From Planctomycetota bacterium (lineage in GTDB: Bacteria > Planctomycetota > Phycisphaerae > UBA1845), in the NCBI GenBank assembly GCA_030616775.1, contig JAUWWQ010000015.1, forward strand, positions 1 through 64,000: a DNA stretch of 64,000 nt, written 5' to 3'. A program made the translations under genes and the position numbers. Numbering within the stretch: position 1 is the stretch's first letter; each line of letters begins with the position of its first letter. Shown here in pieces: positions 1-64,000 of the stretch. The notes under the pieces were generated by a model, which saw only the letters and a program-made list of their open reading frames with translations, ran no database searches and had not been told where the DNA came from.

Positions 1-1499
1 AGAACATTGTCGTCACAGATGCCGGTGGTCCCGTGGCAGCAGGCGCCGGTGTGCTGCAAGCAGATGATCGCGCTGCACGGCGTGCCCTTGTACCAGTCGT
101 CCTGATCACCTACGCAATCGCCGGGCAAGATGTAATCGTCGCAAACCCCAGTCGTCCCATGGCAGCAGGCACCCGTCTGGTCGCAGTTATCATCACAGAA
201 TGGGTCATAAAGTGGATCACACTCCTCCCCGCTGTCGGCCTGGACGATGCCGTCACCACAACAGGTGCAATGATCTGTGGTGTTGGGGGCCCGGCAGGAG
301 GTACACGCTGTGGTGCCTAAGTCCGTCCCGTCGCAGGTTTCGCCTTCTTCGGGCTCAATTATGTTGTTGCCGCACGTATGGCACGTGCAGTCGTCGGTGC
401 ATCGGCTGAACGGAGAGACGAACGCACAGTCCGTGTCGGTCTCGCATTGCTCAACCGGTTGAACGATGCCGTCGCCACAACAGGTGCACTCATCCGGATC
501 ACCCGGAGCACGGCAGGAGGTACACGCTGTGGTGCCTAAGTCCGTCCCGTCGCACGTCTCGCCCTCCGCGGGCTCAATGATGTTGTTCCCGCACCAAATG
601 TGCTTGACCTCGCCCACCTGGATAGGTTCGCACCTGCACTTGGCAGTCGTGTTGGGAATGGTGTCTTCTTCATTCATGCAGCTCGGTTTGCCCTCCGACC
701 CGTCCGACGTGCCGTTGTCCCAGCTCGTGCTGGTTCCCAGGTCGAGGAAGCCGTTGCCATCGTCGTCCTGACACACGATGGTGATCTCTGGGAGGTTCAG
801 GTACGTGTGCACCCCCTGTTCCAGGTCGCCGCAAAGGTCAGGCGGGTCCTCGGTGCACTCGCCGTCGTAGTACGGGCCAGCTCCGCTATTGGGGTCGTAG
901 CCGAAATCACAGGTTTCCCCGATGGGGCAGTCGTCGTCCTTGAAGCAGTCAGTTCCACTAGTCGAGCAGACAGGAGTGCAGTCACCCGTTGTGCCGGGCT
1001 CGAGCGGGGTAACGTCCAGGAAGTCCCGGAAACAGTCGCCCGTGAGGGCGTCGCCACCATCCAAAGCTATGTATATCCCGACATCATAGCGCTCGGAGGC
1101 TTGCGCGACCATCTCGGCCTGGAGAGTCAAGGTGACCTCCTCACCTTCGGTGCACGAGATCAGGTCTGACACGCAGGTACCCCCGCCCGAATCACAGGCG
1201 GGAGAATTGCCCACGACACACGGCATTCCATGGTTGGTACCACCGTCGCACGTACCGAAGATGTTGTAGACCACCAGTAAGACGTCGTTGGCCGTACAGC
1301 CGTTCAGAAGGTCGCAGGTCGTGACGTCGTCCATACAACTAGCGCCGGGACCCGCGGGAACGGGGTAGCATGGTCCCGGATCCTCCTCTGCGAGCGCGGC
1401 GCGGCCGCCCAGGCAGATCACCAGGACAATCGCTAGCGCTGCCACAGCTCTGTTCGTCGAAGACACAATGCCGATGTTCCGCAGGCTTGAGCATTTCAT
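1..1499 (-). CDS. Secreted Cys-rich repeat protein, C-terminally cut by the window edge
   Basis: Reading the minus strand from ATG at 1499 gives an uninterrupted frame of about 499 codons to the window edge. It opens with a signal peptide (basic start, hydrophobic core ALAIVLVICL, likely cut after ALA before EEDP). The mature part is very rich in Cys, Asp and Gly. It contains two copies of a module CGNNIIEP-x-EGETCDGTDLG then CCGDGIVQ, resembling the DUF4215/Myxococcus Cys-rich repeat. Nearer the edge are two copies of a TGACCHGTTG module of the kind seen in planctomycete secreted proteins. A GGGAGA sequence precedes the start. The reading frame, signal peptide and repeats are seen directly. 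The function, probably extracellular binding or adhesion, is not known. Confidence 0.8.
   Translation of the reverse strand, partial: MKCSSLRNIGIVSSTNRAVAALAIVLVICLGGRAALAEEDPGPCYPVPAGPGASCMDDVTTCDLLNGCTANDVLLVVYNIFGTCDGGTNHGMPCVVGNSPACDSGGGTCVSDLISCTEGEEVTLTLQAEMVAQASERYDVGIYIALDGGDALTGDCFRDFLDVTPLEPGTTGDCTPVCSTSGTDCFKDDDCPIGETCDFGYDPNSGAGPYYDGECTEDPPDLCGDLEQGVHTYLNLPEITIVCQDDDGNGFLDLGTSTSWDNGTSDGSEGKPSCMNEEDTIPNTTAKCRCEPIQVGEVKHIWCGNNIIEPAEGETCDGTDLGTTACTSCRAPGDPDECTCCGDGIVQPVEQCETDTDCAFVSPFSRCTDDCTCHTCGNNIIEPEEGETCDGTDLGTTACTSCRAPNTTDHCTCCGDGIVQADSGEECDPLYDPFCDDNCDQTGACCHGTTGVCDDYILPGDCVGDQDDWYKGTPCSAIICLQHTGACCHGTTGICDDNV
238..600 (-). repeat. Tandem repeat of about 216 bp inside the Cys-rich gene
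   Basis: The stretch at 294-376 recurs at 511-593 with few changes, and the flanking stretches near 238-278 and 461-497 also match. The repeat therefore spans about 72 codons and encodes the CGNNIIEP/CCGDGIVQ module. The near identity at DNA level points to a recent internal duplication. Confidence 0.75.
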
Positions 1500-2449
1500 C
1501 GCTCGTCTCCCTTTCCCAGGTTGCCTTGATTCACCCGCCACGCTCAGAGTCGCCCCGTCGCCCTACTGAGACATCCCCGCTGCCAATTGAACGGAGACCT
1601 ATGCCCCTTTCGCGCATTCGGCTCCGTAAGCTTGGCCCTACTGGCATGAATCAGCGCGGCTGGTTTTATCCCTCCCACGTTACTGGCCGGTATCCGCCGC
1701 CCGCGCACCCTCTAACGTCTCGCCGTGTTGCTCCGGCTGGGCCCGGCCAACTAACTCCTCGCCGATCCGGAGGCGAGTGCTATGGTAGTGTCAGGATGAC
1801 CCCAGGAAGCGCGCACTTACTAACTGCGCGCCTGGGCACCGAAATGATCTGCCCGTCTTCACCACCTCCGAATCCAATCCGATAACGGCTTCAGATTACC
1901 CGATCCGCCAGATTGCTGTCAAGGCTGAAAAAAATGGTGTGTATAAGCCAGCTTGGGCGAGCCCGGCGGCGGGGAGAACCATCCCAAGGAGCCCACGCAG
2001 CGGGCGTATTCGGGCAATTTGGCCTCATTACGGATGTAATGTCGCATGTTCGGGCGCACGCCGTGTTTGCGTTGTGGCGCCATCGGGCGCACTGACCAAG
2101 GCAGGACGACTTGCTAAGACGGGCTCCTCGCCGGATCGGGCACACGGCCGGTTGCGCTAGCCAGGACCAGCGGCGCACGGCTGAGATGAAAAGAGTAGCT
2201 GCAACCTACAGACTAATGCGACGATGAGCTGGTCGTACGCTGTATACCCTGTACGCGAAGCGTGTTGATTCTTGTCTCAGTCACGGTTGTTTCGCCGCTT
2301 TCGCCCACGACGAGCCGACTACGGCGTCTGGGACGGACCGGTAGCCGTTGCCGGAAAGACCGTATGCGGAGGCGTCCGGTAAACCCGATACCTTGCACGC
2401 CCCTTGCCTAACCTGAAGTTGTGGAAAGACCGTAACCGAACCCTAGCAC
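1500..2449. other. Gene-poor interval
   Basis: About 950 bases lie between the Cys-rich gene (minus) and the S1 promoter (plus). The short open frames here have no recognisable motif, ribosome site or composition of a gene. No tRNA-like fold or strong terminator was seen. Confidence 0.5.
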
Positions 2450-2478
2450 TTGACTTGCGCACGTCTTCTCGCTAGAAA
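2450..2478 (+). promoter_or_regulatory. Candidate sigma70-type promoter for the S1 gene
   Basis: TTGACT at 2450-2455 and TAGAAA at 2473-2478 are separated by 17 bp. They lie about 120 bp upstream of the S1 start and are oriented towards it. This is pattern-based only. Confidence 0.45.
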
Positions 2479-2601
2479 AGGCTACAAGCACGTGGGTTTT
2501 CAGTACTGGCTTCTGGGTTGCGCCCCGATCGCGTAAGTATAAGTAGTGGGGTAAAGCGCTGAGATGCCTCGACCCGTTCACGGTGGCCCATAGGCTAAAC
2601 C

Positions 2602-4155
2602 ATGAATGATCTTCCTGAACCGAGCAGACCAGCCGAGGCCGGACTGAACGACACAGCCCCACCCGCAGGGGCGGGCGATGAAGCGTCGGCATTCCCGGAT
2701 CCTGATCCACTGTCCCCCACGATGGCGGATATCGACCGCGAAGTACGTGAAGCGATGGCGTCAATGACCTCTGTGGACCCATCCGTTCTGTACGACGAAG
2801 TCAGCACCAGCGAGTCCGTGGCCCCGGGCACCGTGCTGACCGGTACGGTCGTGGGCCTATCGGACGACGAGGTATTCCTCGAGTTCAGCGCCAAGTGTCA
2901 GGGGGTGATGCTTCGCTCCCAATTCGGCAACAAAGAACCGATCAACGTGGGGCGTCGGGTCGACGTTGTGGTTGAGCGCTACGACCCGGAGGGCGATTTG
3001 TTGATCGTCAATCGCGAGGGTGCGATTCAGCGCGCCACCTGGGCCAACCTCTCCGTCGGATCGCTCGTCGAGGGCAAAGTTACCGGCCTGATCAAAGGCG
3101 GTTTGGAAGTGGATCTCCAGGGAATACGCGCCTTTATGCCAGGGTCGCAGGCTGATGCCACCCCGATGAAGGACATCTCCGTGCTGCTCAACGAAACGGT
3201 TCGATGCGAGGTCATCGAGGTGGATCGACGCAACAAGAACATTCTTGTCAGCCGCCGGAAGGTGATCGAGCATGAACGGGCAGACGCTCGCCGGAAGCTG
3301 AAAGAAGAGCTCGAAGTCGGGCAGGTTCGCCGCGGGATCGTCAGGAACATCACCGACTTTGGTGCTTTCGTCGATCTTGGCGGGCTCGAGGGCCTGGTGC
3401 ACATCCGCGACCTGAGTTGGAGCATGGTCGACAAGGTTTCGGACGTGCTCTCACCCGGCCAAGAGGTCGAGGTGAAGGTGCTCAAGATTGACTCGAAGCG
3501 TGATCGCGTCTCCCTAGGTCTCAAACAGGCTCTACCTGACCCGTGGGCCAATGTGCCGGAGCGGTATCCGCTCGGTACGACGCTCAAGGCGCGGATCACC
3601 CGCACCACGGACTTCGGCGCATTCGCAGAGCTTGAACCGGGCATTGAAGGGCTAATTCCCCTCAGCGAGGTGGGCTGGCAACGGGTGAGAAAGACCACGG
3701 ATGCGGTGTCGGTTGGCGATATCGTTGACGCGGTAGTAATTCGGGTGGAGCCGGAGAGGCATCGCCTGGCGCTCAGTATGAAGCAGGCCCAGCCGGATCC
3801 GTGGGACGGCGTGCTGGAAGGTTTTTCGCAGAACTCATTGACAAAAGGTCGGGTGACCCGTCTGGCTGACTTCGGTGCCTTCGTCGAGGTGGTGCCGGGT
3901 GTGGAGGGTCTGATTCACATCTCCGAGCTTTCGGACCGACGGGTCAAGTCATGCAGCGACGTGTTGCAGGTTGGTCAAGAAGTGGAAGCCCGGATCCTGG
4001 GCGTCGACAAGGAAAACCGTCGCATTTCCCTATCTCTCAAGCAGGCCAGGGAACCGGCTGAGGATCACGAAGCCGGGCCTATCGAACCTCCGAGGGCCCC
4101 GAGGAAGCGGAAGAAACAGCTGCGCGGCGGTCTGGCAAGTCACTTCGATTGGTAG
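2602..4155 (+). CDS. rpsA: 30S ribosomal protein S1 (five S1 RNA-binding domains)
   Basis: This 517-aa protein has an acidic, low-complexity N-terminus of about 70 residues, then five S1/OB-fold repeats at roughly residues 75-145, 155-222, 238-306, 324-393 and 411-481. The last three carry the classic DFGAF and GLIHISELS-type signatures. A basic Lys/Arg tail ends the protein. S1 holds mRNA on the 30S subunit during initiation. Five domains is within the bacterial range of four to six. No strong Shine-Dalgarno precedes the start, which is common for rpsA. It appears monocistronic, with a candidate promoter at 2450-2478. Confidence 0.9.
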   Translation: MNDLPEPSRPAEAGLNDTAPPAGAGDEASAFPDPDPLSPTMADIDREVREAMASMTSVDPSVLYDEVSTSESVAPGTVLTGTVVGLSDDEVFLEFSAKCQGVMLRSQFGNKEPINVGRRVDVVVERYDPEGDLLIVNREGAIQRATWANLSVGSLVEGKVTGLIKGGLEVDLQGIRAFMPGSQADATPMKDISVLLNETVRCEVIEVDRRNKNILVSRRKVIEHERADARRKLKEELEVGQVRRGIVRNITDFGAFVDLGGLEGLVHIRDLSWSMVDKVSDVLSPGQEVEVKVLKIDSKRDRVSLGLKQALPDPWANVPERYPLGTTLKARITRTTDFGAFAELEPGIEGLIPLSEVGWQRVRKTTDAVSVGDIVDAVVIRVEPERHRLALSMKQAQPDPWDGVLEGFSQNSLTKGRVTRLADFGAFVEVVPGVEGLIHISELSDRRVKSCSDVLQVGQEVEARILGVDKENRRISLSLKQAREPAEDHEAGPIEPPRAPRKRKKQLRGGLASHFDW

Positions 4156-4413
4156 CTGCTTGGTCGGCAGTGGTGATTGCCTCAACTACCACCTGATTCC
4201 GTAGCCTGTTGGGAAGCCATACTGGCCTGGGCATGTAGTGCCGGCGCTGCTCCCCCAAACCCGTACAACCTGCGAGCGACAGGCCATCGGGGTTGAGTAT
4301 TGGGGCTTGGCCCGATACGCTACCATCTTCGGCGGTGCCGGTGCTCGGTGTTTGGGACTGAGACGCCGGACCTTGATATGATGCCCGTATGGTAACCGAC
4401 GGCCGCGTGACGG

Positions 4414-4881
4414 ATGAATTTTGGACTGATCGATCGTATCGTTGAGTTGACGCGAAGCGAGCGCATTGTCGCCGTCAAAGCAACGTCGCTGGCGGAAGAG
4501 TACCTGGCGGATCACTTTCCGACGTTTCCCGTCCTACCGGGTGTGCTGATGCTTCAGGGCCTGGTGGAGGCGGCCACTTGGCTGGTCCGCGACGCGTTGG
4601 ATTTCTCCCCAAGCATCATCTTGCTTCGTCAGGCAAAGAATGTTACATACAAGAACTTTGTCAGACCGGGCAATCTGCTTACCTTGACGGTCACTTGTCG
4701 CCGGCTGGCGCAAGGCGAAAGCGGTTTCGACGGTGTCGGGCACTGCAATCAGGATGAGGTGGTTCGAGCGAGGTTCGGCCTGACACACTTGTCCCTCGGG
4801 CAGTCTGAAGGCGCGGCTACGCCCGTGGATCAACGACTGGTGGAAGCGGCGAGAGCGAGGTTTGCCCTCCTGCGCCGGTAG
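4414..4881 (+). CDS. FabZ-like hotdog dehydratase with altered active-site residue
   Basis: This 155-aa single hotdog domain resembles (3R)-hydroxyacyl-ACP dehydratases. The signature DHFPTFPVLPGVLML is present with the catalytic-type His at residue 34. The Glu expected 14 residues later (FabZ E63 position) is Gln48. A Glu appears at residue 52, where FabZ normally has Gln, so the two residues look exchanged along the helix. The paralogue at 5417-5917 keeps the normal arrangement. It is the first gene of the acyl cassette. It could be a dehydratase with a rearranged active site or a non-catalytic partner subunit. The family is clear; activity is not. Confidence 0.8.
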   Translation: MNFGLIDRIVELTRSERIVAVKATSLAEEYLADHFPTFPVLPGVLMLQGLVEAATWLVRDALDFSPSIILLRQAKNVTYKNFVRPGNLLTLTVTCRRLAQGESGFDGVGHCNQDEVVRARFGLTHLSLGQSEGAATPVDQRLVEAARARFALLRR

Positions 4882-4969
4882 GTAGGAGGATTTTGAAGAC
4901 CGACAGAACGTGTACCCGGGCCGTTTAAGCGGCACCCCACAAAGCATAGACGACGGAGGTCTAAACGAC

Positions 4970-5362
4970 ATGGCTCCAAGCCGTGATGAACTTTTCACGC
5001 AGATCCGAGACGTGCTTGGCGACGCGCTCGGCGTCGACGAGGAAGAAGTAGTGCCCGAGGCGACACTCCAGGGCGATCTCGGAGCCGAGAGCATCGACTT
5101 TCTGGACATCGTCTTTCGGCTCGAAAAAGCGTTTTCGATCAAGATTCCCAAAGGCGAGCTGTTCCCCGACGACATTCTCAATAACCCGGAATATGTCCAG
5201 GATGACAGGATGACCCCGGCCGGCCTCGATAAGCTCAAAGCGACTGTTCCGCACGCGGACTTCTCCGAGTTCGAGAAATCCCCGTACCTATCGAAGATGC
5301 CTGACTTGTTCACGGTCAACACCATCGTCAACTACGTAGAAAGCAAGCTCGCCGCCGCCTGA
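4970..5362 (+). CDS. Acyl carrier protein
   Basis: This is a 130-aa ACP, longer than the roughly 80 residues of housekeeping ACP. The start at 4970 is chosen because GGAGG precedes it by about 9 bases; an upstream in-frame extension to 4910 lacks a ribosome site. The phosphopantetheine attachment motif is GAESIDFLDIVFRLE, with Ser41. Most of the extra length lies in an insertion between helix II and the end (FPDDILNNPEYVQDD and following). It sits between two dehydratase-like genes and is presumably the carrier for the cassette. Confidence 0.88.
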   Translation: MAPSRDELFTQIRDVLGDALGVDEEEVVPEATLQGDLGAESIDFLDIVFRLEKAFSIKIPKGELFPDDILNNPEYVQDDRMTPAGLDKLKATVPHADFSEFEKSPYLSKMPDLFTVNTIVNYVESKLAAA

Positions 5363-5416
5363 CGGAACTGTGACACCGCTCCTCACACCCAGGACCGAAT
5401 AAGGGACGAAATCGAC

Positions 5417-5917
5417 ATGCGATGGATCTGGATCGATGCTTTCGTCGAATTCGTCTCCGGGGAGCGGGCCTCGGCCGTCAAGAACGTGACACTCGCCGAG
5501 GAGCATCTTCGTGATCATTTCCCGGGGTATCCTGTCATGCCGGCAAGTCTGATAATCGAAGGCATGGCCCAGACAGCCGGAATCCTGGTCGGAGAAGCCC
5601 GGGGGTTCGCAGAAAACGTGATTCTTGCTAAGATTCGCACCGCGGAGTTTGATGATTATGCTGTCCCGGGGGACCAGTTGCGCTACGACGCCGTCATCGA
5701 GTCCCTGGACGAGCGCGCCGCAGCCACGAGCGGGACGGTTTTGAAGAACGGCAAGCCAATCGGGCGGGTTGACCTAATTTTTTCGCACGTGAACCAGGCG
5801 GACAGACCTGCCGATATGCCGGATCACAACTTCGTATTCACCGGGCAGTTCATGAACCTGCTTACGGCGTTTCGCAGCCAAGGCGGGAGTGGAGGCGATC
5901 AACCCGATGGCAGATAG
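5417..5917 (+). CDS. FabZ-like (3R)-hydroxyacyl-ACP dehydratase
   Basis: This 166-aa hotdog protein has the motif DHFPGYPVMPASLIIEGMAQ. It retains His34 and Glu48 at the two catalytic positions of the FabZ family, plus the following Gln52. It should dehydrate 3-hydroxyacyl thioesters carried by the neighbouring ACP. Its 3' end overlaps the start of the next gene by 11 bases, suggesting translational coupling. It differs from housekeeping FabZ in lacking the usual N-terminal PHRYPFLLVD stretch; it begins directly with WIDAFVEF. Confidence 0.82.
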   Translation: MRWIWIDAFVEFVSGERASAVKNVTLAEEHLRDHFPGYPVMPASLIIEGMAQTAGILVGEARGFAENVILAKIRTAEFDDYAVPGDQLRYDAVIESLDERAAATSGTVLKNGKPIGRVDLIFSHVNQADRPADMPDHNFVFTGQFMNLLTAFRSQGGSGGDQPDGR

Positions 5918-7247
5918 ACAGCGGGTGGTCGTTACGGGATTAGGTGTTGCGACGCCGACCGGAATCGGGATGGAGCCGTTCTGGGACGCCCTGATCGAGA
6001 AACGCCGCGGGATCAGGCGTATCCAGGCGTTCGATCCGTCGGGCCTCGCTGCTCAGGTCGGCGGTGAGCTTCCTTCTTTCGCGCTCGGCGACTACATACC
6101 CAAGAGCTACCGGAAAAGTGCCAAGGTGATGTCACGAGGCATCAAGATCGCCATGGTCTGCGCTTACCACGCCGTCAAAGACGCCGGCCTTAAGACCAAG
6201 TGCATCATCGAGCGCGGTGAAGCAAACGGCCCGCCCAATCTCGACAGCCGGCGGTTCGGGGCCAACATCGGCGCGGGTCTGATCTGCGCCGACCTCAACG
6301 AGCTGGCCGGTGCGCTGGCCACGGCCGCGGATGAGGACCGCCGCTTCAGTCTGATCCGGTGGGGCACAGAGGGCATGAACAACCTTACCCCGCTGTGGCT
6401 GTTGAAGTTCCTGCCCAACATGCTAGCCTGCCACGTGACCATCGTGCACAACGCCCAGGCACCCTCCAACACCATCACCTGCGCGGAAGCGTCCAGTCAC
6501 CTGGCGATCGGCGAAGCCTTCCGAACCATTGCCCGTGGCGACGCCGACGTGTGCATCTGCGGCGGAGCGGAGAGCAAGATAAATCCGATGGCAATTACCA
6601 GACCGCTGCTGTGGGGCCGGCTGAATACGGACGACAATGATGCTCCCGAACGGGCGTCCCGGCCCTTCGGCGCTCGCCGGTGTGGTATGGTGGTGGCCGA
6701 AGGTGGTGGGCTGGTGATCCTCGAATCGCTCGACCACGCCCGTGAGCGTGGTGCCAGGATTTACGCCGAGGTTGTGGGGCTCGGGGCCGGAGCGAACACC
6801 AACAGTTGGTCAACGCCGGACCCCAAGGGTGCGGGTATTGCGCTGGCGCTTCGCAAGGCATTGGCCGACGCGGGTACCGCCGCGGACCGGATCGACCTGG
6901 TTACGCCTTTCGGCACCGGCACGGTAGGGCATGATGCCGGCGAGATGGCAGCCTGGAACGAAGTGTTTGGGGCGCGGTTGGATCACATCCCGGCGATGAC
7001 CAGCCGCGGGGCGATCGGAAACAACGGAGCCGGGTCGGGTGCGATCGACTTCGCTGCGACGGTTGTGGCCCTGTATCGCAACACAGTCCCTCCATCCCCT
7101 AACACGGAGGACCTCGACTCCAGGTGCCGCTTCCGGTTTGTTCGAGAACATCCGATCGACGCCAACATCACACAGGCGATCAGTGTTGGCTATGCATTGG
7201 CCGGCACGCAGAGCGCCGCATTGGTGATTCGACGTCATCAGGAGTAG
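5907..7247 (+). CDS. Beta-ketoacyl synthase-like protein lacking both active-site His residues
   Basis: This 446-aa protein has the thiolase-fold ketosynthase layout. ATG at 5907 is preferred over GTG at 5889 because GGAGG lies at 5891-5895. The nucleophile region ITCAEASSH keeps Cys192. The first His motif (normally HGTGT) reads TPFGTGT, with Phe335. The second (normally KxxxGH) reads RGAIGNN, with Arg367 and Asn372. In elongating ketosynthases both His residues assist decarboxylation and condensation. This protein is thus unlike a normal KS and unlike a chain-length factor, which loses the Cys. It overlaps the dehydratase upstream and is 4 bp from the intact KS downstream, so a KS/KS-like heterodimer is the natural guess. 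Confidence 0.85.
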   Translation: MADRQRVVVTGLGVATPTGIGMEPFWDALIEKRRGIRRIQAFDPSGLAAQVGGELPSFALGDYIPKSYRKSAKVMSRGIKIAMVCAYHAVKDAGLKTKCIIERGEANGPPNLDSRRFGANIGAGLICADLNELAGALATAADEDRRFSLIRWGTEGMNNLTPLWLLKFLPNMLACHVTIVHNAQAPSNTITCAEASSHLAIGEAFRTIARGDADVCICGGAESKINPMAITRPLLWGRLNTDDNDAPERASRPFGARRCGMVVAEGGGLVILESLDHARERGARIYAEVVGLGAGANTNSWSTPDPKGAGIALALRKALADAGTAADRIDLVTPFGTGTVGHDAGEMAAWNEVFGARLDHIPAMTSRGAIGNNGAGSGAIDFAATVVALYRNTVPPSPNTEDLDSRCRFRFVREHPIDANITQAISVGYALAGTQSAALVIRRHQE

Positions 7248-7251
7248 GCCG

Positions 7252-8559
7252 TTGGAGCGACGCGTCGTCATCACGGGAACGGGCTGGGTGACGCCCCTGG
7301 GCCACGACATCGAAACAGTGTGGCGGCGTATGCTCGCCGGAGACAGCGGTGTGGCCTCCACGACGCTGTTCGACGCTCGAACGTTTCCCTCATCTTTTGC
7401 CGCCGAGGTCAAGGACTTCTCGCTAGTTCAATTCTTGAAATCAGACGCAAAGAAGCACCAGGGGGCGAGCCGCAACACGCAGTTCGCCCTGGCTTCGGGT
7501 GTGATGGCCTGGGAGCATGCAGGATTATCACAATATGTGGGCCTCGATCCGACCCGTGTCGGCGTCTACCTGGGCGGCGGTGAGGGGCCGATCGATTTCG
7601 ACCCGTGTGCGGCCGCAGCATTGGCTGGGTGTTTGGGCGAAGACTGTGAAGTGACACCCCTTGACACTGTGCGATGGGCTCAGACTGCGCTGCGCCTGCT
7701 AGACGCCACATGCGAACTCGAGCAGGACCCGAACATGGCGGGCGGACACCTGGCCGTCCAATTCAACGCCCAGGGCCCCAACTTCAACACGCTCACCGCT
7801 TGTGCCGCCAGCACACAGGCAGTTGGTGAAGCCATGCAACTGATCCTCCACGGTGACGCCGACGTGATGATCACAGGCGGGACCCACAGCATGATTCACC
7901 CGCTGGGCATAACGGGGTTCAATCGGCTGACCGCTCTATCGACTAGAAATGACGACTATTTGACAGCTTCGCGCCCCTTTGATCGTACGCGCGACGGGTT
8001 CGTTCTGGGGGAGGGCGCCGCCATCGTGATTCTCGAAGAGCTGGAGCATGCCAGGCGTCGCGGGGCCCGGATACTTGCAGAGGTCGTCGGTTTCGGTTCA
8101 ACCGCTGACGCGTTTCGTATTACTGACATCCATGAGGAGGGTCGCGGGGCGATTGCCGCAATGCAGGCCGCCCTGGATTGCGCCGGGATGACCCCGGAAG
8201 ACATCGACTACATATCCGCCCACGGCACCGGTACGGAAGAGAACGACAAGATCGAGACGCTGGCCATCCGTGGCCTCTTCGGCAAGCACGCCGACAGGGT
8301 CGCGGTGAACAGCATAAAAAGCATGATCGGGCACCTGATCGCCGCCGCCGGGGCGGTGGAACTGATCACCTGCGTGTTAGCCATCCGCGACGGCGTCATA
8401 CCCCCGACCATAAACTACAGTACGCCCGACCCGAATTGTGATCTGGACTGCGTGCCCAACAAAGCCCGCAAGCGCGAGGTGCGAGCTGCCCTCTCCAACA
8501 GCTTCGGCTTTGGAGGCCAGAACAATACCCTCATTGTCCGTGCGCCCAAGCATGTATAG
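7252..8559 (+). CDS. Beta-ketoacyl-ACP synthase II-like (FabF family)
   Basis: This 435-aa ketosynthase carries the full Cys-His-His triad: Cys184 in LTACAAST, His324 in ISAHGTGT and His361 in NSIKSMIGHL. It should condense acyl and malonyl units carried by ACP. The start is a TTG at 7252 with GGAG 7 bases upstream. No better start exists, since the fold begins at residue 3 (RRVVITGTGWVTPLG). It is the last gene of the acyl cassette. No malonyl transferase, ketoreductase or enoyl reductase is in this window, so those steps must come from elsewhere. Confidence 0.92.
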   Translation: MERRVVITGTGWVTPLGHDIETVWRRMLAGDSGVASTTLFDARTFPSSFAAEVKDFSLVQFLKSDAKKHQGASRNTQFALASGVMAWEHAGLSQYVGLDPTRVGVYLGGGEGPIDFDPCAAAALAGCLGEDCEVTPLDTVRWAQTALRLLDATCELEQDPNMAGGHLAVQFNAQGPNFNTLTACAASTQAVGEAMQLILHGDADVMITGGTHSMIHPLGITGFNRLTALSTRNDDYLTASRPFDRTRDGFVLGEGAAIVILEELEHARRRGARILAEVVGFGSTADAFRITDIHEEGRGAIAAMQAALDCAGMTPEDIDYISAHGTGTEENDKIETLAIRGLFGKHADRVAVNSIKSMIGHLIAAAGAVELITCVLAIRDGVIPPTINYSTPDPNCDLDCVPNKARKREVRAALSNSFGFGGQNNTLIVRAPKHV

Positions 8560-8599
8560 GGTGTGCCGCGCGTACCTCTAACACTGGTGTGGGAACCTT

Positions 8600-8700
8600 A
8601 GTACCGCGTTTCATAGGATGCGCGACTACGGTCGCTGGACCGAGAATCCCTTCTCGGTCCTAAGGTACTTGCCGAGACAGGACTTTCGGCACAACAGATA
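8600..8700 (+). repeat. Dispersed palindromic repeat, copy 1
   Basis: About 100 bp matches the reverse complement of 14008-14124. The core at 8637-8660 is a perfect 10-bp stem (GGACCGAGAA / TTCTCGGTCC) around a 4-base loop. Shared flanks include AGTACCGYGTTTCAT at one end and TCGGCACA at the other. It is non-coding and lies between the ketosynthase and the SelD fusion. Confidence 0.75.
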
Positions 8701-8823
8701 GTCGCACCAATTGTGAAATGCAGCATTACTCTGATTTCCCGCCAGGGCGCGTGTAATACTTGCAGCGGCTGATGCTGGAGCAGGAGCAAGACCGCTTTTG
8801 GCTAATTCAGGAGAGCATCTCCG

Positions 8824-11031
8824 ATGGAACCAATCTATCTCGACTACAACGCCACGACACCGCTCGATCCGGCAGTTGTCGAGGCCATGCGGCCCTATCT
8901 CGAAACCCACTTCGGCAACCCATCGAGCAGCCACGTGTACGGAGCGCGCGCCAAAAAAGCCGTCGAGACCGCCAGGCGCCAGGTCGCCGACATGCTGGGA
9001 GCCTCTCCCGACGAGATCGTATTTACCAGCGGCGGGTCCGAATCGAACAACCTGGCCATCCGCGGCGTTGCTCAAGCACTCAAACGGAAGGGAAACCACA
9101 TCGTCACCTCTGCGGTCGAGCATCCCGCTGTCATCGAGGTCTGTCGCTACCTCGAAGCCCAGGGTTTTCGCATCACGGTCGTGCCCGTGGACGAAACCGG
9201 CCTGGTGGATTCGACTGACGTCGAAAAAGCCCTTACGCCGGCCACCATCCTGATCACCATCATGCACGCCAACAATGAAGTCGGAACGATACAGCCTATA
9301 CCCGAGATCGCTGAGATCGCGCGCCGCCACGGAATTGTCATTCATACCGATGCCGCCCAGTCCGTCGGCAAAATCCCGACGAAGGTCGACGAACTGGGAG
9401 TGGACCTTCTATCCATAGCCGGCCACAAGCTCTACGCTCCCAAAGGAGTCGGGGCACTATACATCCGGACCGGTGTTAAGCCGGAGAAGCTCATTTTCGG
9501 TGCCGCCCATGAACGCGGTTGGCGCGCCGGTACGGAGAACGTTCTGGAAATCGTGGGGCTTGGACAAGCGTGTGAGCTGGTAAGTGAACACCTTGACAGT
9601 CGTGCAGCCCATATGAGAACGCTGCGCGACAGACTCTATGACGGAATCACCGCCAGAGTCGGCGACATCCGACTGAACGGCCACCCGGAAAAGCGATTAC
9701 CCAATACCCTGAGTATCAGTTTCCGGGGTATCGAGGCAGATGCCATTCTTTCGGAACTTACCGAGGTCGCCGCTTCCGCCGGTGCGGCATGTCACGCCGA
9801 CGAGGTGGTCATGTCGGATACCTTGAAGGCAATGGGGATTCCCGTCGACTTCGCGATGGGCACCGTACGCTTTTCGACCGGGACATTGCTCACCGAATCG
9901 CAGGTCGACCGGGCGATCGAGGCTGTTGCGGCCGTGGTTGAAAGACTCAGGCCCGAGGGTGGCGCGGTTGCCTGCGGTATCGAGGCCGGCGAGAAAGTGA
10001 AACTCACCCGTTTCACGAGCGGCCTGGGCTGCGCCTGCAAGCTTCGCCCCCAGGCTCTCGAAAAACTGCTGGCGGCAATGCCGCCGCTCGGGCACCACCC
10101 CAATGTACTGGTGGGAACCGAAACCGCTGACGATGCGGCGGTGTACAAAGTCGCGGACGATCTGGCCGTCGTTCAGACTGTGGACTTCTTCACGCCGGTT
10201 GTCGATGATCCTTTCCACTTCGGTGCTATCGCCGCGGCCAACTCGCTGAGCGACATCTATGCGATGGGCGCCAAACCGGCCTTCGCACTGAGCATTGTCG
10301 GTTTTCCGTCAAACCGCCTGCCACTAAGCGTGCTTGAGGAAATTCTTCGTGGCGGGCGCCGGGTCGCGGATTCAGCCGGTGTGCCCATCATCGGTGGTCA
10401 CACCGTGGATGATCCCGAGCCGAAGTTCGGACTGGCTGTGACCGGTCTTGTCCATCCCGACGATATCTGGACCAACGTCGGAGCTGTGCCGGGTGACGGG
10501 CTCATACTCACCAAGCCGCTCGGCCTGGGCGTCATGACCACGGCGCTTAAAAGGGATCTGCTGGATCCGGCCGGCGAGGAGCTGATTCAAAACATCATGG
10601 TGAGCCTGAACAAGACCGCAGCGGAAGTCTTGCGGAAGTTCAGGGTGCACGCTTGCACGGACGTAACCGGTTTCGGGCTTCTGGGGCATCTGCGCGAGAT
10701 GTCGGCTGGAAGCGGTGTGGATGCCGAAATCGACCACCGGGCCTTGCCGATCATCAACGGTGCGGCGGACCTGGCCACAGGCGGAATGGTCCCCGGTGGA
10801 ACACTGAACAACAAATCGTTCGTCGAGCCTCACGTAAGTTGGGACAGCAGCGTCTCTGAGACTAACCGGATATTGGCGTGTGACGCTCAGACATCTGGTG
10901 GACTGCTCGCTGCCGTGCCTGACGAAGATGCGGATGACGCCGTTGCGGCACTGCGGGCCGCAGGTGTCGAATCCGCCACCCTGATCGGTCACTTCACCCG
11001 AAAAGGACCGGGCCGGATTGTCGTCCACTGA
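8824..11031 (+). CDS. selD: Cysteine desulfurase - selenide, water dikinase (SelD) fusion
   Basis: This 735-aa protein has two enzymes in one chain. Residues 1-385 are a NifS/IscS-type PLP cysteine desulfurase, with the PLP lysine in AGHKLYAPKG (Lys202) and the persulfide Cys in SAGAACHA (Cys323). Residues 392-735 are selenophosphate synthetase: the glycine-rich motif GLGCACK supplies Cys403 and Lys406, equivalent to E. coli SelD Cys17 and Lys20, and Asp-rich ATP/Mg segments follow. The desulfurase could deliver selenium from selenocysteine directly to SelD. No selA, selB, selC or ybbB is visible nearby, so the end use of selenophosphate is unknown. AGGAG at 8809-8813 supports the start. Confidence 0.92.
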   Translation: MEPIYLDYNATTPLDPAVVEAMRPYLETHFGNPSSSHVYGARAKKAVETARRQVADMLGASPDEIVFTSGGSESNNLAIRGVAQALKRKGNHIVTSAVEHPAVIEVCRYLEAQGFRITVVPVDETGLVDSTDVEKALTPATILITIMHANNEVGTIQPIPEIAEIARRHGIVIHTDAAQSVGKIPTKVDELGVDLLSIAGHKLYAPKGVGALYIRTGVKPEKLIFGAAHERGWRAGTENVLEIVGLGQACELVSEHLDSRAAHMRTLRDRLYDGITARVGDIRLNGHPEKRLPNTLSISFRGIEADAILSELTEVAASAGAACHADEVVMSDTLKAMGIPVDFAMGTVRFSTGTLLTESQVDRAIEAVAAVVERLRPEGGAVACGIEAGEKVKLTRFTSGLGCACKLRPQALEKLLAAMPPLGHHPNVLVGTETADDAAVYKVADDLAVVQTVDFFTPVVDDPFHFGAIAAANSLSDIYAMGAKPAFALSIVGFPSNRLPLSVLEEILRGGRRVADSAGVPIIGGHTVDDPEPKFGLAVTGLVHPDDIWTNVGAVPGDGLILTKPLGLGVMTTALKRDLLDPAGEELIQNIMVSLNKTAAEVLRKFRVHACTDVTGFGLLGHLREMSAGSGVDAEIDHRALPIINGAADLATGGMVPGGTLNNKSFVEPHVSWDSSVSETNRILACDAQTSGGLLAAVPDEDADDAVAALRAAGVESATLIGHFTRKGPGRIVVH

Positions 11032-11077
11032 AGCCTCTTCCCAACCGAATCCACCCGGCCAAGGGCACGCGGGGTGC

Positions 11078-11104
11078 CACTGGCGGCTTGTCCGCCAGTG
11101 TTTT
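11078..11104 (+). terminator. Rho-independent terminator after the SelD fusion
   Basis: A 9-bp perfect stem CACTGGCGG / CCGCCAGTG with loop CTTGT is followed by TTTT. It lies 47 bp downstream of the SelD stop codon. Confidence 0.75.
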
Positions 11105-11111
11105 CACGCTC

Positions 11112-11140
11112 TTGATTTGACGCGGCAAATGTAGTAGAAT
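11112..11140 (+). promoter_or_regulatory. Candidate promoter for the dockerin-like secreted protein
   Basis: TTGATT at 11112-11117 and TAGAAT at 11135-11140 are separated by 17 bp. The site lies immediately after the terminator and about 155 bp upstream of the start at 11297. Confidence 0.5.
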
Positions 11141-11296
11141 CACATTTACTGTCCGCCAGACCGGTGAGCCAAATAGCCGGGCGGACGAATCGCGATCCAT
11201 TCGGCGTGCAAGGGGACAAATGGCGAACATGTCGCCAAGGCCGGTATGGGGACCACGGAAGGCGGTACCCGTCAGCAGGTATTGGGGGAACATGTC

Positions 11297-13312
11297 ATGC
11301 GATACTCGACAGCGATCGGCAGACTTGCGGCCGTGTGTACGGCGCTTCTAATCGGCACGGGCAATGTCACCCTCGGACAATCCCGCCCAATCGTAAGAGA
11401 GGGCCGAGCGGTGATGGGCAGCGAGCAAGCTGGAGAACCGACAGCGCCGGTCGATGGCACTGTCTCCGGGCCGAACGTGCACGGAGCCGAGAATGCGCCA
11501 GATGACGCAGGCCGCTCGGTTGGCTCAACCGGCCCGGATGTCATCATCGGCGATTTGCAGAGTGTTCTTCGCTTAGGACGAGTGGAAGATATCACCGCGT
11601 ACGCTGTGGGAACGGACCCCTGCAACATTGGCGATCAACGGGCAAGCTGGATTGCCCACAACAATCAGCACCCGGTCATCGCTCAGAGCATGTTTCGACT
11701 CAAGGACGGTCGGTTCGAACAAATCGGAATGAGCTGGATGGTCCATGAGTTCTACGCAGTATCACAAAGCCTGTGCGCCCCTTGCCTGGACCCCGCGGAT
11801 GGAAGCGAGATGGGCGTTGGGTGCTCCGGCTCCTGCGCCTCCGCCTACCTCAACGGGTTGCAGACCAACATGAGCCTCCGATCCGACGTCAATGCCCACA
11901 CCGGGTATTTCCGATATCCATGGCAGGCGCCGCAACCGGAGGAGATCATCGGTAAGCGGATTAAGGTGTACGACGACGACATCGACCCGGCCTTGAACTA
12001 CGGTGCCTCATACTTCGTCCAGGGGCATTATATCACCGCGGATGACGCCGCCGCCGGCAACGGTAACAACAACGCCTCGTACCGCCCGGTGGCGGTCGTC
12101 GTGAACCAGTTCGACCCTCCCAACACCTACAATGTCGTCGTCACCGGGCTGACCCAGCGGGAGCGGCCGGCCATCCGCGCCTGGCAGGATATCGACTCGA
12201 CGGTCATGGAAACCGACATCCAGGTACCGGGCGAGGGCCTGTTCATTCTCGCGGCAAGGGCCACGGATCTTGAAAACGGCTTCTGGCACTACGAATACGC
12301 CATACAAAACCTAAACTCTGACCGGTCCGCCGGTTCGTTTACCGTGCCTCTGCCGTACGGGGCGGTGGTGCAAAACGTCGGATTCCATGACGTGAACTAT
12401 CATAGCGGTGAGATCTATGACCTGACCGATTGGCCGGCGACCGTCGAGGACGGGACCATCACTTGGTCGACGGACAGCTACGACGACAACCCCAATGCCA
12501 ACGCCTTACGGTTCGACACGCTCTACAATTTCCGGTTCGACGCTAACGTGAGCCCGGGATCAACGGTGGTGATCGTTGGCCTATTCAAGCCAGGCGAGGC
12601 GGGCCGGCCGGACCAGGTGATGGCCAGTACGACCGGCCCTTCGCTCGAACCTATCGACTGCAATGACAACGGTATCGCCGACGTCTGCGATATCGCCTGT
12701 GGCGAGGATTGCGAGCCGCCCTGCGGCAAGAGTGTGGACTGCAACCAAAACGACATTCCCGATGAATGCGAGCCTGACTGCAACGCCAATGGTGTCGCCG
12801 ACGGGTGTGACATCGCCAGCGCTATAAGCAACGACTGCAATGAAAACACCATACCCGATGAATGCGAGCCGGACTGCGACCACGACGGCATCCCCGATGA
12901 ATGCGATACCTTCGAGGACACCGATGGTGACGGCATCTTTGATTGCTTCGACCTGTGCCCGCTAACCACGCCGGAGGGCGCCTGCGTATGCCCGGACCTG
13001 TGCCGATGTTGTTGGCCTGAAGGGTACTGTTATGATTACTACCCCTGCGAGGCCTGCATCCTGTACGGAGGGACGCCGGACTGTATCGCAACGTTCTGTC
13101 GGGATGGTTGTCTGATCGGCGACGGCGACGGGGACGGGGATCGCGACCTGGGCGATTGGGCCGGTGCCCAGCGCTGCTACACCGGCCCGTTCGGCACCAC
13201 CGAATATGTTAGCCCCTCCCCGGAGTGCATCCTGCATTTCGATTTCGACGATGACGACGACATCGACCTGGACGACATCAAGAAGCTCCAAGAGAACTCC
13301 GCCGGGCCATAG
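11297..13312 (+). CDS. Secreted protein with Ca-binding DCNxN repeats and dockerin-like tail
   Basis: This 671-aa protein uses the ATG at 11297 rather than an upstream frame start, because GGGGGAA precedes it and it opens a clear signal peptide (MRYSTAIGRLAAVCTALLIG, likely cut near TLGQ). Residues about 60-450 form a beta-rich domain of no recognised family. Residues about 455-540 hold four to five DCNxNGIPDECE/D-type repeats, like thrombospondin type 3 calcium loops. The C-terminus has GDGDGDGDRDLGDW and FDFDDDDDIDLDD, the paired calcium loops of a dockerin-like module common in planctomycetes. It is probably exported and surface or matrix associated; the function is unknown. Confidence 0.85.
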   Translation: MRYSTAIGRLAAVCTALLIGTGNVTLGQSRPIVREGRAVMGSEQAGEPTAPVDGTVSGPNVHGAENAPDDAGRSVGSTGPDVIIGDLQSVLRLGRVEDITAYAVGTDPCNIGDQRASWIAHNNQHPVIAQSMFRLKDGRFEQIGMSWMVHEFYAVSQSLCAPCLDPADGSEMGVGCSGSCASAYLNGLQTNMSLRSDVNAHTGYFRYPWQAPQPEEIIGKRIKVYDDDIDPALNYGASYFVQGHYITADDAAAGNGNNNASYRPVAVVVNQFDPPNTYNVVVTGLTQRERPAIRAWQDIDSTVMETDIQVPGEGLFILAARATDLENGFWHYEYAIQNLNSDRSAGSFTVPLPYGAVVQNVGFHDVNYHSGEIYDLTDWPATVEDGTITWSTDSYDDNPNANALRFDTLYNFRFDANVSPGSTVVIVGLFKPGEAGRPDQVMASTTGPSLEPIDCNDNGIADVCDIACGEDCEPPCGKSVDCNQNDIPDECEPDCNANGVADGCDIASAISNDCNENTIPDECEPDCDHDGIPDECDTFEDTDGDGIFDCFDLCPLTTPEGACVCPDLCRCCWPEGYCYDYYPCEACILYGGTPDCIATFCRDGCLIGDGDGDGDRDLGDWAGAQRCYTGPFGTTEYVSPSPECILHFDFDDDDDIDLDDIKKLQENSAGP

Positions 13313-13368
13313 TCTGTGCTGAGTCAGCCGATGGCCGAGGTTGATCGCCCAGAGGGCGTCATCAGCCC

Positions 13369-13486
13369 CGTAGGGTGGGTCATCAGATCCACCTGTTTGC
13401 TCCCTCGTAGAGGGTATTATCCGTACCTCTATCCCGGCGGATACAAGGCCCCCGCTATCTGGTGGGTTCACAGAACCCACCCTACG
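13369..13486. mobile_element. MITE-like element with 12-bp terminal inverted repeats
   Basis: CGTAGGGTGGGT at 13369-13380 is matched by ACCCACCCTACG at 13475-13486. Each end can also fold on itself: GTGGGTTC-ACA-GAACCCAC at 13462-13480, and an imperfect GTGGGTC-ATCA-GATCCAC at the other end. The 118-bp unit contains no gene. It abuts the 3' end of the recombinase remnant (stop at 13490-13492). Confidence 0.55.
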
Positions 13487-13489
13487 TTG

Positions 13490-14005
13490 CTAAGGGGCAT
13501 CCGGTCGCCGCAAAACGTCGTCGCCACAAGTCTTTGCAGCGTCATCGGTCCCCATTGTCTGAGCAACCTGTCGCCCTGACGGCGATACGTCGGGCAGCGA
13601 GGTCAGAACCGCAGATTGCTCAGTCTGGTAGCTGTGCGTGTACCGGTCGAGGGTCAGGGCAACCGTAGAATACCGCGCCAGGGTTGCGCCGTCTTTGGAT
13701 GCACACCGCCCACCGCGAGGTTCGTAAGGAACGAATGGCGCAGGCTGTGAAAGTCAGCGACACACCCGGCTTTATCCCGGTAGAGAATGCCAGCCGCTTT
13801 CAGGTCAGCCCGTAGCATACGTGCAAGATACTTGCCTTTGGGCGTCACAAACACCGGGGTAACCGGAGCAAGCGTTGCCATAAACGCCCGCGACTCTTCT
13901 GCTGATTCCGATCTCAAGGGAAGCGTGTCTTCTCAACGCCGCTTGGAGTACGCCGCCGCCACCGTTGCCGCGGGTGGGTTACCGTCCAGCGGCCCCATGC
14001 TGACC
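13490..14005 (-). pseudogene. Broken tyrosine recombinase (phage integrase family), C-terminal half
   Basis: Minus-strand translation shows integrase signatures: LDGNPPAATV, then AAYSKRR interrupted by TGA, then EDTLPLR, VTPKGKYLARM and DFHSLRHSFLTNLA, which carries the R-H-x-x-R core. One missing base near 13690 then breaks the frame; restoring it gives a TLARYSTVALTLDRYTH continuation with the catalytic Tyr, ending at the stop at 13490. Three lesions are visible: an in-frame stop, a frameshift, and loss of the N-terminal half where the palindromic repeat at 14008-14124 begins. The His usually before STVALT is Tyr. The gene cannot make an active enzyme. Confidence 0.8.
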
Positions 14006-14007
14006 AG

Positions 14008-14124
14008 CTTATCTACGCTGTGCCGAGTCCCGATGTGCATCGGGATTCTCGGTACCTGCCAGAGGACCGAGAAGGGATTCTCGGTCCAGCAATGATAGTC
14101 GCGTTTTTAATGAAACACGGTACT
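14008..14124 (-). repeat. Dispersed palindromic repeat, copy 2 (inverted)
   Basis: This is the reverse complement of the element at 8600-8700. Its core stem-loop is at 14064-14087, with the same 10-bp arms. It carries an additional perfect hairpin, CCCGATG-TG-CATCGGG, at about 14029-14044. It begins exactly where recombinase homology ends. Confidence 0.75.
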
Positions 14125-14709
14125 AGACTCGCTCGGGATGGAGGTCACGCCGTCCTCGCCCAAATCGCAGCAAACGGCACCGCCGCGACTCGCTGCCATC
14201 GGCAGCCCTCATGGCCACGGCCGATCGGGACCGCTCCCACGCATATCTCGATTCGATCTCAATCGCCCTGGGCCGCCTCGCCCCGGAGACCGAGGTCTCC
14301 GCGCAGGACGGCGGCTGGCTCGCCCCACTGAGATTTTTGGAAATCCGGTTGATACAGGGCCGAAGCTCGTGTAGATTCCGCGATTGGAATATACCCTGCT
14401 GGAAGGGGTTTTTTGCGCGGACGGGTAGTCCCCGGTCCAAGGAAGGGCGCGGCCCCTCTGTGGCCGAAGACGACCTTTGTCAGGTCCTCGCTAGCCTGCA
14501 TCACAATGGCGAGAAGACGCCATGGTTCCAACGCCCCCACTTCGCGATACTGGAAGCAGACGCGCTGAGTAGTAACGCCCCGTGTGAGGCGCGGGCGGGG
14601 CGGGGCATGGTGTCACCCGGAGATGTTGTTAAGGCCGCCTAGGAGCTTCGGCCGAATCCCTCTCAGAACCTAAAGCCGGCAGGGCTAACACGCCGACAAG
14701 GAGGTTGTT
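14125..14709. other. Gene-poor interval
   Basis: Several short open frames overlap here on both strands, but none has a recognisable motif. The stretch is probably decayed sequence continuous with the recombinase remnant. AGGAGG at about 14699-14704 is the ribosome site of the next gene. Confidence 0.45.
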
Positions 14710-15585
14710 ATGTCTCAGCTCGATACGGCGACCGGTTGCCCTTCTACAGACGAAGCCGAGTTCGATCTCGCCCGTCAGATCCAATCCACGTTCGTGCCGG
14801 AGAAGTGTTATGGTTGGCCTGGAACTCGCATCGCTGCCAGGCGTATCGCCGGCGGCGGTCTTGGTGGCGACTTCCACGACGTAATCCGCGGCCTGGACGA
14901 GCAGTACACCCTGATAGTCGGCACGATAACGGGTCCAGGGCTCTTTGCAGCGCTTGGTAAGGCTGTTCTATCGGGCGCCGCCCGAAAGTTCGGGCCGATC
15001 AGCCGTTCGCCTCGCGTGCTGATGGACCAACTTAATCGCCTACTTGGCCGCATTAACGCAAACTTGCGCGATCAGTGTGTGAGGTGCTCGGTATTTATCG
15101 GCCTGGTGGATCGTGCAAGGGGAATCCTCGATTATTCTAGCGCCGGATGCTGTCGAGCGTTGGTCTGGAGCCGTGAGGGCGAGTTATACGACCTTCAGAG
15201 CACAGGTGCCATACTGGGTGGCTCGGCGAACCTTGATTGCGCTAGCGAGCGGCTCGAACTGACCTCGCTGCGGCGTCTGGTTATCTATACCGACGGACTG
15301 ACCACGGCGCGATCTATTTCGGGACAGCCCCTGGGGATGGCCCGGGGACGACGCCTGCTGACTGATACGGTGCGATTGCCCGCGGACAAGCAAGTAGAGG
15401 TAGTCTTGCAGGGCCTGCGTAACCACGTCGGTCCGGACCGTGTCCTCACCGATGACGTGACCGTGTTCCTGACCGAGTTTATGGAAGGCGTCACCGCACC
15501 CAGCGCCGACTCCATGAGGACTTGGCTTCGATCCTACGATCGGGTCGGTGGAACGGTGCCCGACTCCTCGGTGTTTCTAGGTTAA
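14710..15585 (+). CDS. SpoIIE/PP2C-type phosphatase with an altered metal site
   Basis: This 291-aa cytosolic protein has the RsbU/SpoIIE phosphatase layout: ARQIQSTFVPE at the N-terminus, LGGDFHD (Asp54), a glycine-rich turn, YTDGLTTA and DDVTVFL near the C-terminus. In the family the turn reads GDVSGKG and its Asp binds metal. Here it is GTITGPG, with Thr72 in place of that Asp. The protein has no attached receiver, GAF or PAS domain. Such phosphatases dephosphorylate STAS anti-anti-sigma factors; a STAS gene exists at 57160 but the link is only inferred. The start has a strong AGGAGG. It may be weakly active or regulatory. Confidence 0.75.
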   Translation: MSQLDTATGCPSTDEAEFDLARQIQSTFVPEKCYGWPGTRIAARRIAGGGLGGDFHDVIRGLDEQYTLIVGTITGPGLFAALGKAVLSGAARKFGPISRSPRVLMDQLNRLLGRINANLRDQCVRCSVFIGLVDRARGILDYSSAGCCRALVWSREGELYDLQSTGAILGGSANLDCASERLELTSLRRLVIYTDGLTTARSISGQPLGMARGRRLLTDTVRLPADKQVEVVLQGLRNHVGPDRVLTDDVTVFLTEFMEGVTAPSADSMRTWLRSYDRVGGTVPDSSVFLG

Positions 15586-15705
15586 TCGGCTGGCGGTGCC
15601 CCGGGTGGCACCGGCCTGTACGTCTTAGCTGAGGCACCAGCAGTACCCGGCGGGTGCGGATTGACTGGGATTGTCTGGGCTGGAGTTGGCCTTAGGAGCA
15701 AACTC

Positions 15706-15726
15706 ATGAGGATGAAACGACACTGA
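15706..15726 (+). CDS. Six-codon leader ORF overlapping the GT4 start
   Basis: ATG AGG ATG AAA CGA CAC TGA encodes MRMKRH. AGGAG at 15694-15698 lies 7 bases upstream, and its stop overlaps the glycosyltransferase start as TGATG. The only good ribosome site thus serves the leader, and the main gene is probably reached by termination-reinitiation. Confidence 0.5.
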   Translation: MRMKRH

Positions 15727-16919
15727 TGCGAATCGCGTTTCTTTCTTGGGAGTCAAAGCATTCTATCGCCGTCGGCGGGCTCGCCGAGCACGTGACCGAG
15801 TTGGCGGTGGCGCTCTGCCGTCAAGGCCATGAGACCCACGTCTTCACCCGGATCAGTGATCGACAATCCGGTTACGAGTGTATCGACGGGGTGCACTACC
15901 ATCGCTGTCCGTTCGAGTCGCACCCCGATTTCCTCGTCGACAACCAGCGAATGTGCGACAGCTTCGTCTGGCACCTGGTGGAGACGGAGAGCTACCTGGG
16001 TGCGCCCTTCGACATTGTTCACGGGCACGATTGGCTCTCGGTAAGGGCGATGAACCGGGTCAAAAATGAGCACGGTCGCCCGGCGGTCATGACGGTGCAT
16101 TCCACGGAGTTTGGCCGGTGCGGCAACCAGCTCTTCGAGGGGATGTCGAGACGGATCCGGGAGATTGAGTGGGAAGGTACATACGTCGCGGATCGGGTGA
16201 TCTGCGTGTCCGGGGCGCTGCTGAAGGAGGTTCAGGGTCTCTACCGCCCACCTGCTGACAAGATGCACGTCATCTATAACGGCATTGACGTGCGGCGATT
16301 CGACGCCAGGGTCAACACTCGTTCGGCTCGCCGGCAGTACGCTGTCGGTCTGGAAGAACCGATGGTTCTGTTTGCCGGACGGATGACGCGGCAGAAAGGG
16401 CCCGATCTTCTGGTGGACGCCCTTCCGGGCCTGCTGGAGCATCATCCAAAGGCCAAATTCGTATTTGCCGGCGATGGTGACCTGCGTGATGAGCTCGAGC
16501 GACAGGCTGAAGCGCTTGGGGTCGCCCCGGCTACCCGCTTCATCGGTCATCGCAATGGGCATGAGCTGGTCAGCCTCTTCAAAAGCGCCGACATCGTCTG
16601 TGTGCCGAGCCGCAATGAACCCTTCGGGATTGTAATTCTCGAGGCCTGGAGCGCCCGAAAACCGGTTGTGGCGACGCGTAACGGCGGGCCCGCGGAGTTC
16701 GTCGAACATGAGAATACCGGAATAACCGTCTCCGATAACCGCGACTCCATCAGTTGGGGTCTCGGGAGGGTTCTGGCAGATAAGACGCAGGGGCGGCGCA
16801 TGGGACGCAACGGTCGCCGGGAGGCCGAATCGCGGTTTTCTTGGGATATTATTGCCACCGCGACCGAACGGGTGTATCAATCGGTCTTGAACAGCACATA
16901 CCGCTGGCGACGGAAATAA
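15726..16919 (+). CDS. GT4-family glycosyltransferase, glycogen synthase-like
   Basis: This 397-aa GT-B enzyme has an N-terminal domain with the acceptor loop GGLAEHVTEL and HGHDWLS. The C-terminal donor domain has GRMTRQKGPDLLVDAL, FAGDGDLRDEL and the E-x7-E motif NEPFGIVILEAW. The opening resembles GT4 enzymes that extend glycogen or maltosaccharides from ADP-glucose. The neighbouring minus-strand operon encodes GlgX, GlgB and MalQ, which supports a glycogen role by context. The donor sugar cannot be decided from sequence alone. Initiation is probably coupled to the leader ORF at 15706-15726. It is followed by the DUF2934 gene after 27 bp. Confidence 0.8.
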   Translation: MRIAFLSWESKHSIAVGGLAEHVTELAVALCRQGHETHVFTRISDRQSGYECIDGVHYHRCPFESHPDFLVDNQRMCDSFVWHLVETESYLGAPFDIVHGHDWLSVRAMNRVKNEHGRPAVMTVHSTEFGRCGNQLFEGMSRRIREIEWEGTYVADRVICVSGALLKEVQGLYRPPADKMHVIYNGIDVRRFDARVNTRSARRQYAVGLEEPMVLFAGRMTRQKGPDLLVDALPGLLEHHPKAKFVFAGDGDLRDELERQAEALGVAPATRFIGHRNGHELVSLFKSADIVCVPSRNEPFGIVILEAWSARKPVVATRNGGPAEFVEHENTGITVSDNRDSISWGLGRVLADKTQGRRMGRNGRREAESRFSWDIIATATERVYQSVLNSTYRWRRK

Positions 16920-16946
16920 GACGCGTGCGTGGGGGAGATATCCGGG

Positions 16947-17354
16947 ATGGCCCGACAACGCAGTGACAAGGGGGAACGCGGCACTGGAAAGGCCCGACAG
17001 GCGAAGCCTAAAGCGGCCAGAGCAAGCACCAAGGCAACATCCAAGGCTACCACCAGGTCGGTGAGCAAAACCGCCAAGAGCGCCAAGACCACGAAGACCA
17101 CCAGGACCGCTAAACCGAAGCGGACCGCCGCAAAACCGGCCCGAGTGATTCAGAAATCAATGCCCGCTGCCGACGTGACCGCCGGGCTGGAGCCCAACTT
17201 CCAAGAAGTCCAGGAAAGGGCTTATCAGATTTATCTGGGTCGCGGGGGTGTCCCGGGTGATTCCACGTCGGATTGGTTGCAGGCCGAGCGCGAGTTGCGG
17301 GAGTTCCGCACGGCTCGAGCAGCCTCCAGAAAACGTCAATCTCGGTCGCGCTGA
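16947..17354 (+). CDS. DUF2934 protein with histone H1-like Lys/Ala/Thr-rich N-terminus
   Basis: This is a 135-aa protein. ATG at 16947 is preferred over an upstream GTG because GGGGGAG lies 10 bases before it. Residues about 1-72 are a low-complexity, strongly basic run of Lys, Ala, Thr and Arg, such as KTAKSAKTTKTTRTAKPKRT, like the tails of histone H1-like bacterial proteins. Residues about 85-125 match DUF2934 (QERAYQIYLGRGG, then DWLQAERELREF). DUF2934 has no established biochemical function. The basic part suggests nucleic acid binding; that is an inference. Confidence 0.75.
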   Translation: MARQRSDKGERGTGKARQAKPKAARASTKATSKATTRSVSKTAKSAKTTKTTRTAKPKRTAAKPARVIQKSMPAADVTAGLEPNFQEVQERAYQIYLGRGGVPGDSTSDWLQAERELREFRTARAASRKRQSRSR

Positions 17355-17513
17355 CACGAACGCGACACCTCGCTTTCAAGCGTGCAATTCGCATCGAGCT
17401 TCGGTAAATTGGCACGTTGGGCACACGCCAAAAGCACCAAATCCCGAGTTCTGGTCGTTCCATGTACGCGATCGGAGCGTGACCATGCAACCGGCCGGTC
17501 CTATCCAGGTGTC

Positions 17514-19688
17514 TCAACGTGGGTCTGAGCGGTCGAGTCTCGTGCGGATATCGTCCAGAACTCTCTGGACGACGGGGTCGGCCAGAATGTCATTTATGGT
17601 TCGCCGCATCCGGCGAGACCAGCTCCGGTAACGGTTTAACGTCACGCCTGGTAGGTTCACAGGCTCGGTCTCGCCGGCGAGATCGTCTAATGAGATCCCC
17701 AGCAGCGGACATGGCGTCCGGGCGAGGAACGCGTACACGGCCGCGCAAAGTTCCTCCGCTGTGGCGTCTTGGAGGTCAAACGGAAATCCCTCGTCGAGCA
17801 GGCGCCTGGCCAGCGCCGCCCGGGCGCCCTGGCGGTCAGCTTGGGCACCTTCCAACTCCTGCCCCGAACGGATCAGGCCGATCTCGCGCCGGATGTCCAG
17901 GTCACGACCGGTCCAAAACCCCGCCAGCGGCGGATGGTCATGAGTCGTGGACGTAACCAAGGCTCGCGGCGAGTACGAATCGGAAGAGCGGAAGCCGCCG
18001 CCTTCGTTTCGCTCGAAGTACATCACCTGTGATGACAGAATCTCCCATTTCGCCAACGCTTCCGGCACCTCCGGTGGGACCGTACCCAAGTCCTCACCGA
18101 CGATGACAGCCTCATGACGTTGGCTTTCCAAAGCCAGGATGCCCAAGAGGTCTTCCGCCGGATAGCGCACGTACGCACCGTCGGTAGCCGGGCACCCGTC
18201 AGGCACCCAGTACTGACGGAAGAGGCCCATGACATGGTCAATACGGAGCATGCCGGCATGAGCCATCGCGCTTCTCAACACCCGAACCCAGTAGTCATAT
18301 CGCCCGGCTGCAAGACGGTGCGGATCAACCGGTGGAAAGCCCCAGGTTTGACCGGTATCAGAGTAGGGGTCGGGGGGAGCCCCGACCTTCACGCCTTCAA
18401 CGAACAAATCGGGTGACTCCCATGCGTCGCTGCCGTCTGCGGCTGACCCGAGGGCCAGATCGGAATATAGCCCGAGTCGCATACCGGCTCCTTGGGCATT
18501 GGCAGCAGCCACCGCGAGCTGCCTGTCCAGCTCAAACTGGACGTAGCAGTGGAAGTCCACCTCGCGCCGATGGGCATTGCGAAAGGCCTCCACCTCTGGT
18601 GAATTGTGGGAGCGATAGGCTGCCGGCCAGTCGCGCCAGTGAGCCTCACCTTGTCCTCGCTGAGCAAACCACGTCTGCAGCGCGCAAAACGTGGCGAAGT
18701 CTATAAGCGGCTTGCCCTGCGTTGCGACATATCTGTCATACGCGCGCCCACGGTCCGACCCGGCCTCCCCGTGCCGCTTGAGGAAGGTGCCGTGGAGCAT
18801 TCGCAGGATTTCGGCCTTCAGGGCCGCCACGCGTTCGTATTCAACGTGCTGCAAAGAACGTAGCCGTTGGAGTTCCTCTTGAACCGCAGGGGATTCAACG
18901 CGGGCTCGGGCCTCGTGACACTCGGTAAACTCAGGGATTGCCTCTATGTCAAGATAGAGAGGATTACGATAGATGCGACTGGCCGGGCAATACGGGCCAA
19001 TTCGTTCACCACGATTGCCTATAGCATGTAGTGGGTTCAATCCCACGAATGCTGCTCCATGTCGAACTGCCTCTGAAGCAAGGTGGCCCAGGTCGGTCAG
19101 ATCGCCAACACCCCAGTCTCGGTCACTGCGAACCGTGTAGAGATTCGTCCAAAGGCCGTACGCACGACGGTTGCCAAGGCGTTCTGCAAGGGGATGGCAG
19201 CGACCGGGAGAGACGATGAACGATTGCTCAGCCTTGAGAACGCTCCCAAAAAACTCCGCCGTTGCATGCACCGTGTGGTATCCCGACGGTAGGTTCACCG
19301 GTAGCGAGACGACGATTGAATGCTCAGACTCAAGCGGCTTCGAGCGGCCTGAAGTCGAGTGCGAGGTACCGTCCTCCGTGTGCAGATCGATATGCCACTC
19401 GATCGGAGCGGGATCGTGCCCGGGAATTGTGAGGTGCACGTCCCGTGCAGCCTCGGAGTGGGCACAGACCACACGAACCGGTGCCAGGAGACGCCGCTGC
19501 CTGGACCGGTCGAGATTCTCCAGCACGTGGGCGGCCGCTTCCTCGGTCGACGGGTCCAGCCCCATTGCCGCCAACAGCGCCTCTCGAGTGGAATCTTCCG
19601 TGATGCGCTCGACGCCGCCAATGTCAACGTAGGCCGGAAGAATCCCCATGCGATCCGCCAGCGAGCGAAGGTGTGGCCGATCGGTCAT
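17514..19688 (-). CDS. malQ: 4-alpha-glucanotransferase (amylomaltase)
   Basis: This 724-aa GH77 enzyme disproportionates alpha-1,4-glucans. An N-terminal beta-rich extension of about 140 residues precedes the barrel, which begins with YGLWTNLYTVRSDRDWGVGDL. Catalytic motifs include LRIDHVMGLFRQYWVP (nucleophile Asp) and GEDLGTVPPEV (acid/base Glu). TTHDHPPLAG follows. ATG at 19688 lies one base after the glgB stop; a TTG at 19706 is possible but would overlap glgB. It is the last gene of the glgX-glgB-malQ operon and converges on the DUF2934 gene. Confidence 0.93.
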   Translation of the reverse strand: MTDRPHLRSLADRMGILPAYVDIGGVERITEDSTREALLAAMGLDPSTEEAAAHVLENLDRSRQRRLLAPVRVVCAHSEAARDVHLTIPGHDPAPIEWHIDLHTEDGTSHSTSGRSKPLESEHSIVVSLPVNLPSGYHTVHATAEFFGSVLKAEQSFIVSPGRCHPLAERLGNRRAYGLWTNLYTVRSDRDWGVGDLTDLGHLASEAVRHGAAFVGLNPLHAIGNRGERIGPYCPASRIYRNPLYLDIEAIPEFTECHEARARVESPAVQEELQRLRSLQHVEYERVAALKAEILRMLHGTFLKRHGEAGSDRGRAYDRYVATQGKPLIDFATFCALQTWFAQRGQGEAHWRDWPAAYRSHNSPEVEAFRNAHRREVDFHCYVQFELDRQLAVAAANAQGAGMRLGLYSDLALGSAADGSDAWESPDLFVEGVKVGAPPDPYSDTGQTWGFPPVDPHRLAAGRYDYWVRVLRSAMAHAGMLRIDHVMGLFRQYWVPDGCPATDGAYVRYPAEDLLGILALESQRHEAVIVGEDLGTVPPEVPEALAKWEILSSQVMYFERNEGGGFRSSDSYSPRALVTSTTHDHPPLAGFWTGRDLDIRREIGLIRSGQELEGAQADRQGARAALARRLLDEGFPFDLQDATAEELCAAVYAFLARTPCPLLGISLDDLAGETEPVNLPGVTLNRYRSWSRRMRRTINDILADPVVQRVLDDIRTRLDRSDPR

Positions 19689-19689
19689 A

Positions 19690-24050
<4,361 letters not shown>

Positions 24051-24315
24051 CTTACTGTTGGAACACGGCATGTACGCGAACCGCCAACCACCGTACCCAA
24101 GAAACACCAGGATGCCGCCGCCTTGCACGGCCGTTCCGAATGTCGCGGGAGTGTGGCACATACGCATGGAAAGCACAAGTATCTGTGACCCTTCGGACAT
24201 TCCAACGTCAGCGTTCCCCCTGGACGATTGAAGGGACAAGCGCGGGGCTTGTGTCTCTCTCACTCGAACAGCGTACTGCAAGTGCACAGGGGCGCAGTGG
24301 GCGTACGGGGGAGCA

Positions 24316-25092
24316 TTAGACCTTGGGGTGGGGCGTCTTGACGGCTCGGGTTCCGTCGGGGAGATCGATGAACTCGTAGTCGCCGAATATGCTGGGGGCC
24401 TCTCGCCGCAGGATCTCGAGTATCCGGGCGGCCACTTCGCGGATTTCAATCTCGGCGTGCTCACTACAGCGTAATTCGATGAAATGACGCCATGCCCGGG
24501 CGTTGGCCGTCACGAAGATCTTCGTCTCGGTCGCGTTGGGCAGCACGGAGCGGGCCGCCTGCCGAGCCATCTTACGGCGCAGCGTCTTGTCCTCGACCGA
24601 AGCGAACTTCTTCTGCAACCCCTCGACCAGCTTTACATAGGCCTCCTGGGCGCGCTCCATCGCTGCCTGCCAGGCCTGGTGCAGATCAGGGTCGTCTGCG
24701 ATACAGGCCGGCTCCACGAACTCCGCCACCGATTCGTCTACGTATCGTTGCGACAATTGCGAGTAGCCAAATCCCGCCCGGTGGCGAACCAGCTCGTGCG
24801 TGAATGAACGCGACACGCCGGTAATGATGAAGTTGAACACCGTGTGTTCGAGCACGCTGCCGTGGCCGACTTCCTTGATGTGGCTTAGGTACGCCTCGTG
24901 GCCTCCGGGGCGCGGTTTGGCGAAGCTCATGTAACACAACCGCCCGGCCACCTCGGGAAGCACCTCCGCTGGAACCTCCGTGTCAGTGCTCCAATCGCCT
25001 ATGTCATGGTCCTCGAGAAACCGCGCGATCTCGTCGTCATCGAGCACCTGCCGACCGACGAGATATATGGTGGGACAACGAATAACTCTCAT
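24316..25092 (-). CDS. thyX: FAD-dependent thymidylate synthase
   Basis: This 258-aa enzyme makes dTMP from dUMP using methylene-THF and FAD. The hallmark RHR-x7-S motif is present as RHRAGFGYSQLSQRY. Other family segments are GHGSVLEH, the substrate loop LPNATETKIFVTANAR, and RHFIELRCSEHAEIEIR. The length is typical. It stands alone, 265 bp from glgX. A 9-bp hairpin at 25115-25139 lies in its probable leader. Confidence 0.95.
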   Translation of the reverse strand: MRVIRCPTIYLVGRQVLDDDEIARFLEDHDIGDWSTDTEVPAEVLPEVAGRLCYMSFAKPRPGGHEAYLSHIKEVGHGSVLEHTVFNFIITGVSRSFTHELVRHRAGFGYSQLSQRYVDESVAEFVEPACIADDPDLHQAWQAAMERAQEAYVKLVEGLQKKFASVEDKTLRRKMARQAARSVLPNATETKIFVTANARAWRHFIELRCSEHAEIEIREVAARILEILRREAPSIFGDYEFIDLPDGTRAVKTPHPKV

Positions 25093-25114
25093 CTAGAGTT
25101 TCCCTCTCATCTGT

Positions 25115-25139
25115 GAGCGCAACTTGTTTGGTTGCGCTC
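25115..25139 (-). other. Perfect hairpin in the thyX leader
   Basis: GAGCGCAAC and GTTGCGCTC form a 9-bp stem around a 7-base loop, ending 23 bases before the thyX start. No T-run follows on either strand, so it is not a simple terminator. It could shape the leader or terminate the upstream remnant. Confidence 0.5.
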
Positions 25140-25170
25140 GCAGGAAGACTTCCAGGGCCCGGTACTCATG

Positions 25171-25212
25171 TCAAGTGCGATGCCGTGGGACAAACGCGCC
25201 CTCCGAATTCAT
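25171..25212 (-). pseudogene. Truncated 5' stub of the small protein's partner gene
   Basis: An ATG overlaps the stop of the upstream small gene (ATGA) and encodes only MNSEGAFVPRHRT before a stop. The opening resembles the starts of nucleotidyltransferase-like genes that commonly follow this type of small protein. The remainder is absent. Confidence 0.35.
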
Positions 25213-25421
25213 GTGCAGTCTTCGCGGTGTCGTCGTCCATATTCGAGCAGCCGCAGGGCTTGTCGGCGGGCGGCGTCTGCTTTCCGGATCCGTTCCAAGG
25301 GAGTCAGTTTCAGGTTCTCGCGGATTAGCGAGAGATCAATACCGTTCTCGTCCTGCTCCCCGTAGTAGTCGGGGCCACAAAACCGTTTCCAGCCGGGCAG
25401 TTCGTCCGTCACGCTTATCAT
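25209..25421 (-). CDS. Small protein, possible orphan partner of a lost nucleotidyltransferase-type gene
   Basis: This 70-residue reading frame starts MISVTDELPGW and contains DLSLIRENLKLTPLERIRKADAAR, a charged helical segment. I recall this LIRENLxLTPxERL pattern in small proteins encoded just upstream of nucleotidyltransferase-like genes, sometimes proposed as toxin-antitoxin pairs. Its stop overlaps an ATG, as expected for such a pair, but only a 13-codon stub follows. The assignment rests on memory of the pattern and on the overlap; no function is established. Confidence 0.5.
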   Translation of the reverse strand: MISVTDELPGWKRFCGPDYYGEQDENGIDLSLIRENLKLTPLERIRKADAARRQALRLLEYGRRHREDCT

Positions 25422-25637
25422 TATAACGATGCGCTCGTCGGGTTAAAGGCATTCCGCCAGCAAGGCTTGCCCAAGGACCGGCTACAGGCATGACGGATGA
25501 GTCGCGGGCTGTCTCTCTGGCTACGCCCGCAACCGTCGCGTTGCAGACTGTCACGGGGGCAATTAGACTCCACCATCCCTGGCGTGCGAGGAGTCGTTTC
25601 TAGGGCGTGTGCCGACGCCGAGGCGTTAGAAAGTCAC

Positions 25638-27353
25638 ATGGACAAACCGCCACAACCGAGATCCTCGGATGGGCCTGCCCAGCCTGGCGCCAGGCCTGTG
25701 GGAGCCGTGGCCCGGCGGATGCTGATCATCGGACTCGACGGGGCAACGTTCGACGTGCTCGATCCGTTGATGGCCGAGGGACGCATGCCACGGCTTCAGG
25801 CGGCGATCGCCTCGGGGGCATCCGGTATTCTTCGCTCAACCATACCGCCGATTACACCTGCCGCCTGGACAACGTTTCTGACCGGCAAGCAGCCGGGATC
25901 GCACGGTATCATCGATTTCGAGCGTTACGACGTCCACACCAACAAGCTTCAATTTAACAGCACCCGATGTCTCGACCATGTGCGAAACCTGTGGCAGATC
26001 GTGGGCGAGACCGGCTTAAAGGTGGGCAGTGTGAACGTGCCCATGACCTATCCACCGGTTCCGGTCAACGGTTTTCTGGTCAGCGGGTTCGAGACGCCGG
26101 GGCCTGACTGTGACTTCGTCTATCCGCCGGAACTGAAAAGCGAGATTCTCGAGCGTTGGCCCGATCCCACGCTACGGGCCAAATGGCGGCGGCGAACCTT
26201 CGATGGCGACGCCCTTTTCGAACGAAATATTGCCTACATTTCTCGCAGCTTTCATCAGGGCGCAGAGATGACCGTCTGGCTGGGCGACAGGCTCGGCTGG
26301 GACGTGCTGATGGTTGTGTTCAAGTTGCTCGACAATCTCCAGCATAAGAACTGGAGATACCTCGATCCGCGCTGGTCGGATCGCCATCCGGTTCGCCGTG
26401 ATATGGCCAAGCGGGGCTTTGGGGAGGCGGACAAGGCCATCGGGGTTCTGCTGGACTATGCTCGGGCGAATGACGCAACGGTTCTGATGGTCTCGGATCA
26501 CGGACACGGCAGTCTCGAAGGCAAGGTTCAGCCAAACCTACTTCTGAAGCAGTGGGGGTATCTGTCGCTATGCGGCTCCGGTGCTCAAAAGGCAACGCGT
26601 GGGCGACATCTGTGGGACCGTTTGCGCGGCAGGACCAAGCGGTTCAAACGGGTCGGCGACATCGAGCACGACCTGGCTGTGGACTTTTCAAAAACCAGGG
26701 CCTGCGTGATGCACGCCGGAATGGCCGGGTTCCTTTATATCAACCTCGAAGGACGACAGCCCACCGGCATCGTGAGGCAAGCTGACTATGAAGCATTGCG
26801 CGATGAGCTGAGGGATCGGTTTCTAGGAAAAGAGTGTCACGTCCGTGACCCCCAAGGCAATGGGGTCCAACTGTTTACGGAGGTGCATAAGCCCGAGGAG
26901 CTATACGGATGCTCCCGCAAGGATCAGCCCTGGATGCCCGATCTACTGCTCGTCCCACGCGAATCGCTGGCGGTGGTTCGCAAGATTCGCGGGCGGCGAG
27001 CGGTGCGTTGGCTTCCCTATCGTCGCCTGGAGGGTACACATCGACCGGACGGGATTCTCGTGGCGTCCGGGCCGGGTGTTCGGCAAGCGTCACCGTCACC
27101 GGTTGAAAACCGGTGCCACAGTCTCCGGGCACACATCGTGGACTGCGCCCCGACTATCCTGGCAGGGCTCGGATTGCGCATCCCGGATGACATGGAAGGA
27201 CGGGTCATTAGGGAAATCTTTGAGCGACCGCCCGTGGTCGAAACCGAGGCGGCGCAGGTCGCCGCAGCCACCTCGCAAGGCGGAGAGGCTTACTCTGAAG
27301 CAGACCTCGAGCGGGTTACACAACGCCTATCCGATCTAGGGTATCTTGAATAG
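25638..27353 (+). CDS. Type I phosphodiesterase / alkaline phosphatase superfamily protein
   Basis: This protein has 571 aa from ATG 25638; an upstream open stretch to 25497 is Arg-rich and unlike the family. The metal and nucleophile motifs are IIGLDGATFD, TPAAWTTFLTGKQPGSHGI (nucleophile Thr region), MVSDHGHG and GTHRPDGILVASGPGV. The middle shows DVLMVVFKLLDNLQHKNWRY, as in the AP-superfamily enzymes that act on phosphodiesters or nucleotide sugars. No signal peptide is seen, so it is probably cytosolic. A palindromic repeat at 27097-27115 appears to have added residues just after GPGV. The substrate is unknown. Confidence 0.8.
   Translation: MDKPPQPRSSDGPAQPGARPVGAVARRMLIIGLDGATFDVLDPLMAEGRMPRLQAAIASGASGILRSTIPPITPAAWTTFLTGKQPGSHGIIDFERYDVHTNKLQFNSTRCLDHVRNLWQIVGETGLKVGSVNVPMTYPPVPVNGFLVSGFETPGPDCDFVYPPELKSEILERWPDPTLRAKWRRRTFDGDALFERNIAYISRSFHQGAEMTVWLGDRLGWDVLMVVFKLLDNLQHKNWRYLDPRWSDRHPVRRDMAKRGFGEADKAIGVLLDYARANDATVLMVSDHGHGSLEGKVQPNLLLKQWGYLSLCGSGAQKATRGRHLWDRLRGRTKRFKRVGDIEHDLAVDFSKTRACVMHAGMAGFLYINLEGRQPTGIVRQADYEALRDELRDRFLGKECHVRDPQGNGVQLFTEVHKPEELYGCSRKDQPWMPDLLLVPRESLAVVRKIRGRRAVRWLPYRRLEGTHRPDGILVASGPGVRQASPSPVENRCHSLRAHIVDCAPTILAGLGLRIPDDMEGRVIREIFERPPVVETEAAQVAAATSQGGEAYSEADLERVTQRLSDLGYLE
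27097..27115. repeat. Palindromic repeat inside a coding sequence
   Basis: CACCGGTT and AACCGGTG form an 8-bp stem with a 3-base loop. On the minus strand the surrounding bases read as codons for GTGFQPV, a peptide I recall as the translation of a widespread planctomycete intergenic repeat. Here it lies in frame within the phosphodiesterase gene. Confidence 0.55.
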
Positions 27354-27378
27354 GTGGGATGGAATTACGAATAGCGAA

Positions 27379-27436
27379 GAACGAAGAAGCGGTGTTCACA
27401 GTTATTTTTGCTATTCGCCATTTTGCTTCTTCGTTC
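27379..27436. terminator. Bidirectional hairpin between convergent genes
   Basis: GAACGAAGAAGC at 27379-27390 is the inverse of GCTTCTTCGTTC at 27425-27436. The stretch between contains a T-run and a second partial inverted pair (CGAATAGCG / CTATTCGC). It lies between the stops of two convergent genes and could serve both. Confidence 0.5.
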
Positions 27437-27437
27437 A

Positions 27438-28688
27438 CTAATCGGTGATTCGTAGTGCCTCACGAGCGGCTTCGATTGTCCGGTCGATCTGTTCGTCCGT
27501 ATGGGCAGCGGAGACGAACACGCACGAGAATGGGGAAGGCGACAGAAGGACACCTCGCTCGAGCAGGGTCTCGTGAAAGCGGGCGAATCGGGACCCATCG
27601 CAGCGCCGGGCTGATGTAGCCTGGGTAACGCGTTCGCGAGAGAAGAACATCCCAAGGATGCTCGCTACCCGGGTGTGATGCGTGGGCACACCGGTGGTCC
27701 GTGCTGTGGCACGCAGACCCTCGTCAAGCCGGGCGGCCTTCTCTTCCAGCGCTTCGTAGAAGCCGGGCTCGCCGATGGCCTGCAGCGTGGCAATCCCGGC
27801 GGCCATTCCCAAAAGATTCCCCGAAGTAGCACCCAATCGCCAGGCAGCGCCGCTTGCTTCGGCGCGCTTCATCACTTCCTTTGAGCCGCCACACGCCGCC
27901 AGGGGTAGGCCACCACCAAGCATGGACCCCAACACGGTCAGATCGGGTGTGACGCCATAGAGCCTAGCAGCCCCACCGGGGGCAACCCGCAGTCCGGTGA
28001 AGGCTTCGTCGAAGATGAGCAGAGCGCCGTGGGCGTCGCAAAGGGTGCGCAAGGTTTTCAAGAAGCGATCCGCGGGGGGTATGAGCCCGGTGCTGACTCC
28101 AACCGGCTCCACCACCACGGCGGCAATGCTCGAGCCGTGCTCACGAAAGATCCGCCGGGCGGCATCGATATCGTTGTAGGGTATCGTCAAGGTCGACGAG
28201 GGTTCGCCGCTGCTGTGGGGATACCCCTCGAAAATCGCGAGCACCTCTCGGCCCGTGTAGTCCCGAGCCACCGCCACGGCGCACTTCAGCGCGTCGGCGG
28301 GAGTATGGGCCAGCCGCACCATGTCGATCGACGGGAAACGCCCGGCGATCAGTTCGACAAGCCGAACCTCTGCTTCCGAGGGCACTCCGAATCCGCAACC
28401 CTTTGACGCGGCTTTGCTTATGGCAGCCACCACTCGCTCGTCAGCATGGCCGAGGATGAGCGCACCGTGGCCGCCGATGTAGTCGATGTACTCGTTACCA
28501 TCCACGTCGGTAAGGATGGCCCCGTGGCCCTTGGTGAAGACAGGCGGCGAGCCTGTGAAAATCGGCCGATCGGTCGGATCATCCCACCGGCTGAATGACG
28601 GCAGCAGTCCGTCCGGCATAAGGGCGGAGGCAGCTCTGGCCAAGGCCTCGGACTTGGCCGCGATTCGCATTGTCTCAGTCGCTTCCAT
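27438..28688 (-). CDS. HemL-like (GSA aminomutase family) protein lacking the PLP lysine
   Basis: This 416-aa protein has the fold type I layout of glutamate-1-semialdehyde 2,1-aminomutase: FTKGHGAILTDVDGNEYIDYIGG, FDEAFTGLRVA (Asp227) and GATSGNLLGMAAG. The PLP-binding lysine of the family sits in LGKIIGGGLP. Here the motif is LGSMLGGGLP, with Ser255. The phosphate-contact motif NSGTEA is replaced by HTPADA. Both changes are in otherwise well-conserved surroundings and the frame is intact. Aminomutase activity is therefore unlikely. It could be a binding protein or regulator, or use a different chemistry. A separate true hemL must exist elsewhere if the organism uses the C5 heme pathway. Confidence 0.8.
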   Translation of the reverse strand: MEATETMRIAAKSEALARAASALMPDGLLPSFSRWDDPTDRPIFTGSPPVFTKGHGAILTDVDGNEYIDYIGGHGALILGHADERVVAAISKAASKGCGFGVPSEAEVRLVELIAGRFPSIDMVRLAHTPADALKCAVAVARDYTGREVLAIFEGYPHSSGEPSSTLTIPYNDIDAARRIFREHGSSIAAVVVEPVGVSTGLIPPADRFLKTLRTLCDAHGALLIFDEAFTGLRVAPGGAARLYGVTPDLTVLGSMLGGGLPLAACGGSKEVMKRAEASGAAWRLGATSGNLLGMAAGIATLQAIGEPGFYEALEEKAARLDEGLRATARTTGVPTHHTRVASILGMFFSRERVTQATSARRCDGSRFARFHETLLERGVLLSPSPFSCVFVSAAHTDEQIDRTIEAAREALRITD

Positions 28689-28703
28689 AGCGAAATCCTG
28701 GTC

Positions 28704-28725
28704 AAAAAAGCGCCCTTAAGGGGCG
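28704..28725 (-). terminator. Intrinsic terminator just upstream of the HemL-like start
   Basis: On the minus strand CGCCC-CTTAA-GGGCG is followed by CTTTTTT. The T-run ends 15 bases before the HemL-like ATG at 28688, and lon ends about 190 bases further upstream. It may end lon transcripts, or act as an attenuator for the HemL-like gene. Confidence 0.6.
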
Positions 28726-28914
28726 TCCTGTACATTTAACAATACGGTCAGCGAAGCGGGCGCCAGCCGACCGCGGATCCTATGAGGGCCAACGACCAAA
28801 TTGCCCCAAAGATCGGCTTTCGGGTCAACTTGACTTTAATCTCAGCAAATACTCATTCGGTTAGGGAAGCCCAATACGTCACATTCCGCGTTTCCAGGCG
28901 GCAGCCGCTTTCGC

Positions 28915-31518
28915 TTAGGCAGACACTTGTTTGGCGGCCCGAGCCCTCCTTTTGCCGGTTTTTGGAGACCGGGCAGCGCCCCTCCTTGACACGTTCGCCG
29001 GCTTCTTTGCGGTCTTGGTACGCTCCTTTTTCACTCGTCTTGCGGTGCGACTTTTCTTGCTCTTACCGTCGAATACCAAGCCGAAGAGTTCGTCGATAGA
29101 TCGGACCGGAATGAACTCGATTTGCCCGCGGACATCATCCGGGACTTCTTCAAGGTCCTGTTGGTTTCGTGCCGGGAGGATGACACGTTTAAGCCCGGCG
29201 CGGTAGGCGGCCAGCACCTTCTCGCGAATGCCGCCGACGGGTAGAACCCGCCCGCTTAGCGTGATCTCCCCGGTCATACCTGTGGCTGGATCGACACCGC
29301 GGCCCGTCAACACCGATGTTACGGCCGTCAGCATCGCCAAACCCGCAGAGGGCCCGTCCTTGGGCGTGGCCCCGGCGGGTACGTGAATGTGAATGTCCAA
29401 CCTGCCGAAGTCCCGGGCTATTACATTCCACTTGCCGGACCGGCTGCGAACGATGGAGCTTGCCGCCACGGCGGATTCGCGCATGACGTCACCGAGTTGC
29501 CCGGTCAGTTTTAGCTGCCCCGTGCCGGGCATGGCGGCGGCCTCGACGAAGAGAATCTCACCCCCCGCCGGGGTGAAGGCGAGCCCGGTGACAACCCCTG
29601 GCACCGGGAGTGTGGCAGCGACTTCGGGCTCATACTTCCTCGGTCCGAGGATGTTCCGCAGGTCTTCAACGGTGATGGCCGGGTCCGGCGATTCACCACG
29701 CACGATGGCAGCCGCACGGGCGCGGCACACGGATCCAATGTTTCTTTCCAGTCCTCTGACACCGGCTTCGCGGGTGTATTCCGAAACGATAACTGACAGG
29801 ACGTCGTCACCAAGGTGAAGTTGATCGGCGGTAAGTCCGTTTTCGTCGAGCTGCCTGGGCAGGAGGTGTCGCTTGGCGATCATGAGCTTTTCGTGGTGGG
29901 TGTAGCCGCTGATCTCGATGACCTCCATGCGGTCTCTAAGGGCCGGCTCGATAGCAGACATGTAATTGGCAGTTGTGATGAAGAAGACCTTCGACAGATC
30001 GAACGGCAGGCCGAGGTAATGGTCAGTAAAGGTGGCGTTCTGCGCCGGATCGAGCACCTCCAGCATTGCGGACATGGGGTCGCCGCGAAAGTCCTGCCCG
30101 ATCTTGTCCACCTCATCGAGCATGAACAGCGGGTTATTGCTGTCGGCGCGTCGAATCTCGCGAATGATACGTCCGGGCATCGACCCGACATATGTGCGGC
30201 GATGGCCGCGGATGGTGGCTTCGTCCCGAATTCCGCCGAGGGAAATACGTATGAAATTGCGCCCCATGGCCCGGGCGATGCTCTGGCCAAGTGAAGTCTT
30301 GCCGACGCCCGGCGGCCCCGTGAAGCAGAGAATGGGCCCCCGCATCTCACTTTTGAGGGTGCGAACGGCCAGGAACTCGAGGATGCGCTTCTTGACCTTC
30401 TCCAGCCCGAAATGGTCCTCGTCGAGAATCTCCTGGGCCCGGTGAATGTCGAGGGAGTCCTCGGTGCTGACCGACCAGGGCAGCTCTACGAGCCACTCGA
30501 CGTAATCCAGCGTCATACTGTACTCGGGCGAGGCCTGGGGGATATGCTCCAACCGCTCGACTTCGCGGTTCGCCTCGGCCTCAACGGCCTCGGGCATCTT
30601 GGCGGTGTTGATGCGTTCCCGCAATTTGTTCAGTGTGACCGATCGAGCGTCCTCCTCCCCGAGTTCCTGGCGGATGGCTTTCAGTTGCTCGCGGAGGTAG
30701 TACTCCCGCTGCGACTTGTCGACCTGCCCGCGCACCTGCTGCTGGATCTTGTTGGAGAGCTCGGCGACTTCGAGCTGGGCGGCGAGGGCAACGTTCACCT
30801 TCCGCAGGCGTTCAGTGACGTCGAAGGTCTCGAGCAACTCCTGCTTGTGCACCAGGCCCAAGGAGAGGTTGGCCGCCAGAAAATCCGCCAACCCACCGGG
30901 TCGTTCGATGCCGTCAAGCACTTGACGAGCTTCGTCGGGGATGTTGGGCGAGAGTTCAATGATCTTCTCAGCCGCCGTACGGATCAAGTGGGCCAGCGCC
31001 TGTTGCTCGGTGGTCACTTCCTTCGGATCGGTGTGGGCGTGGACTGTCCCCTCGAGATAGGCATCTTCCTTGGTGACGGCTTCGACGCCCACACGGCGGA
31101 CTCCGTGAATGATGATGGTTTCCGAGCCGTCGGCCATCTTGAGCATCTTGAGAATGACGCAGGCGGTGCCTACGCGGTATAAGTCGTCAAGGCGAGGGTC
31201 TTCGGTTTCGGCGGATCGCTGAGCGATCACGGCGATCAGCCGCGATCCCGCCAGGGCCATGTCCAGTACGCGTTTCGACTTTTCACGGCTGATTTGCAGC
31301 GGCACCACGGTACCGGGGAAGGTACAAGTGTCCCGAACGGGGAGAATCGGAAGACGCTCGGGGATTTCGATGGCATCGGCGTCATCTGCCTGGCGGGCTC
31401 CGTCGGCCACCGCTACCGGTTCAAGGGAATCATCCGTATCGTCCGGCGCTTCGACGGGACAAGACGCGTCCGACTTGTCGGTTTCATTCTTCTCCGGCTG
31501 GGTGCCATCGTCTGTCAT
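28915..31518 (-). CDS. lon: ATP-dependent Lon protease
   Basis: This 867-aa LonA protease has an acidic N-terminus of 50 residues, the LON substrate-binding domain at about 53-245, and the AAA+ module with Walker A GPPGVGKT at 401-408 and FMLDEVDKIG. The protease domain has Ser724 in PKDGPSAGLAML and Lys767 in GGIREKVLAA. After the normal end (ELFGLVF) there is an extra tail of about 50 residues, almost all Lys, Arg, Ala, Ser and Thr. It degrades misfolded and regulatory proteins in the cytosol. It follows hsp20 by 35 bp on the same strand, consistent with a shared heat-stress transcript. Confidence 0.95.
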   Translation of the reverse strand: MTDDGTQPEKNETDKSDASCPVEAPDDTDDSLEPVAVADGARQADDADAIEIPERLPILPVRDTCTFPGTVVPLQISREKSKRVLDMALAGSRLIAVIAQRSAETEDPRLDDLYRVGTACVILKMLKMADGSETIIIHGVRRVGVEAVTKEDAYLEGTVHAHTDPKEVTTEQQALAHLIRTAAEKIIELSPNIPDEARQVLDGIERPGGLADFLAANLSLGLVHKQELLETFDVTERLRKVNVALAAQLEVAELSNKIQQQVRGQVDKSQREYYLREQLKAIRQELGEEDARSVTLNKLRERINTAKMPEAVEAEANREVERLEHIPQASPEYSMTLDYVEWLVELPWSVSTEDSLDIHRAQEILDEDHFGLEKVKKRILEFLAVRTLKSEMRGPILCFTGPPGVGKTSLGQSIARAMGRNFIRISLGGIRDEATIRGHRRTYVGSMPGRIIREIRRADSNNPLFMLDEVDKIGQDFRGDPMSAMLEVLDPAQNATFTDHYLGLPFDLSKVFFITTANYMSAIEPALRDRMEVIEISGYTHHEKLMIAKRHLLPRQLDENGLTADQLHLGDDVLSVIVSEYTREAGVRGLERNIGSVCRARAAAIVRGESPDPAITVEDLRNILGPRKYEPEVAATLPVPGVVTGLAFTPAGGEILFVEAAAMPGTGQLKLTGQLGDVMRESAVAASSIVRSRSGKWNVIARDFGRLDIHIHVPAGATPKDGPSAGLAMLTAVTSVLTGRGVDPATGMTGEITLSGRVLPVGGIREKVLAAYRAGLKRVILPARNQQDLEEVPDDVRGQIEFIPVRSIDELFGLVFDGKSKKSRTARRVKKERTKTAKKPANVSRRGAARSPKTGKRRARAAKQVSA

Positions 31519-31553
31519 GGGTTATCCGATCCGGTCGACTCGACAAGTAGATC

Positions 31554-32081
31554 TTACGGGGTCGTTGCACGCGGCATCATGACCCAAAGATATCCCTGTC
31601 GGTAAGCGGCGGTGATTTCATCAATGACGACGTCCCGGGTAATAGGGACCTTGCAGTGGAACCGGCCCGAATCGATCTCCATCAAATGGACGCCGACATC
31701 TTCAGGATCACCCGGCGGGGTCGGTTTCTTTCGGAAACCGCTAATATGGAGCACGCCGTCGGCGGCCCGAACGTCGATCTTGTCGCGTGGCATCCCGGCA
31801 AGGTCGACGCAGACCACAAACCGATCCGCGGTCTCATAGACATTGAGACGCGGACGCCAGGAATCCGGGGCATGTGAGCGGAAATAATTCCGGCCCTCCA
31901 TCTCGCTCATCATCGCCCAAAGTTGTTCGGCGAGGCGGTCAAAGCTGCTCCCCCAGGCATGAACGCGGACCGGCAAAACCTTGTTCGCCGGGTCCGATCC
32001 GATTGCAGCGGTTGTCTTAACGGGAGCGTGTGGCGGGGATGTAGCCCAAGATGGGCCGACCGTGTCGGTGGTGACGCGCAT
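31554..32081 (-). CDS. Hsp20 family small heat shock protein
   Basis: This 175-aa protein has a variable N-terminus of about 75 residues and an alpha-crystallin domain: RPRLNVYETADRFVVCVDLAGM, DGVLHISGFR and RFHCKVPI. The C-terminal I-x-I/V anchor is not clear; the end reads YLWVMMPRATTP. It is an ATP-independent holdase. AGGAG (complement of 32090-32094) precedes the start by about 9 bases. A candidate promoter is at 32128-32156. It heads an hsp20-lon unit. Confidence 0.88.
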   Translation of the reverse strand: MRVTTDTVGPSWATSPPHAPVKTTAAIGSDPANKVLPVRVHAWGSSFDRLAEQLWAMMSEMEGRNYFRSHAPDSWRPRLNVYETADRFVVCVDLAGMPRDKIDVRAADGVLHISGFRKKPTPPGDPEDVGVHLMEIDSGRFHCKVPITRDVVIDEITAAYRQGYLWVMMPRATTP

Positions 32082-32127
32082 GGCTGGAACTCCTAAATGT
32101 CAACCCTCACCCGGCAGGGCACAAATG

Positions 32128-32156
32128 ACTCTATAAGGGTTCCGAGGCTCGGTCAA
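32128..32156 (-). promoter_or_regulatory. Candidate promoter for hsp20-lon
   Basis: On the minus strand TTGACC (32156-32151) and TAGAGT (32133-32128) are 17 bp apart, about 47 bp upstream of the hsp20 start. No CIRCE inverted repeat is present. Confidence 0.4.
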
Positions 32157-32242
32157 ACGGCCCGCAGGCGTGCTCCTGAGGCTTCCACAGGGGCCAGGCG
32201 TGGGGTTCTTGTCAACCGCGGAGTGATGCCCTATCCTGCGAA

Positions 32243-33109
32243 ATGATGCCCAGCCGAAACAAAATCACAATCAGCACATTGCGGGCCCGGAAACGCGAGG
32301 GCCAAAAAATCACCATGCTGACGTGTTACGATTATGCAACGGCCAGGCTGATGGAAGAGGCCCAGATCGATTCTGTGCTCGTTGGTGATACATACGCGGA
32401 AGTTTGCCTGGGCCATCCCACGACGCTTCCGGCGACGATGGAGCACATGGTTACGGTGGCGGAAGCGGTGCGTCGCGGGGCTCCGACGGCGTACCTTGTC
32501 GGGGATATGCCGTTTCTAAGCTACCAGGTATGCCCGGAAGAGGCCATTCGCAACGCCGGCCTGTTTATGGCCAAGGCGGGTTGCGATTGCGTGAAACTGG
32601 AGGTCGATCGGCGCCTGGTCAGGACGGTTGAGGCGATGACCACCGCGATGATCCCCGTGATGGCCCATCTGGGTCTCAAACCCCAGTCCATCCAGCGCAT
32701 CGGTGGGTACAAGATTCAGGGGAAGCAGGCATCGGCCGCGCTTCGGATCATCGAGGACGCCAAGATGATGGAGGATGCGGGCGCCGTAGCACTACTTCTA
32801 GAGGCTATACCGAAGGAGGTGGCGGCCAAGATCACCGAGTCTACCGCGCTTCCAGTGATTGGCTGCGTATCCGGTCCCCACTGTGATGGGCAGGTGGTGG
32901 TGCTTCATGATATGCTTGGCTATGGTGGTGGGCATCCCCCGCGGTCGGTGAAGCAATACGCACGGCTGCATGATCAACTTCTCGAGGCGTTTCAGGCCTA
33001 CGCGAAGGACGTGGGGGAGGGAGCGTTTCCTGTGGCTACAGAGAGTGCTACGATGGACCCGGCGGAATTGAAGGAGCTTCGCCGGGCATTGGGTAAACCA
33101 GGTCCGTAG
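32243..33109 (+). CDS. panB: 3-methyl-2-oxobutanoate hydroxymethyltransferase
   Basis: This 288-aa TIM-barrel enzyme makes ketopantoate for pantothenate and CoA. Motifs are LTCYDYATARL, the Mg-binding VGDTYAEVCLGH, LVGDMPFLSYQ, CVKLEVDRR with the catalytic Glu, and MAHLGLKPQS. In most PanB the second motif is VGDSLGMV and the Glu loop is KLEGG, so both loops vary here. The gene is divergent from hsp20. No ribosome site is evident, and ATG 32246 is an equally possible start. Confidence 0.85.
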   Translation: MMPSRNKITISTLRARKREGQKITMLTCYDYATARLMEEAQIDSVLVGDTYAEVCLGHPTTLPATMEHMVTVAEAVRRGAPTAYLVGDMPFLSYQVCPEEAIRNAGLFMAKAGCDCVKLEVDRRLVRTVEAMTTAMIPVMAHLGLKPQSIQRIGGYKIQGKQASAALRIIEDAKMMEDAGAVALLLEAIPKEVAAKITESTALPVIGCVSGPHCDGQVVVLHDMLGYGGGHPPRSVKQYARLHDQLLEAFQAYAKDVGEGAFPVATESATMDPAELKELRRALGKPGP

Positions 33110-33185
33110 AGCGCACGGGTCGGTGACGAGACGTTAGGGACCGTCGTTCGGCTCTTGTCTGTCCGGCGATCCGTAACGCGTCATC

Positions 33186-33213
33186 TTGACATCGGCGCTC
33201 ACTTCGGTAGGGT
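33186..33213 (+). promoter_or_regulatory. Candidate promoter for the DUF151 gene
   Basis: TTGACA at 33186-33191 and TAGGGT at 33208-33213 are separated by 16 bp, 27 bp before the start codon. Confidence 0.45.
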
Positions 33214-33240
33214 GAGTTTGGACCGGCTGGAAAGCTAATC

Positions 33241-33639
33241 ATGCTCGTGAGGATGAATCTGGCACGCATTGTCATCGTCGATTCCGACGAAGAGAAGATG
33301 TCGATGATCGTGCTTAGCGAAGTCGAGGGCGATCGCGCCTTTCCGATCCTCATCGGCATACACGAAGCCTATGCGATTGACCGCCGCACCAAAGGCATCA
33401 TGGTGCAACGACCGATGACGCACGATCTGATCGAGCGGATGATTAGCGAGCTGGATTGCACGCTCGATCAAATCATCATCAGCGAATTGCGTGATTCCAC
33501 GTTTTATGCCAAGCTGGTCCTTCGCAGGGACGGAGAGATGGTAGAGATCGATTCGAGGCCGTCAGACGCCATTGCTGTCGGGGCGGGTACTGATACGCCC
33601 ATATTCGTGGACGAATCGGTCTTGCAGGAGGTCTGCTGA
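33241..33639 (+). CDS. Bifunctional nuclease (DUF151/BFN) domain protein
   Basis: This 132-aa protein consists only of the BFN domain: MIVLSEVEGDRAFPILIGIHEAYAI, the central MTHDLI, TFYAKLVL, and the conserved IDSRPSDAIAVG. Family members have been described as nucleases with RNase and DNase activity in plants; the bacterial role is poorly known. The length fits the single-domain form. A GHMP kinase-like gene follows after 24 bp, so the two are probably cotranscribed. Confidence 0.88.
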   Translation: MLVRMNLARIVIVDSDEEKMSMIVLSEVEGDRAFPILIGIHEAYAIDRRTKGIMVQRPMTHDLIERMISELDCTLDQIIISELRDSTFYAKLVLRRDGEMVEIDSRPSDAIAVGAGTDTPIFVDESVLQEVC

Positions 33640-33663
33640 CCGTCAACGTCGGGGCACGACGGA

Positions 33664-35130
33664 ATGAAGGTGGAACCGAAGAAGACCGATGTACGTTCCT
33701 TTCAGGCCCCAAGGGGCTCTGCGGTACTCGGCGGATTGGACTCGGACTGGACGAGTTCCCCAGCGGTTGTGGAGATACTCGAGCGGTTGCCCGATCAGCC
33801 GACTCGCTTCGTTGCTCAGGCGCCCGGCCGGCTCGACGTGATGGGTGGGCTGACCGATTACACCGGCTCACTTGTTCTGAATACGACGACCGGCGGTCAT
33901 GTCTGTGTTGCCGTTCAGCGGCGCGCGGACAATGATCTTTCCATCGTGCCGTCCCGATCGCCGGGCGGGGAAGATGATACCTCGACCGTAATCGCCTTAT
34001 CGCAACTGCATGAACCCAACGGCTCTTTGATTGATGCTAAGCGCGGCAGACCCCTCGCAGGGGAAAGGAACGCAGATGTGGCGCGATGCATCGTTGGCGG
34101 GCTGGTTGAGATGCTTCGTGCCGCAGGAGTGCCTCGATTCGACGGCGGTCTGTCGGTTGTGGTCGGCTCGACAATGCACGAGCCGGCCGACCCAGGGTGG
34201 GATGCCGCACTCGTGGCAGCGGTCCTGGTGGCGGCGGCCGAGGCATGTGACCTGACACTGGATCCGCTTGACCTGGCAGCCGTCTGCCAGCGCGTCGAGA
34301 ACCAGTGGCTTTGCATCCCAGTCGGCATTGGCGACGCCGTTTGTGTGCTTCTGGGGGAGCCGAACACGCTGGCGGAGGTGAGATGCGAGCCCTGCGCACT
34401 TTCGGGTTCGATTCGATTGCCAGACGATCTTATGTTGATGGGGATTGATTGCGGGGTGACGCTTCCGGAAGCGAATCTCAAGTACGCACGGGTGCGCACG
34501 GCGGCGTTTATGGGTCGGGGCCTGATCGATCGGATCATTCGACATGACGGCTTGAGCCGATTGCAGTGGGAGGGACACCTGGCCCGCGTTTCTGTCACGG
34601 ACTATGTCGAACGGTTCCGTGATCGCATCCCGACCAAATTGAAAGGTAGCGAATATCTCAAACGTTTTGGCGAGACTGGCGATCCGTTGACGCGTATCGA
34701 TCCGGAGTATGTATACAAGATTCGCTCGCGCACCGAACATCACATATATGAGCACACCAGAGCCTGTCAGTTCGTCGAGTGCCTTTCCAGGGCGATTCGC
34801 AGCGGTGAGGACCGTGGGTTAATAGAGGCCGGTGAGCTGATGTATGCATCGCACTGGAGTTACGGCCAGCGGTGCGGGCTGGGCAGCGTCGAGACGGATA
34901 TGCTCGTCAGTCTGGTCCGGGAGCACGGCGTCGATGCCGGCATTTACGGGGCGAAGGTCACAGGACGCGGGTGCGGCGGCAGCATTGCGGTACTGATGCG
35001 GGCAACTGAGAAGGCGGCGGCTGCCGTCGATGATGCCATAAAGCGATATCAGTCGAAGACGGGTCACATCGCCACGTTGCTCCGCGGTTCCCTACCCGGG
35101 GCGCTGGTAAGCGGGGCCCAACGAATGTAG
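33664..35130 (+). CDS. L-arabinokinase/galactokinase-like GHMP protein with degenerate ATP loop
   Basis: This 488-aa protein resembles the kinase half of plant arabinokinase more than bacterial GalK. It has APGRLDVMGGLTDYTGS, GIDCGVTLPEANLKYARVRTAAFMGR, ELMYASHWSYGQRCGLGS and the third motif YGAKVTGRGCGGS. The second GHMP motif, normally PxGxGLSSSAA and needed to hold ATP phosphates, is replaced by EPADPGWDAALVAA. The catalytic-type Asp in VGIGDAV is kept. The frame is intact, so this is divergence rather than decay. It may bind a sugar without normal kinase activity, or use a different nucleotide site. Confidence 0.75.
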   Translation: MKVEPKKTDVRSFQAPRGSAVLGGLDSDWTSSPAVVEILERLPDQPTRFVAQAPGRLDVMGGLTDYTGSLVLNTTTGGHVCVAVQRRADNDLSIVPSRSPGGEDDTSTVIALSQLHEPNGSLIDAKRGRPLAGERNADVARCIVGGLVEMLRAAGVPRFDGGLSVVVGSTMHEPADPGWDAALVAAVLVAAAEACDLTLDPLDLAAVCQRVENQWLCIPVGIGDAVCVLLGEPNTLAEVRCEPCALSGSIRLPDDLMLMGIDCGVTLPEANLKYARVRTAAFMGRGLIDRIIRHDGLSRLQWEGHLARVSVTDYVERFRDRIPTKLKGSEYLKRFGETGDPLTRIDPEYVYKIRSRTEHHIYEHTRACQFVECLSRAIRSGEDRGLIEAGELMYASHWSYGQRCGLGSVETDMLVSLVREHGVDAGIYGAKVTGRGCGGSIAVLMRATEKAAAAVDDAIKRYQSKTGHIATLLRGSLPGALVSGAQRM

Positions 35131-35489
35131 ATGTTGTGGTCGGTTCGCGGTGGGTATTCTCTGATTTCCCGGATACTACTACGAGCATCCGGCGGTTTTG
35201 CGTCGGTCGATCGTGATCCGTGGTTTCTTCATGGCCGGGCATACGACGCCGGCCGGCAACTTCCGCAGGTGAATGGGTTGTGCGACCTGGGCTGCCTCTC
35301 CGACTCATTGACTGGGTTCGCACCGAGGACAGCTCTGGGAGCTCCCGGCGTCAACTTCCGGTTCGTTGCTCCGATGACCAGGAGTCAATAGAATTCGGGC
35401 CAAGATTGGTGTCTCGCCGCTTTGGAGACGGTGATACTCAGGATGAAGCGCACCGCTGTGACGGGCAGGGATCGAAGGAGTGTGTGGAG
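35131..35489. other. Intergenic interval
   Basis: This interval of 359 bases lies between the GHMP gene and the coiled-coil gene. Open frames cross it but carry no motif. No strong terminator or promoter was recognised. Confidence 0.4.
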
Positions 35490-36251
35490 TTGGAAAAACC
35501 AACCTTCTGGTCTCGGGTAGGGCACTGGTTCAAGAGGTCGCCTCGCCCGGTGGGATACGGCTTTGAGGACGCCCCGGCCGGGGCGCTCGAGCCCACCTCG
35601 GACGAGGATGGGGACATCCGAAGCGCTCCCGATGCAGCAAGCGCTACAGAAGCTAGGGGTTCTTTGTCGAGATTCCGATTCTCCCGGTCGGGTCCCAATC
35701 TGGAGCGGCTGGAAGAGGAGTATGCCCGCGTCGTGAATTTGATGGAGTCCATTCAAACGCATCTGGCAATGCAGGCTGAGCGTTCGGACATCATGGCCCG
35801 CTCTCTCGATCGGTTGGCGGAGGGGCTGGCGCAGGTGCCGGATGCTTCTCGGAAACATCTGGAACTCCTCTCCACTATGAGCGAAGCAGTAGCGGCCGGT
35901 GCGGCCAGCGCGAAACGAGTGGAAGAGAGCCTGATACAGCTTCCCCAGCTCGCCGACGCCCAGCGCGAAACGATGGTGTCAATCGGGCGGCAGTTGGACT
36001 TGTCGCGGCAGACGAGCGGACGGGTCGCGGACACGATGGATCAGTCTCGAGAGGCCATCACTAAGCTCAGTGAGGCAACGGAAGCGTCTACCAGGACGCT
36101 TCAAGAGATGCATCAGGAGGCCGGGATGCGCGATGAGCGGGCTGCCTCCCTTCTTCAGGTGCAAACCAGGCGGCTGACGATGTTCGCCTGGTCTGCAATC
36201 GGCTTGGCTGTTGTTGTGGCGGTGGTGGGCCTGATTGCCCTGTTTCGCTAG
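35490..36251 (+). CDS. Tail-anchored coiled-coil membrane protein
   Basis: This is a 253-aa protein from TTG 35490, chosen because AGGAG at 35476-35480 is 9 bases upstream. A GTG at 35484 is too close to it. After about 70 polar residues comes a long helical region (about 80-225) rich in Glu, Gln, Ser and Ala, resembling the signalling coiled coil of chemoreceptors. One transmembrane helix follows at the C-terminus (MFAWSAIGLAVVVAVVGLIALF). No receptor hairpin motif was found. The next gene is a PilT-like ATPase 49 bp away, so a role with pilus dynamics is possible. Confidence 0.6.
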   Translation: MEKPTFWSRVGHWFKRSPRPVGYGFEDAPAGALEPTSDEDGDIRSAPDAASATEARGSLSRFRFSRSGPNLERLEEEYARVVNLMESIQTHLAMQAERSDIMARSLDRLAEGLAQVPDASRKHLELLSTMSEAVAAGAASAKRVEESLIQLPQLADAQRETMVSIGRQLDLSRQTSGRVADTMDQSREAITKLSEATEASTRTLQEMHQEAGMRDERAASLLQVQTRRLTMFAWSAIGLAVVVAVVGLIALFR

Positions 36252-36300
36252 CATTGCCCCACCTCCGGGTGCCTGGCCACCACCCTCTGGAGCCAGTGAA

Positions 36301-37401
36301 GTGACGGATCCGTTACCACCCCCCAAAGAGGCGATCGAGAGATTACTTGGCAGCATGGGGCCGTTCGAGGCGTCCGATCTGCACCTGAAAGTCGGTTGTC
36401 CGCCGTATTTTCGCATTCAGGGGGCGCTTCGTGCTGCCAAGATGCCGCCGCTGCCTGATGCACAATTTGTCGAGGCGATGCTGCACGGTCTTATCCCTGA
36501 GGGGCGCCTGAACGATTATGAGGCGGTGGGCGCGCTGGACTTCGCAATACGGGGAGAGGCGGGGGAACGGTACCGTGTCAACGTGTTCCGCTCCGCGGGG
36601 GACATGCAAGCCTCGATCCGTCGGGTGCTGAGCGATATCCCATCATTTGAGACCCTCAACCTCCCGGACGTTTATCGCCAGACAGTTGGCAAGCACATCG
36701 ATGGGTTGATCCTGGTCAGCGGCGTCACCGGGTGTGGCAAGAGTACGACCCTGGCGGCGATGCTGGAGTATGTCAATCAATTTCGCAGCATGCACATCAT
36801 CACAATCGAAGACCCGATCGAATATGTGTTTACGCCCAAGAAATCGATCATCTCGCAGCGCGAGATCGGTATCGACGTCCCCAACTATCATGAAGCGCTC
36901 CGCTTTCTGGTCCGCCAGGACCCCAACTGCATCATGATCAGCGAGATGCGGGATCGGGAAACGATGCTCGCCGGAATACAGGCGGCGGAGACCGGACACC
37001 TGGTGTTCGGCTCGCTTCACATAGGGGACGTCCAACAGACATTCAGCCGCATACTGGAGTTTTTCCCGCGATCTGAGCATTCCTTTATCCGCTCTTCGCT
37101 GGCCATCAGCCTGCGGGCGATTATGTGCCAGAAGCTTTTGCCGGGCATCGATGAGGGCAGCCGCTACCCCGCTACGGAAGTACTTCTGAAAAACCCGGCT
37201 GTCAAGGACAAGATCCTCAACGAGAAGGACGGAGAACTCCCGGGAATCATCTCGCAGTGCCGAGAGGAAGGCATGAGGTCGTTTACACAATCCCTGTGCG
37301 AGCTGATCGAGACCGAAATTGTGCATTACGACACGGGCATCGAGTACGCACCGAACCGCGACGCGCTGGCCTCGGCGGTGAAGGGAATCACAGCTCGTTG
37401 A
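36301..37401 (+). CDS. PilT-like type IV pilus retraction ATPase
   Basis: This protein has 366 aa from GTG 36301. The layout is that of PilT/PilU: an N-terminal DLHLKVGCPPYFRI, Walker A GVTGCGKST, the Asp box IITIEDPIEYV, Walker B CIMISEMRD, and the His box ETGHLVFGSLH. It has no zinc tetra-Cys motif, separating it from PilB. Hexamers of this family depolymerise pilin fibres. It lies 20 kb before the pil operon. The start is uncertain, since an in-frame extension overlaps the previous gene. Confidence 0.85.
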   Translation: MTDPLPPPKEAIERLLGSMGPFEASDLHLKVGCPPYFRIQGALRAAKMPPLPDAQFVEAMLHGLIPEGRLNDYEAVGALDFAIRGEAGERYRVNVFRSAGDMQASIRRVLSDIPSFETLNLPDVYRQTVGKHIDGLILVSGVTGCGKSTTLAAMLEYVNQFRSMHIITIEDPIEYVFTPKKSIISQREIGIDVPNYHEALRFLVRQDPNCIMISEMRDRETMLAGIQAAETGHLVFGSLHIGDVQQTFSRILEFFPRSEHSFIRSSLAISLRAIMCQKLLPGIDEGSRYPATEVLLKNPAVKDKILNEKDGELPGIISQCREEGMRSFTQSLCELIETEIVHYDTGIEYAPNRDALASAVKGITAR

Positions 37402-37407
37402 AGTAAT

Positions 37408-37536
37408 CGTCAGTTGTCAGCCATCAGCTATCAGCCGTCAATTGTCAGGGTTTTACGCTTGAATACCTTCAGTATTCGGAGTCAGATGCATGCATGTGGC
37501 CGACCACCAATAGCTGAAGGCTGATGACTGATGACT
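37408..37536. repeat. Degenerate TCAGCTATCAGC-type inverted repeats between convergent genes
   Basis: The 37408-37450 segment is built of short variants of GTCAGCCATCAGCTATCAGC. Near 37515-37535 the inverse, GGCTGATGACTGATGA, appears. The pair can fold as a long imperfect hairpin between the stops of the PilT-like and nnrD genes. Confidence 0.45.
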
Positions 37537-37544
37537 TCCCAGTG

Positions 37545-38432
37545 CTATTCGCCAACCGATGTTTCGTGCTCGCAGAAAGCCTCGGGGAGGTACTCTACCA
37601 GGTCCGTTGCGGTCATTGAGCAGCGGCCCAGCTCTTCTGCGGCGAAGTCACCCGCCAGGCCGTGGAGATAGACGCCGAGAATCGCCGCCTCAAACGGTTC
37701 CAAGCCCTGGCCGATCAGTGCGGCCAGTATGCCGGTCAGCACGTCACCGGTCCCCCCGGTGGCCATGCCCGCGTTTCCCGTCTCGTTCAGGTAGAGGCGC
37801 TTGCCGTTAGTGACGATCGTACTCCGCCCCTTGAGGATCGCGGTACACCCATAGGCTTCGGCAAGCGCGCAGGCGGCCTCACGACGCGACGCGGCTGAAT
37901 TATCAATGGGGCGATTCACACCGCGGGCAGCCAGGAGCCGGCTTATCTCCCCGGGATGGGGCGTCATGACAATGCGTTGGGAATCCGGGATCGTGAACCT
38001 TTCGGCGGCGGCGATCTGGTTCAGCCCATCGGCGTCGACGACCACTGGACCCGGGTAGCGGGTGAGGAAGTCGGCAACGACGGTGGAGGTTAGAGAATCG
38101 CCGAGTCCCGGCCCCAAGGCGACAACGTTGGCACGAAAGTCGTCCACGGCTTTAAGCACGGTCTCGGCATCTTCCGGCAAAGTCCGGGTCGTTGCACACG
38201 GCGCCAGCACAGCCACCGACGTGCGGATCGCTTCGGGAACCAGCAGTTGAACAAGTCCCGTACCGCTGCGAAATGCGGCGTTAGCTGCCAGCGCCGGAGC
38301 ACCCACCATGACAACGTCATTGGCGCAGCCGCCGATGATGACCAGGCGGCCCACGTCGCCTTTGTGGGCGTCGTTCCTGCGTTCGGGGATGGGGACGATC
38401 TCGCGCGTGATAACCACATCGGACGACATCAT
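37545..38432 (-). CDS. nnrD: ADP-dependent (S)-NAD(P)H-hydrate dehydratase (YjeF C-terminal type)
   Basis: This 295-aa ribokinase-fold enzyme repairs hydrated NAD(P)H. Motifs are GDVGRLVIIGG, VVVDADGLNQIA, MTPHPGEISRLL and NAGMATGGTGDVLTGI. The epimerase half (NnrE) is absent, so this is the dehydratase alone. The start ATG at 38432 overlaps the larB stop (ATGATG over TGA); the longer open frame into larB is not used. An operon with larB is implied. Confidence 0.9.
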   Translation of the reverse strand: MMSSDVVITREIVPIPERRNDAHKGDVGRLVIIGGCANDVVMVGAPALAANAAFRSGTGLVQLLVPEAIRTSVAVLAPCATTRTLPEDAETVLKAVDDFRANVVALGPGLGDSLTSTVVADFLTRYPGPVVVDADGLNQIAAAERFTIPDSQRIVMTPHPGEISRLLAARGVNRPIDNSAASRREAACALAEAYGCTAILKGRSTIVTNGKRLYLNETGNAGMATGGTGDVLTGILAALIGQGLEPFEAAILGVYLHGLAGDFAAEELGRCSMTATDLVEYLPEAFCEHETSVGE

Positions 38433-39202
38433 TCGGCTCGCGTGGACGTCGGCTGACAGCGACGATTGATCAGCGCCGCGGTATACCCGGCTCCAAATCC
38501 GTTGTCGATGTTGACCACCGTGACGCCCGAAGCACAACTGTTGAGCATCCCCAGCAGGGCAGCCAGGCCTTGGAAGCTCGCTCCGTAACCGATACTGGTA
38601 GGCACGGCGATCACCGGACAATCCACAAGCCCACCGACGACACTGGCCAGTGCCCCCTCCATACCGGCCACCACAACGGCGACGCCGGCTGCCTGCAACG
38701 CTTCCGAATGGGCGAAAAGCCGGTGGATTCCAGCCACCCCAACGTCGTAGAATGTGGCCGTGGTTTGGTCCATCATCTCCGCAGTGACTCGTGCTTCCTC
38801 AGCCACGGGGAGGTCACTCGTTCCGGCTGAGACAATGGCGATGGTTCCTGGGGATGGCGTTTTCTCTTGCTGGCGCAGCGTGATCGAGCGGGCGGTTTCA
38901 TTGTACTCGGCTTTAGGGTAAGTGCGTGCCACGGCGTCGTAGACGTCGCGCGATGCGCGCGTCGCGAGAATGTTGTTGCCGGCTTCAGCGCACCGGTCGA
39001 AGATAGCAGCCACCTGATCGGCCGACTTACCCTCACAATAAATGACCTCGGGGAACCCGCAACGGATCGATCGGTGGTGATCGATCTTGGCAAACCCGAT
39101 GTCCTCGAAAGGCATGGCCCGAAGCCTGGTGATCGCCTCATCGATGGACTGCTCGCCCTTACGCACGGATTCCAACAACTTGCGGAGTGTCTGCTCGGTC
39201 AT
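38429..39202 (-). CDS. larB: Nickel pincer cofactor biosynthesis protein LarB
   Basis: This 257-aa protein has an N-terminal helical part with the signature IGFAKIDHHRSIRCGFPEVIYCEGK and a PurE-like C-terminal domain (IAIVSAGTSDLPVAEEA, VGVAGIHRL, VVVAGMEGALASVVGGLV, VPTSIGYG). LarB carboxylates and hydrolyses nicotinic acid adenine dinucleotide in the first step of nickel-pincer nucleotide synthesis. larC, larE and larA are not in the window. It overlaps nnrD. The start at 39202 is preferred over 39238 because the family begins there. Confidence 0.9.
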   Translation of the reverse strand: MTEQTLRKLLESVRKGEQSIDEAITRLRAMPFEDIGFAKIDHHRSIRCGFPEVIYCEGKSADQVAAIFDRCAEAGNNILATRASRDVYDAVARTYPKAEYNETARSITLRQQEKTPSPGTIAIVSAGTSDLPVAEEARVTAEMMDQTTATFYDVGVAGIHRLFAHSEALQAAGVAVVVAGMEGALASVVGGLVDCPVIAVPTSIGYGASFQGLAALLGMLNSCASGVTVVNIDNGFGAGYTAALINRRCQPTSTRAE

Positions 39203-39439
39203 CGCCCATAGTGTATGACCAGCCCGTGAATACGGCAAACCGCGGATAGGTGGGCTCGCGTGGGTGCGCGGAGGATTTGCGCAATCACGTCCCGCCGGCT
39301 ATACTACCGCCGGTTACGAGGGACGGGCGCAACGAGCTGACTTCCGAAGAGCGCAGCGCCGGATTCAGTCTCAGACAAGGCTCGCAGTGTGCGTACTGAC
39401 GGTCTGGTAAGTGTTCCTAAGGCCCGTCGTCCCTCGGTG

Positions 39440-39495
39440 TTTCGACGTTTCGACGTTTTGACGTTTCGACGTTTAGACGTTTCGACGTTTCAACG
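39440..39495 (+). repeat. 8-bp tandem repeat upstream of the AIM24-family gene
   Basis: Seven imperfect copies of TTTCGACG run head to tail. They end 15 bases before the ATG at 39511 and directly abut its GGAG ribosome site at about 39498-39501. Confidence 0.85.
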
Positions 39496-39510
39496 TTTGG
39501 AGTTGACGCT

Positions 39511-40506
39511 ATGGCCGGTGAAGGTGGTTGGTATTACGTCAAGGATGGGCAAACGATTGGACCGGTGGCCCGCGAGGAGTTGATCCGGGCGATTGCCTCG
39601 GCGGGAGGGCCGCAGACGCTTGTGTGGGGGCCCGGTGTGTCCGAGTGGACCGAGGCCAAACATGTCGTATGGCTCGGGACGGGGGCGAAGAATCCGGTTG
39701 CGCCGCCGCGGCCGCCCAAAACACGCCGGGCGGACGAGATTGACTACGAGCTTTCCGGGGACGACATGCAGTTTGTCGAGGTCACGCTCGACCCCGGCGA
39801 GGTGGTGGTGGCTGAGGCCGGGGCCATGATGTACATGACCGATGGCATTGAGATGCAGACCGTGTTCGGCGATCCGAGCAAGCAACAGGGCTTTTTGGGC
39901 AAGCTCGTCGACGCCGGAAAACGCATGGTGACGGGCGAGTCGCTGTTTCTGACCACGTTCGGTGCCGCTGGCAACCGGCGCGAGCAGGTGGCCTTCGCGG
40001 CGCCGTATCCCGGCAAGATCATCCCGATGCACCTCGACGAACTCGGCGGCGAACTGATCTGCCAGAAGGACGCGTTCCTCTGTGCCGCCCGCGGTGTCCA
40101 TGTAGGCATCGCATTTCAGAAGAAGATTCTGGCGGGTCTGTTCGGCGGTGAGGGCTTTATTTTGCAACGGCTGACCGGTGACGGGATTGCCTTCGTCCAC
40201 GCCGGGGGAACGATCCACCGGCGCGATCTGGCGGCCGGGGAGACCTTGCGGCTTGATACCGGCTGTTTGGTCGCGCTGCTGCCCTCGGTTGACTATGACA
40301 TCCAGATGACAGGCGGGATCAAAAACGCGGTCTTCGGCGGCGAGGGACTGTTCCTGGCAACGCTGAGAGGCCCGGGAACGATCTGGGTGCAGTCGCTTCC
40401 GTTCACTCGACTTGCCGGTCGTATCCTGGCCAATGTCGGACCAAGGGGTAAGGGCGAGGGCTCCGTCCTGGGCGGGCTGTCAACCATATTCAAAAGCCGA
40501 CATTAA
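39511..40506 (+). CDS. GYF_2 domain plus AIM24/TIGR00266 family protein
   Basis: This 331-aa protein opens with a GYF_2-like domain ([18 protein letters not shown], then [13 protein letters not shown]) over residues 7-55. A Pro-rich linker leads to the beta-helical AIM24 domain at about 75-325 ([50 protein letters not shown]). AIM24-domain proteins have no settled biochemical role in bacteria. No signal peptide or membrane segment is seen. Its 5' leader carries an 8-bp tandem repeat. Confidence 0.85.
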
Positions 40507-41157
40507 GCCTCGAACCGGTCGGTCTTACGTCCGGACGGCGCCGGAAATGGGGCGATTAGACCTAAGAGACGGCCCGATCGGGCACCGAAGGATTGTGATC
40601 GGGGTACGGCTTCGTGTATGTTGTGGGATGGGGCTGCAGAAGCGGCGCCGACTATCGCCTCGGTTGCCAGGTTCCAGGCCGCCTTCAACGGCGAACCGTA
40701 GTCGAGCTACATCATCCACGACTCGCTATTTCTGGCTCGCCGCTTACTCGATACCGTCCATGTCCAGCACGTGGACCAGGAACGCCCATATATCGGTGGC
40801 CTCTTGGATGCGCATCTTTGTCGGCTTGCCGACGCCGTGACCCGTTTGGTCTGGACACGGATCAACACCGGAGCGAAGGTAGTGCGGCACGCCAAGCACG
40901 TGACGTTCCAGATAGTTGAGGTGCTCGTGACACGTGAGTTGTCCGCCGCAACCCTGTAGCACGTCCAGCGGCTCGGGGTGCCTCCGCCGCTGGTTCAACC
41001 CGGATGACCGCCAGGATCGAGCGAGAGATCTGACGATTCACGTGGGGCAGCGGGCGGGGTTGCCCAGAGACCTTCGTTCGACGGGCGGGCGACTCAGAAT
41101 TAGCACGTTGGACCGAGCAAACCGGCAGGATTCACGGCGAGATACGCTTTTTTTCGC
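40507..41157. other. Intergenic interval with a duplicated gene fragment
   Basis: About 650 bases without an intact gene. It contains the duplicate of the prolyl oligopeptidase 3' end at 40681-40874. The rest shows no recognised motif. Confidence 0.5.
40681..40874. repeat. Direct repeat, copy 1: duplicated 3' end of prolyl oligopeptidase and of a beta-helix gene
   Basis: About 194 bp matches 42971-43168 at roughly 95 percent by eye. It carries the last codons of a plus-strand frame (AAFNGEP stop) and, on the minus strand, the C-terminal GKPTKMRIQEATDIWAFL region of the oligopeptidase. A one-base deletion (CCGTTTGG against CCGCTTTGG) and a 4-base difference make it non-functional. Confidence 0.85.
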
Positions 41158-41186
41158 TTGCCCCGACCGGCTTGTTCTGGTAGGAT
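41158..41186 (+). promoter_or_regulatory. Candidate promoter for the C10 peptidase
   Basis: TTGCCC at 41158-41163 and TAGGAT at 41181-41186 are separated by 17 bp. The site is about 215 bp upstream of the start codon. Confidence 0.3.
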
Positions 41187-41400
41187 CCTGGCTTAGGGTC
41201 GGGCAAATGGGAAGTTTCGGACAAGGGCTGTGTACTATCCAAACGTGGCGCGTCATGATTCAACGGCATCAGACGTCACCACAGGTTGTATTCTCGATCC
41301 TTTCTCCAGTCTTGCTGACCGGCTGTCCTGCTTCCCCCGAACCTTGCCGGGCGCACGGTGCGTTTGGGAAAGTAGGCAATACACTATAGGAAAAGCAGAC

Positions 41401-42735
41401 ATGAGAACCAGACAAAGCAGACTACGAGTCTTGGGACCTGTTGCCATTCTTGTTATCGGGCTTGGCGGCATCGCGCTTGCCGACCCAGTACCGGTAGACA
41501 CGGCGGTTCAGGTCGCCGTCAACCATCTGAATGGCACGGGCTTGGCAACCTTGCGCACGACAAGCGTGCTTGAGGTCTTCACCGAGACCGAGGGCGGAAC
41601 GGACCTCTACTACACCGTGGACTTCGATCCAAACGGCTGGGCCATCATCTCCGCTGATGATGCAGCCTACCCGGTCATCGCCTACTCCCCGACCGGATGG
41701 TACTCGGAGGAGAATCCCCCTCCCGCCTTCGTGGCCTGGATGGCAAACGTCAAGAGCGAGCTCGCTCACGCCGTCACCGTACGGATGGATCCGCTCCCTA
41801 AGGCCGTTGAGGCTTGGGACCGGCTCGATGTTTCGACCGAGGATTTCCTGGCCGTCAACGTAGGGCAATACCGTAGGTCGCGCGTCCGCCCGCTGGTCAA
41901 GTCGACTTGGGGACAGGGGAGAACGAAGGGCCGCAAGCCCTGGAGTATCCACACAGTCTTCAACTCCTATAACAAGTATTGCCCTTGGGAGTACACCAAT
42001 GCGAGGCACACTAAGAGGTGCTACGCGCCCACGGGGTGTGTCGCCACCGCGGTGGCGCAGATCATGAAGCATCATAAATGGCCTCCCGAGACCAGCGGCG
42101 ACATCGAGGGATATGAGGTGCCGTATGACTGTGCTGAAGAAGACTGTGAAGGGTACGGCTGGCGGGAGGTTGATTGCAGCGTCGACAACTGCTCGTACAA
42201 CTGGTCTAACTGGTCCATGCCGTTGCACAGGTACGCCGACGAAACCGCACGCTTGATGGGGCACCTCGGCGTTGCCCTGCAGATGGACTACGAGTGCGAG
42301 GGGTCCGGCGCGAACGGAGATGACGTCGTCCACGCTCTTGTGCAGCACTTCCAGTACGCGTCAGACGTCTCGCTAAGGTATCGGTCGTCCTATCCGGATA
42401 CTTGGACGGACGATCTTCGAGCCGAGTTGGATGCGGGGCGCCCTTTGTATTACGCTGGGAAACCCCCCGATGGCGGATTCGGGCACGCCTTTGTCTGCGA
42501 TGGTTATGGCAGACGCAGTCCTGACCATTTCCACTTCAACTGGGGTTGGGATGGCCTTTTCAACGGTTATTTCTTACTGGAGGATCTGACTCCGTCAAGT
42601 TACGACTGGACCAGCAGCCAGCAGGCTGTGTTCAATATCAGACCGCCCGACTCGGCGGACGTGTGGATCGACGATGACTACCAGCGGAAACAAGGCCGGC
42701 TGGAGCGGCGAGATGTACTACGAGGGGGGCGGTAG
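41401..42735 (+). CDS. Secreted C10 (streptopain-like) cysteine peptidase with an out-of-frame 3' junction
   Basis: This protein has 444 aa from ATG 41401, which opens a signal peptide (LRVLGPVAILVIGLGGIALA). A propeptide-like region follows (YYTVDFDPNGWAIISADD, AYPVIAYSPTGWY). The mature domain has the C10 nucleophile motif PTGCVATAVAQIMKHH (Cys213) and GFGHAFVCDGY (His362), then FHFNWGWDGLFNGYF. About the last 20 residues (from YQRKQGRLERR) are encoded by DNA that in another frame reads as a beta-helix gene, so the original C-terminus was replaced by recombination. The peptidase domain itself looks intact. It sits between two direct repeats. Confidence 0.85.
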   Translation: MRTRQSRLRVLGPVAILVIGLGGIALADPVPVDTAVQVAVNHLNGTGLATLRTTSVLEVFTETEGGTDLYYTVDFDPNGWAIISADDAAYPVIAYSPTGWYSEENPPPAFVAWMANVKSELAHAVTVRMDPLPKAVEAWDRLDVSTEDFLAVNVGQYRRSRVRPLVKSTWGQGRTKGRKPWSIHTVFNSYNKYCPWEYTNARHTKRCYAPTGCVATAVAQIMKHHKWPPETSGDIEGYEVPYDCAEEDCEGYGWREVDCSVDNCSYNWSNWSMPLHRYADETARLMGHLGVALQMDYECEGSGANGDDVVHALVQHFQYASDVSLRYRSSYPDTWTDDLRAELDAGRPLYYAGKPPDGGFGHAFVCDGYGRRSPDHFHFNWGWDGLFNGYFLLEDLTPSSYDWTSSQQAVFNIRPPDSADVWIDDDYQRKQGRLERRDVLRGGR

Positions 42736-42992
42736 CCCAACGGTGACCAACCGCACCTTCAGCGGAAACACGGCTGACTACGGCGGCGGGATGTACAGCC
42801 GCGTCTAAAGCCAGCGGACGGTGGCCAACTGCACGTTGAGTGGAAACTCGCCGACCATCGACGGCGGCGGGGTTTTGGGCATGCTCAGCAGCGTCTCGAC
42901 GGTGGCCAACTGGATTCTCTGGAGCAACACCGGCGGCCAGTGTCTTATGCTGGTCGATACCGGTATGGCTGCCTTCACCGGCGAACCGTAGT
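42672..42992 (+). pseudogene. Remnant of a right-handed beta-helix repeat protein
   Basis: In the frame starting near 42673 the DNA reads SGNKAGWSGEMYYEGGGSP, then TVTNRTFSGNTADYGGGMY, a TAA stop, then TVANCTLSGN, DGGGVLGM and VANWILWSNTGG, ending AAFTGEP. These are the TVTNCTFSGN/GGGMY/ILWGNT repeats of beta-helix surface proteins. The internal stop and missing N-terminus mark it as a fragment. Confidence 0.75.
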
Positions 42993-43168
42993 CGGTCGAG
43001 CTACATCATCCACGACTCGCTATTTTTGGCTCGCCGCTTACTCGATACCGTCCATGTCCAGCACATGGACCAGGAACGCCCATATGTCGGTGGCCTCTTG
43101 GATGCGCATCTTTGTCGGCTTGCCGGCGCCGTGACCCGCTTTGGTCTGGACACGGATCAGCACCGGGG
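42971..43168. repeat. Direct repeat, copy 2 (source copy at the oligopeptidase 3' end)
   Basis: This copy matches 40681-40874 in the same orientation. It includes the last part of the beta-helix remnant and the 3' end of the intact prolyl oligopeptidase gene. Confidence 0.85.
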
Positions 43169-45197
43169 CCGGTCCGGAATGGGCTTCCTGCAAGGCAGCC
43201 GCAAACTTGAAGCTGTGCGCCGGTACGACGCGATCATCGTGATCGGCCGTGGTGATGAGCGTCGCCGGGTAGGCCGTACCGGGCTTGAGGTTGTGCAACG
43301 GCGAGTAAGCATACATGGCCTCGAACTCTTCCCGGTTTTCCGGCGAGCCGTAGTCCGACACCCACGCCCATCCAATGGTGTATTTGTTGAATCGCAGCAT
43401 GTCCATCACACCGACGGCCGGCAGACATGCGGCGAACAAGTCGGGACGCTGTGTCATGCACGCCCCTACGAGAAGACCGCCGTTGCTGGCTCCACGAATC
43501 GCCAGCTTCCGGGTTGAGGTGTACTTATTGGCAATGAGCCACTCAGCGGCGGCGATGAAATCATCGAAGCAGTTCTGCTTTTCGAGCTTCATGCCCGCCT
43601 CGTGCCATTTCTTGCCATATTCGCCCCCTCCGCGGATGTTGGCCACCGCGTAGACTCCGCCCATCTCCATCCACACCAAGTTCTCTATACGGAAATACGG
43701 CGTCATCGAGGCGTTGAACCCGCCATACCCGTAGAGCAGCGTGGGATTGCTGCCGTCACGCTTGATGCCCTTCTTATGGGTGATGAACATCGGCACTTTG
43801 GTGCCGTCTTTGCTCTTGTAGAAGACCTGCCTGGTCTCGTACTCATCCGGATTAAAATCGACCTTGGGTCTGCGGAAGATCCCGCTCTTGCCCGTCACCA
43901 TGTCGTACCGGTAGATCGTTCCCGGGTCCGTGAAGCCGGTGAACGTGTAGAAGGTCTCCGTCTCATGGCGCTTTCCACCGAAGCCATACGCTGTGCCCAT
44001 ACTTGGGAACGCAACGTCGCGCACGAACTTGCCGTTGACGTCGAACATCTTGACCTGCGTATGGGCATCCTTGAGATAGGTGGTCACGAACTTGTTGCCC
44101 ACCAGATTGACCCTGCGAAGCGTCTCCCGAGCCTGCGGGATGGCCTCCTTCCAGTTGGCCCGATCCGGCTTGCGAGTGTCGATCGCGATGACACGGGAAA
44201 GCGGGGCATCCAGGTCGGTCCTGAACCAGAACAGCGGGCCGTCATTGTCGATAAACGAGTACTGTGCATCGAACTGCCGGATCAGCTCGACGACCTTTGG
44301 ATCCTGCCCCTTGAGATCCTTGAAAAAGATCAGGTTATTGCGTTCGGTGCCCTTCCTGACACTGATGATCAAATATCGCCCGTCGTCGGAAACCTTTCCG
44401 CCAAAGCTCCATTCCTTCTGATCGGGGCGCTCGTAGATCAGAGTATCGGCGGATTGCGGCGTACCAAGACGGTGATAGCACAGTTTGTTGTAGTAGTTGG
44501 CCTGCTGAAGCTCCTGGCCCTCTTTCGGCTTGTCGTAGCGACTGTAATAAAAACCCTTCTTGTCCTTCGTCCATGATGCCCCGCTGAACTTGATCCACTC
44601 GAGGTGATCGTCCAAATCCTTTCCGGTCTCGACGTCCCGGACGAACCATTCGTCCCAGTCGGATCCTGCTGCCGACTTCGCATACGCCATCAGCATGCCG
44701 TCGTCGGTTGCGGCCAAGCCCGACAGCGAGGTTGTGCCGTCGGCAGAGAAGCTGTTCGGATCCAGCAGCATCCGCGGCTGACCATCCAGCGACTCGACAG
44801 TGTAGAGCACGCTGTGATTCTGCAGGCCGTCATTCTTCGTGAAGAAGTAGCGCCCGCCGCGCTTCCAAGGCATGCCGTACTTCTCGTAGTCCCAAAGCTT
44901 CGTCAGACGCTTATTGATCTTGGCCCGTTCCGGAATCCGCTCCAAGTAGGGAAGCGTGATACGGTTTTGAGCCTCGATCCAGGTGCGGGTCTCCGGCGAG
45001 TGCTCGTCTTCGAGCCAGCGGTACGGATCAGGCACCTTGACGCCGTGATAGGTGTCGACGACGTCTCCCTTACGGGCCTTCGGGTAGACCAGCGGCTTGG
45101 CCGACCCGGCGAGCACCTCGGCGAACGGGATCGCGGAGAACCCCAGGATAGCGACACTAGCGATCAGAAGGCGAATCAATCTCTTGCGTGCAGGCAT
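43038..45197 (-). CDS. Prolyl oligopeptidase (S9A family), exported
   Basis: This is a 719-aa protein. The start at 45197 has AAGGAG 6 bases upstream and opens a signal peptide (LIRLLIASVAILGFSAIPFAEVLA). A seven-bladed propeller spans about 75-450. The hydrolase domain has GASNGGLLVGA (nucleophile Ser), DHDDRVVPAHS (Asp) and KAGHGAGKPT (His). It cleaves short proline-containing peptides and is predicted to act in the periplasm. It is divergent from uvrC. Its 3' end is duplicated at 40681-40874. Confidence 0.93.
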   Translation of the reverse strand: MPARKRLIRLLIASVAILGFSAIPFAEVLAGSAKPLVYPKARKGDVVDTYHGVKVPDPYRWLEDEHSPETRTWIEAQNRITLPYLERIPERAKINKRLTKLWDYEKYGMPWKRGGRYFFTKNDGLQNHSVLYTVESLDGQPRMLLDPNSFSADGTTSLSGLAATDDGMLMAYAKSAAGSDWDEWFVRDVETGKDLDDHLEWIKFSGASWTKDKKGFYYSRYDKPKEGQELQQANYYNKLCYHRLGTPQSADTLIYERPDQKEWSFGGKVSDDGRYLIISVRKGTERNNLIFFKDLKGQDPKVVELIRQFDAQYSFIDNDGPLFWFRTDLDAPLSRVIAIDTRKPDRANWKEAIPQARETLRRVNLVGNKFVTTYLKDAHTQVKMFDVNGKFVRDVAFPSMGTAYGFGGKRHETETFYTFTGFTDPGTIYRYDMVTGKSGIFRRPKVDFNPDEYETRQVFYKSKDGTKVPMFITHKKGIKRDGSNPTLLYGYGGFNASMTPYFRIENLVWMEMGGVYAVANIRGGGEYGKKWHEAGMKLEKQNCFDDFIAAAEWLIANKYTSTRKLAIRGASNGGLLVGACMTQRPDLFAACLPAVGVMDMLRFNKYTIGWAWVSDYGSPENREEFEAMYAYSPLHNLKPGTAYPATLITTADHDDRVVPAHSFKFAAALQEAHSGPAPVLIRVQTKAGHGAGKPTKMRIQEATDIWAFLVHVLDMDGIE

Positions 45198-45442
45198 TAT
45201 CAACTCCTTATCCAGCCGGCGCGAAGCATCCCTCGAAGGAGCCCGCGGAACAGCGTGGTTCGCGGGACTCCCCAGGCAGGACAAACATAGCCGGGCCTCC
45301 CCAGCGAGCCCGGACATATGCCCTTTGTACTCCACTTCTACAACCTCGGCAAGGGTCACCACGCCAGCGACGATTTCCGAGCATTCAGGAAACACGCTTG
45401 AGGGCTGCTCACGCGGGCCGATATCCGTCTACAATAGAAGGC

Positions 45443-46825
45443 ATGGACGACAAACGCATCGAGACCATTCGCAAACGCATCGCCGAGTTCCCCAAGACAC
45501 CCGGCGTCTATCTGATGAAAGACGCCGAGGGGCGGGTGCTGTACGTCGGCAAGGCCAAGGACCTTCGCTCACGGATCAGCAGCTACTTCCAGCCCGGAGC
45601 CGACCTGCTCAACACCCGGGGGCCCGACATCTGCCGGATGGTCGATAAGGTCGTCGACATCGATTATCTGGAATGCGAGACCGAGGTCGATGCCCTGCTC
45701 AAAGAGGCCCGGCTGATCAAGGACATTCAGCCGCCGCACAACGCCCAGCTCAAGGACGGCAAGACCTTCCCCTACATCGAGATCACTACGCGGGACGACT
45801 TCCCCGGCGTGTATGTGACACGAACGCCGCGTCTTAAGGGCAGCAAGCTTTACGGTCCGTTCCTGAACGCGATGGGAATCCGCGATGCTGTCAACGCGCT
45901 GCAAAAGGTCTTCAAGTATCGCACGTGCGAGCTGGACATTCGCGAGGACGATCCTACGCGGCGCTACTTCCGTCCCTGCCTGCTGCACGCCATCAATCAG
46001 TGCACGGCACCCTGCGGCGACCTTATCAGCAGGGAGGAATACAAAAAGGACATCGACCGGCTCAGAAAGTTCATGGCTTCCAAACGCAGCGTCCTGGTCC
46101 GGCAAATGACCCGGGAGATGGAGGCGGCGGCCAAGGAGATGCGATTCGAAGAAGCGGCCAAGCTGCGCGATCGCGTCAAGGCCATCCAATCGCTCGATCT
46201 TTCCGGCGACGTACATGAAGACGTGCAGCCGGAGGTGTTCTATGTCGATCCGAAAAAGGGACTCGAAAGGCTGGCTGACCTGCTGGGGCTGGAGTCGCCG
46301 CCGCGCAATATGGAGTGCATTGACATTGCCCACCTGCACGGCGAGGAGATGGCCGGGGCGCTGGTGTGCTTCATCGACGGGAAACCGTTCAAGAACGGCT
46401 ATCGACGATTCAAGATCGGCACGGTCGAAGGTATCGACGATTATGCGGCCATCCGCGAGGTGATCACCCGGCGCTACCGCTACGCGGCCGAGGGCGAAGA
46501 GCTTTACCCGGATGTCATTCTCATCGACGGCGGGCTCGGCCAGTTGCACGCCGGCCTGGAGGCTTTTAGCGAAATGAACCTCCGCCCGCCGATGGTGATC
46601 TCCCTGGCCAAGCGCGAAGAGGAAATCTACATCCAGGCCAAGACCGCTCCGGTCCGCCTGGCCCGCAACAACGAAGCCCTCCGCCTGTTACAGTCCATGC
46701 GCGACGAAGCCCACCGCTTCTCCCAACACTACCACCACATCCTGCGCAAAAAGAAGACCTTCGAAAGAGATGTAGCCGAAGGCCGACGACCGCCGAGACC
46801 CAAACGTGGTACGACCAACGCGTGA
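45443..46825 (+). CDS. uvrC: Excinuclease ABC subunit C, short form without the HhH domain
   Basis: This protein has 460 aa from ATG 45443. The GIY-YIG nuclease domain (PGVYLMKDAEGRVLYVGKAK) makes the 3' incision. A UVR motif follows (MEAAAKEMRFEEAAKLRDRV). The RNase H-like endonuclease domain has IDIAHLHGEE, VILIDGGLGQLHA and MRDEAHRF, keeping the family Asp, Asp and His. Standard UvrC is about 600 residues and ends with tandem helix-hairpin-helix motifs for DNA binding. This one stops about 35 residues after DEAHRF with a basic tail (RRPPRPKRG). No HhH-encoding frame follows, so the domain is absent rather than frameshifted away. Confidence 0.9.
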   Translation: MDDKRIETIRKRIAEFPKTPGVYLMKDAEGRVLYVGKAKDLRSRISSYFQPGADLLNTRGPDICRMVDKVVDIDYLECETEVDALLKEARLIKDIQPPHNAQLKDGKTFPYIEITTRDDFPGVYVTRTPRLKGSKLYGPFLNAMGIRDAVNALQKVFKYRTCELDIREDDPTRRYFRPCLLHAINQCTAPCGDLISREEYKKDIDRLRKFMASKRSVLVRQMTREMEAAAKEMRFEEAAKLRDRVKAIQSLDLSGDVHEDVQPEVFYVDPKKGLERLADLLGLESPPRNMECIDIAHLHGEEMAGALVCFIDGKPFKNGYRRFKIGTVEGIDDYAAIREVITRRYRYAAEGEELYPDVILIDGGLGQLHAGLEAFSEMNLRPPMVISLAKREEEIYIQAKTAPVRLARNNEALRLLQSMRDEAHRFSQHYHHILRKKKTFERDVAEGRRPPRPKRGTTNA

Positions 46826-47292
46826 CGATGCTAGCGGTCTTGGGAAGACGAACGGAGTGTGCGACTGCTCCTGGTCCCGGGAAAGAAACGTGCGGGAAGT
46901 GGTTCGCAGGCAAGAAGCGCACACAGCAGCACTGAGGTCCGCGTGTAGCATCCGTTGGCCAACTGCACGGGCGCGCATCACTGGCCTGGCTAAATCGGTG
47001 TGTGGACTTGTGCAACAGGTGGTTGTCATGTTTGCGAATCTCACGAATTCGACAGGTGATCTGACTCGGTCGATTCGCTCCGGCAAATGTCATGCGCGCA
47101 CGCGGTCGTAGCGTGTCAGAAAGTGTCCTGTAGGTGTTAGCGATGTAAGAAGTTGTTATGGGCTAGCGAAACTCAATTGTGCGGGTTTTCCTGGACGAAT
47201 AGAATAATGACATGTGACCAGAACGTCGGGTTGTGGGTCAGTTGCTTCGAACCGAGCGCTCGATTGCGCCTTTGCGTAAGGGAAACGAAACC
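46826..47292. other. Intergenic interval
   Basis: This interval of 467 bases between uvrC and the TPR-containing gene shows no supported gene. Its only recognised signal is the candidate promoter at 47177-47205. Confidence 0.5.
47177..47205 (+). promoter_or_regulatory. Candidate promoter for the TPR-containing secreted protein
   Basis: TTGTGC at 47177-47182 and TAGAAT at 47200-47205 are separated by 17 bp, about 87 bp upstream of the start codon. Confidence 0.45.
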
Positions 47293-49578
47293 ATGAATAC
47301 GAAAATGACCAGTTGGGCCACAGGATTAGCTGTTGTGCTTAGTGTCGGACTGCTGGCACCTAATGCGGCGGCAAAAGGGAAGTCTTCGCTTATCGGGGCT
47401 GTTCCGGACGACGTGTTTATTTGCGTGGCCGGGCGGCACAACCCGGAGCGCCAGTTTCTCTGCGACTACTGGGACGAGGTCATCGATGCGTTGAAGGAAT
47501 CCGGGATCGGTTCCGACTTGATGGAGCTGATCGTATCCCAGCTCGGTGAGGAGCAGCGCGCCGAGGTGGATCGCTTCAAGGAGCTGGCCAAGAAACTCCT
47601 TGATGGTGTGGACTGGGACAAGTTGGGCGGCGGTGAGATGGTCTTTGCCGAGCGTATGTTAAAGCCTGTATACATTGGCAAGGGCGTCACCATGATGCCC
47701 GATATGGTGTGGATGTTTCGCGGAAGCGACGGTAGCGCATCGGAGAATTACGAGGGGCTTGTCGCGATCCTTCAAGCAATCGTCGCGGAGGTCAACAAGG
47801 CGGCCGGCGAGGAAGTGCTGACCGTGAACACAACCCCGCGTCTGGGCGCCAAGGTTGCAGCCGTGAACCTGCTGGCCAAGGTTCCCAACACCCCACCATT
47901 CAACCTGGCAATGGCTTTGCACCGCGACGTGATCGTGATTGCGGCGGGTGACAAGATTCTTGACGAGGTTCTCGGCCTGCTGGAGGGCAAAAGCTCCAAG
48001 AAGTCCCTCGCTGCCAGCCGACGCTTCAAGCAGGCGTTTGCCAATCTCCCGACGGCCGAAGACGAAATGACCTTCTTCGACGTGCCGGTCTTACTCGGCT
48101 CATTCCGAGCACTCGGTGATCTGGCCGTAGCCGAGGCGGCGAGCTCAGGATCGGGGGACGCCGTGACCAACGCACGGTTCTGCGATGAGGCCAACAAGCT
48201 TGCCGAAAAGGGCGTCGAAGCCTACCGCCAGAAGGACTACCAGAAGGCATTGGAATACACCAAGAAGGCCCATGAGGTGGCGTCGGCCGACTCTCGGATC
48301 ATGTACAACCTGGCCTGCTTCCATGCTATGGTTGGGAACAAGGACGAAGCCTTGACCTGGCTGGAAAAAGCCGTGGACGGAGGCTTTTCCGCCCCCAAGC
48401 AGATTGCCAAGGATGCCGATCTGAAGATCGTTCGCGGTGACCCACGATATGAGGCGGCGCTGGCCAAGGCTACGAAGCAGGTGACCGCCAAGTCGCGTGC
48501 CGAGGCTGACAAATGGCAACAGGTGGCCGTACGCCTGTTCGATGTGCCGGGGATGATCGACTACATCGCAGCCGTCAAGTACACGGACGGGTACACGGTC
48601 CACGCCGAAGAGATCACGGCCCTGGTGCCGGGCGCTGCTGATAACCCGTTTTACCCGGTGTTCGGAAAGCGTAAGCCGTTGACGGACTTTGACCGTTACC
48701 TTCCGAAGGAAACCGTATCGTTCTCCGTGAGCGGCGGGATTGACCTTGGCGAACTGTACAGGTTCCTCGAAGACACGATTCGCGGATTGGGGCCGAAGGG
48801 TGAAGAGATGCTCGCCAAGTGGGCGGGCATGCAGAAGGAGCTGGGCTTCGACGTTCGCAAGGACATCCTGGGCTGGATTCAAGGCGACATTATCCAGCTC
48901 ACGTTAAAGCAGCCTGTCGGTAGCGCGTGGGTGCTCATGCTCAAGGTTGCCGATGAGGCCGCTGCTCGCGAGAAGCTCGATTCCGCTGTGGCGTTCCTGT
49001 CGACGAATCTGCAGCAAGCAGCCCAAAAGAATCCAGCGTTGGCGATGCTGACCCCTCGTACCTCGCCGGTGACGCACGAGAAACTGTCCGGGTTCCACAA
49101 CGTTGCTGTCGGCATGATGCCGCAGCCGGCGGTCTGCGGTGTAAGCGGCGGGTATCTTATCCTGGGTTCATCGGCAGACGCCGTAGCGTTGTGCCTGGCC
49201 ACGGCGGCGGGTGATCACCCCAACATCCGGAAGAATAGCCAGTTCATGGCCGAGGCCGTGATTCCCAAGGGAGCGGTTCGGTCGATCTCCTTCACCGACA
49301 AGCGGAACTTCGGCACCGAGATCGCGCAGTTCATTGGTGTGCTATCCATGGTGGGTGGGATGAGCGCCATGATGATACCGGATCCCGAAGCTCAGCAGTT
49401 GATTACGAAGATACTCGGGCCGGTTGCGAAGCTGGGCCCCATCGCGCAGAAAATCGACTTTTATAAGTCCTCCGCGAAGTATACAACCTTTAACGGCAAG
49501 ATGTGGCATACGCGGAGCGTAACCAACTATCGATCACCTGCCGAGCGCGGTGCGGGTAAGGGGGCTTATCCGGAGTAA
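47293..49578 (+). CDS. Exported TPR-containing protein, DUF3352-like
   Basis: This protein has 761 aa from ATG 47293, which begins a signal peptide (MNTKMTSWATGLAVVLSVGLLAPNAAA). Residues about 25-275 and 400-740 look like two related halves, with phrases such as GFDVRKDILGWIQGDI and FDRYLPKETVSFSVSGGID that resemble DUF3352-type planctomycete proteins. Between them, at about 305-370, lies a tetratricopeptide segment (EAYRQKDYQKALEYTKKAHEV, MYNLACFHAMVGNKDEALTWLEKA). No enzyme motif is seen. It probably works in the periplasm or at the envelope; the function is unknown. Confidence 0.75.
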   Translation: MNTKMTSWATGLAVVLSVGLLAPNAAAKGKSSLIGAVPDDVFICVAGRHNPERQFLCDYWDEVIDALKESGIGSDLMELIVSQLGEEQRAEVDRFKELAKKLLDGVDWDKLGGGEMVFAERMLKPVYIGKGVTMMPDMVWMFRGSDGSASENYEGLVAILQAIVAEVNKAAGEEVLTVNTTPRLGAKVAAVNLLAKVPNTPPFNLAMALHRDVIVIAAGDKILDEVLGLLEGKSSKKSLAASRRFKQAFANLPTAEDEMTFFDVPVLLGSFRALGDLAVAEAASSGSGDAVTNARFCDEANKLAEKGVEAYRQKDYQKALEYTKKAHEVASADSRIMYNLACFHAMVGNKDEALTWLEKAVDGGFSAPKQIAKDADLKIVRGDPRYEAALAKATKQVTAKSRAEADKWQQVAVRLFDVPGMIDYIAAVKYTDGYTVHAEEITALVPGAADNPFYPVFGKRKPLTDFDRYLPKETVSFSVSGGIDLGELYRFLEDTIRGLGPKGEEMLAKWAGMQKELGFDVRKDILGWIQGDIIQLTLKQPVGSAWVLMLKVADEAAAREKLDSAVAFLSTNLQQAAQKNPALAMLTPRTSPVTHEKLSGFHNVAVGMMPQPAVCGVSGGYLILGSSADAVALCLATAAGDHPNIRKNSQFMAEAVIPKGAVRSISFTDKRNFGTEIAQFIGVLSMVGGMSAMMIPDPEAQQLITKILGPVAKLGPIAQKIDFYKSSAKYTTFNGKMWHTRSVTNYRSPAERGAGKGAYPE

Positions 49579-49708
49579 GTAACCGGCGCGGGCGGGCGCA
49601 CCGGCCGGCTTACGACTCGCACCCAATCAGGCAACGTGCTCTCGAAAGACACGGTGTGTCTGTTGCGCCTCCGCAGACTGGCAGCAAAGCGCCGAGTGAC
49701 GCGACGGT

Positions 49709-50617
49709 TCAAGATGCGCCTAGTGTCACCAGCACGATGCCCACCATGGCCAGCGTGGCGGCGATCGCCTTCCGCAAGCCGAAGCTCTCCTTGAGAAACA
49801 CCGCAGCCAGGATGATCGCGAAGATCACCGAGGTCTGGTTCAGGATGCCCGCAACGGCGGCCTTGGCATACTTGAAACCCGCCATCCACAAAATCAGGGC
49901 GAAATAAGCGCCCAGGATTGAGGCGGGAAGGCTGATCTTCCAGGTCGAGGTCAGCCGAAAGGCCGACCAGTGCTTCTTCCGCAGTGGTGAGGCCAGGGCA
50001 ATTAGTGCAAGGGCCAACGTGCCAGCCAGCATCCGCAAGGCGGTGGCCAAAATGAGCGGGAAATCGTAGAACTCCAGGACGGGCTTGGCGATTACGATCC
50101 CGAAAGTCATAAATGCCATGGCCGAGGCACCCAATATGACCCCGAGCACGAGCTGGCCGCGAGTCCGGTCGGCCGGAGGGGTCAGTCGCGAAGTGATGAG
50201 CACACCTGCCAGAATCAGTCCGGTTCCGGCATAGTCGGAGAGCCCCAGCTCCTCCGACAGTATGAGGTACGCGAAGAGGATGATGAAAGGACCGTACAAA
50301 CAGTCCACGATCGAGACGATTCCCACGCCAATGAGGTTGAGGGCGTGGAAGAACACCGTGTCCGCCAACGCGATGCCGAGCAGACCGCTTATAATCAAAA
50401 TCACGATGTCCTCGCGAGGATACCTGTGTAAGGCTGCAAGGCTGTCCGGCATGAAACACAAGGTGGCCACGAGCAGGATCAGTCCGACGACGTTCTTGAA
50501 GAGATTCAGGGCTAGAGGTGGGATGTGCTCGCCGGTGCGCTTGAAAAGCACCAGCGCACAAGCCCAGGTTACCGCAGCCAGGAGCGCGCAAGTTTGCCCG
50601 AGGAGAGTATTTTCCAT
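49709..50617 (-). CDS. EamA/DMT family transporter
   Basis: This protein has 302 aa from ATG 50617. Ten hydrophobic segments form two EamA repeats, each with the usual ordering (first LLAAVTWACALVLFKRTGEH, second ILGASAMAFMTFGIVIAKPVL). It is an inner-membrane drug/metabolite-type carrier; the substrate cannot be inferred. The open frame extends upstream to 50764 but that part is not hydrophobic and lies in the intergenic region after the HAD gene. Confidence 0.88.
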   Translation of the reverse strand: MENTLLGQTCALLAAVTWACALVLFKRTGEHIPPLALNLFKNVVGLILLVATLCFMPDSLAALHRYPREDIVILIISGLLGIALADTVFFHALNLIGVGIVSIVDCLYGPFIILFAYLILSEELGLSDYAGTGLILAGVLITSRLTPPADRTRGQLVLGVILGASAMAFMTFGIVIAKPVLEFYDFPLILATALRMLAGTLALALIALASPLRKKHWSAFRLTSTWKISLPASILGAYFALILWMAGFKYAKAAVAGILNQTSVIFAIILAAVFLKESFGLRKAIAATLAMVGIVLVTLGAS

Positions 50618-50840
50618 AGGGGGACTATAGTGAACGACTCTCGCCCGGCAAATGCGCGCATCAAATGCTGTGTGTCGGCGATTCGCCGACCTCGACACCC
50701 ACGCCCCGGACCACGAAATACGTGGGCTGAGCATATACTCTGCACCGGCCGGGCAGACCGACAACCGCCACTACGTGAGTCTGCCTTCCCACCGCGGAGC
50801 CAGGTACCCAGACCAGTGAAAGCCGACGGCGGCATGCGAG

Positions 50841-51641
50841 TCACAGGTCAAGCGCACCGGTAGTGAGCAGCTCGCCGATCGTTTCGGTAACGACATCCGG
50901 CCGCTGTGACGCCGGGATCGTGTCGATCACCGACCGTTCCCGGTACTTGCCGGACAAGACGAAGGCCGCTTGCATACCCATCCGCTTCGCACCGGCCAGA
51001 TCGCTGAGAGGGTCGTCCGACACTACCATGACGGATTCCGGAGGTAAGGCAAGATCATCCAGCGCCTGTTGGAAGTACGTTGGACTAGGCTTGCCAATCA
51101 AGGTGGGTTCAACTTGAGTCGCGTAGTGAATGGCTTCAACAACGGCGCCGACGCTCGGCGAGCACCGACCTTGGGCATCGACAAACAGGCGGTTGCGGTG
51201 AAGGGCGATCAAAGAAGCGCCTTTTCGGCTGACCGCGTCGCACGCCAGCCTAAGCCGCTCATAGGTCAAGTCCGTATCCAGGCCGACCACCACCGCGTCG
51301 ACCTCACTGCCATCTACAACGGTAAGGCCTTCGTCGGCAAACATCTGTCGGAGAGCTGCGGTGCCCAAGATCAGGCACCTGGTGGCGCCGACGGTTCGCA
51401 AGTGGGTGACCGCCGCTCCAATGCAGGTGTGAAGCTCATCGATCGTGAAATCGAACCCCGCTCGCACAAGCTTATCCAACAGTGACGCTCTGGAATCCGT
51501 CGTGTTGTTGGTGATTAAACGAAGCGGTAAGCCGGCTTGGCGAAGCTGGCGAACAAACTCCGCGGCCCCCTCTATCGGCTGGTAGCGTTTGTCCTTCACC
51601 AGTGTGCCTTCTACGTCCAGCAAGAATCCCTTAATCCGCAT
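50841..51641 (-). CDS. HAD superfamily hydrolase, NagD/HDHD2-like (type IIA cap)
   Basis: This 266-aa protein has motif I LLDVEGTLV (nucleophile Asp9, with Glu11 where most HAD phosphatases have Asp), motif II LITNNTTDS, a C2 cap, the motif III Lys in LIGKPSPTYF, and motif IV VVSDDPLSDLAGAKRMGM. Such enzymes dephosphorylate small metabolites. AGGAG lies about 9 bases before the start. It is divergent from the histidine kinase gene, 528 bp away. Confidence 0.82.
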   Translation of the reverse strand: MRIKGFLLDVEGTLVKDKRYQPIEGAAEFVRQLRQAGLPLRLITNNTTDSRASLLDKLVRAGFDFTIDELHTCIGAAVTHLRTVGATRCLILGTAALRQMFADEGLTVVDGSEVDAVVVGLDTDLTYERLRLACDAVSRKGASLIALHRNRLFVDAQGRCSPSVGAVVEAIHYATQVEPTLIGKPSPTYFQQALDDLALPPESVMVVSDDPLSDLAGAKRMGMQAAFVLSGKYRERSVIDTIPASQRPDVVTETIGELLTTGALDL

Positions 51642-52169
51642 GTTGTTCTCGCTCCTGAAGTCTCAAGAGCATATTGCACCCGTTTTAGTCTGGGGGCAAG
51701 CGATACTTACCACAGCGGCTCGATGTACCGATTTCGTCGGGACCGGGTTGCCGGCAACGCCTTCGAGTCGCGTAAGGCGCCCAGCCGGATGATCGGGACT
51801 ATCACATCGTCCGTCGCAGGCACCATAACCCTGCGGCTCCTCCTCATTGCGAAAACCCTTCCGATTTGGCTACCCGACACCGATCGGGCCGCAGTGGTCC
51901 CGTAATCATCAGATCGAGCCGGCCCCGGCATCACGTCATCCAAGGACTTATAAAGAGCGGCGGTCGATGGCCCGATGCCTAGTGGACCGTCTCCCAAATG
52001 CCGGTAACTCGTGGACCTTAATCGCTTAGCGGATGAACGCTCACTGGGTCCGTAAATCGTATGCTTTGAAGCGGACATCTCCGGTTCGCCAAAGTTAAGC
52101 CGATTTGCCTCGCAAACGATAAGGATGACGTACGCCTCTCGTCTCGTGCTCTGAACAGACGGTGACCGT
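51642..52169. other. Divergent intergenic interval
   Basis: This stretch of 528 bases lies between the HAD gene (minus) and the histidine kinase gene (plus). No motif-bearing reading frame, tRNA or clear promoter was recognised, though it should hold both promoters. Confidence 0.4.
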
Positions 52170-54128
52170 ATGCGATCAGGACTGAAGGCATTAAGACGTT
52201 TCTTGACTGCGGAGGAGGTGCCGCGCTGGTTCGGCCTGTCAATTGTCCTGATTTATCTGGTCGGTCTCGGCTCAGTTGCGCACTTCGGGATCGTCCAGGC
52301 ACGTCGGGAAGGTGCGGTGCACTTCCAGCGAGGCAGCCGCTACACCATCAAAGTGCTGGCGGAGCGACTCTCGGTGCTGAGAAGTAGCGGACCGTCTGAT
52401 CCGAAGTTGATCGGTGCATACCAACGAGCGCTGCGCGAGTTCGCTGCCAACGTGCCGACGCGATGGCTGCGTGTGGTCGATGAGCAGGGGCGGGTCGTCG
52501 CATCAACGGATCCCACCCAGATCGATACGATTAGTGCCGACAATCCACCGAGGGCATCGAAGCAAGCGATATGGGAGGTCATACCCGTACGTGCAGCCGG
52601 ACAGAATGCGCCTGATGTGTTCGTCCGTGCCCGGCTGACCTCAGATGACCCCACACTGACGAAATTGGGCGATGATCAGCCGGGTGACGGCGAGGCGGTG
52701 CTTTACCTGGAGGCGAGACTGCCGCCCGAGCCTTTGGATGTTTCGAGTCTAGCCGACCAGGCCCGAACGCTCGCCATCGTGTTGGTGGTATTGGGTGCCC
52801 TGTTTGTGGTGTACCGGTGTCTCCGTGAGCAGCTTCGGAGCGTATCTCGTATTGCGGACCGCTTGCAGTCGCACCAGGATCGCTTGAAAGAGGACATCGG
52901 CTCGCTCCACATTGCGGACACCATCGACAGCGTGACCAAGGCGTGGAACGATTTGATCGATTGGACCCAGCGACTTCACCAGGCAGTCCAGCGGTCCGAA
53001 GCTGACGAGGAGCTGTCACAAGTGCTGCAGCGTTCCGGGGGTGGGGCCCTCGCCGAAGCGATCAGCGCCATTCCCGTCGGCATCATCTACATCACCGACG
53101 AGGTCCGTTTTGAATACCTGAACTCCACCGCGTTGCGCCTGTTCGGCTGGAATGCCCATGAAGCCAAGCAGACTGCGCTCCCGGAAGCGAAGGCGGTGGG
53201 CGTAGGCGCGAAGATCCTCAATGTGTTGCGCGACGCGTTGCAGGTCGACGGTTCCTTTGAAGGGCGCACGGAGATGTTGGAGACGGACGAGGAGACCGAT
53301 CATGACCGCAGCACATACCGCTTGCGGGTGATCCCGCTGCAGCGCGGTCATCACCAAGGTGAATGTGTGGTCGTGATTCGTGACGTTAGCCAGCAGATCC
53401 GCGCCGAGCGTGCCCGCGAAGAGTTCATCACCCAGGTGACACATGAGCTGCGCACGCCTCTTACCAATATTCGTGCGTACGCGGAGACGCTCTCCAGCGG
53501 GATGTTTGATGATCCCAGCGTCATAACCGACTGCTACAACGTCATCACCAAGGAGACCCGCCGCCTATCGCGCCTCGTGGAGGATGTTCTGAGTGTTTCT
53601 CAGTTGGAGGTCGGGACGATCGACCTCCAGGTCGGTGATGTCGACCTAAAGGCACTTCTTAGTGACGGCGTCCGCGATGTTCGGGGTCTGGCCGACGAGA
53701 AGAACATCGATATCCAGCTCGTGCTGCCCTCCAAGCTGGAGCCAATCGAAGCCGATCGGGACAAGTTGGCTGTAGTGGTCAACAACCTCCTCGGTAACGC
53801 GATCAAGTACACACCGCCGAATGGCAACGTGGTGGTCGGCTGTCAGCTAACCGCCGACGGGGTGACCCTATCCGTAAAAGACAACGGCATCGGCATCGAC
53901 CCGGTTGATCACGGGCGGGTGTTTGAGAAGTTCCAGCGGGCCCCGGATCCGGAAGTTCAAAGCCAGGCCGGCAGCGGAATCGGACTGTACACCGCCCGGG
54001 AGATCGTGCGCCGCCATCGCGGCGAGATTGAGCTGATTAGTAAAAAGGCGCAAGGTTCGACTTTCTTGGTACGGCTGCCTCATCAAGAGACGCGGGCCGC
54101 CGCGCTGAGCACCACACAGGAGGCTTAA
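52170..54128 (+). CDS. Membrane sensor histidine kinase with PAS domain
   Basis: This 652-aa protein has a transmembrane helix at about 21-43 (FGLSIVLIYLVGLGSVAHF), an extracytoplasmic sensor of about 150 residues, a second helix at about 200-218 (LAIVLVVLGALFVVY), a helical linker, a PAS domain at about 285-400, and HisKA with THELRTPLTNIRAYAETL (phospho-acceptor His425). HATPase_c motifs NNLLGNAIKYTPPNG, DNGIGI and GSGIGLYTAREIV follow. It belongs to the PhoR/ResE-like group. A receiver gene follows after 5 bp. It heads the signalling-pilus cluster. Confidence 0.92.
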   Translation: MRSGLKALRRFLTAEEVPRWFGLSIVLIYLVGLGSVAHFGIVQARREGAVHFQRGSRYTIKVLAERLSVLRSSGPSDPKLIGAYQRALREFAANVPTRWLRVVDEQGRVVASTDPTQIDTISADNPPRASKQAIWEVIPVRAAGQNAPDVFVRARLTSDDPTLTKLGDDQPGDGEAVLYLEARLPPEPLDVSSLADQARTLAIVLVVLGALFVVYRCLREQLRSVSRIADRLQSHQDRLKEDIGSLHIADTIDSVTKAWNDLIDWTQRLHQAVQRSEADEELSQVLQRSGGGALAEAISAIPVGIIYITDEVRFEYLNSTALRLFGWNAHEAKQTALPEAKAVGVGAKILNVLRDALQVDGSFEGRTEMLETDEETDHDRSTYRLRVIPLQRGHHQGECVVVIRDVSQQIRAERAREEFITQVTHELRTPLTNIRAYAETLSSGMFDDPSVITDCYNVITKETRRLSRLVEDVLSVSQLEVGTIDLQVGDVDLKALLSDGVRDVRGLADEKNIDIQLVLPSKLEPIEADRDKLAVVVNNLLGNAIKYTPPNGNVVVGCQLTADGVTLSVKDNGIGIDPVDHGRVFEKFQRAPDPEVQSQAGSGIGLYTAREIVRRHRGEIELISKKAQGSTFLVRLPHQETRAAALSTTQEA

Positions 54129-54133
54129 GCGCC

Positions 54134-54511
54134 GTGCCCAGCATTCTGATCGCAGAGGACGAAGCCCACATTCTACGTATCCTGTCCATGTGGCTGGGCC
54201 GCCACGGGTATGACGTCCTCGAGGCGGTGGACGGGGCCGCTGCCCTTGAGATCCTCGACCATCACACCGTCGACTTGATCATCTCCGACATGAATATGCC
54301 TGTTGTGGACGGGCTCGAACTGATCAAGGCTGTGCGCGAGCAGCACGGACTCGACGTTCCATTCTTGCTGCTGACCGCGCGATGTGACCAGGACAAGCTG
54401 GCCAAAAGGATGGAGCCGTACTCTGTTCATCTGTATCCAAAGCCGTTCGTGCCCTCGCGCCTGGTTACCGACATTGATCGCTTACTGGGTAGCGCTGCCA
54501 CGCAGGGGTGA
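54134..54511 (+). CDS. Single-domain response regulator (receiver only)
   Basis: This 125-aa receiver starts at GTG 54134. The acidic pair is AEDE, the phospho-acceptor Asp52 is in IISDMNMPVVDG, the Thr in LLLTARC and the Lys in LYPKPF. There is no output domain, so it should act by protein contact, probably with the overlapping HD-GYP gene product. Its stop overlaps the next start (GTGA). Confidence 0.9.
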   Translation: MPSILIAEDEAHILRILSMWLGRHGYDVLEAVDGAAALEILDHHTVDLIISDMNMPVVDGLELIKAVREQHGLDVPFLLLTARCDQDKLAKRMEPYSVHLYPKPFVPSRLVTDIDRLLGSAATQG

Positions 54512-55821
54512 ACAACGTGTCTGGGCCCGAGCTGCTTGAGCAATTGTCAACGGGATCTTGTGGAAGTGACGACGTGCGCCACCGGTTAAAGACACTGTCC
54601 GCCCGCGTAGCCGGCCTCGAGGATGGCAATGCCTTGGAGCCCTTGGTGTCGGAAGTGTCTGAGGCTGTGGAGCGTATCACCGTCGAAAACGCGGGCATGG
54701 CCGAGGAACTCCTGTCTGTCTACGAGCAACTGGGCATCGTCTTTGAGGTAACGCAAAAGCTTCCCACTTTGCAAAGCGAGTCGGAAGTAATCGATCTGTT
54801 CGTGGACAACCTTCGACGCAGCTTCCAGAAGCAAGAGGTCTTCGTTGTCCAGCCGCGCATGCCGGCCAATAGGTCACGTGAGGGGATGTACGGATCTCCC
54901 ACCGACTGGTTCGATGGCCTCGTATGTCGCGCGCGCGATTCGAGAAGCGTCGTGGTGGAATCTCCGCCAGCCGGAGCTGCTCCTACTTGTGTGGCCGAGG
55001 TCACGGTCGGGCCGGTGTTCGCGGGCAAGTCTTTCGTATGTGCGATCGTCCTGACGCGCGGCTCGGAAGTGGAAAGCTTCCATGCCAGCGACATGCTTCT
55101 GCTTGACTCGCTCACCATGTTCTGCGGCGACCTGATCCGAAATCATCGGCTCCTCCACGAGCTGCGGGAAATGTCCGTGGCCATGGTGCGGTCACTGGTC
55201 AACGCGGTGGACCAGAAGGATCAGTACACCTCCGGCCATACCCTCAGGGTAGGATATTTTGCGTCGCTTTTGGGTAAAGCCCTGAACCTTACGGAAGAAG
55301 AATTGCAGATGCTCCAGTGGGGTGCACTGCTGCATGACGTCGGCAAGATCGGTATTCGCGATGACGTGCTAAAGAAAAAGGGCGGGCTCACGGAGGACGA
55401 ATTCAACCATATCAAGGAGCATCCGGTTCGAAGCCATAGAGTAGTGCAAGAGGTACCGCAACTCGCCGGGGCGCTGGAAGGCGTACTTCACCATCATGAG
55501 CGATTCGACGGGGCTGGGTATCCTTCAGGGCTGACTGGGGAGGACATTCCCTTGCAGGCCCGGATCATCCAGATAGCGGACGTGTTCGATGCCTTGACGT
55601 CCGACCGTGCCTACCGTCCGGCGTACGATTGGGGCATGGCCCTCGATATTCTAAGGGAAGAGGCGGGCAAGACAGTTGATCCACAATTCCAGAAGATGTT
55701 CGACGGGCTGATTCGCGAGCAAATCGAAGACCATCCGGACGGTTGGAAAAGGACGGTCGAACGAGCCAATCGGTTCACGCAGGATCCCGACGAGCATCGC
55801 GATGCACCATGCGGAGGATGA
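54508..55821 (+). CDS. HD-GYP domain phosphodiesterase with N-terminal GAF-like region
   Basis: This 437-aa protein starts at GTG 54508, overlapping the receiver gene. A helical N-terminus (about 20-75) and a GAF-like region (about 80-220) precede the HD-GYP domain. That domain has LLHDVGKIGI (HD at 276-277), then HHHERFDGAGYPSGLTGEDIP and ARIIQIADVFDALTSDRAYRPA. The metal residues are complete, so cyclic-di-GMP hydrolysis is predicted. It overlaps the next gene by 20 bases. Confidence 0.9.
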   Translation: MNNVSGPELLEQLSTGSCGSDDVRHRLKTLSARVAGLEDGNALEPLVSEVSEAVERITVENAGMAEELLSVYEQLGIVFEVTQKLPTLQSESEVIDLFVDNLRRSFQKQEVFVVQPRMPANRSREGMYGSPTDWFDGLVCRARDSRSVVVESPPAGAAPTCVAEVTVGPVFAGKSFVCAIVLTRGSEVESFHASDMLLLDSLTMFCGDLIRNHRLLHELREMSVAMVRSLVNAVDQKDQYTSGHTLRVGYFASLLGKALNLTEEELQMLQWGALLHDVGKIGIRDDVLKKKGGLTEDEFNHIKEHPVRSHRVVQEVPQLAGALEGVLHHHERFDGAGYPSGLTGEDIPLQARIIQIADVFDALTSDRAYRPAYDWGMALDILREEAGKTVDPQFQKMFDGLIREQIEDHPDGWKRTVERANRFTQDPDEHRDAPCGG

Positions 55822-57163
55822 CGTGACTTTGACACTAATATTACCGTGGTTTCCAATCCTTCTAGGCGTGGGCGTCGGCGGACGCCTGCTGGGACGCACC
55901 CGTGGGCTTTTTCTGGGCATCTTGTCAGCGCTGTTTTGGGTGGTCCTGGTGCAGGCATCCGTCGGACCCGCCGTGTGGAAAGATCCGTGGACAGTGGCGA
56001 CGATCGTAGCGGGCGCGGTGGCCATCGCCGCTATGGGCCGCTGGTCTGGTGAAAGACCGATTGACCAGCCTTTGCCGACCACATCGGCGGAGCCGCCTAC
56101 AGACGTCAACATGATCATTCGGTCGGACGAATGCCTGGCCCCTCTTCAGCAGCTCTCCGCGGCGATGGATCAATTCGACGACTGGCTGGACGAACACCGC
56201 GACGACAGCGACCCCTGGCCCAAGTTTAACGAGCTTGTCCGCTCGGTGATGTACCAGTGCTGCAAGGCAACGCATATTAAGCCCTACCACCTGCGAAGCG
56301 AGGGCGAGGAGCTTGTCCCCTTAAACGAACCCGACCCGCTGGTGGACATTGAACCACTGTCGGCACGCCGGGGGATCGTAGGCCACGTTGTAACGACTGG
56401 TCGCTCCTACGTGGCTGGCGATATCACCCAAGGTGAGTTGGTCGAACAGCTTGCCCGGGAGTCGCAAAACACCATGGCCTGGTGCTTTGCGATCAGGCAG
56501 GGCACCAGCCCGCTGGGGGCGGTCGTGGTTGGTCAACTCGGTATCGCCCCGGACCGCAATACACCACTGTTGCGCGCCACGGAGCGACTGATCAGTCAGT
56601 TCTGGTGCACCCTGTGCGAGGCGATCCGTAGCAGAAGCGCGGTGCAGGATGATCCGGTGTCGGGGTTGCTCACCCGGCCGGCGTTTTTGCGCCGAGCCAA
56701 GGAGTCCCTGCGGGACTCGTATCAGGAGGGGGAACCGGTGGCGGTCGCAGTGATCGCCCTGGAAGGGCTTCGAGAATTAAGCGACTCGGGCCGGTGGGAA
56801 GTCGCCGATGAGGTGGTCCGCGAGGTCAGCAACGTGCTTCGTCGGAAGATGCGCATGGATGACCGGGTAGGAAGGTTCGACGGGTCCCGGTTTCTTCTGT
56901 TGCTGCGGCGTGTGGACTCCGAACTTGCTTCGCTGATTGTGGCGCAGCTCATGTCGCGACTGACCGGGGTGTGCCGCAACCACGGGCGATGGCACGGGGT
57001 GGTGGAGGTGCGGTGCGGAGTGGCCGGAAGCGGAACGGAGAGGCCCGACTTACGAACCTTGGTGTTTCGGGCGCTGGCCCAGTGCCGGCGGGCCCGCCTC
57101 GAGAATACGCCAATCGCCAGTGACCTTGGTCCTATATCTGTGATGAACGGAGCGGTTGTGTGA
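55802..57163 (+). CDS. Membrane protein with GAF-like and degenerate GGDEF domains
   Basis: This 453-aa protein has two hydrophobic segments in the first 80 residues (LTLILPWFPILLGVGVGG and VATIVAGAVAIAAMG), a GAF-like region at about 120-275, and a C-terminal GGDEF fold at about 285-440 (VSGLLTRPAFLRRAK, VAVAVIALEGL). The active-site GGDEF is replaced by DGSRF (360-364), so diguanylate cyclase activity is not expected. It might bind nucleotide or act as a scaffold. It overlaps both neighbours. Confidence 0.8.
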   Translation: MHHAEDDVTLTLILPWFPILLGVGVGGRLLGRTRGLFLGILSALFWVVLVQASVGPAVWKDPWTVATIVAGAVAIAAMGRWSGERPIDQPLPTTSAEPPTDVNMIIRSDECLAPLQQLSAAMDQFDDWLDEHRDDSDPWPKFNELVRSVMYQCCKATHIKPYHLRSEGEELVPLNEPDPLVDIEPLSARRGIVGHVVTTGRSYVAGDITQGELVEQLARESQNTMAWCFAIRQGTSPLGAVVVGQLGIAPDRNTPLLRATERLISQFWCTLCEAIRSRSAVQDDPVSGLLTRPAFLRRAKESLRDSYQEGEPVAVAVIALEGLRELSDSGRWEVADEVVREVSNVLRRKMRMDDRVGRFDGSRFLLLLRRVDSELASLIVAQLMSRLTGVCRNHGRWHGVVEVRCGVAGSGTERPDLRTLVFRALAQCRRARLENTPIASDLGPISVMNGAVV

Positions 57164-57495
57164 AGGTCGAGCAGCAACAGGTTGGCACCGTCGATGTAAT
57201 TGCGCCTGTCGGCGCACTGGTGGATCAGGAAGCGGAGAGCTTTTCAAAGCTTCTGCTCGAACGAGTCAAGTTGCCTAGCCCGCGCCTGGTCATCTTGATG
57301 GAGGGAGTCTCCTATCTGGACAGTGTTGCCGTTGAAGGGTTGCTGGCGGCTACGGAACAATTGGCGGACCGGGCGACGAGTCTCAAGCTGGCCAGTGTGC
57401 CACCACTCTGTCGTGAGATTCTGGAGCTAACCGGCGTCTCGGGGCGCTTCAGCTTTTTCAAGGATGTCCAAGACGCCGTCAGGAGCTTTCTCTAA
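57160..57495 (+). CDS. STAS domain protein (anti-anti-sigma type)
   Basis: This 111-aa stand-alone STAS domain starts at GTG 57160. The central loop reads SYLDSVAVEGLLAATEQL; the Ser after Asp corresponds to the phosphorylated Ser of SpoIIAA-like proteins. No cognate anti-sigma kinase is next to it; the SpoIIE-type phosphatase at 14710 is a distant candidate. It overlaps the GGDEF-like gene by 4 bases and precedes pilB. Confidence 0.85.
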   Translation: MKVEQQQVGTVDVIAPVGALVDQEAESFSKLLLERVKLPSPRLVILMEGVSYLDSVAVEGLLAATEQLADRATSLKLASVPPLCREILELTGVSGRFSFFKDVQDAVRSFL

Positions 57496-57533
57496 TTGGG
57501 GATTGAAGATTGTCCATTGGGGATTGAGAGGTC
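57495..57533 (+). repeat. Short direct repeat before pilB
   Basis: ATTGGGGATTGA occurs twice, 25 bases apart, in the 60-base gap between the STAS gene and pilB. It is not a recognised regulatory site. Confidence 0.4.
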
Positions 57534-57560
57534 CTCGATCGACAATCGACAAACGAGGTG

Positions 57561-59321
57561 ATGCCGGATTTAACGATCGAGAACGCCGTTCGACTTGGGG
57601 ACCAGCTGGTTCGAGACGGGCTGATCACCCCGGAGCAGCTTGCCGAGGCGCTGGCCCGGCAACAGCAGGCTGGTGGGCGGATCGGCGGTGCGCTCGTCGA
57701 CGTCGGAGCCATATCTTCAGCAACTCTCGTACGGGCACTCTCGAAGCGTCTCGGCGTTAAAGGGTGCGTGCTGCGTCACGGGCTGATCGATCCGAAGGTG
57801 GCTAAGTGCATCCCCAAAGAGGAAGCGGAACGTTTGCATGTACTTCCACTGTTTCGAGTGGACGATGAGCTGACCGTGGCGATGGTCGAACCGCAGTCCC
57901 TGCCGGTTCAGGACCGCCTGCGCAACCTGACGGCTTGCTCCATCCGCCCCGTGCTGGTGCTCGGGGAGAATCTTCAGGAATACCAGCGCAAGTACCTGGC
58001 GGCGGAAGTCAGCGTGGATTCGTTCCTGGCGTCGATCGAGGAGAGTGACGTTCACATCTTCGAGACGGAGGCGATTGACGAAGGCCCGATGACCGATCTC
58101 GACAAGATGGTCGAGGGCAGCCCCATCGTCAACCTGGTCAACCTCGCCGTGTTAACGGCGTTGCGGGCCGGTGCCAGCGACGTACATATGGAGCCCAGCC
58201 GTGACGGCACGCACATTCGCTACCGAATCGACGGGCACCTGCGCGAGATGCTCAAGCCTCCGAAGGGAATGCATGCGGCCATCGTATCGCGCATCAAGGT
58301 CATCGGACACATGGACATCGCCGAGAAACGTCTTCCGCAGGAGGGGCGGGTCCACATCGTGGCCGACGGCCGCGAGGTCGACCTGCGGGTGTCCACCATG
58401 CCGACCGTGCTTGGCGAAAAGGCAGTCCTTCGCATACTTGACAAGGCCAATCTCAACTTTGAGCTTGAAGCCCTGGGCGTGAGGGCACAGGACCACGTAG
58501 CCATCGAATCGATGATCCGCAGTCCCTACGGCCTGATGCTGGTCACCGGTCCCACAGGGAGTGGCAAGACGACGACACTCTACTCGGCCCTGGATCTGCT
58601 GCGGAACGAGGCCACCAACATTGTGACTATCGAAGACCCCGTCGAGTACCAGCTTCCGCTGATCAATCAGATTCAGGTCAACGAGCGGACCGGTCTGACG
58701 TTTTTGCGTGCCCTGCGCTCCATGCTTCGCCAGGATCCGGACGTGATTATGGTGGGAGAGATTCGCGACGAGGACGCAGCCCGGGTGGCCATCCAGGCGG
58801 CCCTGACGGGTCACCTGGTCCTCTCCACCCTGCACACCAACGACTGTCCGGGTGGTGTCATGCGCTTGCTGGACATGGGTATCGAGCCGTATTTGATGTC
58901 CTCATCGGTGCTCGGGTTTGTCGCCCAGCGGCTTGCCCGGACCATCTGCCAGTCCTGCAAAACGTCGTACTATCCTCCTCCCGACCTGCTCAAGAATGTC
59001 GGCTGGGAGCATCGCACAAATGAGCTGTTCCAAAAAGGCGAAGGATGCCGCGACTGCAATAACACCGGCTTTCGAGGCCGCATCGGGATCTTCGAGGTCA
59101 TGCTGCTGGATCCCGAGCTGAAGCGGATGATTCACAAGGGCACCTCGGAGGCGGAGATCCGCGTCTACCTGGCCCAGACAGGATGGCGCACGTTGCGGGA
59201 AAAAGCCCTGGACCTGGTTGATCGCGGCGAGTCGACGCTGGAAGAGGTGTTGCGCGTCACGCGCTCCGAAGCGCTGGAGGTGGGCGATCCCACCGGTACG
59301 GGGGCTGAGCTGCCGCCATGA
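57561..59321 (+). CDS. pilB: Type IV pilus assembly / type II secretion ATPase (PilB/GspE)
   Basis: This protein has 586 aa from ATG 57561; GTG 57558 is also possible. An N-terminal MshEN/T2SSE_N domain (about 10-150) precedes the ATPase: Walker A GPTGSGKTT, IVTIEDPVEYQ, Walker B VIMVGEIRDEDAA and TGHLVLSTLHTND. A zinc-type tetra-Cys motif (CQSC and CRDC) marks it as an extension ATPase. It powers pilin polymerisation at the inner membrane. Its stop overlaps pilC by 4 bases. Confidence 0.93.
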   Translation: MPDLTIENAVRLGDQLVRDGLITPEQLAEALARQQQAGGRIGGALVDVGAISSATLVRALSKRLGVKGCVLRHGLIDPKVAKCIPKEEAERLHVLPLFRVDDELTVAMVEPQSLPVQDRLRNLTACSIRPVLVLGENLQEYQRKYLAAEVSVDSFLASIEESDVHIFETEAIDEGPMTDLDKMVEGSPIVNLVNLAVLTALRAGASDVHMEPSRDGTHIRYRIDGHLREMLKPPKGMHAAIVSRIKVIGHMDIAEKRLPQEGRVHIVADGREVDLRVSTMPTVLGEKAVLRILDKANLNFELEALGVRAQDHVAIESMIRSPYGLMLVTGPTGSGKTTTLYSALDLLRNEATNIVTIEDPVEYQLPLINQIQVNERTGLTFLRALRSMLRQDPDVIMVGEIRDEDAARVAIQAALTGHLVLSTLHTNDCPGGVMRLLDMGIEPYLMSSSVLGFVAQRLARTICQSCKTSYYPPPDLLKNVGWEHRTNELFQKGEGCRDCNNTGFRGRIGIFEVMLLDPELKRMIHKGTSEAEIRVYLAQTGWRTLREKALDLVDRGESTLEEVLRVTRSEALEVGDPTGTGAELPP

Positions 59322-60535
59322 TTCTCACATATGACGCCATTAACGCCGACGGACACTCGGTAAATGACACGATCGAGGCACCTGGTCCCAAGGCAGCCGT
59401 CCAGGAACTCCGGCGTCGGGGACTTTATGTGACCCGGGTGTCCGAGAGATCTCATCGTAAGGCCGGCGGGGCGATCCGTTTGGATTCGTCAAGAGCATTG
59501 CGACTACCGCTCAAGACGCTGGTGTTGTTCACCCGGCAACTGGCAATGCTGTTGCGCGCAGGCAGCGGGATCGTACCGGCGATGACGGCCATCAAGCGGC
59601 AGATGAAGAAAGCAGGTCAAGCCGCCCTTCTCGGGAAGATCATCGAGGACCTGGAAGACGGTGCCAGATTGACCGACGCACTACGCAAGCATCCCCGGAC
59701 GTTCGACCCGGTGTACTGCGCCATAATCTCCGCCGGAGAGGCCAGCGGAACGCTTACGGAAATGTTCGAGCGTCTGGCTTCGATAGTGGGCAAACGGCGG
59801 GCGCTTCGCAACAAGGTCGTCGGGGCCCTGACATACCCTGCCCTGCTGATTTTCATGTGCGGTAACATACTCCTTGTACTTCTCTTCTTTGTCCTGCCCC
59901 GTTTCAACAACATGTTCGTTCAACTCGGCGTGGATACCCCGGCAACTACGAAGTTCTTGCTCTCGATCGGCAGCTTTGTGGCTGGTTACTGGCCGGTCGT
60001 GTTGGGGGTGTTGATCGCGAGCGGGATGGGTATGGTGGCGATGTTGACCAGTGCCAATGGCCGACAATGGCTTAGCAACGTACAGATCCGCATTCCGGTA
60101 ATCGGGCATATACGGTCACGACTCATCCAAGGGCAGGTGTTCCGTACCATGGGTACGCTGCTGGAAAGCGGCGTGGGTGTGCTCGACACCTTGGAGCTGG
60201 TGAGCGAGTCTACGCGAAACAACCGGTTTCAAAAGCTCTTCGGCGACCTGGAGGACGTGGTAACCTCAGGCGGCAGGCTAAGTAGCGCGTTCGAGGCATC
60301 GAGGTTGGTCGAGCCCTCCACTTGCCAGGCAATTCACACGGGGGAGGACAGCGGCAATCTGGGTGGGGCGCTTACTTACTGCGCTGAAATACTCGACGAA
60401 ACGAACGCGGAATTGATCAATACGGTGATGCGGTTGATGGAGCCGGTCATCCTGATCGGCATGGGACTGGTGGTCGGCGGGGTTGCGGTTTCGCTGTTTT
60501 TGCCGCTGTTCGACCTGACGGCTGCGATACGTTGA
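59318..60535 (+). CDS. pilC: Type IV pilus inner-membrane platform protein (PilC/GspF)
   Basis: This 405-aa protein starts with ILTYDAINADGHSVNDTIEA, then two GspF domains: LVLFTRQLAMLLRAGSGIVPAM and VFRTMGTLLESGVGVLDTLEL. Transmembrane segments are at LIFMCGNILLVLLFFVLP, VVLGVLIASGMGMVAML and VILIGMGLVVGGVAVSLFLPLF. It forms the rotor-like platform on which PilB acts. Confidence 0.93.
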   Translation: MILTYDAINADGHSVNDTIEAPGPKAAVQELRRRGLYVTRVSERSHRKAGGAIRLDSSRALRLPLKTLVLFTRQLAMLLRAGSGIVPAMTAIKRQMKKAGQAALLGKIIEDLEDGARLTDALRKHPRTFDPVYCAIISAGEASGTLTEMFERLASIVGKRRALRNKVVGALTYPALLIFMCGNILLVLLFFVLPRFNNMFVQLGVDTPATTKFLLSIGSFVAGYWPVVLGVLIASGMGMVAMLTSANGRQWLSNVQIRIPVIGHIRSRLIQGQVFRTMGTLLESGVGVLDTLELVSESTRNNRFQKLFGDLEDVVTSGGRLSSAFEASRLVEPSTCQAIHTGEDSGNLGGALTYCAEILDETNAELINTVMRLMEPVILIGMGLVVGGVAVSLFLPLFDLTAAIR

Positions 60536-60553
60536 TTAAGGGAGCCGCTGGTG

Positions 60554-61651
60554 ATGGTCTCGCTGCGAAGTCGACGTAAACGGACACCGATTGGCCTGGA
60601 TATCGGCGCCAGCGGGATTCGCGCGGTGCAGCTCATGCACACCGGCGATCGGTCAATCGTTGCCAGCACCGCCTCTTGCGAGTGCCGGCCCAACGGCTCT
60701 GTGGACAGCGATGCCGTGCAGCAGCCGACCGGGTACATCATAAAGTGCCTACGAATGGGCGAGTTTCGAGGACGCCGGGCCGTGGTGGCGCTAAACCCAC
60801 CGGCCGCAGAGTTTCATAGTCTCGAGCTGCCGCCGACGGTCCTGGCAAATCAAAACTCGGACGCGGCGCAAGTAGTCCGCTACGAAGTGGAGCGGTTGGC
60901 CAATTCCCCGAGCGACAGCGTAGAGACCAGCCATTGGGCTCTGCCTTCGACGCAGGTGTCGGCGCCGAACGCCATCGGTGTGGCTGCTCCGCGTGATATC
61001 CTGACCGGTATGCTCAAGACATGCTCTGACGCCGGTTTAGAGTGTGTTCGGATCGATACCGGGCCAACTGCCTTAGCCAGGTTCGCGGCGACCCTCACGT
61101 CTACCGTTACGCAGGCGGTGTGTGGGGTGCTGGATGTGGGATACGGTGAGGCGAGGCTGGTTTTGTGTGTGGGTGGCGTGCCCGTGCTGGTCCGGCGAGC
61201 CGGGCCGGGAGGTCGTGCCTGGACCGAGCGAATCGCGGACTCGCTACAGCTCAGTACAAGGGCCGCCGAAGTCCACAAACGGGAGCACGGCATCGCTCTG
61301 ACCGGACGGGGCATCCGACGGGCGGCGGAAGCTGCACCCGGTAGCCAGATTGCATCGATCCTTTTAGGAGCGTTGCGCAGCCAGTTGAAGGAGCTCGCAT
61401 CGGAAATCAAGAGGTCGTACGAGTACGTTCTTAGTTGCTATCCGGGTCGGGACGTCAGGGATCTGGTTCTGGTGGGTGGTGGCGCCGCGCTGGGCAATCT
61501 ACCGGAGTTTCTAACCGGGGCGCTGGGTATAACGGTGCGGCGGGCCTCGGATTACCTGGACAGCGAGTCTTGCCGACTGTGTTACACCTCCGGCAACCGC
61601 CAACGGCTGGAGGTCCTCGCCTCGGCCGTCGGGCTTGCCGCCGAACCTTGA
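60554..61651 (+). CDS. pilM: Pilus assembly protein PilM (actin-like ATPase)
   Basis: This is a 365-aa cytosolic actin-fold protein. PIGLDIGASGIRAVQL is the phosphate-1 motif; GVLDVGYGEARLVLC and DLVLVGGGAALGNL complete the nucleotide site. PilM binds the N-terminus of PilN and links the cytoplasmic and periplasmic rings. Order pilM-pilN-pilO-pilP is the standard type IVa arrangement. GGGAG precedes the start. Confidence 0.88.
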   Translation: MVSLRSRRKRTPIGLDIGASGIRAVQLMHTGDRSIVASTASCECRPNGSVDSDAVQQPTGYIIKCLRMGEFRGRRAVVALNPPAAEFHSLELPPTVLANQNSDAAQVVRYEVERLANSPSDSVETSHWALPSTQVSAPNAIGVAAPRDILTGMLKTCSDAGLECVRIDTGPTALARFAATLTSTVTQAVCGVLDVGYGEARLVLCVGGVPVLVRRAGPGGRAWTERIADSLQLSTRAAEVHKREHGIALTGRGIRRAAEAAPGSQIASILLGALRSQLKELASEIKRSYEYVLSCYPGRDVRDLVLVGGGAALGNLPEFLTGALGITVRRASDYLDSESCRLCYTSGNRQRLEVLASAVGLAAEP

Positions 61652-61664
61652 ACGAAAGATCATC

Positions 61665-62288
61665 ATGGTCGGTGTTAACCTAATTCCAGAAAATGTGCAG
61701 CTCGCCCAGACGCGGTGCCGCCGCCTTAAGGGGTGGGGCATTGCCATCCTGTTGGCAGTGGCGATCCTGGCCCTGCCGCTGACAATCGACTGGGTTCAGC
61801 GTGTCCAGGCGGCTGAGCTGCGCACCCAACATGACCGACTGCAAACCGAGCTGGCGACCATCCGCACCGAGCTAACAGCGCTTACCTCCCAGGCCAACGA
61901 GGCACTGATGCAGCTTGAACGTGCCCAGGCCTTGCGGTCCAAGCGGGCCTGGTCAGCAATGTTCGCGCTAATTGAAAAGTCAATGCCTGAAGGTACCTGG
62001 CTTATCTCGATCGCCACTGATCCGGCCACGCCGCCGCCTGGAGGCGGTCACAACACCGTGGTCCGTGACCGGGACACAGCCACGGATAAACAGCCGGCTA
62101 TTGTGGTGATTGAGGCCCCTCGCAGGCTACGGGTGGCTGGCTATGCAATCGACGCGGCCCAACCCCACGAATTCGTAACGAACTTGAAGGACTCCAAGGT
62201 GTTCACGAACGTTACCCTGGGACTCCTGCGTAGTGAGCCCGTGTTGGACGGCTCCTATTTCCGGTTCGAGTTGATCTGCGAGTGGTAG
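61665..62288 (+). CDS. pilN: Pilus alignment protein PilN
   Basis: This protein has 207 aa from ATG 61665. The N-terminal VNLIPENV motif is the PilM-binding INLLP-type sequence. One transmembrane helix follows (GIAILLAVAILALPLTI), then a periplasmic coiled coil (about 45-100) and a ferredoxin-like domain. It pairs with PilO. The pilO start lies just beyond its stop. Confidence 0.85.
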   Translation: MVGVNLIPENVQLAQTRCRRLKGWGIAILLAVAILALPLTIDWVQRVQAAELRTQHDRLQTELATIRTELTALTSQANEALMQLERAQALRSKRAWSAMFALIEKSMPEGTWLISIATDPATPPPGGGHNTVVRDRDTATDKQPAIVVIEAPRRLRVAGYAIDAAQPHEFVTNLKDSKVFTNVTLGLLRSEPVLDGSYFRFELICEW

Positions 62289-62290
62289 TC

Positions 62291-62881
62291 ATGCGTGACA
62301 GCGGTCAATTATTCTTGCGTATCATTGACCTGCTGTGCGGGTGCGCACTCGCACTCTGTCTGCTCGGCTTTATATGGTTAACCGTGATCCGCGAAAACCA
62401 CACCAAAGCCGAGATTGGGGAACTGAACCAGTTCATTCGTGAGGCCCGGAAAGATCACCGGGTATTGCAGGCGGCGTCACACAAGCAAAGTGTACTCTTG
62501 ACGAAGCGTCGCAGCGAGCTGGCCGAGACCGACGAGCTACCCGCTGACATGCCGGTCGAACAGTATTTTCAGACCCTCTCGAGCATAGCGTCGGACCACC
62601 GGCTGCGAGTAGTCCGACAAAATCCCTTGCCGTCCCGCCGCTATCCGGGATTGCTCGAGCAGCGATACGCCTACGAGGTGAGCGGTTCGTTCCCTGCGTT
62701 GGCGAGGTTCTTAAAGTCAATTGAAGATGCCGACTTTTGGGCGGACGTCAGCTACCTGAAAATAGATCGTGGTGGAGGGCCTAAGGACGTGGCACGCAAC
62801 GAACGGGTCGCGGTGCTGACCCTCAGTCTGTTCTCGGCCCCGGAGCCAGACGGTCCTGATGACGGAGGGGATGGTACCTGA
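62291..62881 (+). CDS. pilO: Pilus alignment protein PilO
   Basis: This protein has 196 aa. It has a transmembrane helix near the N-terminus (LLCGCALALCLLGFIWLTV), a coiled coil, then a periplasmic domain with MPVEQYFQTLSSIASDHRLRV and YEVSGSFPALARFLKSIED, typical of PilO. Its last base overlaps the start of the next gene (TGATG). Confidence 0.82.
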   Translation: MRDSGQLFLRIIDLLCGCALALCLLGFIWLTVIRENHTKAEIGELNQFIREARKDHRVLQAASHKQSVLLTKRRSELAETDELPADMPVEQYFQTLSSIASDHRLRVVRQNPLPSRRYPGLLEQRYAYEVSGSFPALARFLKSIEDADFWADVSYLKIDRGGGPKDVARNERVAVLTLSLFSAPEPDGPDDGGDGT

Positions 62882-63444
62882 TGTCGCCTCGCAAAAAGGG
62901 TGGATATCTCGCAGTGGTGATCTTGGGACTGGCAGCCATCGCTGTTGATCGATGCCTTTTATCGGGTGGGACGGGTGAGCCGACGGTTGCAGTTGCGCTC
63001 GAGCAGGGCCGGCCTGCGATGACGACGTCACCACTTTCCCCCAATGCCGCGCCCACGCTGTCGATACCGGAGCTGCCCTTCCCACGCGGTTTGGAAATGT
63101 CGGCTGCGCAGTCCCTCGTCCGCGACCTGTTCGCTCCACCAGCGGCGGTTCTTGGCTCGGATTCCCAGGGGGCCAAGGCCGATAAGGACCATCCGGGCAC
63201 GGGCCGGGCACAGCGCCCAGAGCTGGCCAGTAGTGACGTCTTTCTGACCCGGCATCGTCTAAACGGTGTGCTGGTCGACCAGCGTCTGAAAATAGCGATT
63301 GTTGACGGGACGTGGACACGGATCGGCCAGACAATCGACGGATGTACGCTGAAGGGTGTCTCCGGTAACGAGGCTCGCTTTGAGTGTTGTGACGGGGAAG
63401 CGGTGCTCAAAGTGGTCAAGACCGATACCTTGAATCGCCGCTAA
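62881..63444 (+). CDS. PilP/GspC-like periplasmic protein
   Basis: This 187-aa protein has an N-terminal hydrophobic anchor (YLAVVILGLAAIAVD), a long flexible region, and a C-terminal beta domain with HRLNGVLVDQRLKIAIVDGTWTRIGQTI, as in PilP or the GspC homology region. The position after pilO supports PilP, but the anchor is membrane-type rather than a lipobox. It probably contacts the secretin, which is not in the window. Confidence 0.65.
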   Translation: MSPRKKGGYLAVVILGLAAIAVDRCLLSGGTGEPTVAVALEQGRPAMTTSPLSPNAAPTLSIPELPFPRGLEMSAAQSLVRDLFAPPAAVLGSDSQGAKADKDHPGTGRAQRPELASSDVFLTRHRLNGVLVDQRLKIAIVDGTWTRIGQTIDGCTLKGVSGNEARFECCDGEAVLKVVKTDTLNRR

Positions 63445-63554
63445 AGTGCCCTCCCACGGGCAACGATATGTACTGTACGTTGTGCGGCACGCGGAACGCG
63501 CGTAGCCCGAATCCGGTTAGTTGTCGAAACAAACACATAAGCGAGTGACTCATT

Positions 63555-64000
63555 ATGAACACAAGATCGCAAGCCCGGGCGTTCAGCCTGGTCGAGTTGG
63601 TGATTGTGGTTGTCATCATTGGCGTGATCGCAGCTATCGCCGTACCCCGGATAAGCCGCGGGGCCCGAGGTGCCGGTGAGGCGGCGCTGCGAGGGAACCT
63701 GGCCAGTCTGCGAAACTCCATTGACATGTACGCCGCTGAGCACGGCGGTACGTGGCCCGGCGCGGACGGTATGACGGAGCAGGCGCTCATAGATCAGTTG
63801 ACCAAGAAGACGAATGCCAGCGGTGCAACAACCGGGTCGAACCTGATTTATGGCCCCTATCTGCGCGGCGGCTTCCCACCCATTCCCGTGGGTCCGAACG
63901 TCGGTGAGAACGGCGTTATCATGACCACCGCAGCGGACATAACGACTGCCATCAATGAGGACCTCGATCCCACAAAGGCATGGGTCTATAACTACCAGAC
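63555..64000 (+). CDS. Type IV prepilin-like protein (GspG/PilA type), cut by the window end
   Basis: This is 148 codons from ATG 63555 to the edge. The short leader MNTRSQARA is followed by FSLVELVIVVVIIGVIAAIAVPRI, the prepilin N-terminal helix with Glu5. The residue before the cleavage site is Ala rather than the usual Gly. The globular part begins SRGARGAGEAALRGNLASLRNSIDMYAAEHGGTWPG, typical of GspG-like pseudopilins. It is likely the major or a minor subunit of the machine encoded upstream. Confidence 0.88.
   Translation, partial: MNTRSQARAFSLVELVIVVVIIGVIAAIAVPRISRGARGAGEAALRGNLASLRNSIDMYAAEHGGTWPGADGMTEQALIDQLTKKTNASGATTGSNLIYGPYLRGGFPPIPVGPNVGENGVIMTTAADITTAINEDLDPTKAWVYNYQ

Follow-up and report, generated by a model that had tools for sequence, protein, structure and literature searches.

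The window analysed here is a stretch of 64,000 nucleotides from a Planctomycetota genome (GenBank assembly GCA_030616775.1, contig JAUWWQ010000015.1, positions 1 to 64,000 of the forward strand). It carries five co-directional genes on the plus strand, which encode, in this order, a dehydratase (DH1), an acyl carrier protein (ACP), a second dehydratase (DH2), a pseudo-ketosynthase (pseudo-KS) and an intact ketosynthase (KS) (Table 1). The 3' end of the DH2 gene overlaps the start of the pseudo-KS gene by 11 nt. The first-pass annotation of this DNA had placed a ketosynthase-like protein at the pseudo-KS coordinates of Table 1 and an intact KS 4 bp downstream of it. Both placements hold: the frame is open, encodes a KS-fold protein of 446 residues and closes with a stop codon whose last base is 7247, with 4 nt between it and the TTG start of the intact KS at 7252. 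The arrangement of GAGGAG followed by the stop codon at this junction is similar in many orthologous loci.

Table 1. Genes and sites of the operon, numbered from the first nucleotide of the window
Feature	Position	Strand	Evidence
DH1, FabZ-like hotdog dehydratase	4414..4881	+	PF07977 (1.7e-13) and alignment
Dedicated acyl carrier protein, ~130 aa, motif ESIDFLDIVFRLEKAFSIKIP	about 4970..5362	+	PF00550 and alignment
DH2, FabZ-like dehydratase, His and Glu present	5417..5917	+	PF07977 (1.5e-15) and alignment
Pseudo-KS (putative KS-beta, CLF-like), 446 aa, start ATG at 5907	5907..7247	+	PF00109/PF02801, AF2, Foldseek
Trp164, invariant; counterpart of Phe133 in E. coli FabF, within segment 159-182 (presumed interface)	6396..6398	+	conservation, ungapped register
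Cys192, not the catalytic cysteine; invariant in close orthologues, Ser/Ala/Leu in outgroups	6480..6482	+	alignments
Glu194, in the place of the FabF nucleophile Cys163	6486..6488	+	phmmer, MAFFT, spacing, AF2
Phe335, replacing the HGTGT His	6909..6911	+	orthologue alignment
Asn372, replacing the KxxxGH His	7020..7022	+	orthologue alignment
Shine-Dalgarno-like AGGAG within the final pseudo-KS codons, upstream of the KS start	7240..7244	+	sequence
Intact KS (KS-alpha), start TTG, Cys184-His324-Lys356-His361	7252..8559	+	profile and alignment

In the alignment, DH1 of the window has the catalytic His and a Gln in the place of the catalytic Glu. The possibility that DH1 and DH2 form a pair of one active and one dead dehydratase was considered and rejected, because most DH1 orthologues keep the Glu. 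No ligase, acyltransferase or second ACP was seen in the operon, which also has no reductase. The next open reading frame after the operon (8824-11031, plus strand) encodes a NifS-SelD-like fusion, in which an aminotransferase class V domain (cysteine desulfurase-like) is joined to an AIRS domain (selenophosphate synthetase-like), and a fusion frame 94% identical to it also lies downstream of the operon in one other locus.

The pseudo-KS had been annotated as a protein that keeps the active-site cysteine (Cys192) and has lost both catalytic histidines, a combination said to match neither elongating ketosynthases nor chain-length factors (CLFs). The loss of the histidines is confirmed, with Phe in the HGTGT position and Asn in the GH position, but Cys192 lies two residues before the position of the nucleophile, which is occupied by Glu194 according to phmmer, residue spacing and MAFFT with a raised gap penalty. 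The catalytic Cys of solved FabF structures pairs with Glu194, not with Cys192, in phmmer alignments. In every one of the 103 pseudo-KS measured, the acidic residue lies 23 positions after a conserved Asn, and the catalytic Cys lies at the same distance from this Asn in each of the 60 intact KS measured; the search patterns were composed with the motif already known, and these counts cover the matched sequences rather than all sequences. The motif itself is of equal length in all homologues, reading PSNTITCAEASSHLAIGEAF in the pseudo-KS and PNFNTLTACAASTQAVGEAM in the neighbouring intact KS. Of 101 pseudo-KS, 90 had Glu and 10 had Asp in the nucleophile column once the gap penalty of MAFFT had been raised, a step taken after default runs had given compensating gaps. 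These counts alone are not independent evidence; for the register, such evidence comes from the spacing counts and phmmer. In the triad columns the pseudo-KS reads Glu-Phe-Arg-Asn, with Arg367 standing for the Lys of the KxxxGH motif, as against Cys-His-Lys-His in 88 intact KS.

Default MAFFT runs, and alignments to the neighbouring KS made with plain BLASTP or hhalign, gave a shifted register in which two compensating gaps bring Ala or Gly (Ala193 in the pseudo-KS) onto the Cys column. This register likewise leaves Cys192 off the catalytic Cys, and we ruled it out on the identical ungapped spacing and on the continuity of the helix that follows, since a one-residue insertion would fall inside a continuous helix (residues 193-209) of the AF2 model. 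Two structure predictions were run, and the one cited here is that from the deeper alignment (mean pLDDT 95, pTM 0.94, residues 193-209 in a single continuous helix); the shallower alignment gave a pLDDT of 83 with low confidence at residues 165-192. The predicted fold is FabF-like, with Foldseek TM scores of 0.87 by query and 0.95 by target. The triad of an elongating ketosynthase (FabF/FabB) is absent, and the protein scores 294 against a cut-off of 493.75 for the fabF equivalog. Judged from its sequence, then, the pseudo-KS is without any of the three residues of the catalytic triad (Cys-His-His), and with Glu at the nucleophile position and both His replaced, this is the CLF pattern after all. 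The suggestion that the subunit can be acylated is not supported, the nucleophile position being Glu194.

Orthologues of the pseudo-KS with more than 55% identity are present in 58 of 60 related genomes, and at the same identity they occur in 80 named loci, nearly all from planctomycete MAGs and most titled Phycisphaerae, Phycisphaerales or Planctomycetota. Among the 81 close orthologues (the window included), position 192 is Cys in every sequence and position 194 is Glu in 77 and Asp in 4. The first-pass annotation had asked for the conservation of Phe335 and Asn372, and the answer is mixed: position 335 is Phe in 53, Ala in 11, Leu in 5 and something else in the others, and position 372 is Asn in 61, Val in 7, His in 4 and other residues in the remainder. 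Thus, an acidic residue is held at position 194 while the two His positions drift. Assembly error, which had been named as a possible source of the unusual residues, does not explain them, because all 81 close orthologues carry Glu or Asp at position 194, and independent orthologues agree with the window, including one in CP070827.1 at 90% identity. Orthologues with normal histidines, which had been named as a possible refutation, do occur, in outgroups only: a sister lineage has Cys-His-His, and some other outgroup sequences have one or both His. In a wider sample of the phylum, at least 32 of 199 genomes have a match at E<=1e-80, a threshold of our own choosing, and this figure, which depends on that threshold and on the eight candidates scored, is not a census. 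When 15-residue windows were ranked by majority-residue frequency, conservation peaked at 159-173 (NLTPLWLLKFLPNML) in the pseudo-KS and at the nucleophile elbow in the intact KS. Segment 159-182, which carries the invariant Trp164, presumably lies at the KS dimer interface and reaches the pocket of the partner.

The gene order DH1-ACP-DH2-pseudo-KS-KS is kept in most loci. The stop codon of the pseudo-KS was recognised in 79 loci; a motif search found the KS in 70 of them and BLAST found it in one more locus where the motif search had missed it; three loci reach a contig edge soon after the pseudo-KS, and in five others no KS was found near it, so that about 71 of the 76 usable loci have an intact KS nearby. 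Pseudo-KS homologues of a Pirellulales-like group and of family f9 appear to stand alone. As another contig of the same genome carries a separate FabH-FabD-FabG-ACP-FabF cluster, the pseudo-KS operon is additional to the housekeeping FASII genes. Homologues of LpxC and of an LpxL-like lipid A acyltransferase are also present in the genome. A second multi-KS locus of this genome (L170, G000:C35:94000-104000) has two tandem KS genes on the plus strand and, on the minus strand, a shorter KS-like gene without the usual Cys motif.

In trees obtained by quick searches, the pseudo-KS group with family f26, whose tandem KS pair supplies the sister sequences through its first member (SH-aLRT 97, 71 sequences), and the grouping persists in a reduced set with long branches removed (SH-aLRT 91). 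The sister KS has Cys-His-Lys-His intact and occupies the operon slot of the pseudo-KS. On the simplest reading, an intact KS was duplicated and catalysis was probably lost later. Intermediate states exist among the homologues (Asp-His-Lys-His, Glu/Asp-His-Lys-Asn and others), and it is from such extant states that we infer the order in which the residues were lost. The pseudo-KS and the Streptomyces CLFs stand apart in the tree; a single clade of the two was not rejected by the AU test (p-AU 0.127), nor was one of the pseudo-KS with the rhizobial FabF2XL (p 0.298). A broader proposal would be that planctomycetes evolved a CLF-type heterodimer of their own through KS duplication and stepwise loss of the triad, independently of the actinobacterial CLFs and the rhizobial FabF2XL, and that it serves a second, fatty-acid-like pathway, nearly universal in the Phycisphaerae but so far unrecognised, which makes an undescribed envelope lipid. 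We put this forward tentatively and regard it, taken as a whole, as rather doubtful.

The reading that we favour, with a probability of roughly two in three, is that the pseudo-KS is a non-catalytic, CLF-like KS-beta. Its most likely partner is the intact KS whose gene begins 4 nt further on, and its role would be to shape the product of that KS. We infer the heterodimer, the pocket role and the product from the findings given above. A heterodimer with the adjacent KS, in which the second subunit does not decarboxylate malonyl-ACP, was also part of the first-pass annotation and carries over on that footing, whereas its acylatable second subunit does not. In such a pair, only KS-alpha would be loaded with an acyl chain and carry out the condensation with malonyl bound to the dedicated ACP. 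Segment 159-182 of the pseudo-KS, invariant and containing Trp164, would line the acyl pocket from the opposite side, and the pseudo-KS would thereby set which chains the pair extends, and how long they become. Intermediates would be processed by both adjacent dehydratases, while FabD and FabG would be borrowed from the housekeeping cluster and an enoyl reductase would be borrowed as well. What the pair makes may be a long or very long acyl chain destined for an envelope lipid; a very long chain is suggested by analogy with the rhizobial AcpXL cluster and by the LpxC and LpxL-like genes in the genome.

The same heterodimer might instead make a polyene or another unsaturated or oxygenated chain, in the manner of a highly reducing type II PKS. 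Such a product would suit an operon with two dehydratases and no reductase, and aryl polyene systems do combine a KS-CLF with dehydratases (PMC8358021). However, the ACP motif is AcpXL-like, no ligase, acyltransferase or second ACP was seen in the operon, and occurrence in nearly every relative points to a core envelope lipid. We consider this outcome rather unlikely, but a live alternative. We think it quite improbable that the pseudo-KS has a chemistry of its own at Glu194, or that it acts as an ACP-binding scaffold or homodimer independently of the KS, as the HGTGT and GH positions vary freely in close orthologues and an intact KS adjoins the gene in most loci. Nevertheless, the elbow around Glu194 (TC.EASSHLA) is very conserved, more so than a purely structural relic would need, and this counts against the CLF-like reading that we prefer; stand-alone homologues in other planctomycete families, which keep Asp or Glu together with one or both His, point the same way, as do the five loci with no KS near the pseudo-KS. 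Condensation-incompetent KS0 domains of trans-AT PKSs retain the catalytic Cys and have lost the His, an identity that we rejected for the pseudo-KS since its Cys position is Glu194. The reading of the first-pass annotation, a KS0-like subunit acylated on a retained active-site Cys and unable to decarboxylate malonyl-ACP, is the least probable of all and can nearly be set aside: Cys192 is indeed invariant in the 81 close orthologues, but the nucleophile position is two residues further on, and outgroups with Ser, Ala or Leu at 192 still keep the acidic residue.

If the CLF-like reading is right, most Phycisphaerae have a dedicated KS/CLF-like lipid pathway alongside normal FASII, whose KS genes standard profiles recognise merely as FabF-like copies. 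The intact sisters with Cys-His-His and the intermediate forms would then constitute an extant series in which to study how a catalytic homodimer turns into a KS/CLF heterodimer.

The unusual active site is not new in itself, because Rattray et al. (2009, PMC2649909) noted Glu163 and Asn333, together with His298 and Lys328, in NP_866153 (RB4527) of Rhodopirellula baltica. That protein was described just as a divergent FabF paralogue, with no CLF or operon reading. Compared by the reported residues alone, its EHKN pattern is that of the Pirellulales-like homologues found here; it differs from the pseudo-KS of the window in retaining the first His. For the CLF-like reading, the conserved operon of the Phycisphaerae and the intact sister copies, we found no published account in the part of the literature that was searched. 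A further locus of the same genome (L171, G000:C45:101500-107000) has a KS, two phytoene-desaturase-like oxidoreductases, and an SDR-like and a ligase-like open reading frame, the non-KS names being taken from translations, and resembles in this respect the anammox/Desulfotalea clusters that Rattray et al. (2009) reported.

According to a 2025 review, KS/CLF is an obligate heterodimer in which one KS is active and the other, lacking the catalytic residues, is not, and chain length is set by a channel at their interface (PMC12664062). The pseudo-KS resembles the CLF of type II PKSs of the actinorhodin type in being a KS-fold subunit in which the nucleophile and both His are replaced, encoded beside an intact KS. 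It differs from them in having Glu instead of Gln (Gln-Asp-Lys-Arg fills these columns of the ungapped motif in Streptomyces CLFs), and its operon differs in the reversed gene order and in having dehydratases instead of cyclases. A KS with a non-catalytic partner is also found in ApeO-ApeC of aryl polyene synthesis and in AmcF-AmcG of cispentacin synthesis (KS-CLF or KS-CYF; PMC8358021, PMC10698177), and these pairs, too, occur with FAS-like dehydratase-fold proteins; however, ApeC is about half the size and AmcG lacks parts of the fold, whereas the pseudo-KS has the full-length KS fold.

In function, the nearest analogue is the AcpXL cluster of rhizobia for very-long-chain fatty acids, which runs acpXL-fabZXL-fabF2XL-fabF1XL-adhXL-lpxXL in Shinella and S. 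meliloti records. In both systems a dedicated ACP with a stretch of the DFLDIVF..(E/D)K.F.IKIP type and a FabZ-like dehydratase accompany a Glu-type pseudo-KS (FabF2XL in rhizobia) that is encoded immediately upstream of an intact KS. The planctomycete operon differs in having two dehydratases, no adjacent adh or lpxXL, and low sequence similarity; neither its ACP (42 bits against the AcpXL cut-off of 83, NF005079) nor its pseudo-KS (72.7 bits against the FabF2XL cut-off of 320, NF005084) reaches the respective cut-off, so neither is a member of these families. FabF2XL reads Glu-x-x-His/Gln with the HGTGT His absent, and FabF1XL beside it is intact. In two rhizobial loci FabF2XL is annotated as a beta-ketoacyl-ACP synthase despite the Glu at its catalytic Cys position, and the comparison made here points out that this annotated ketoacyl synthase is without the catalytic triad. 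An fabF2XL mutant of A. fabrum has no very-long-chain fatty acid in its lipid A, an effect that may include polar effects on the downstream genes of the operon (PMC11901934).
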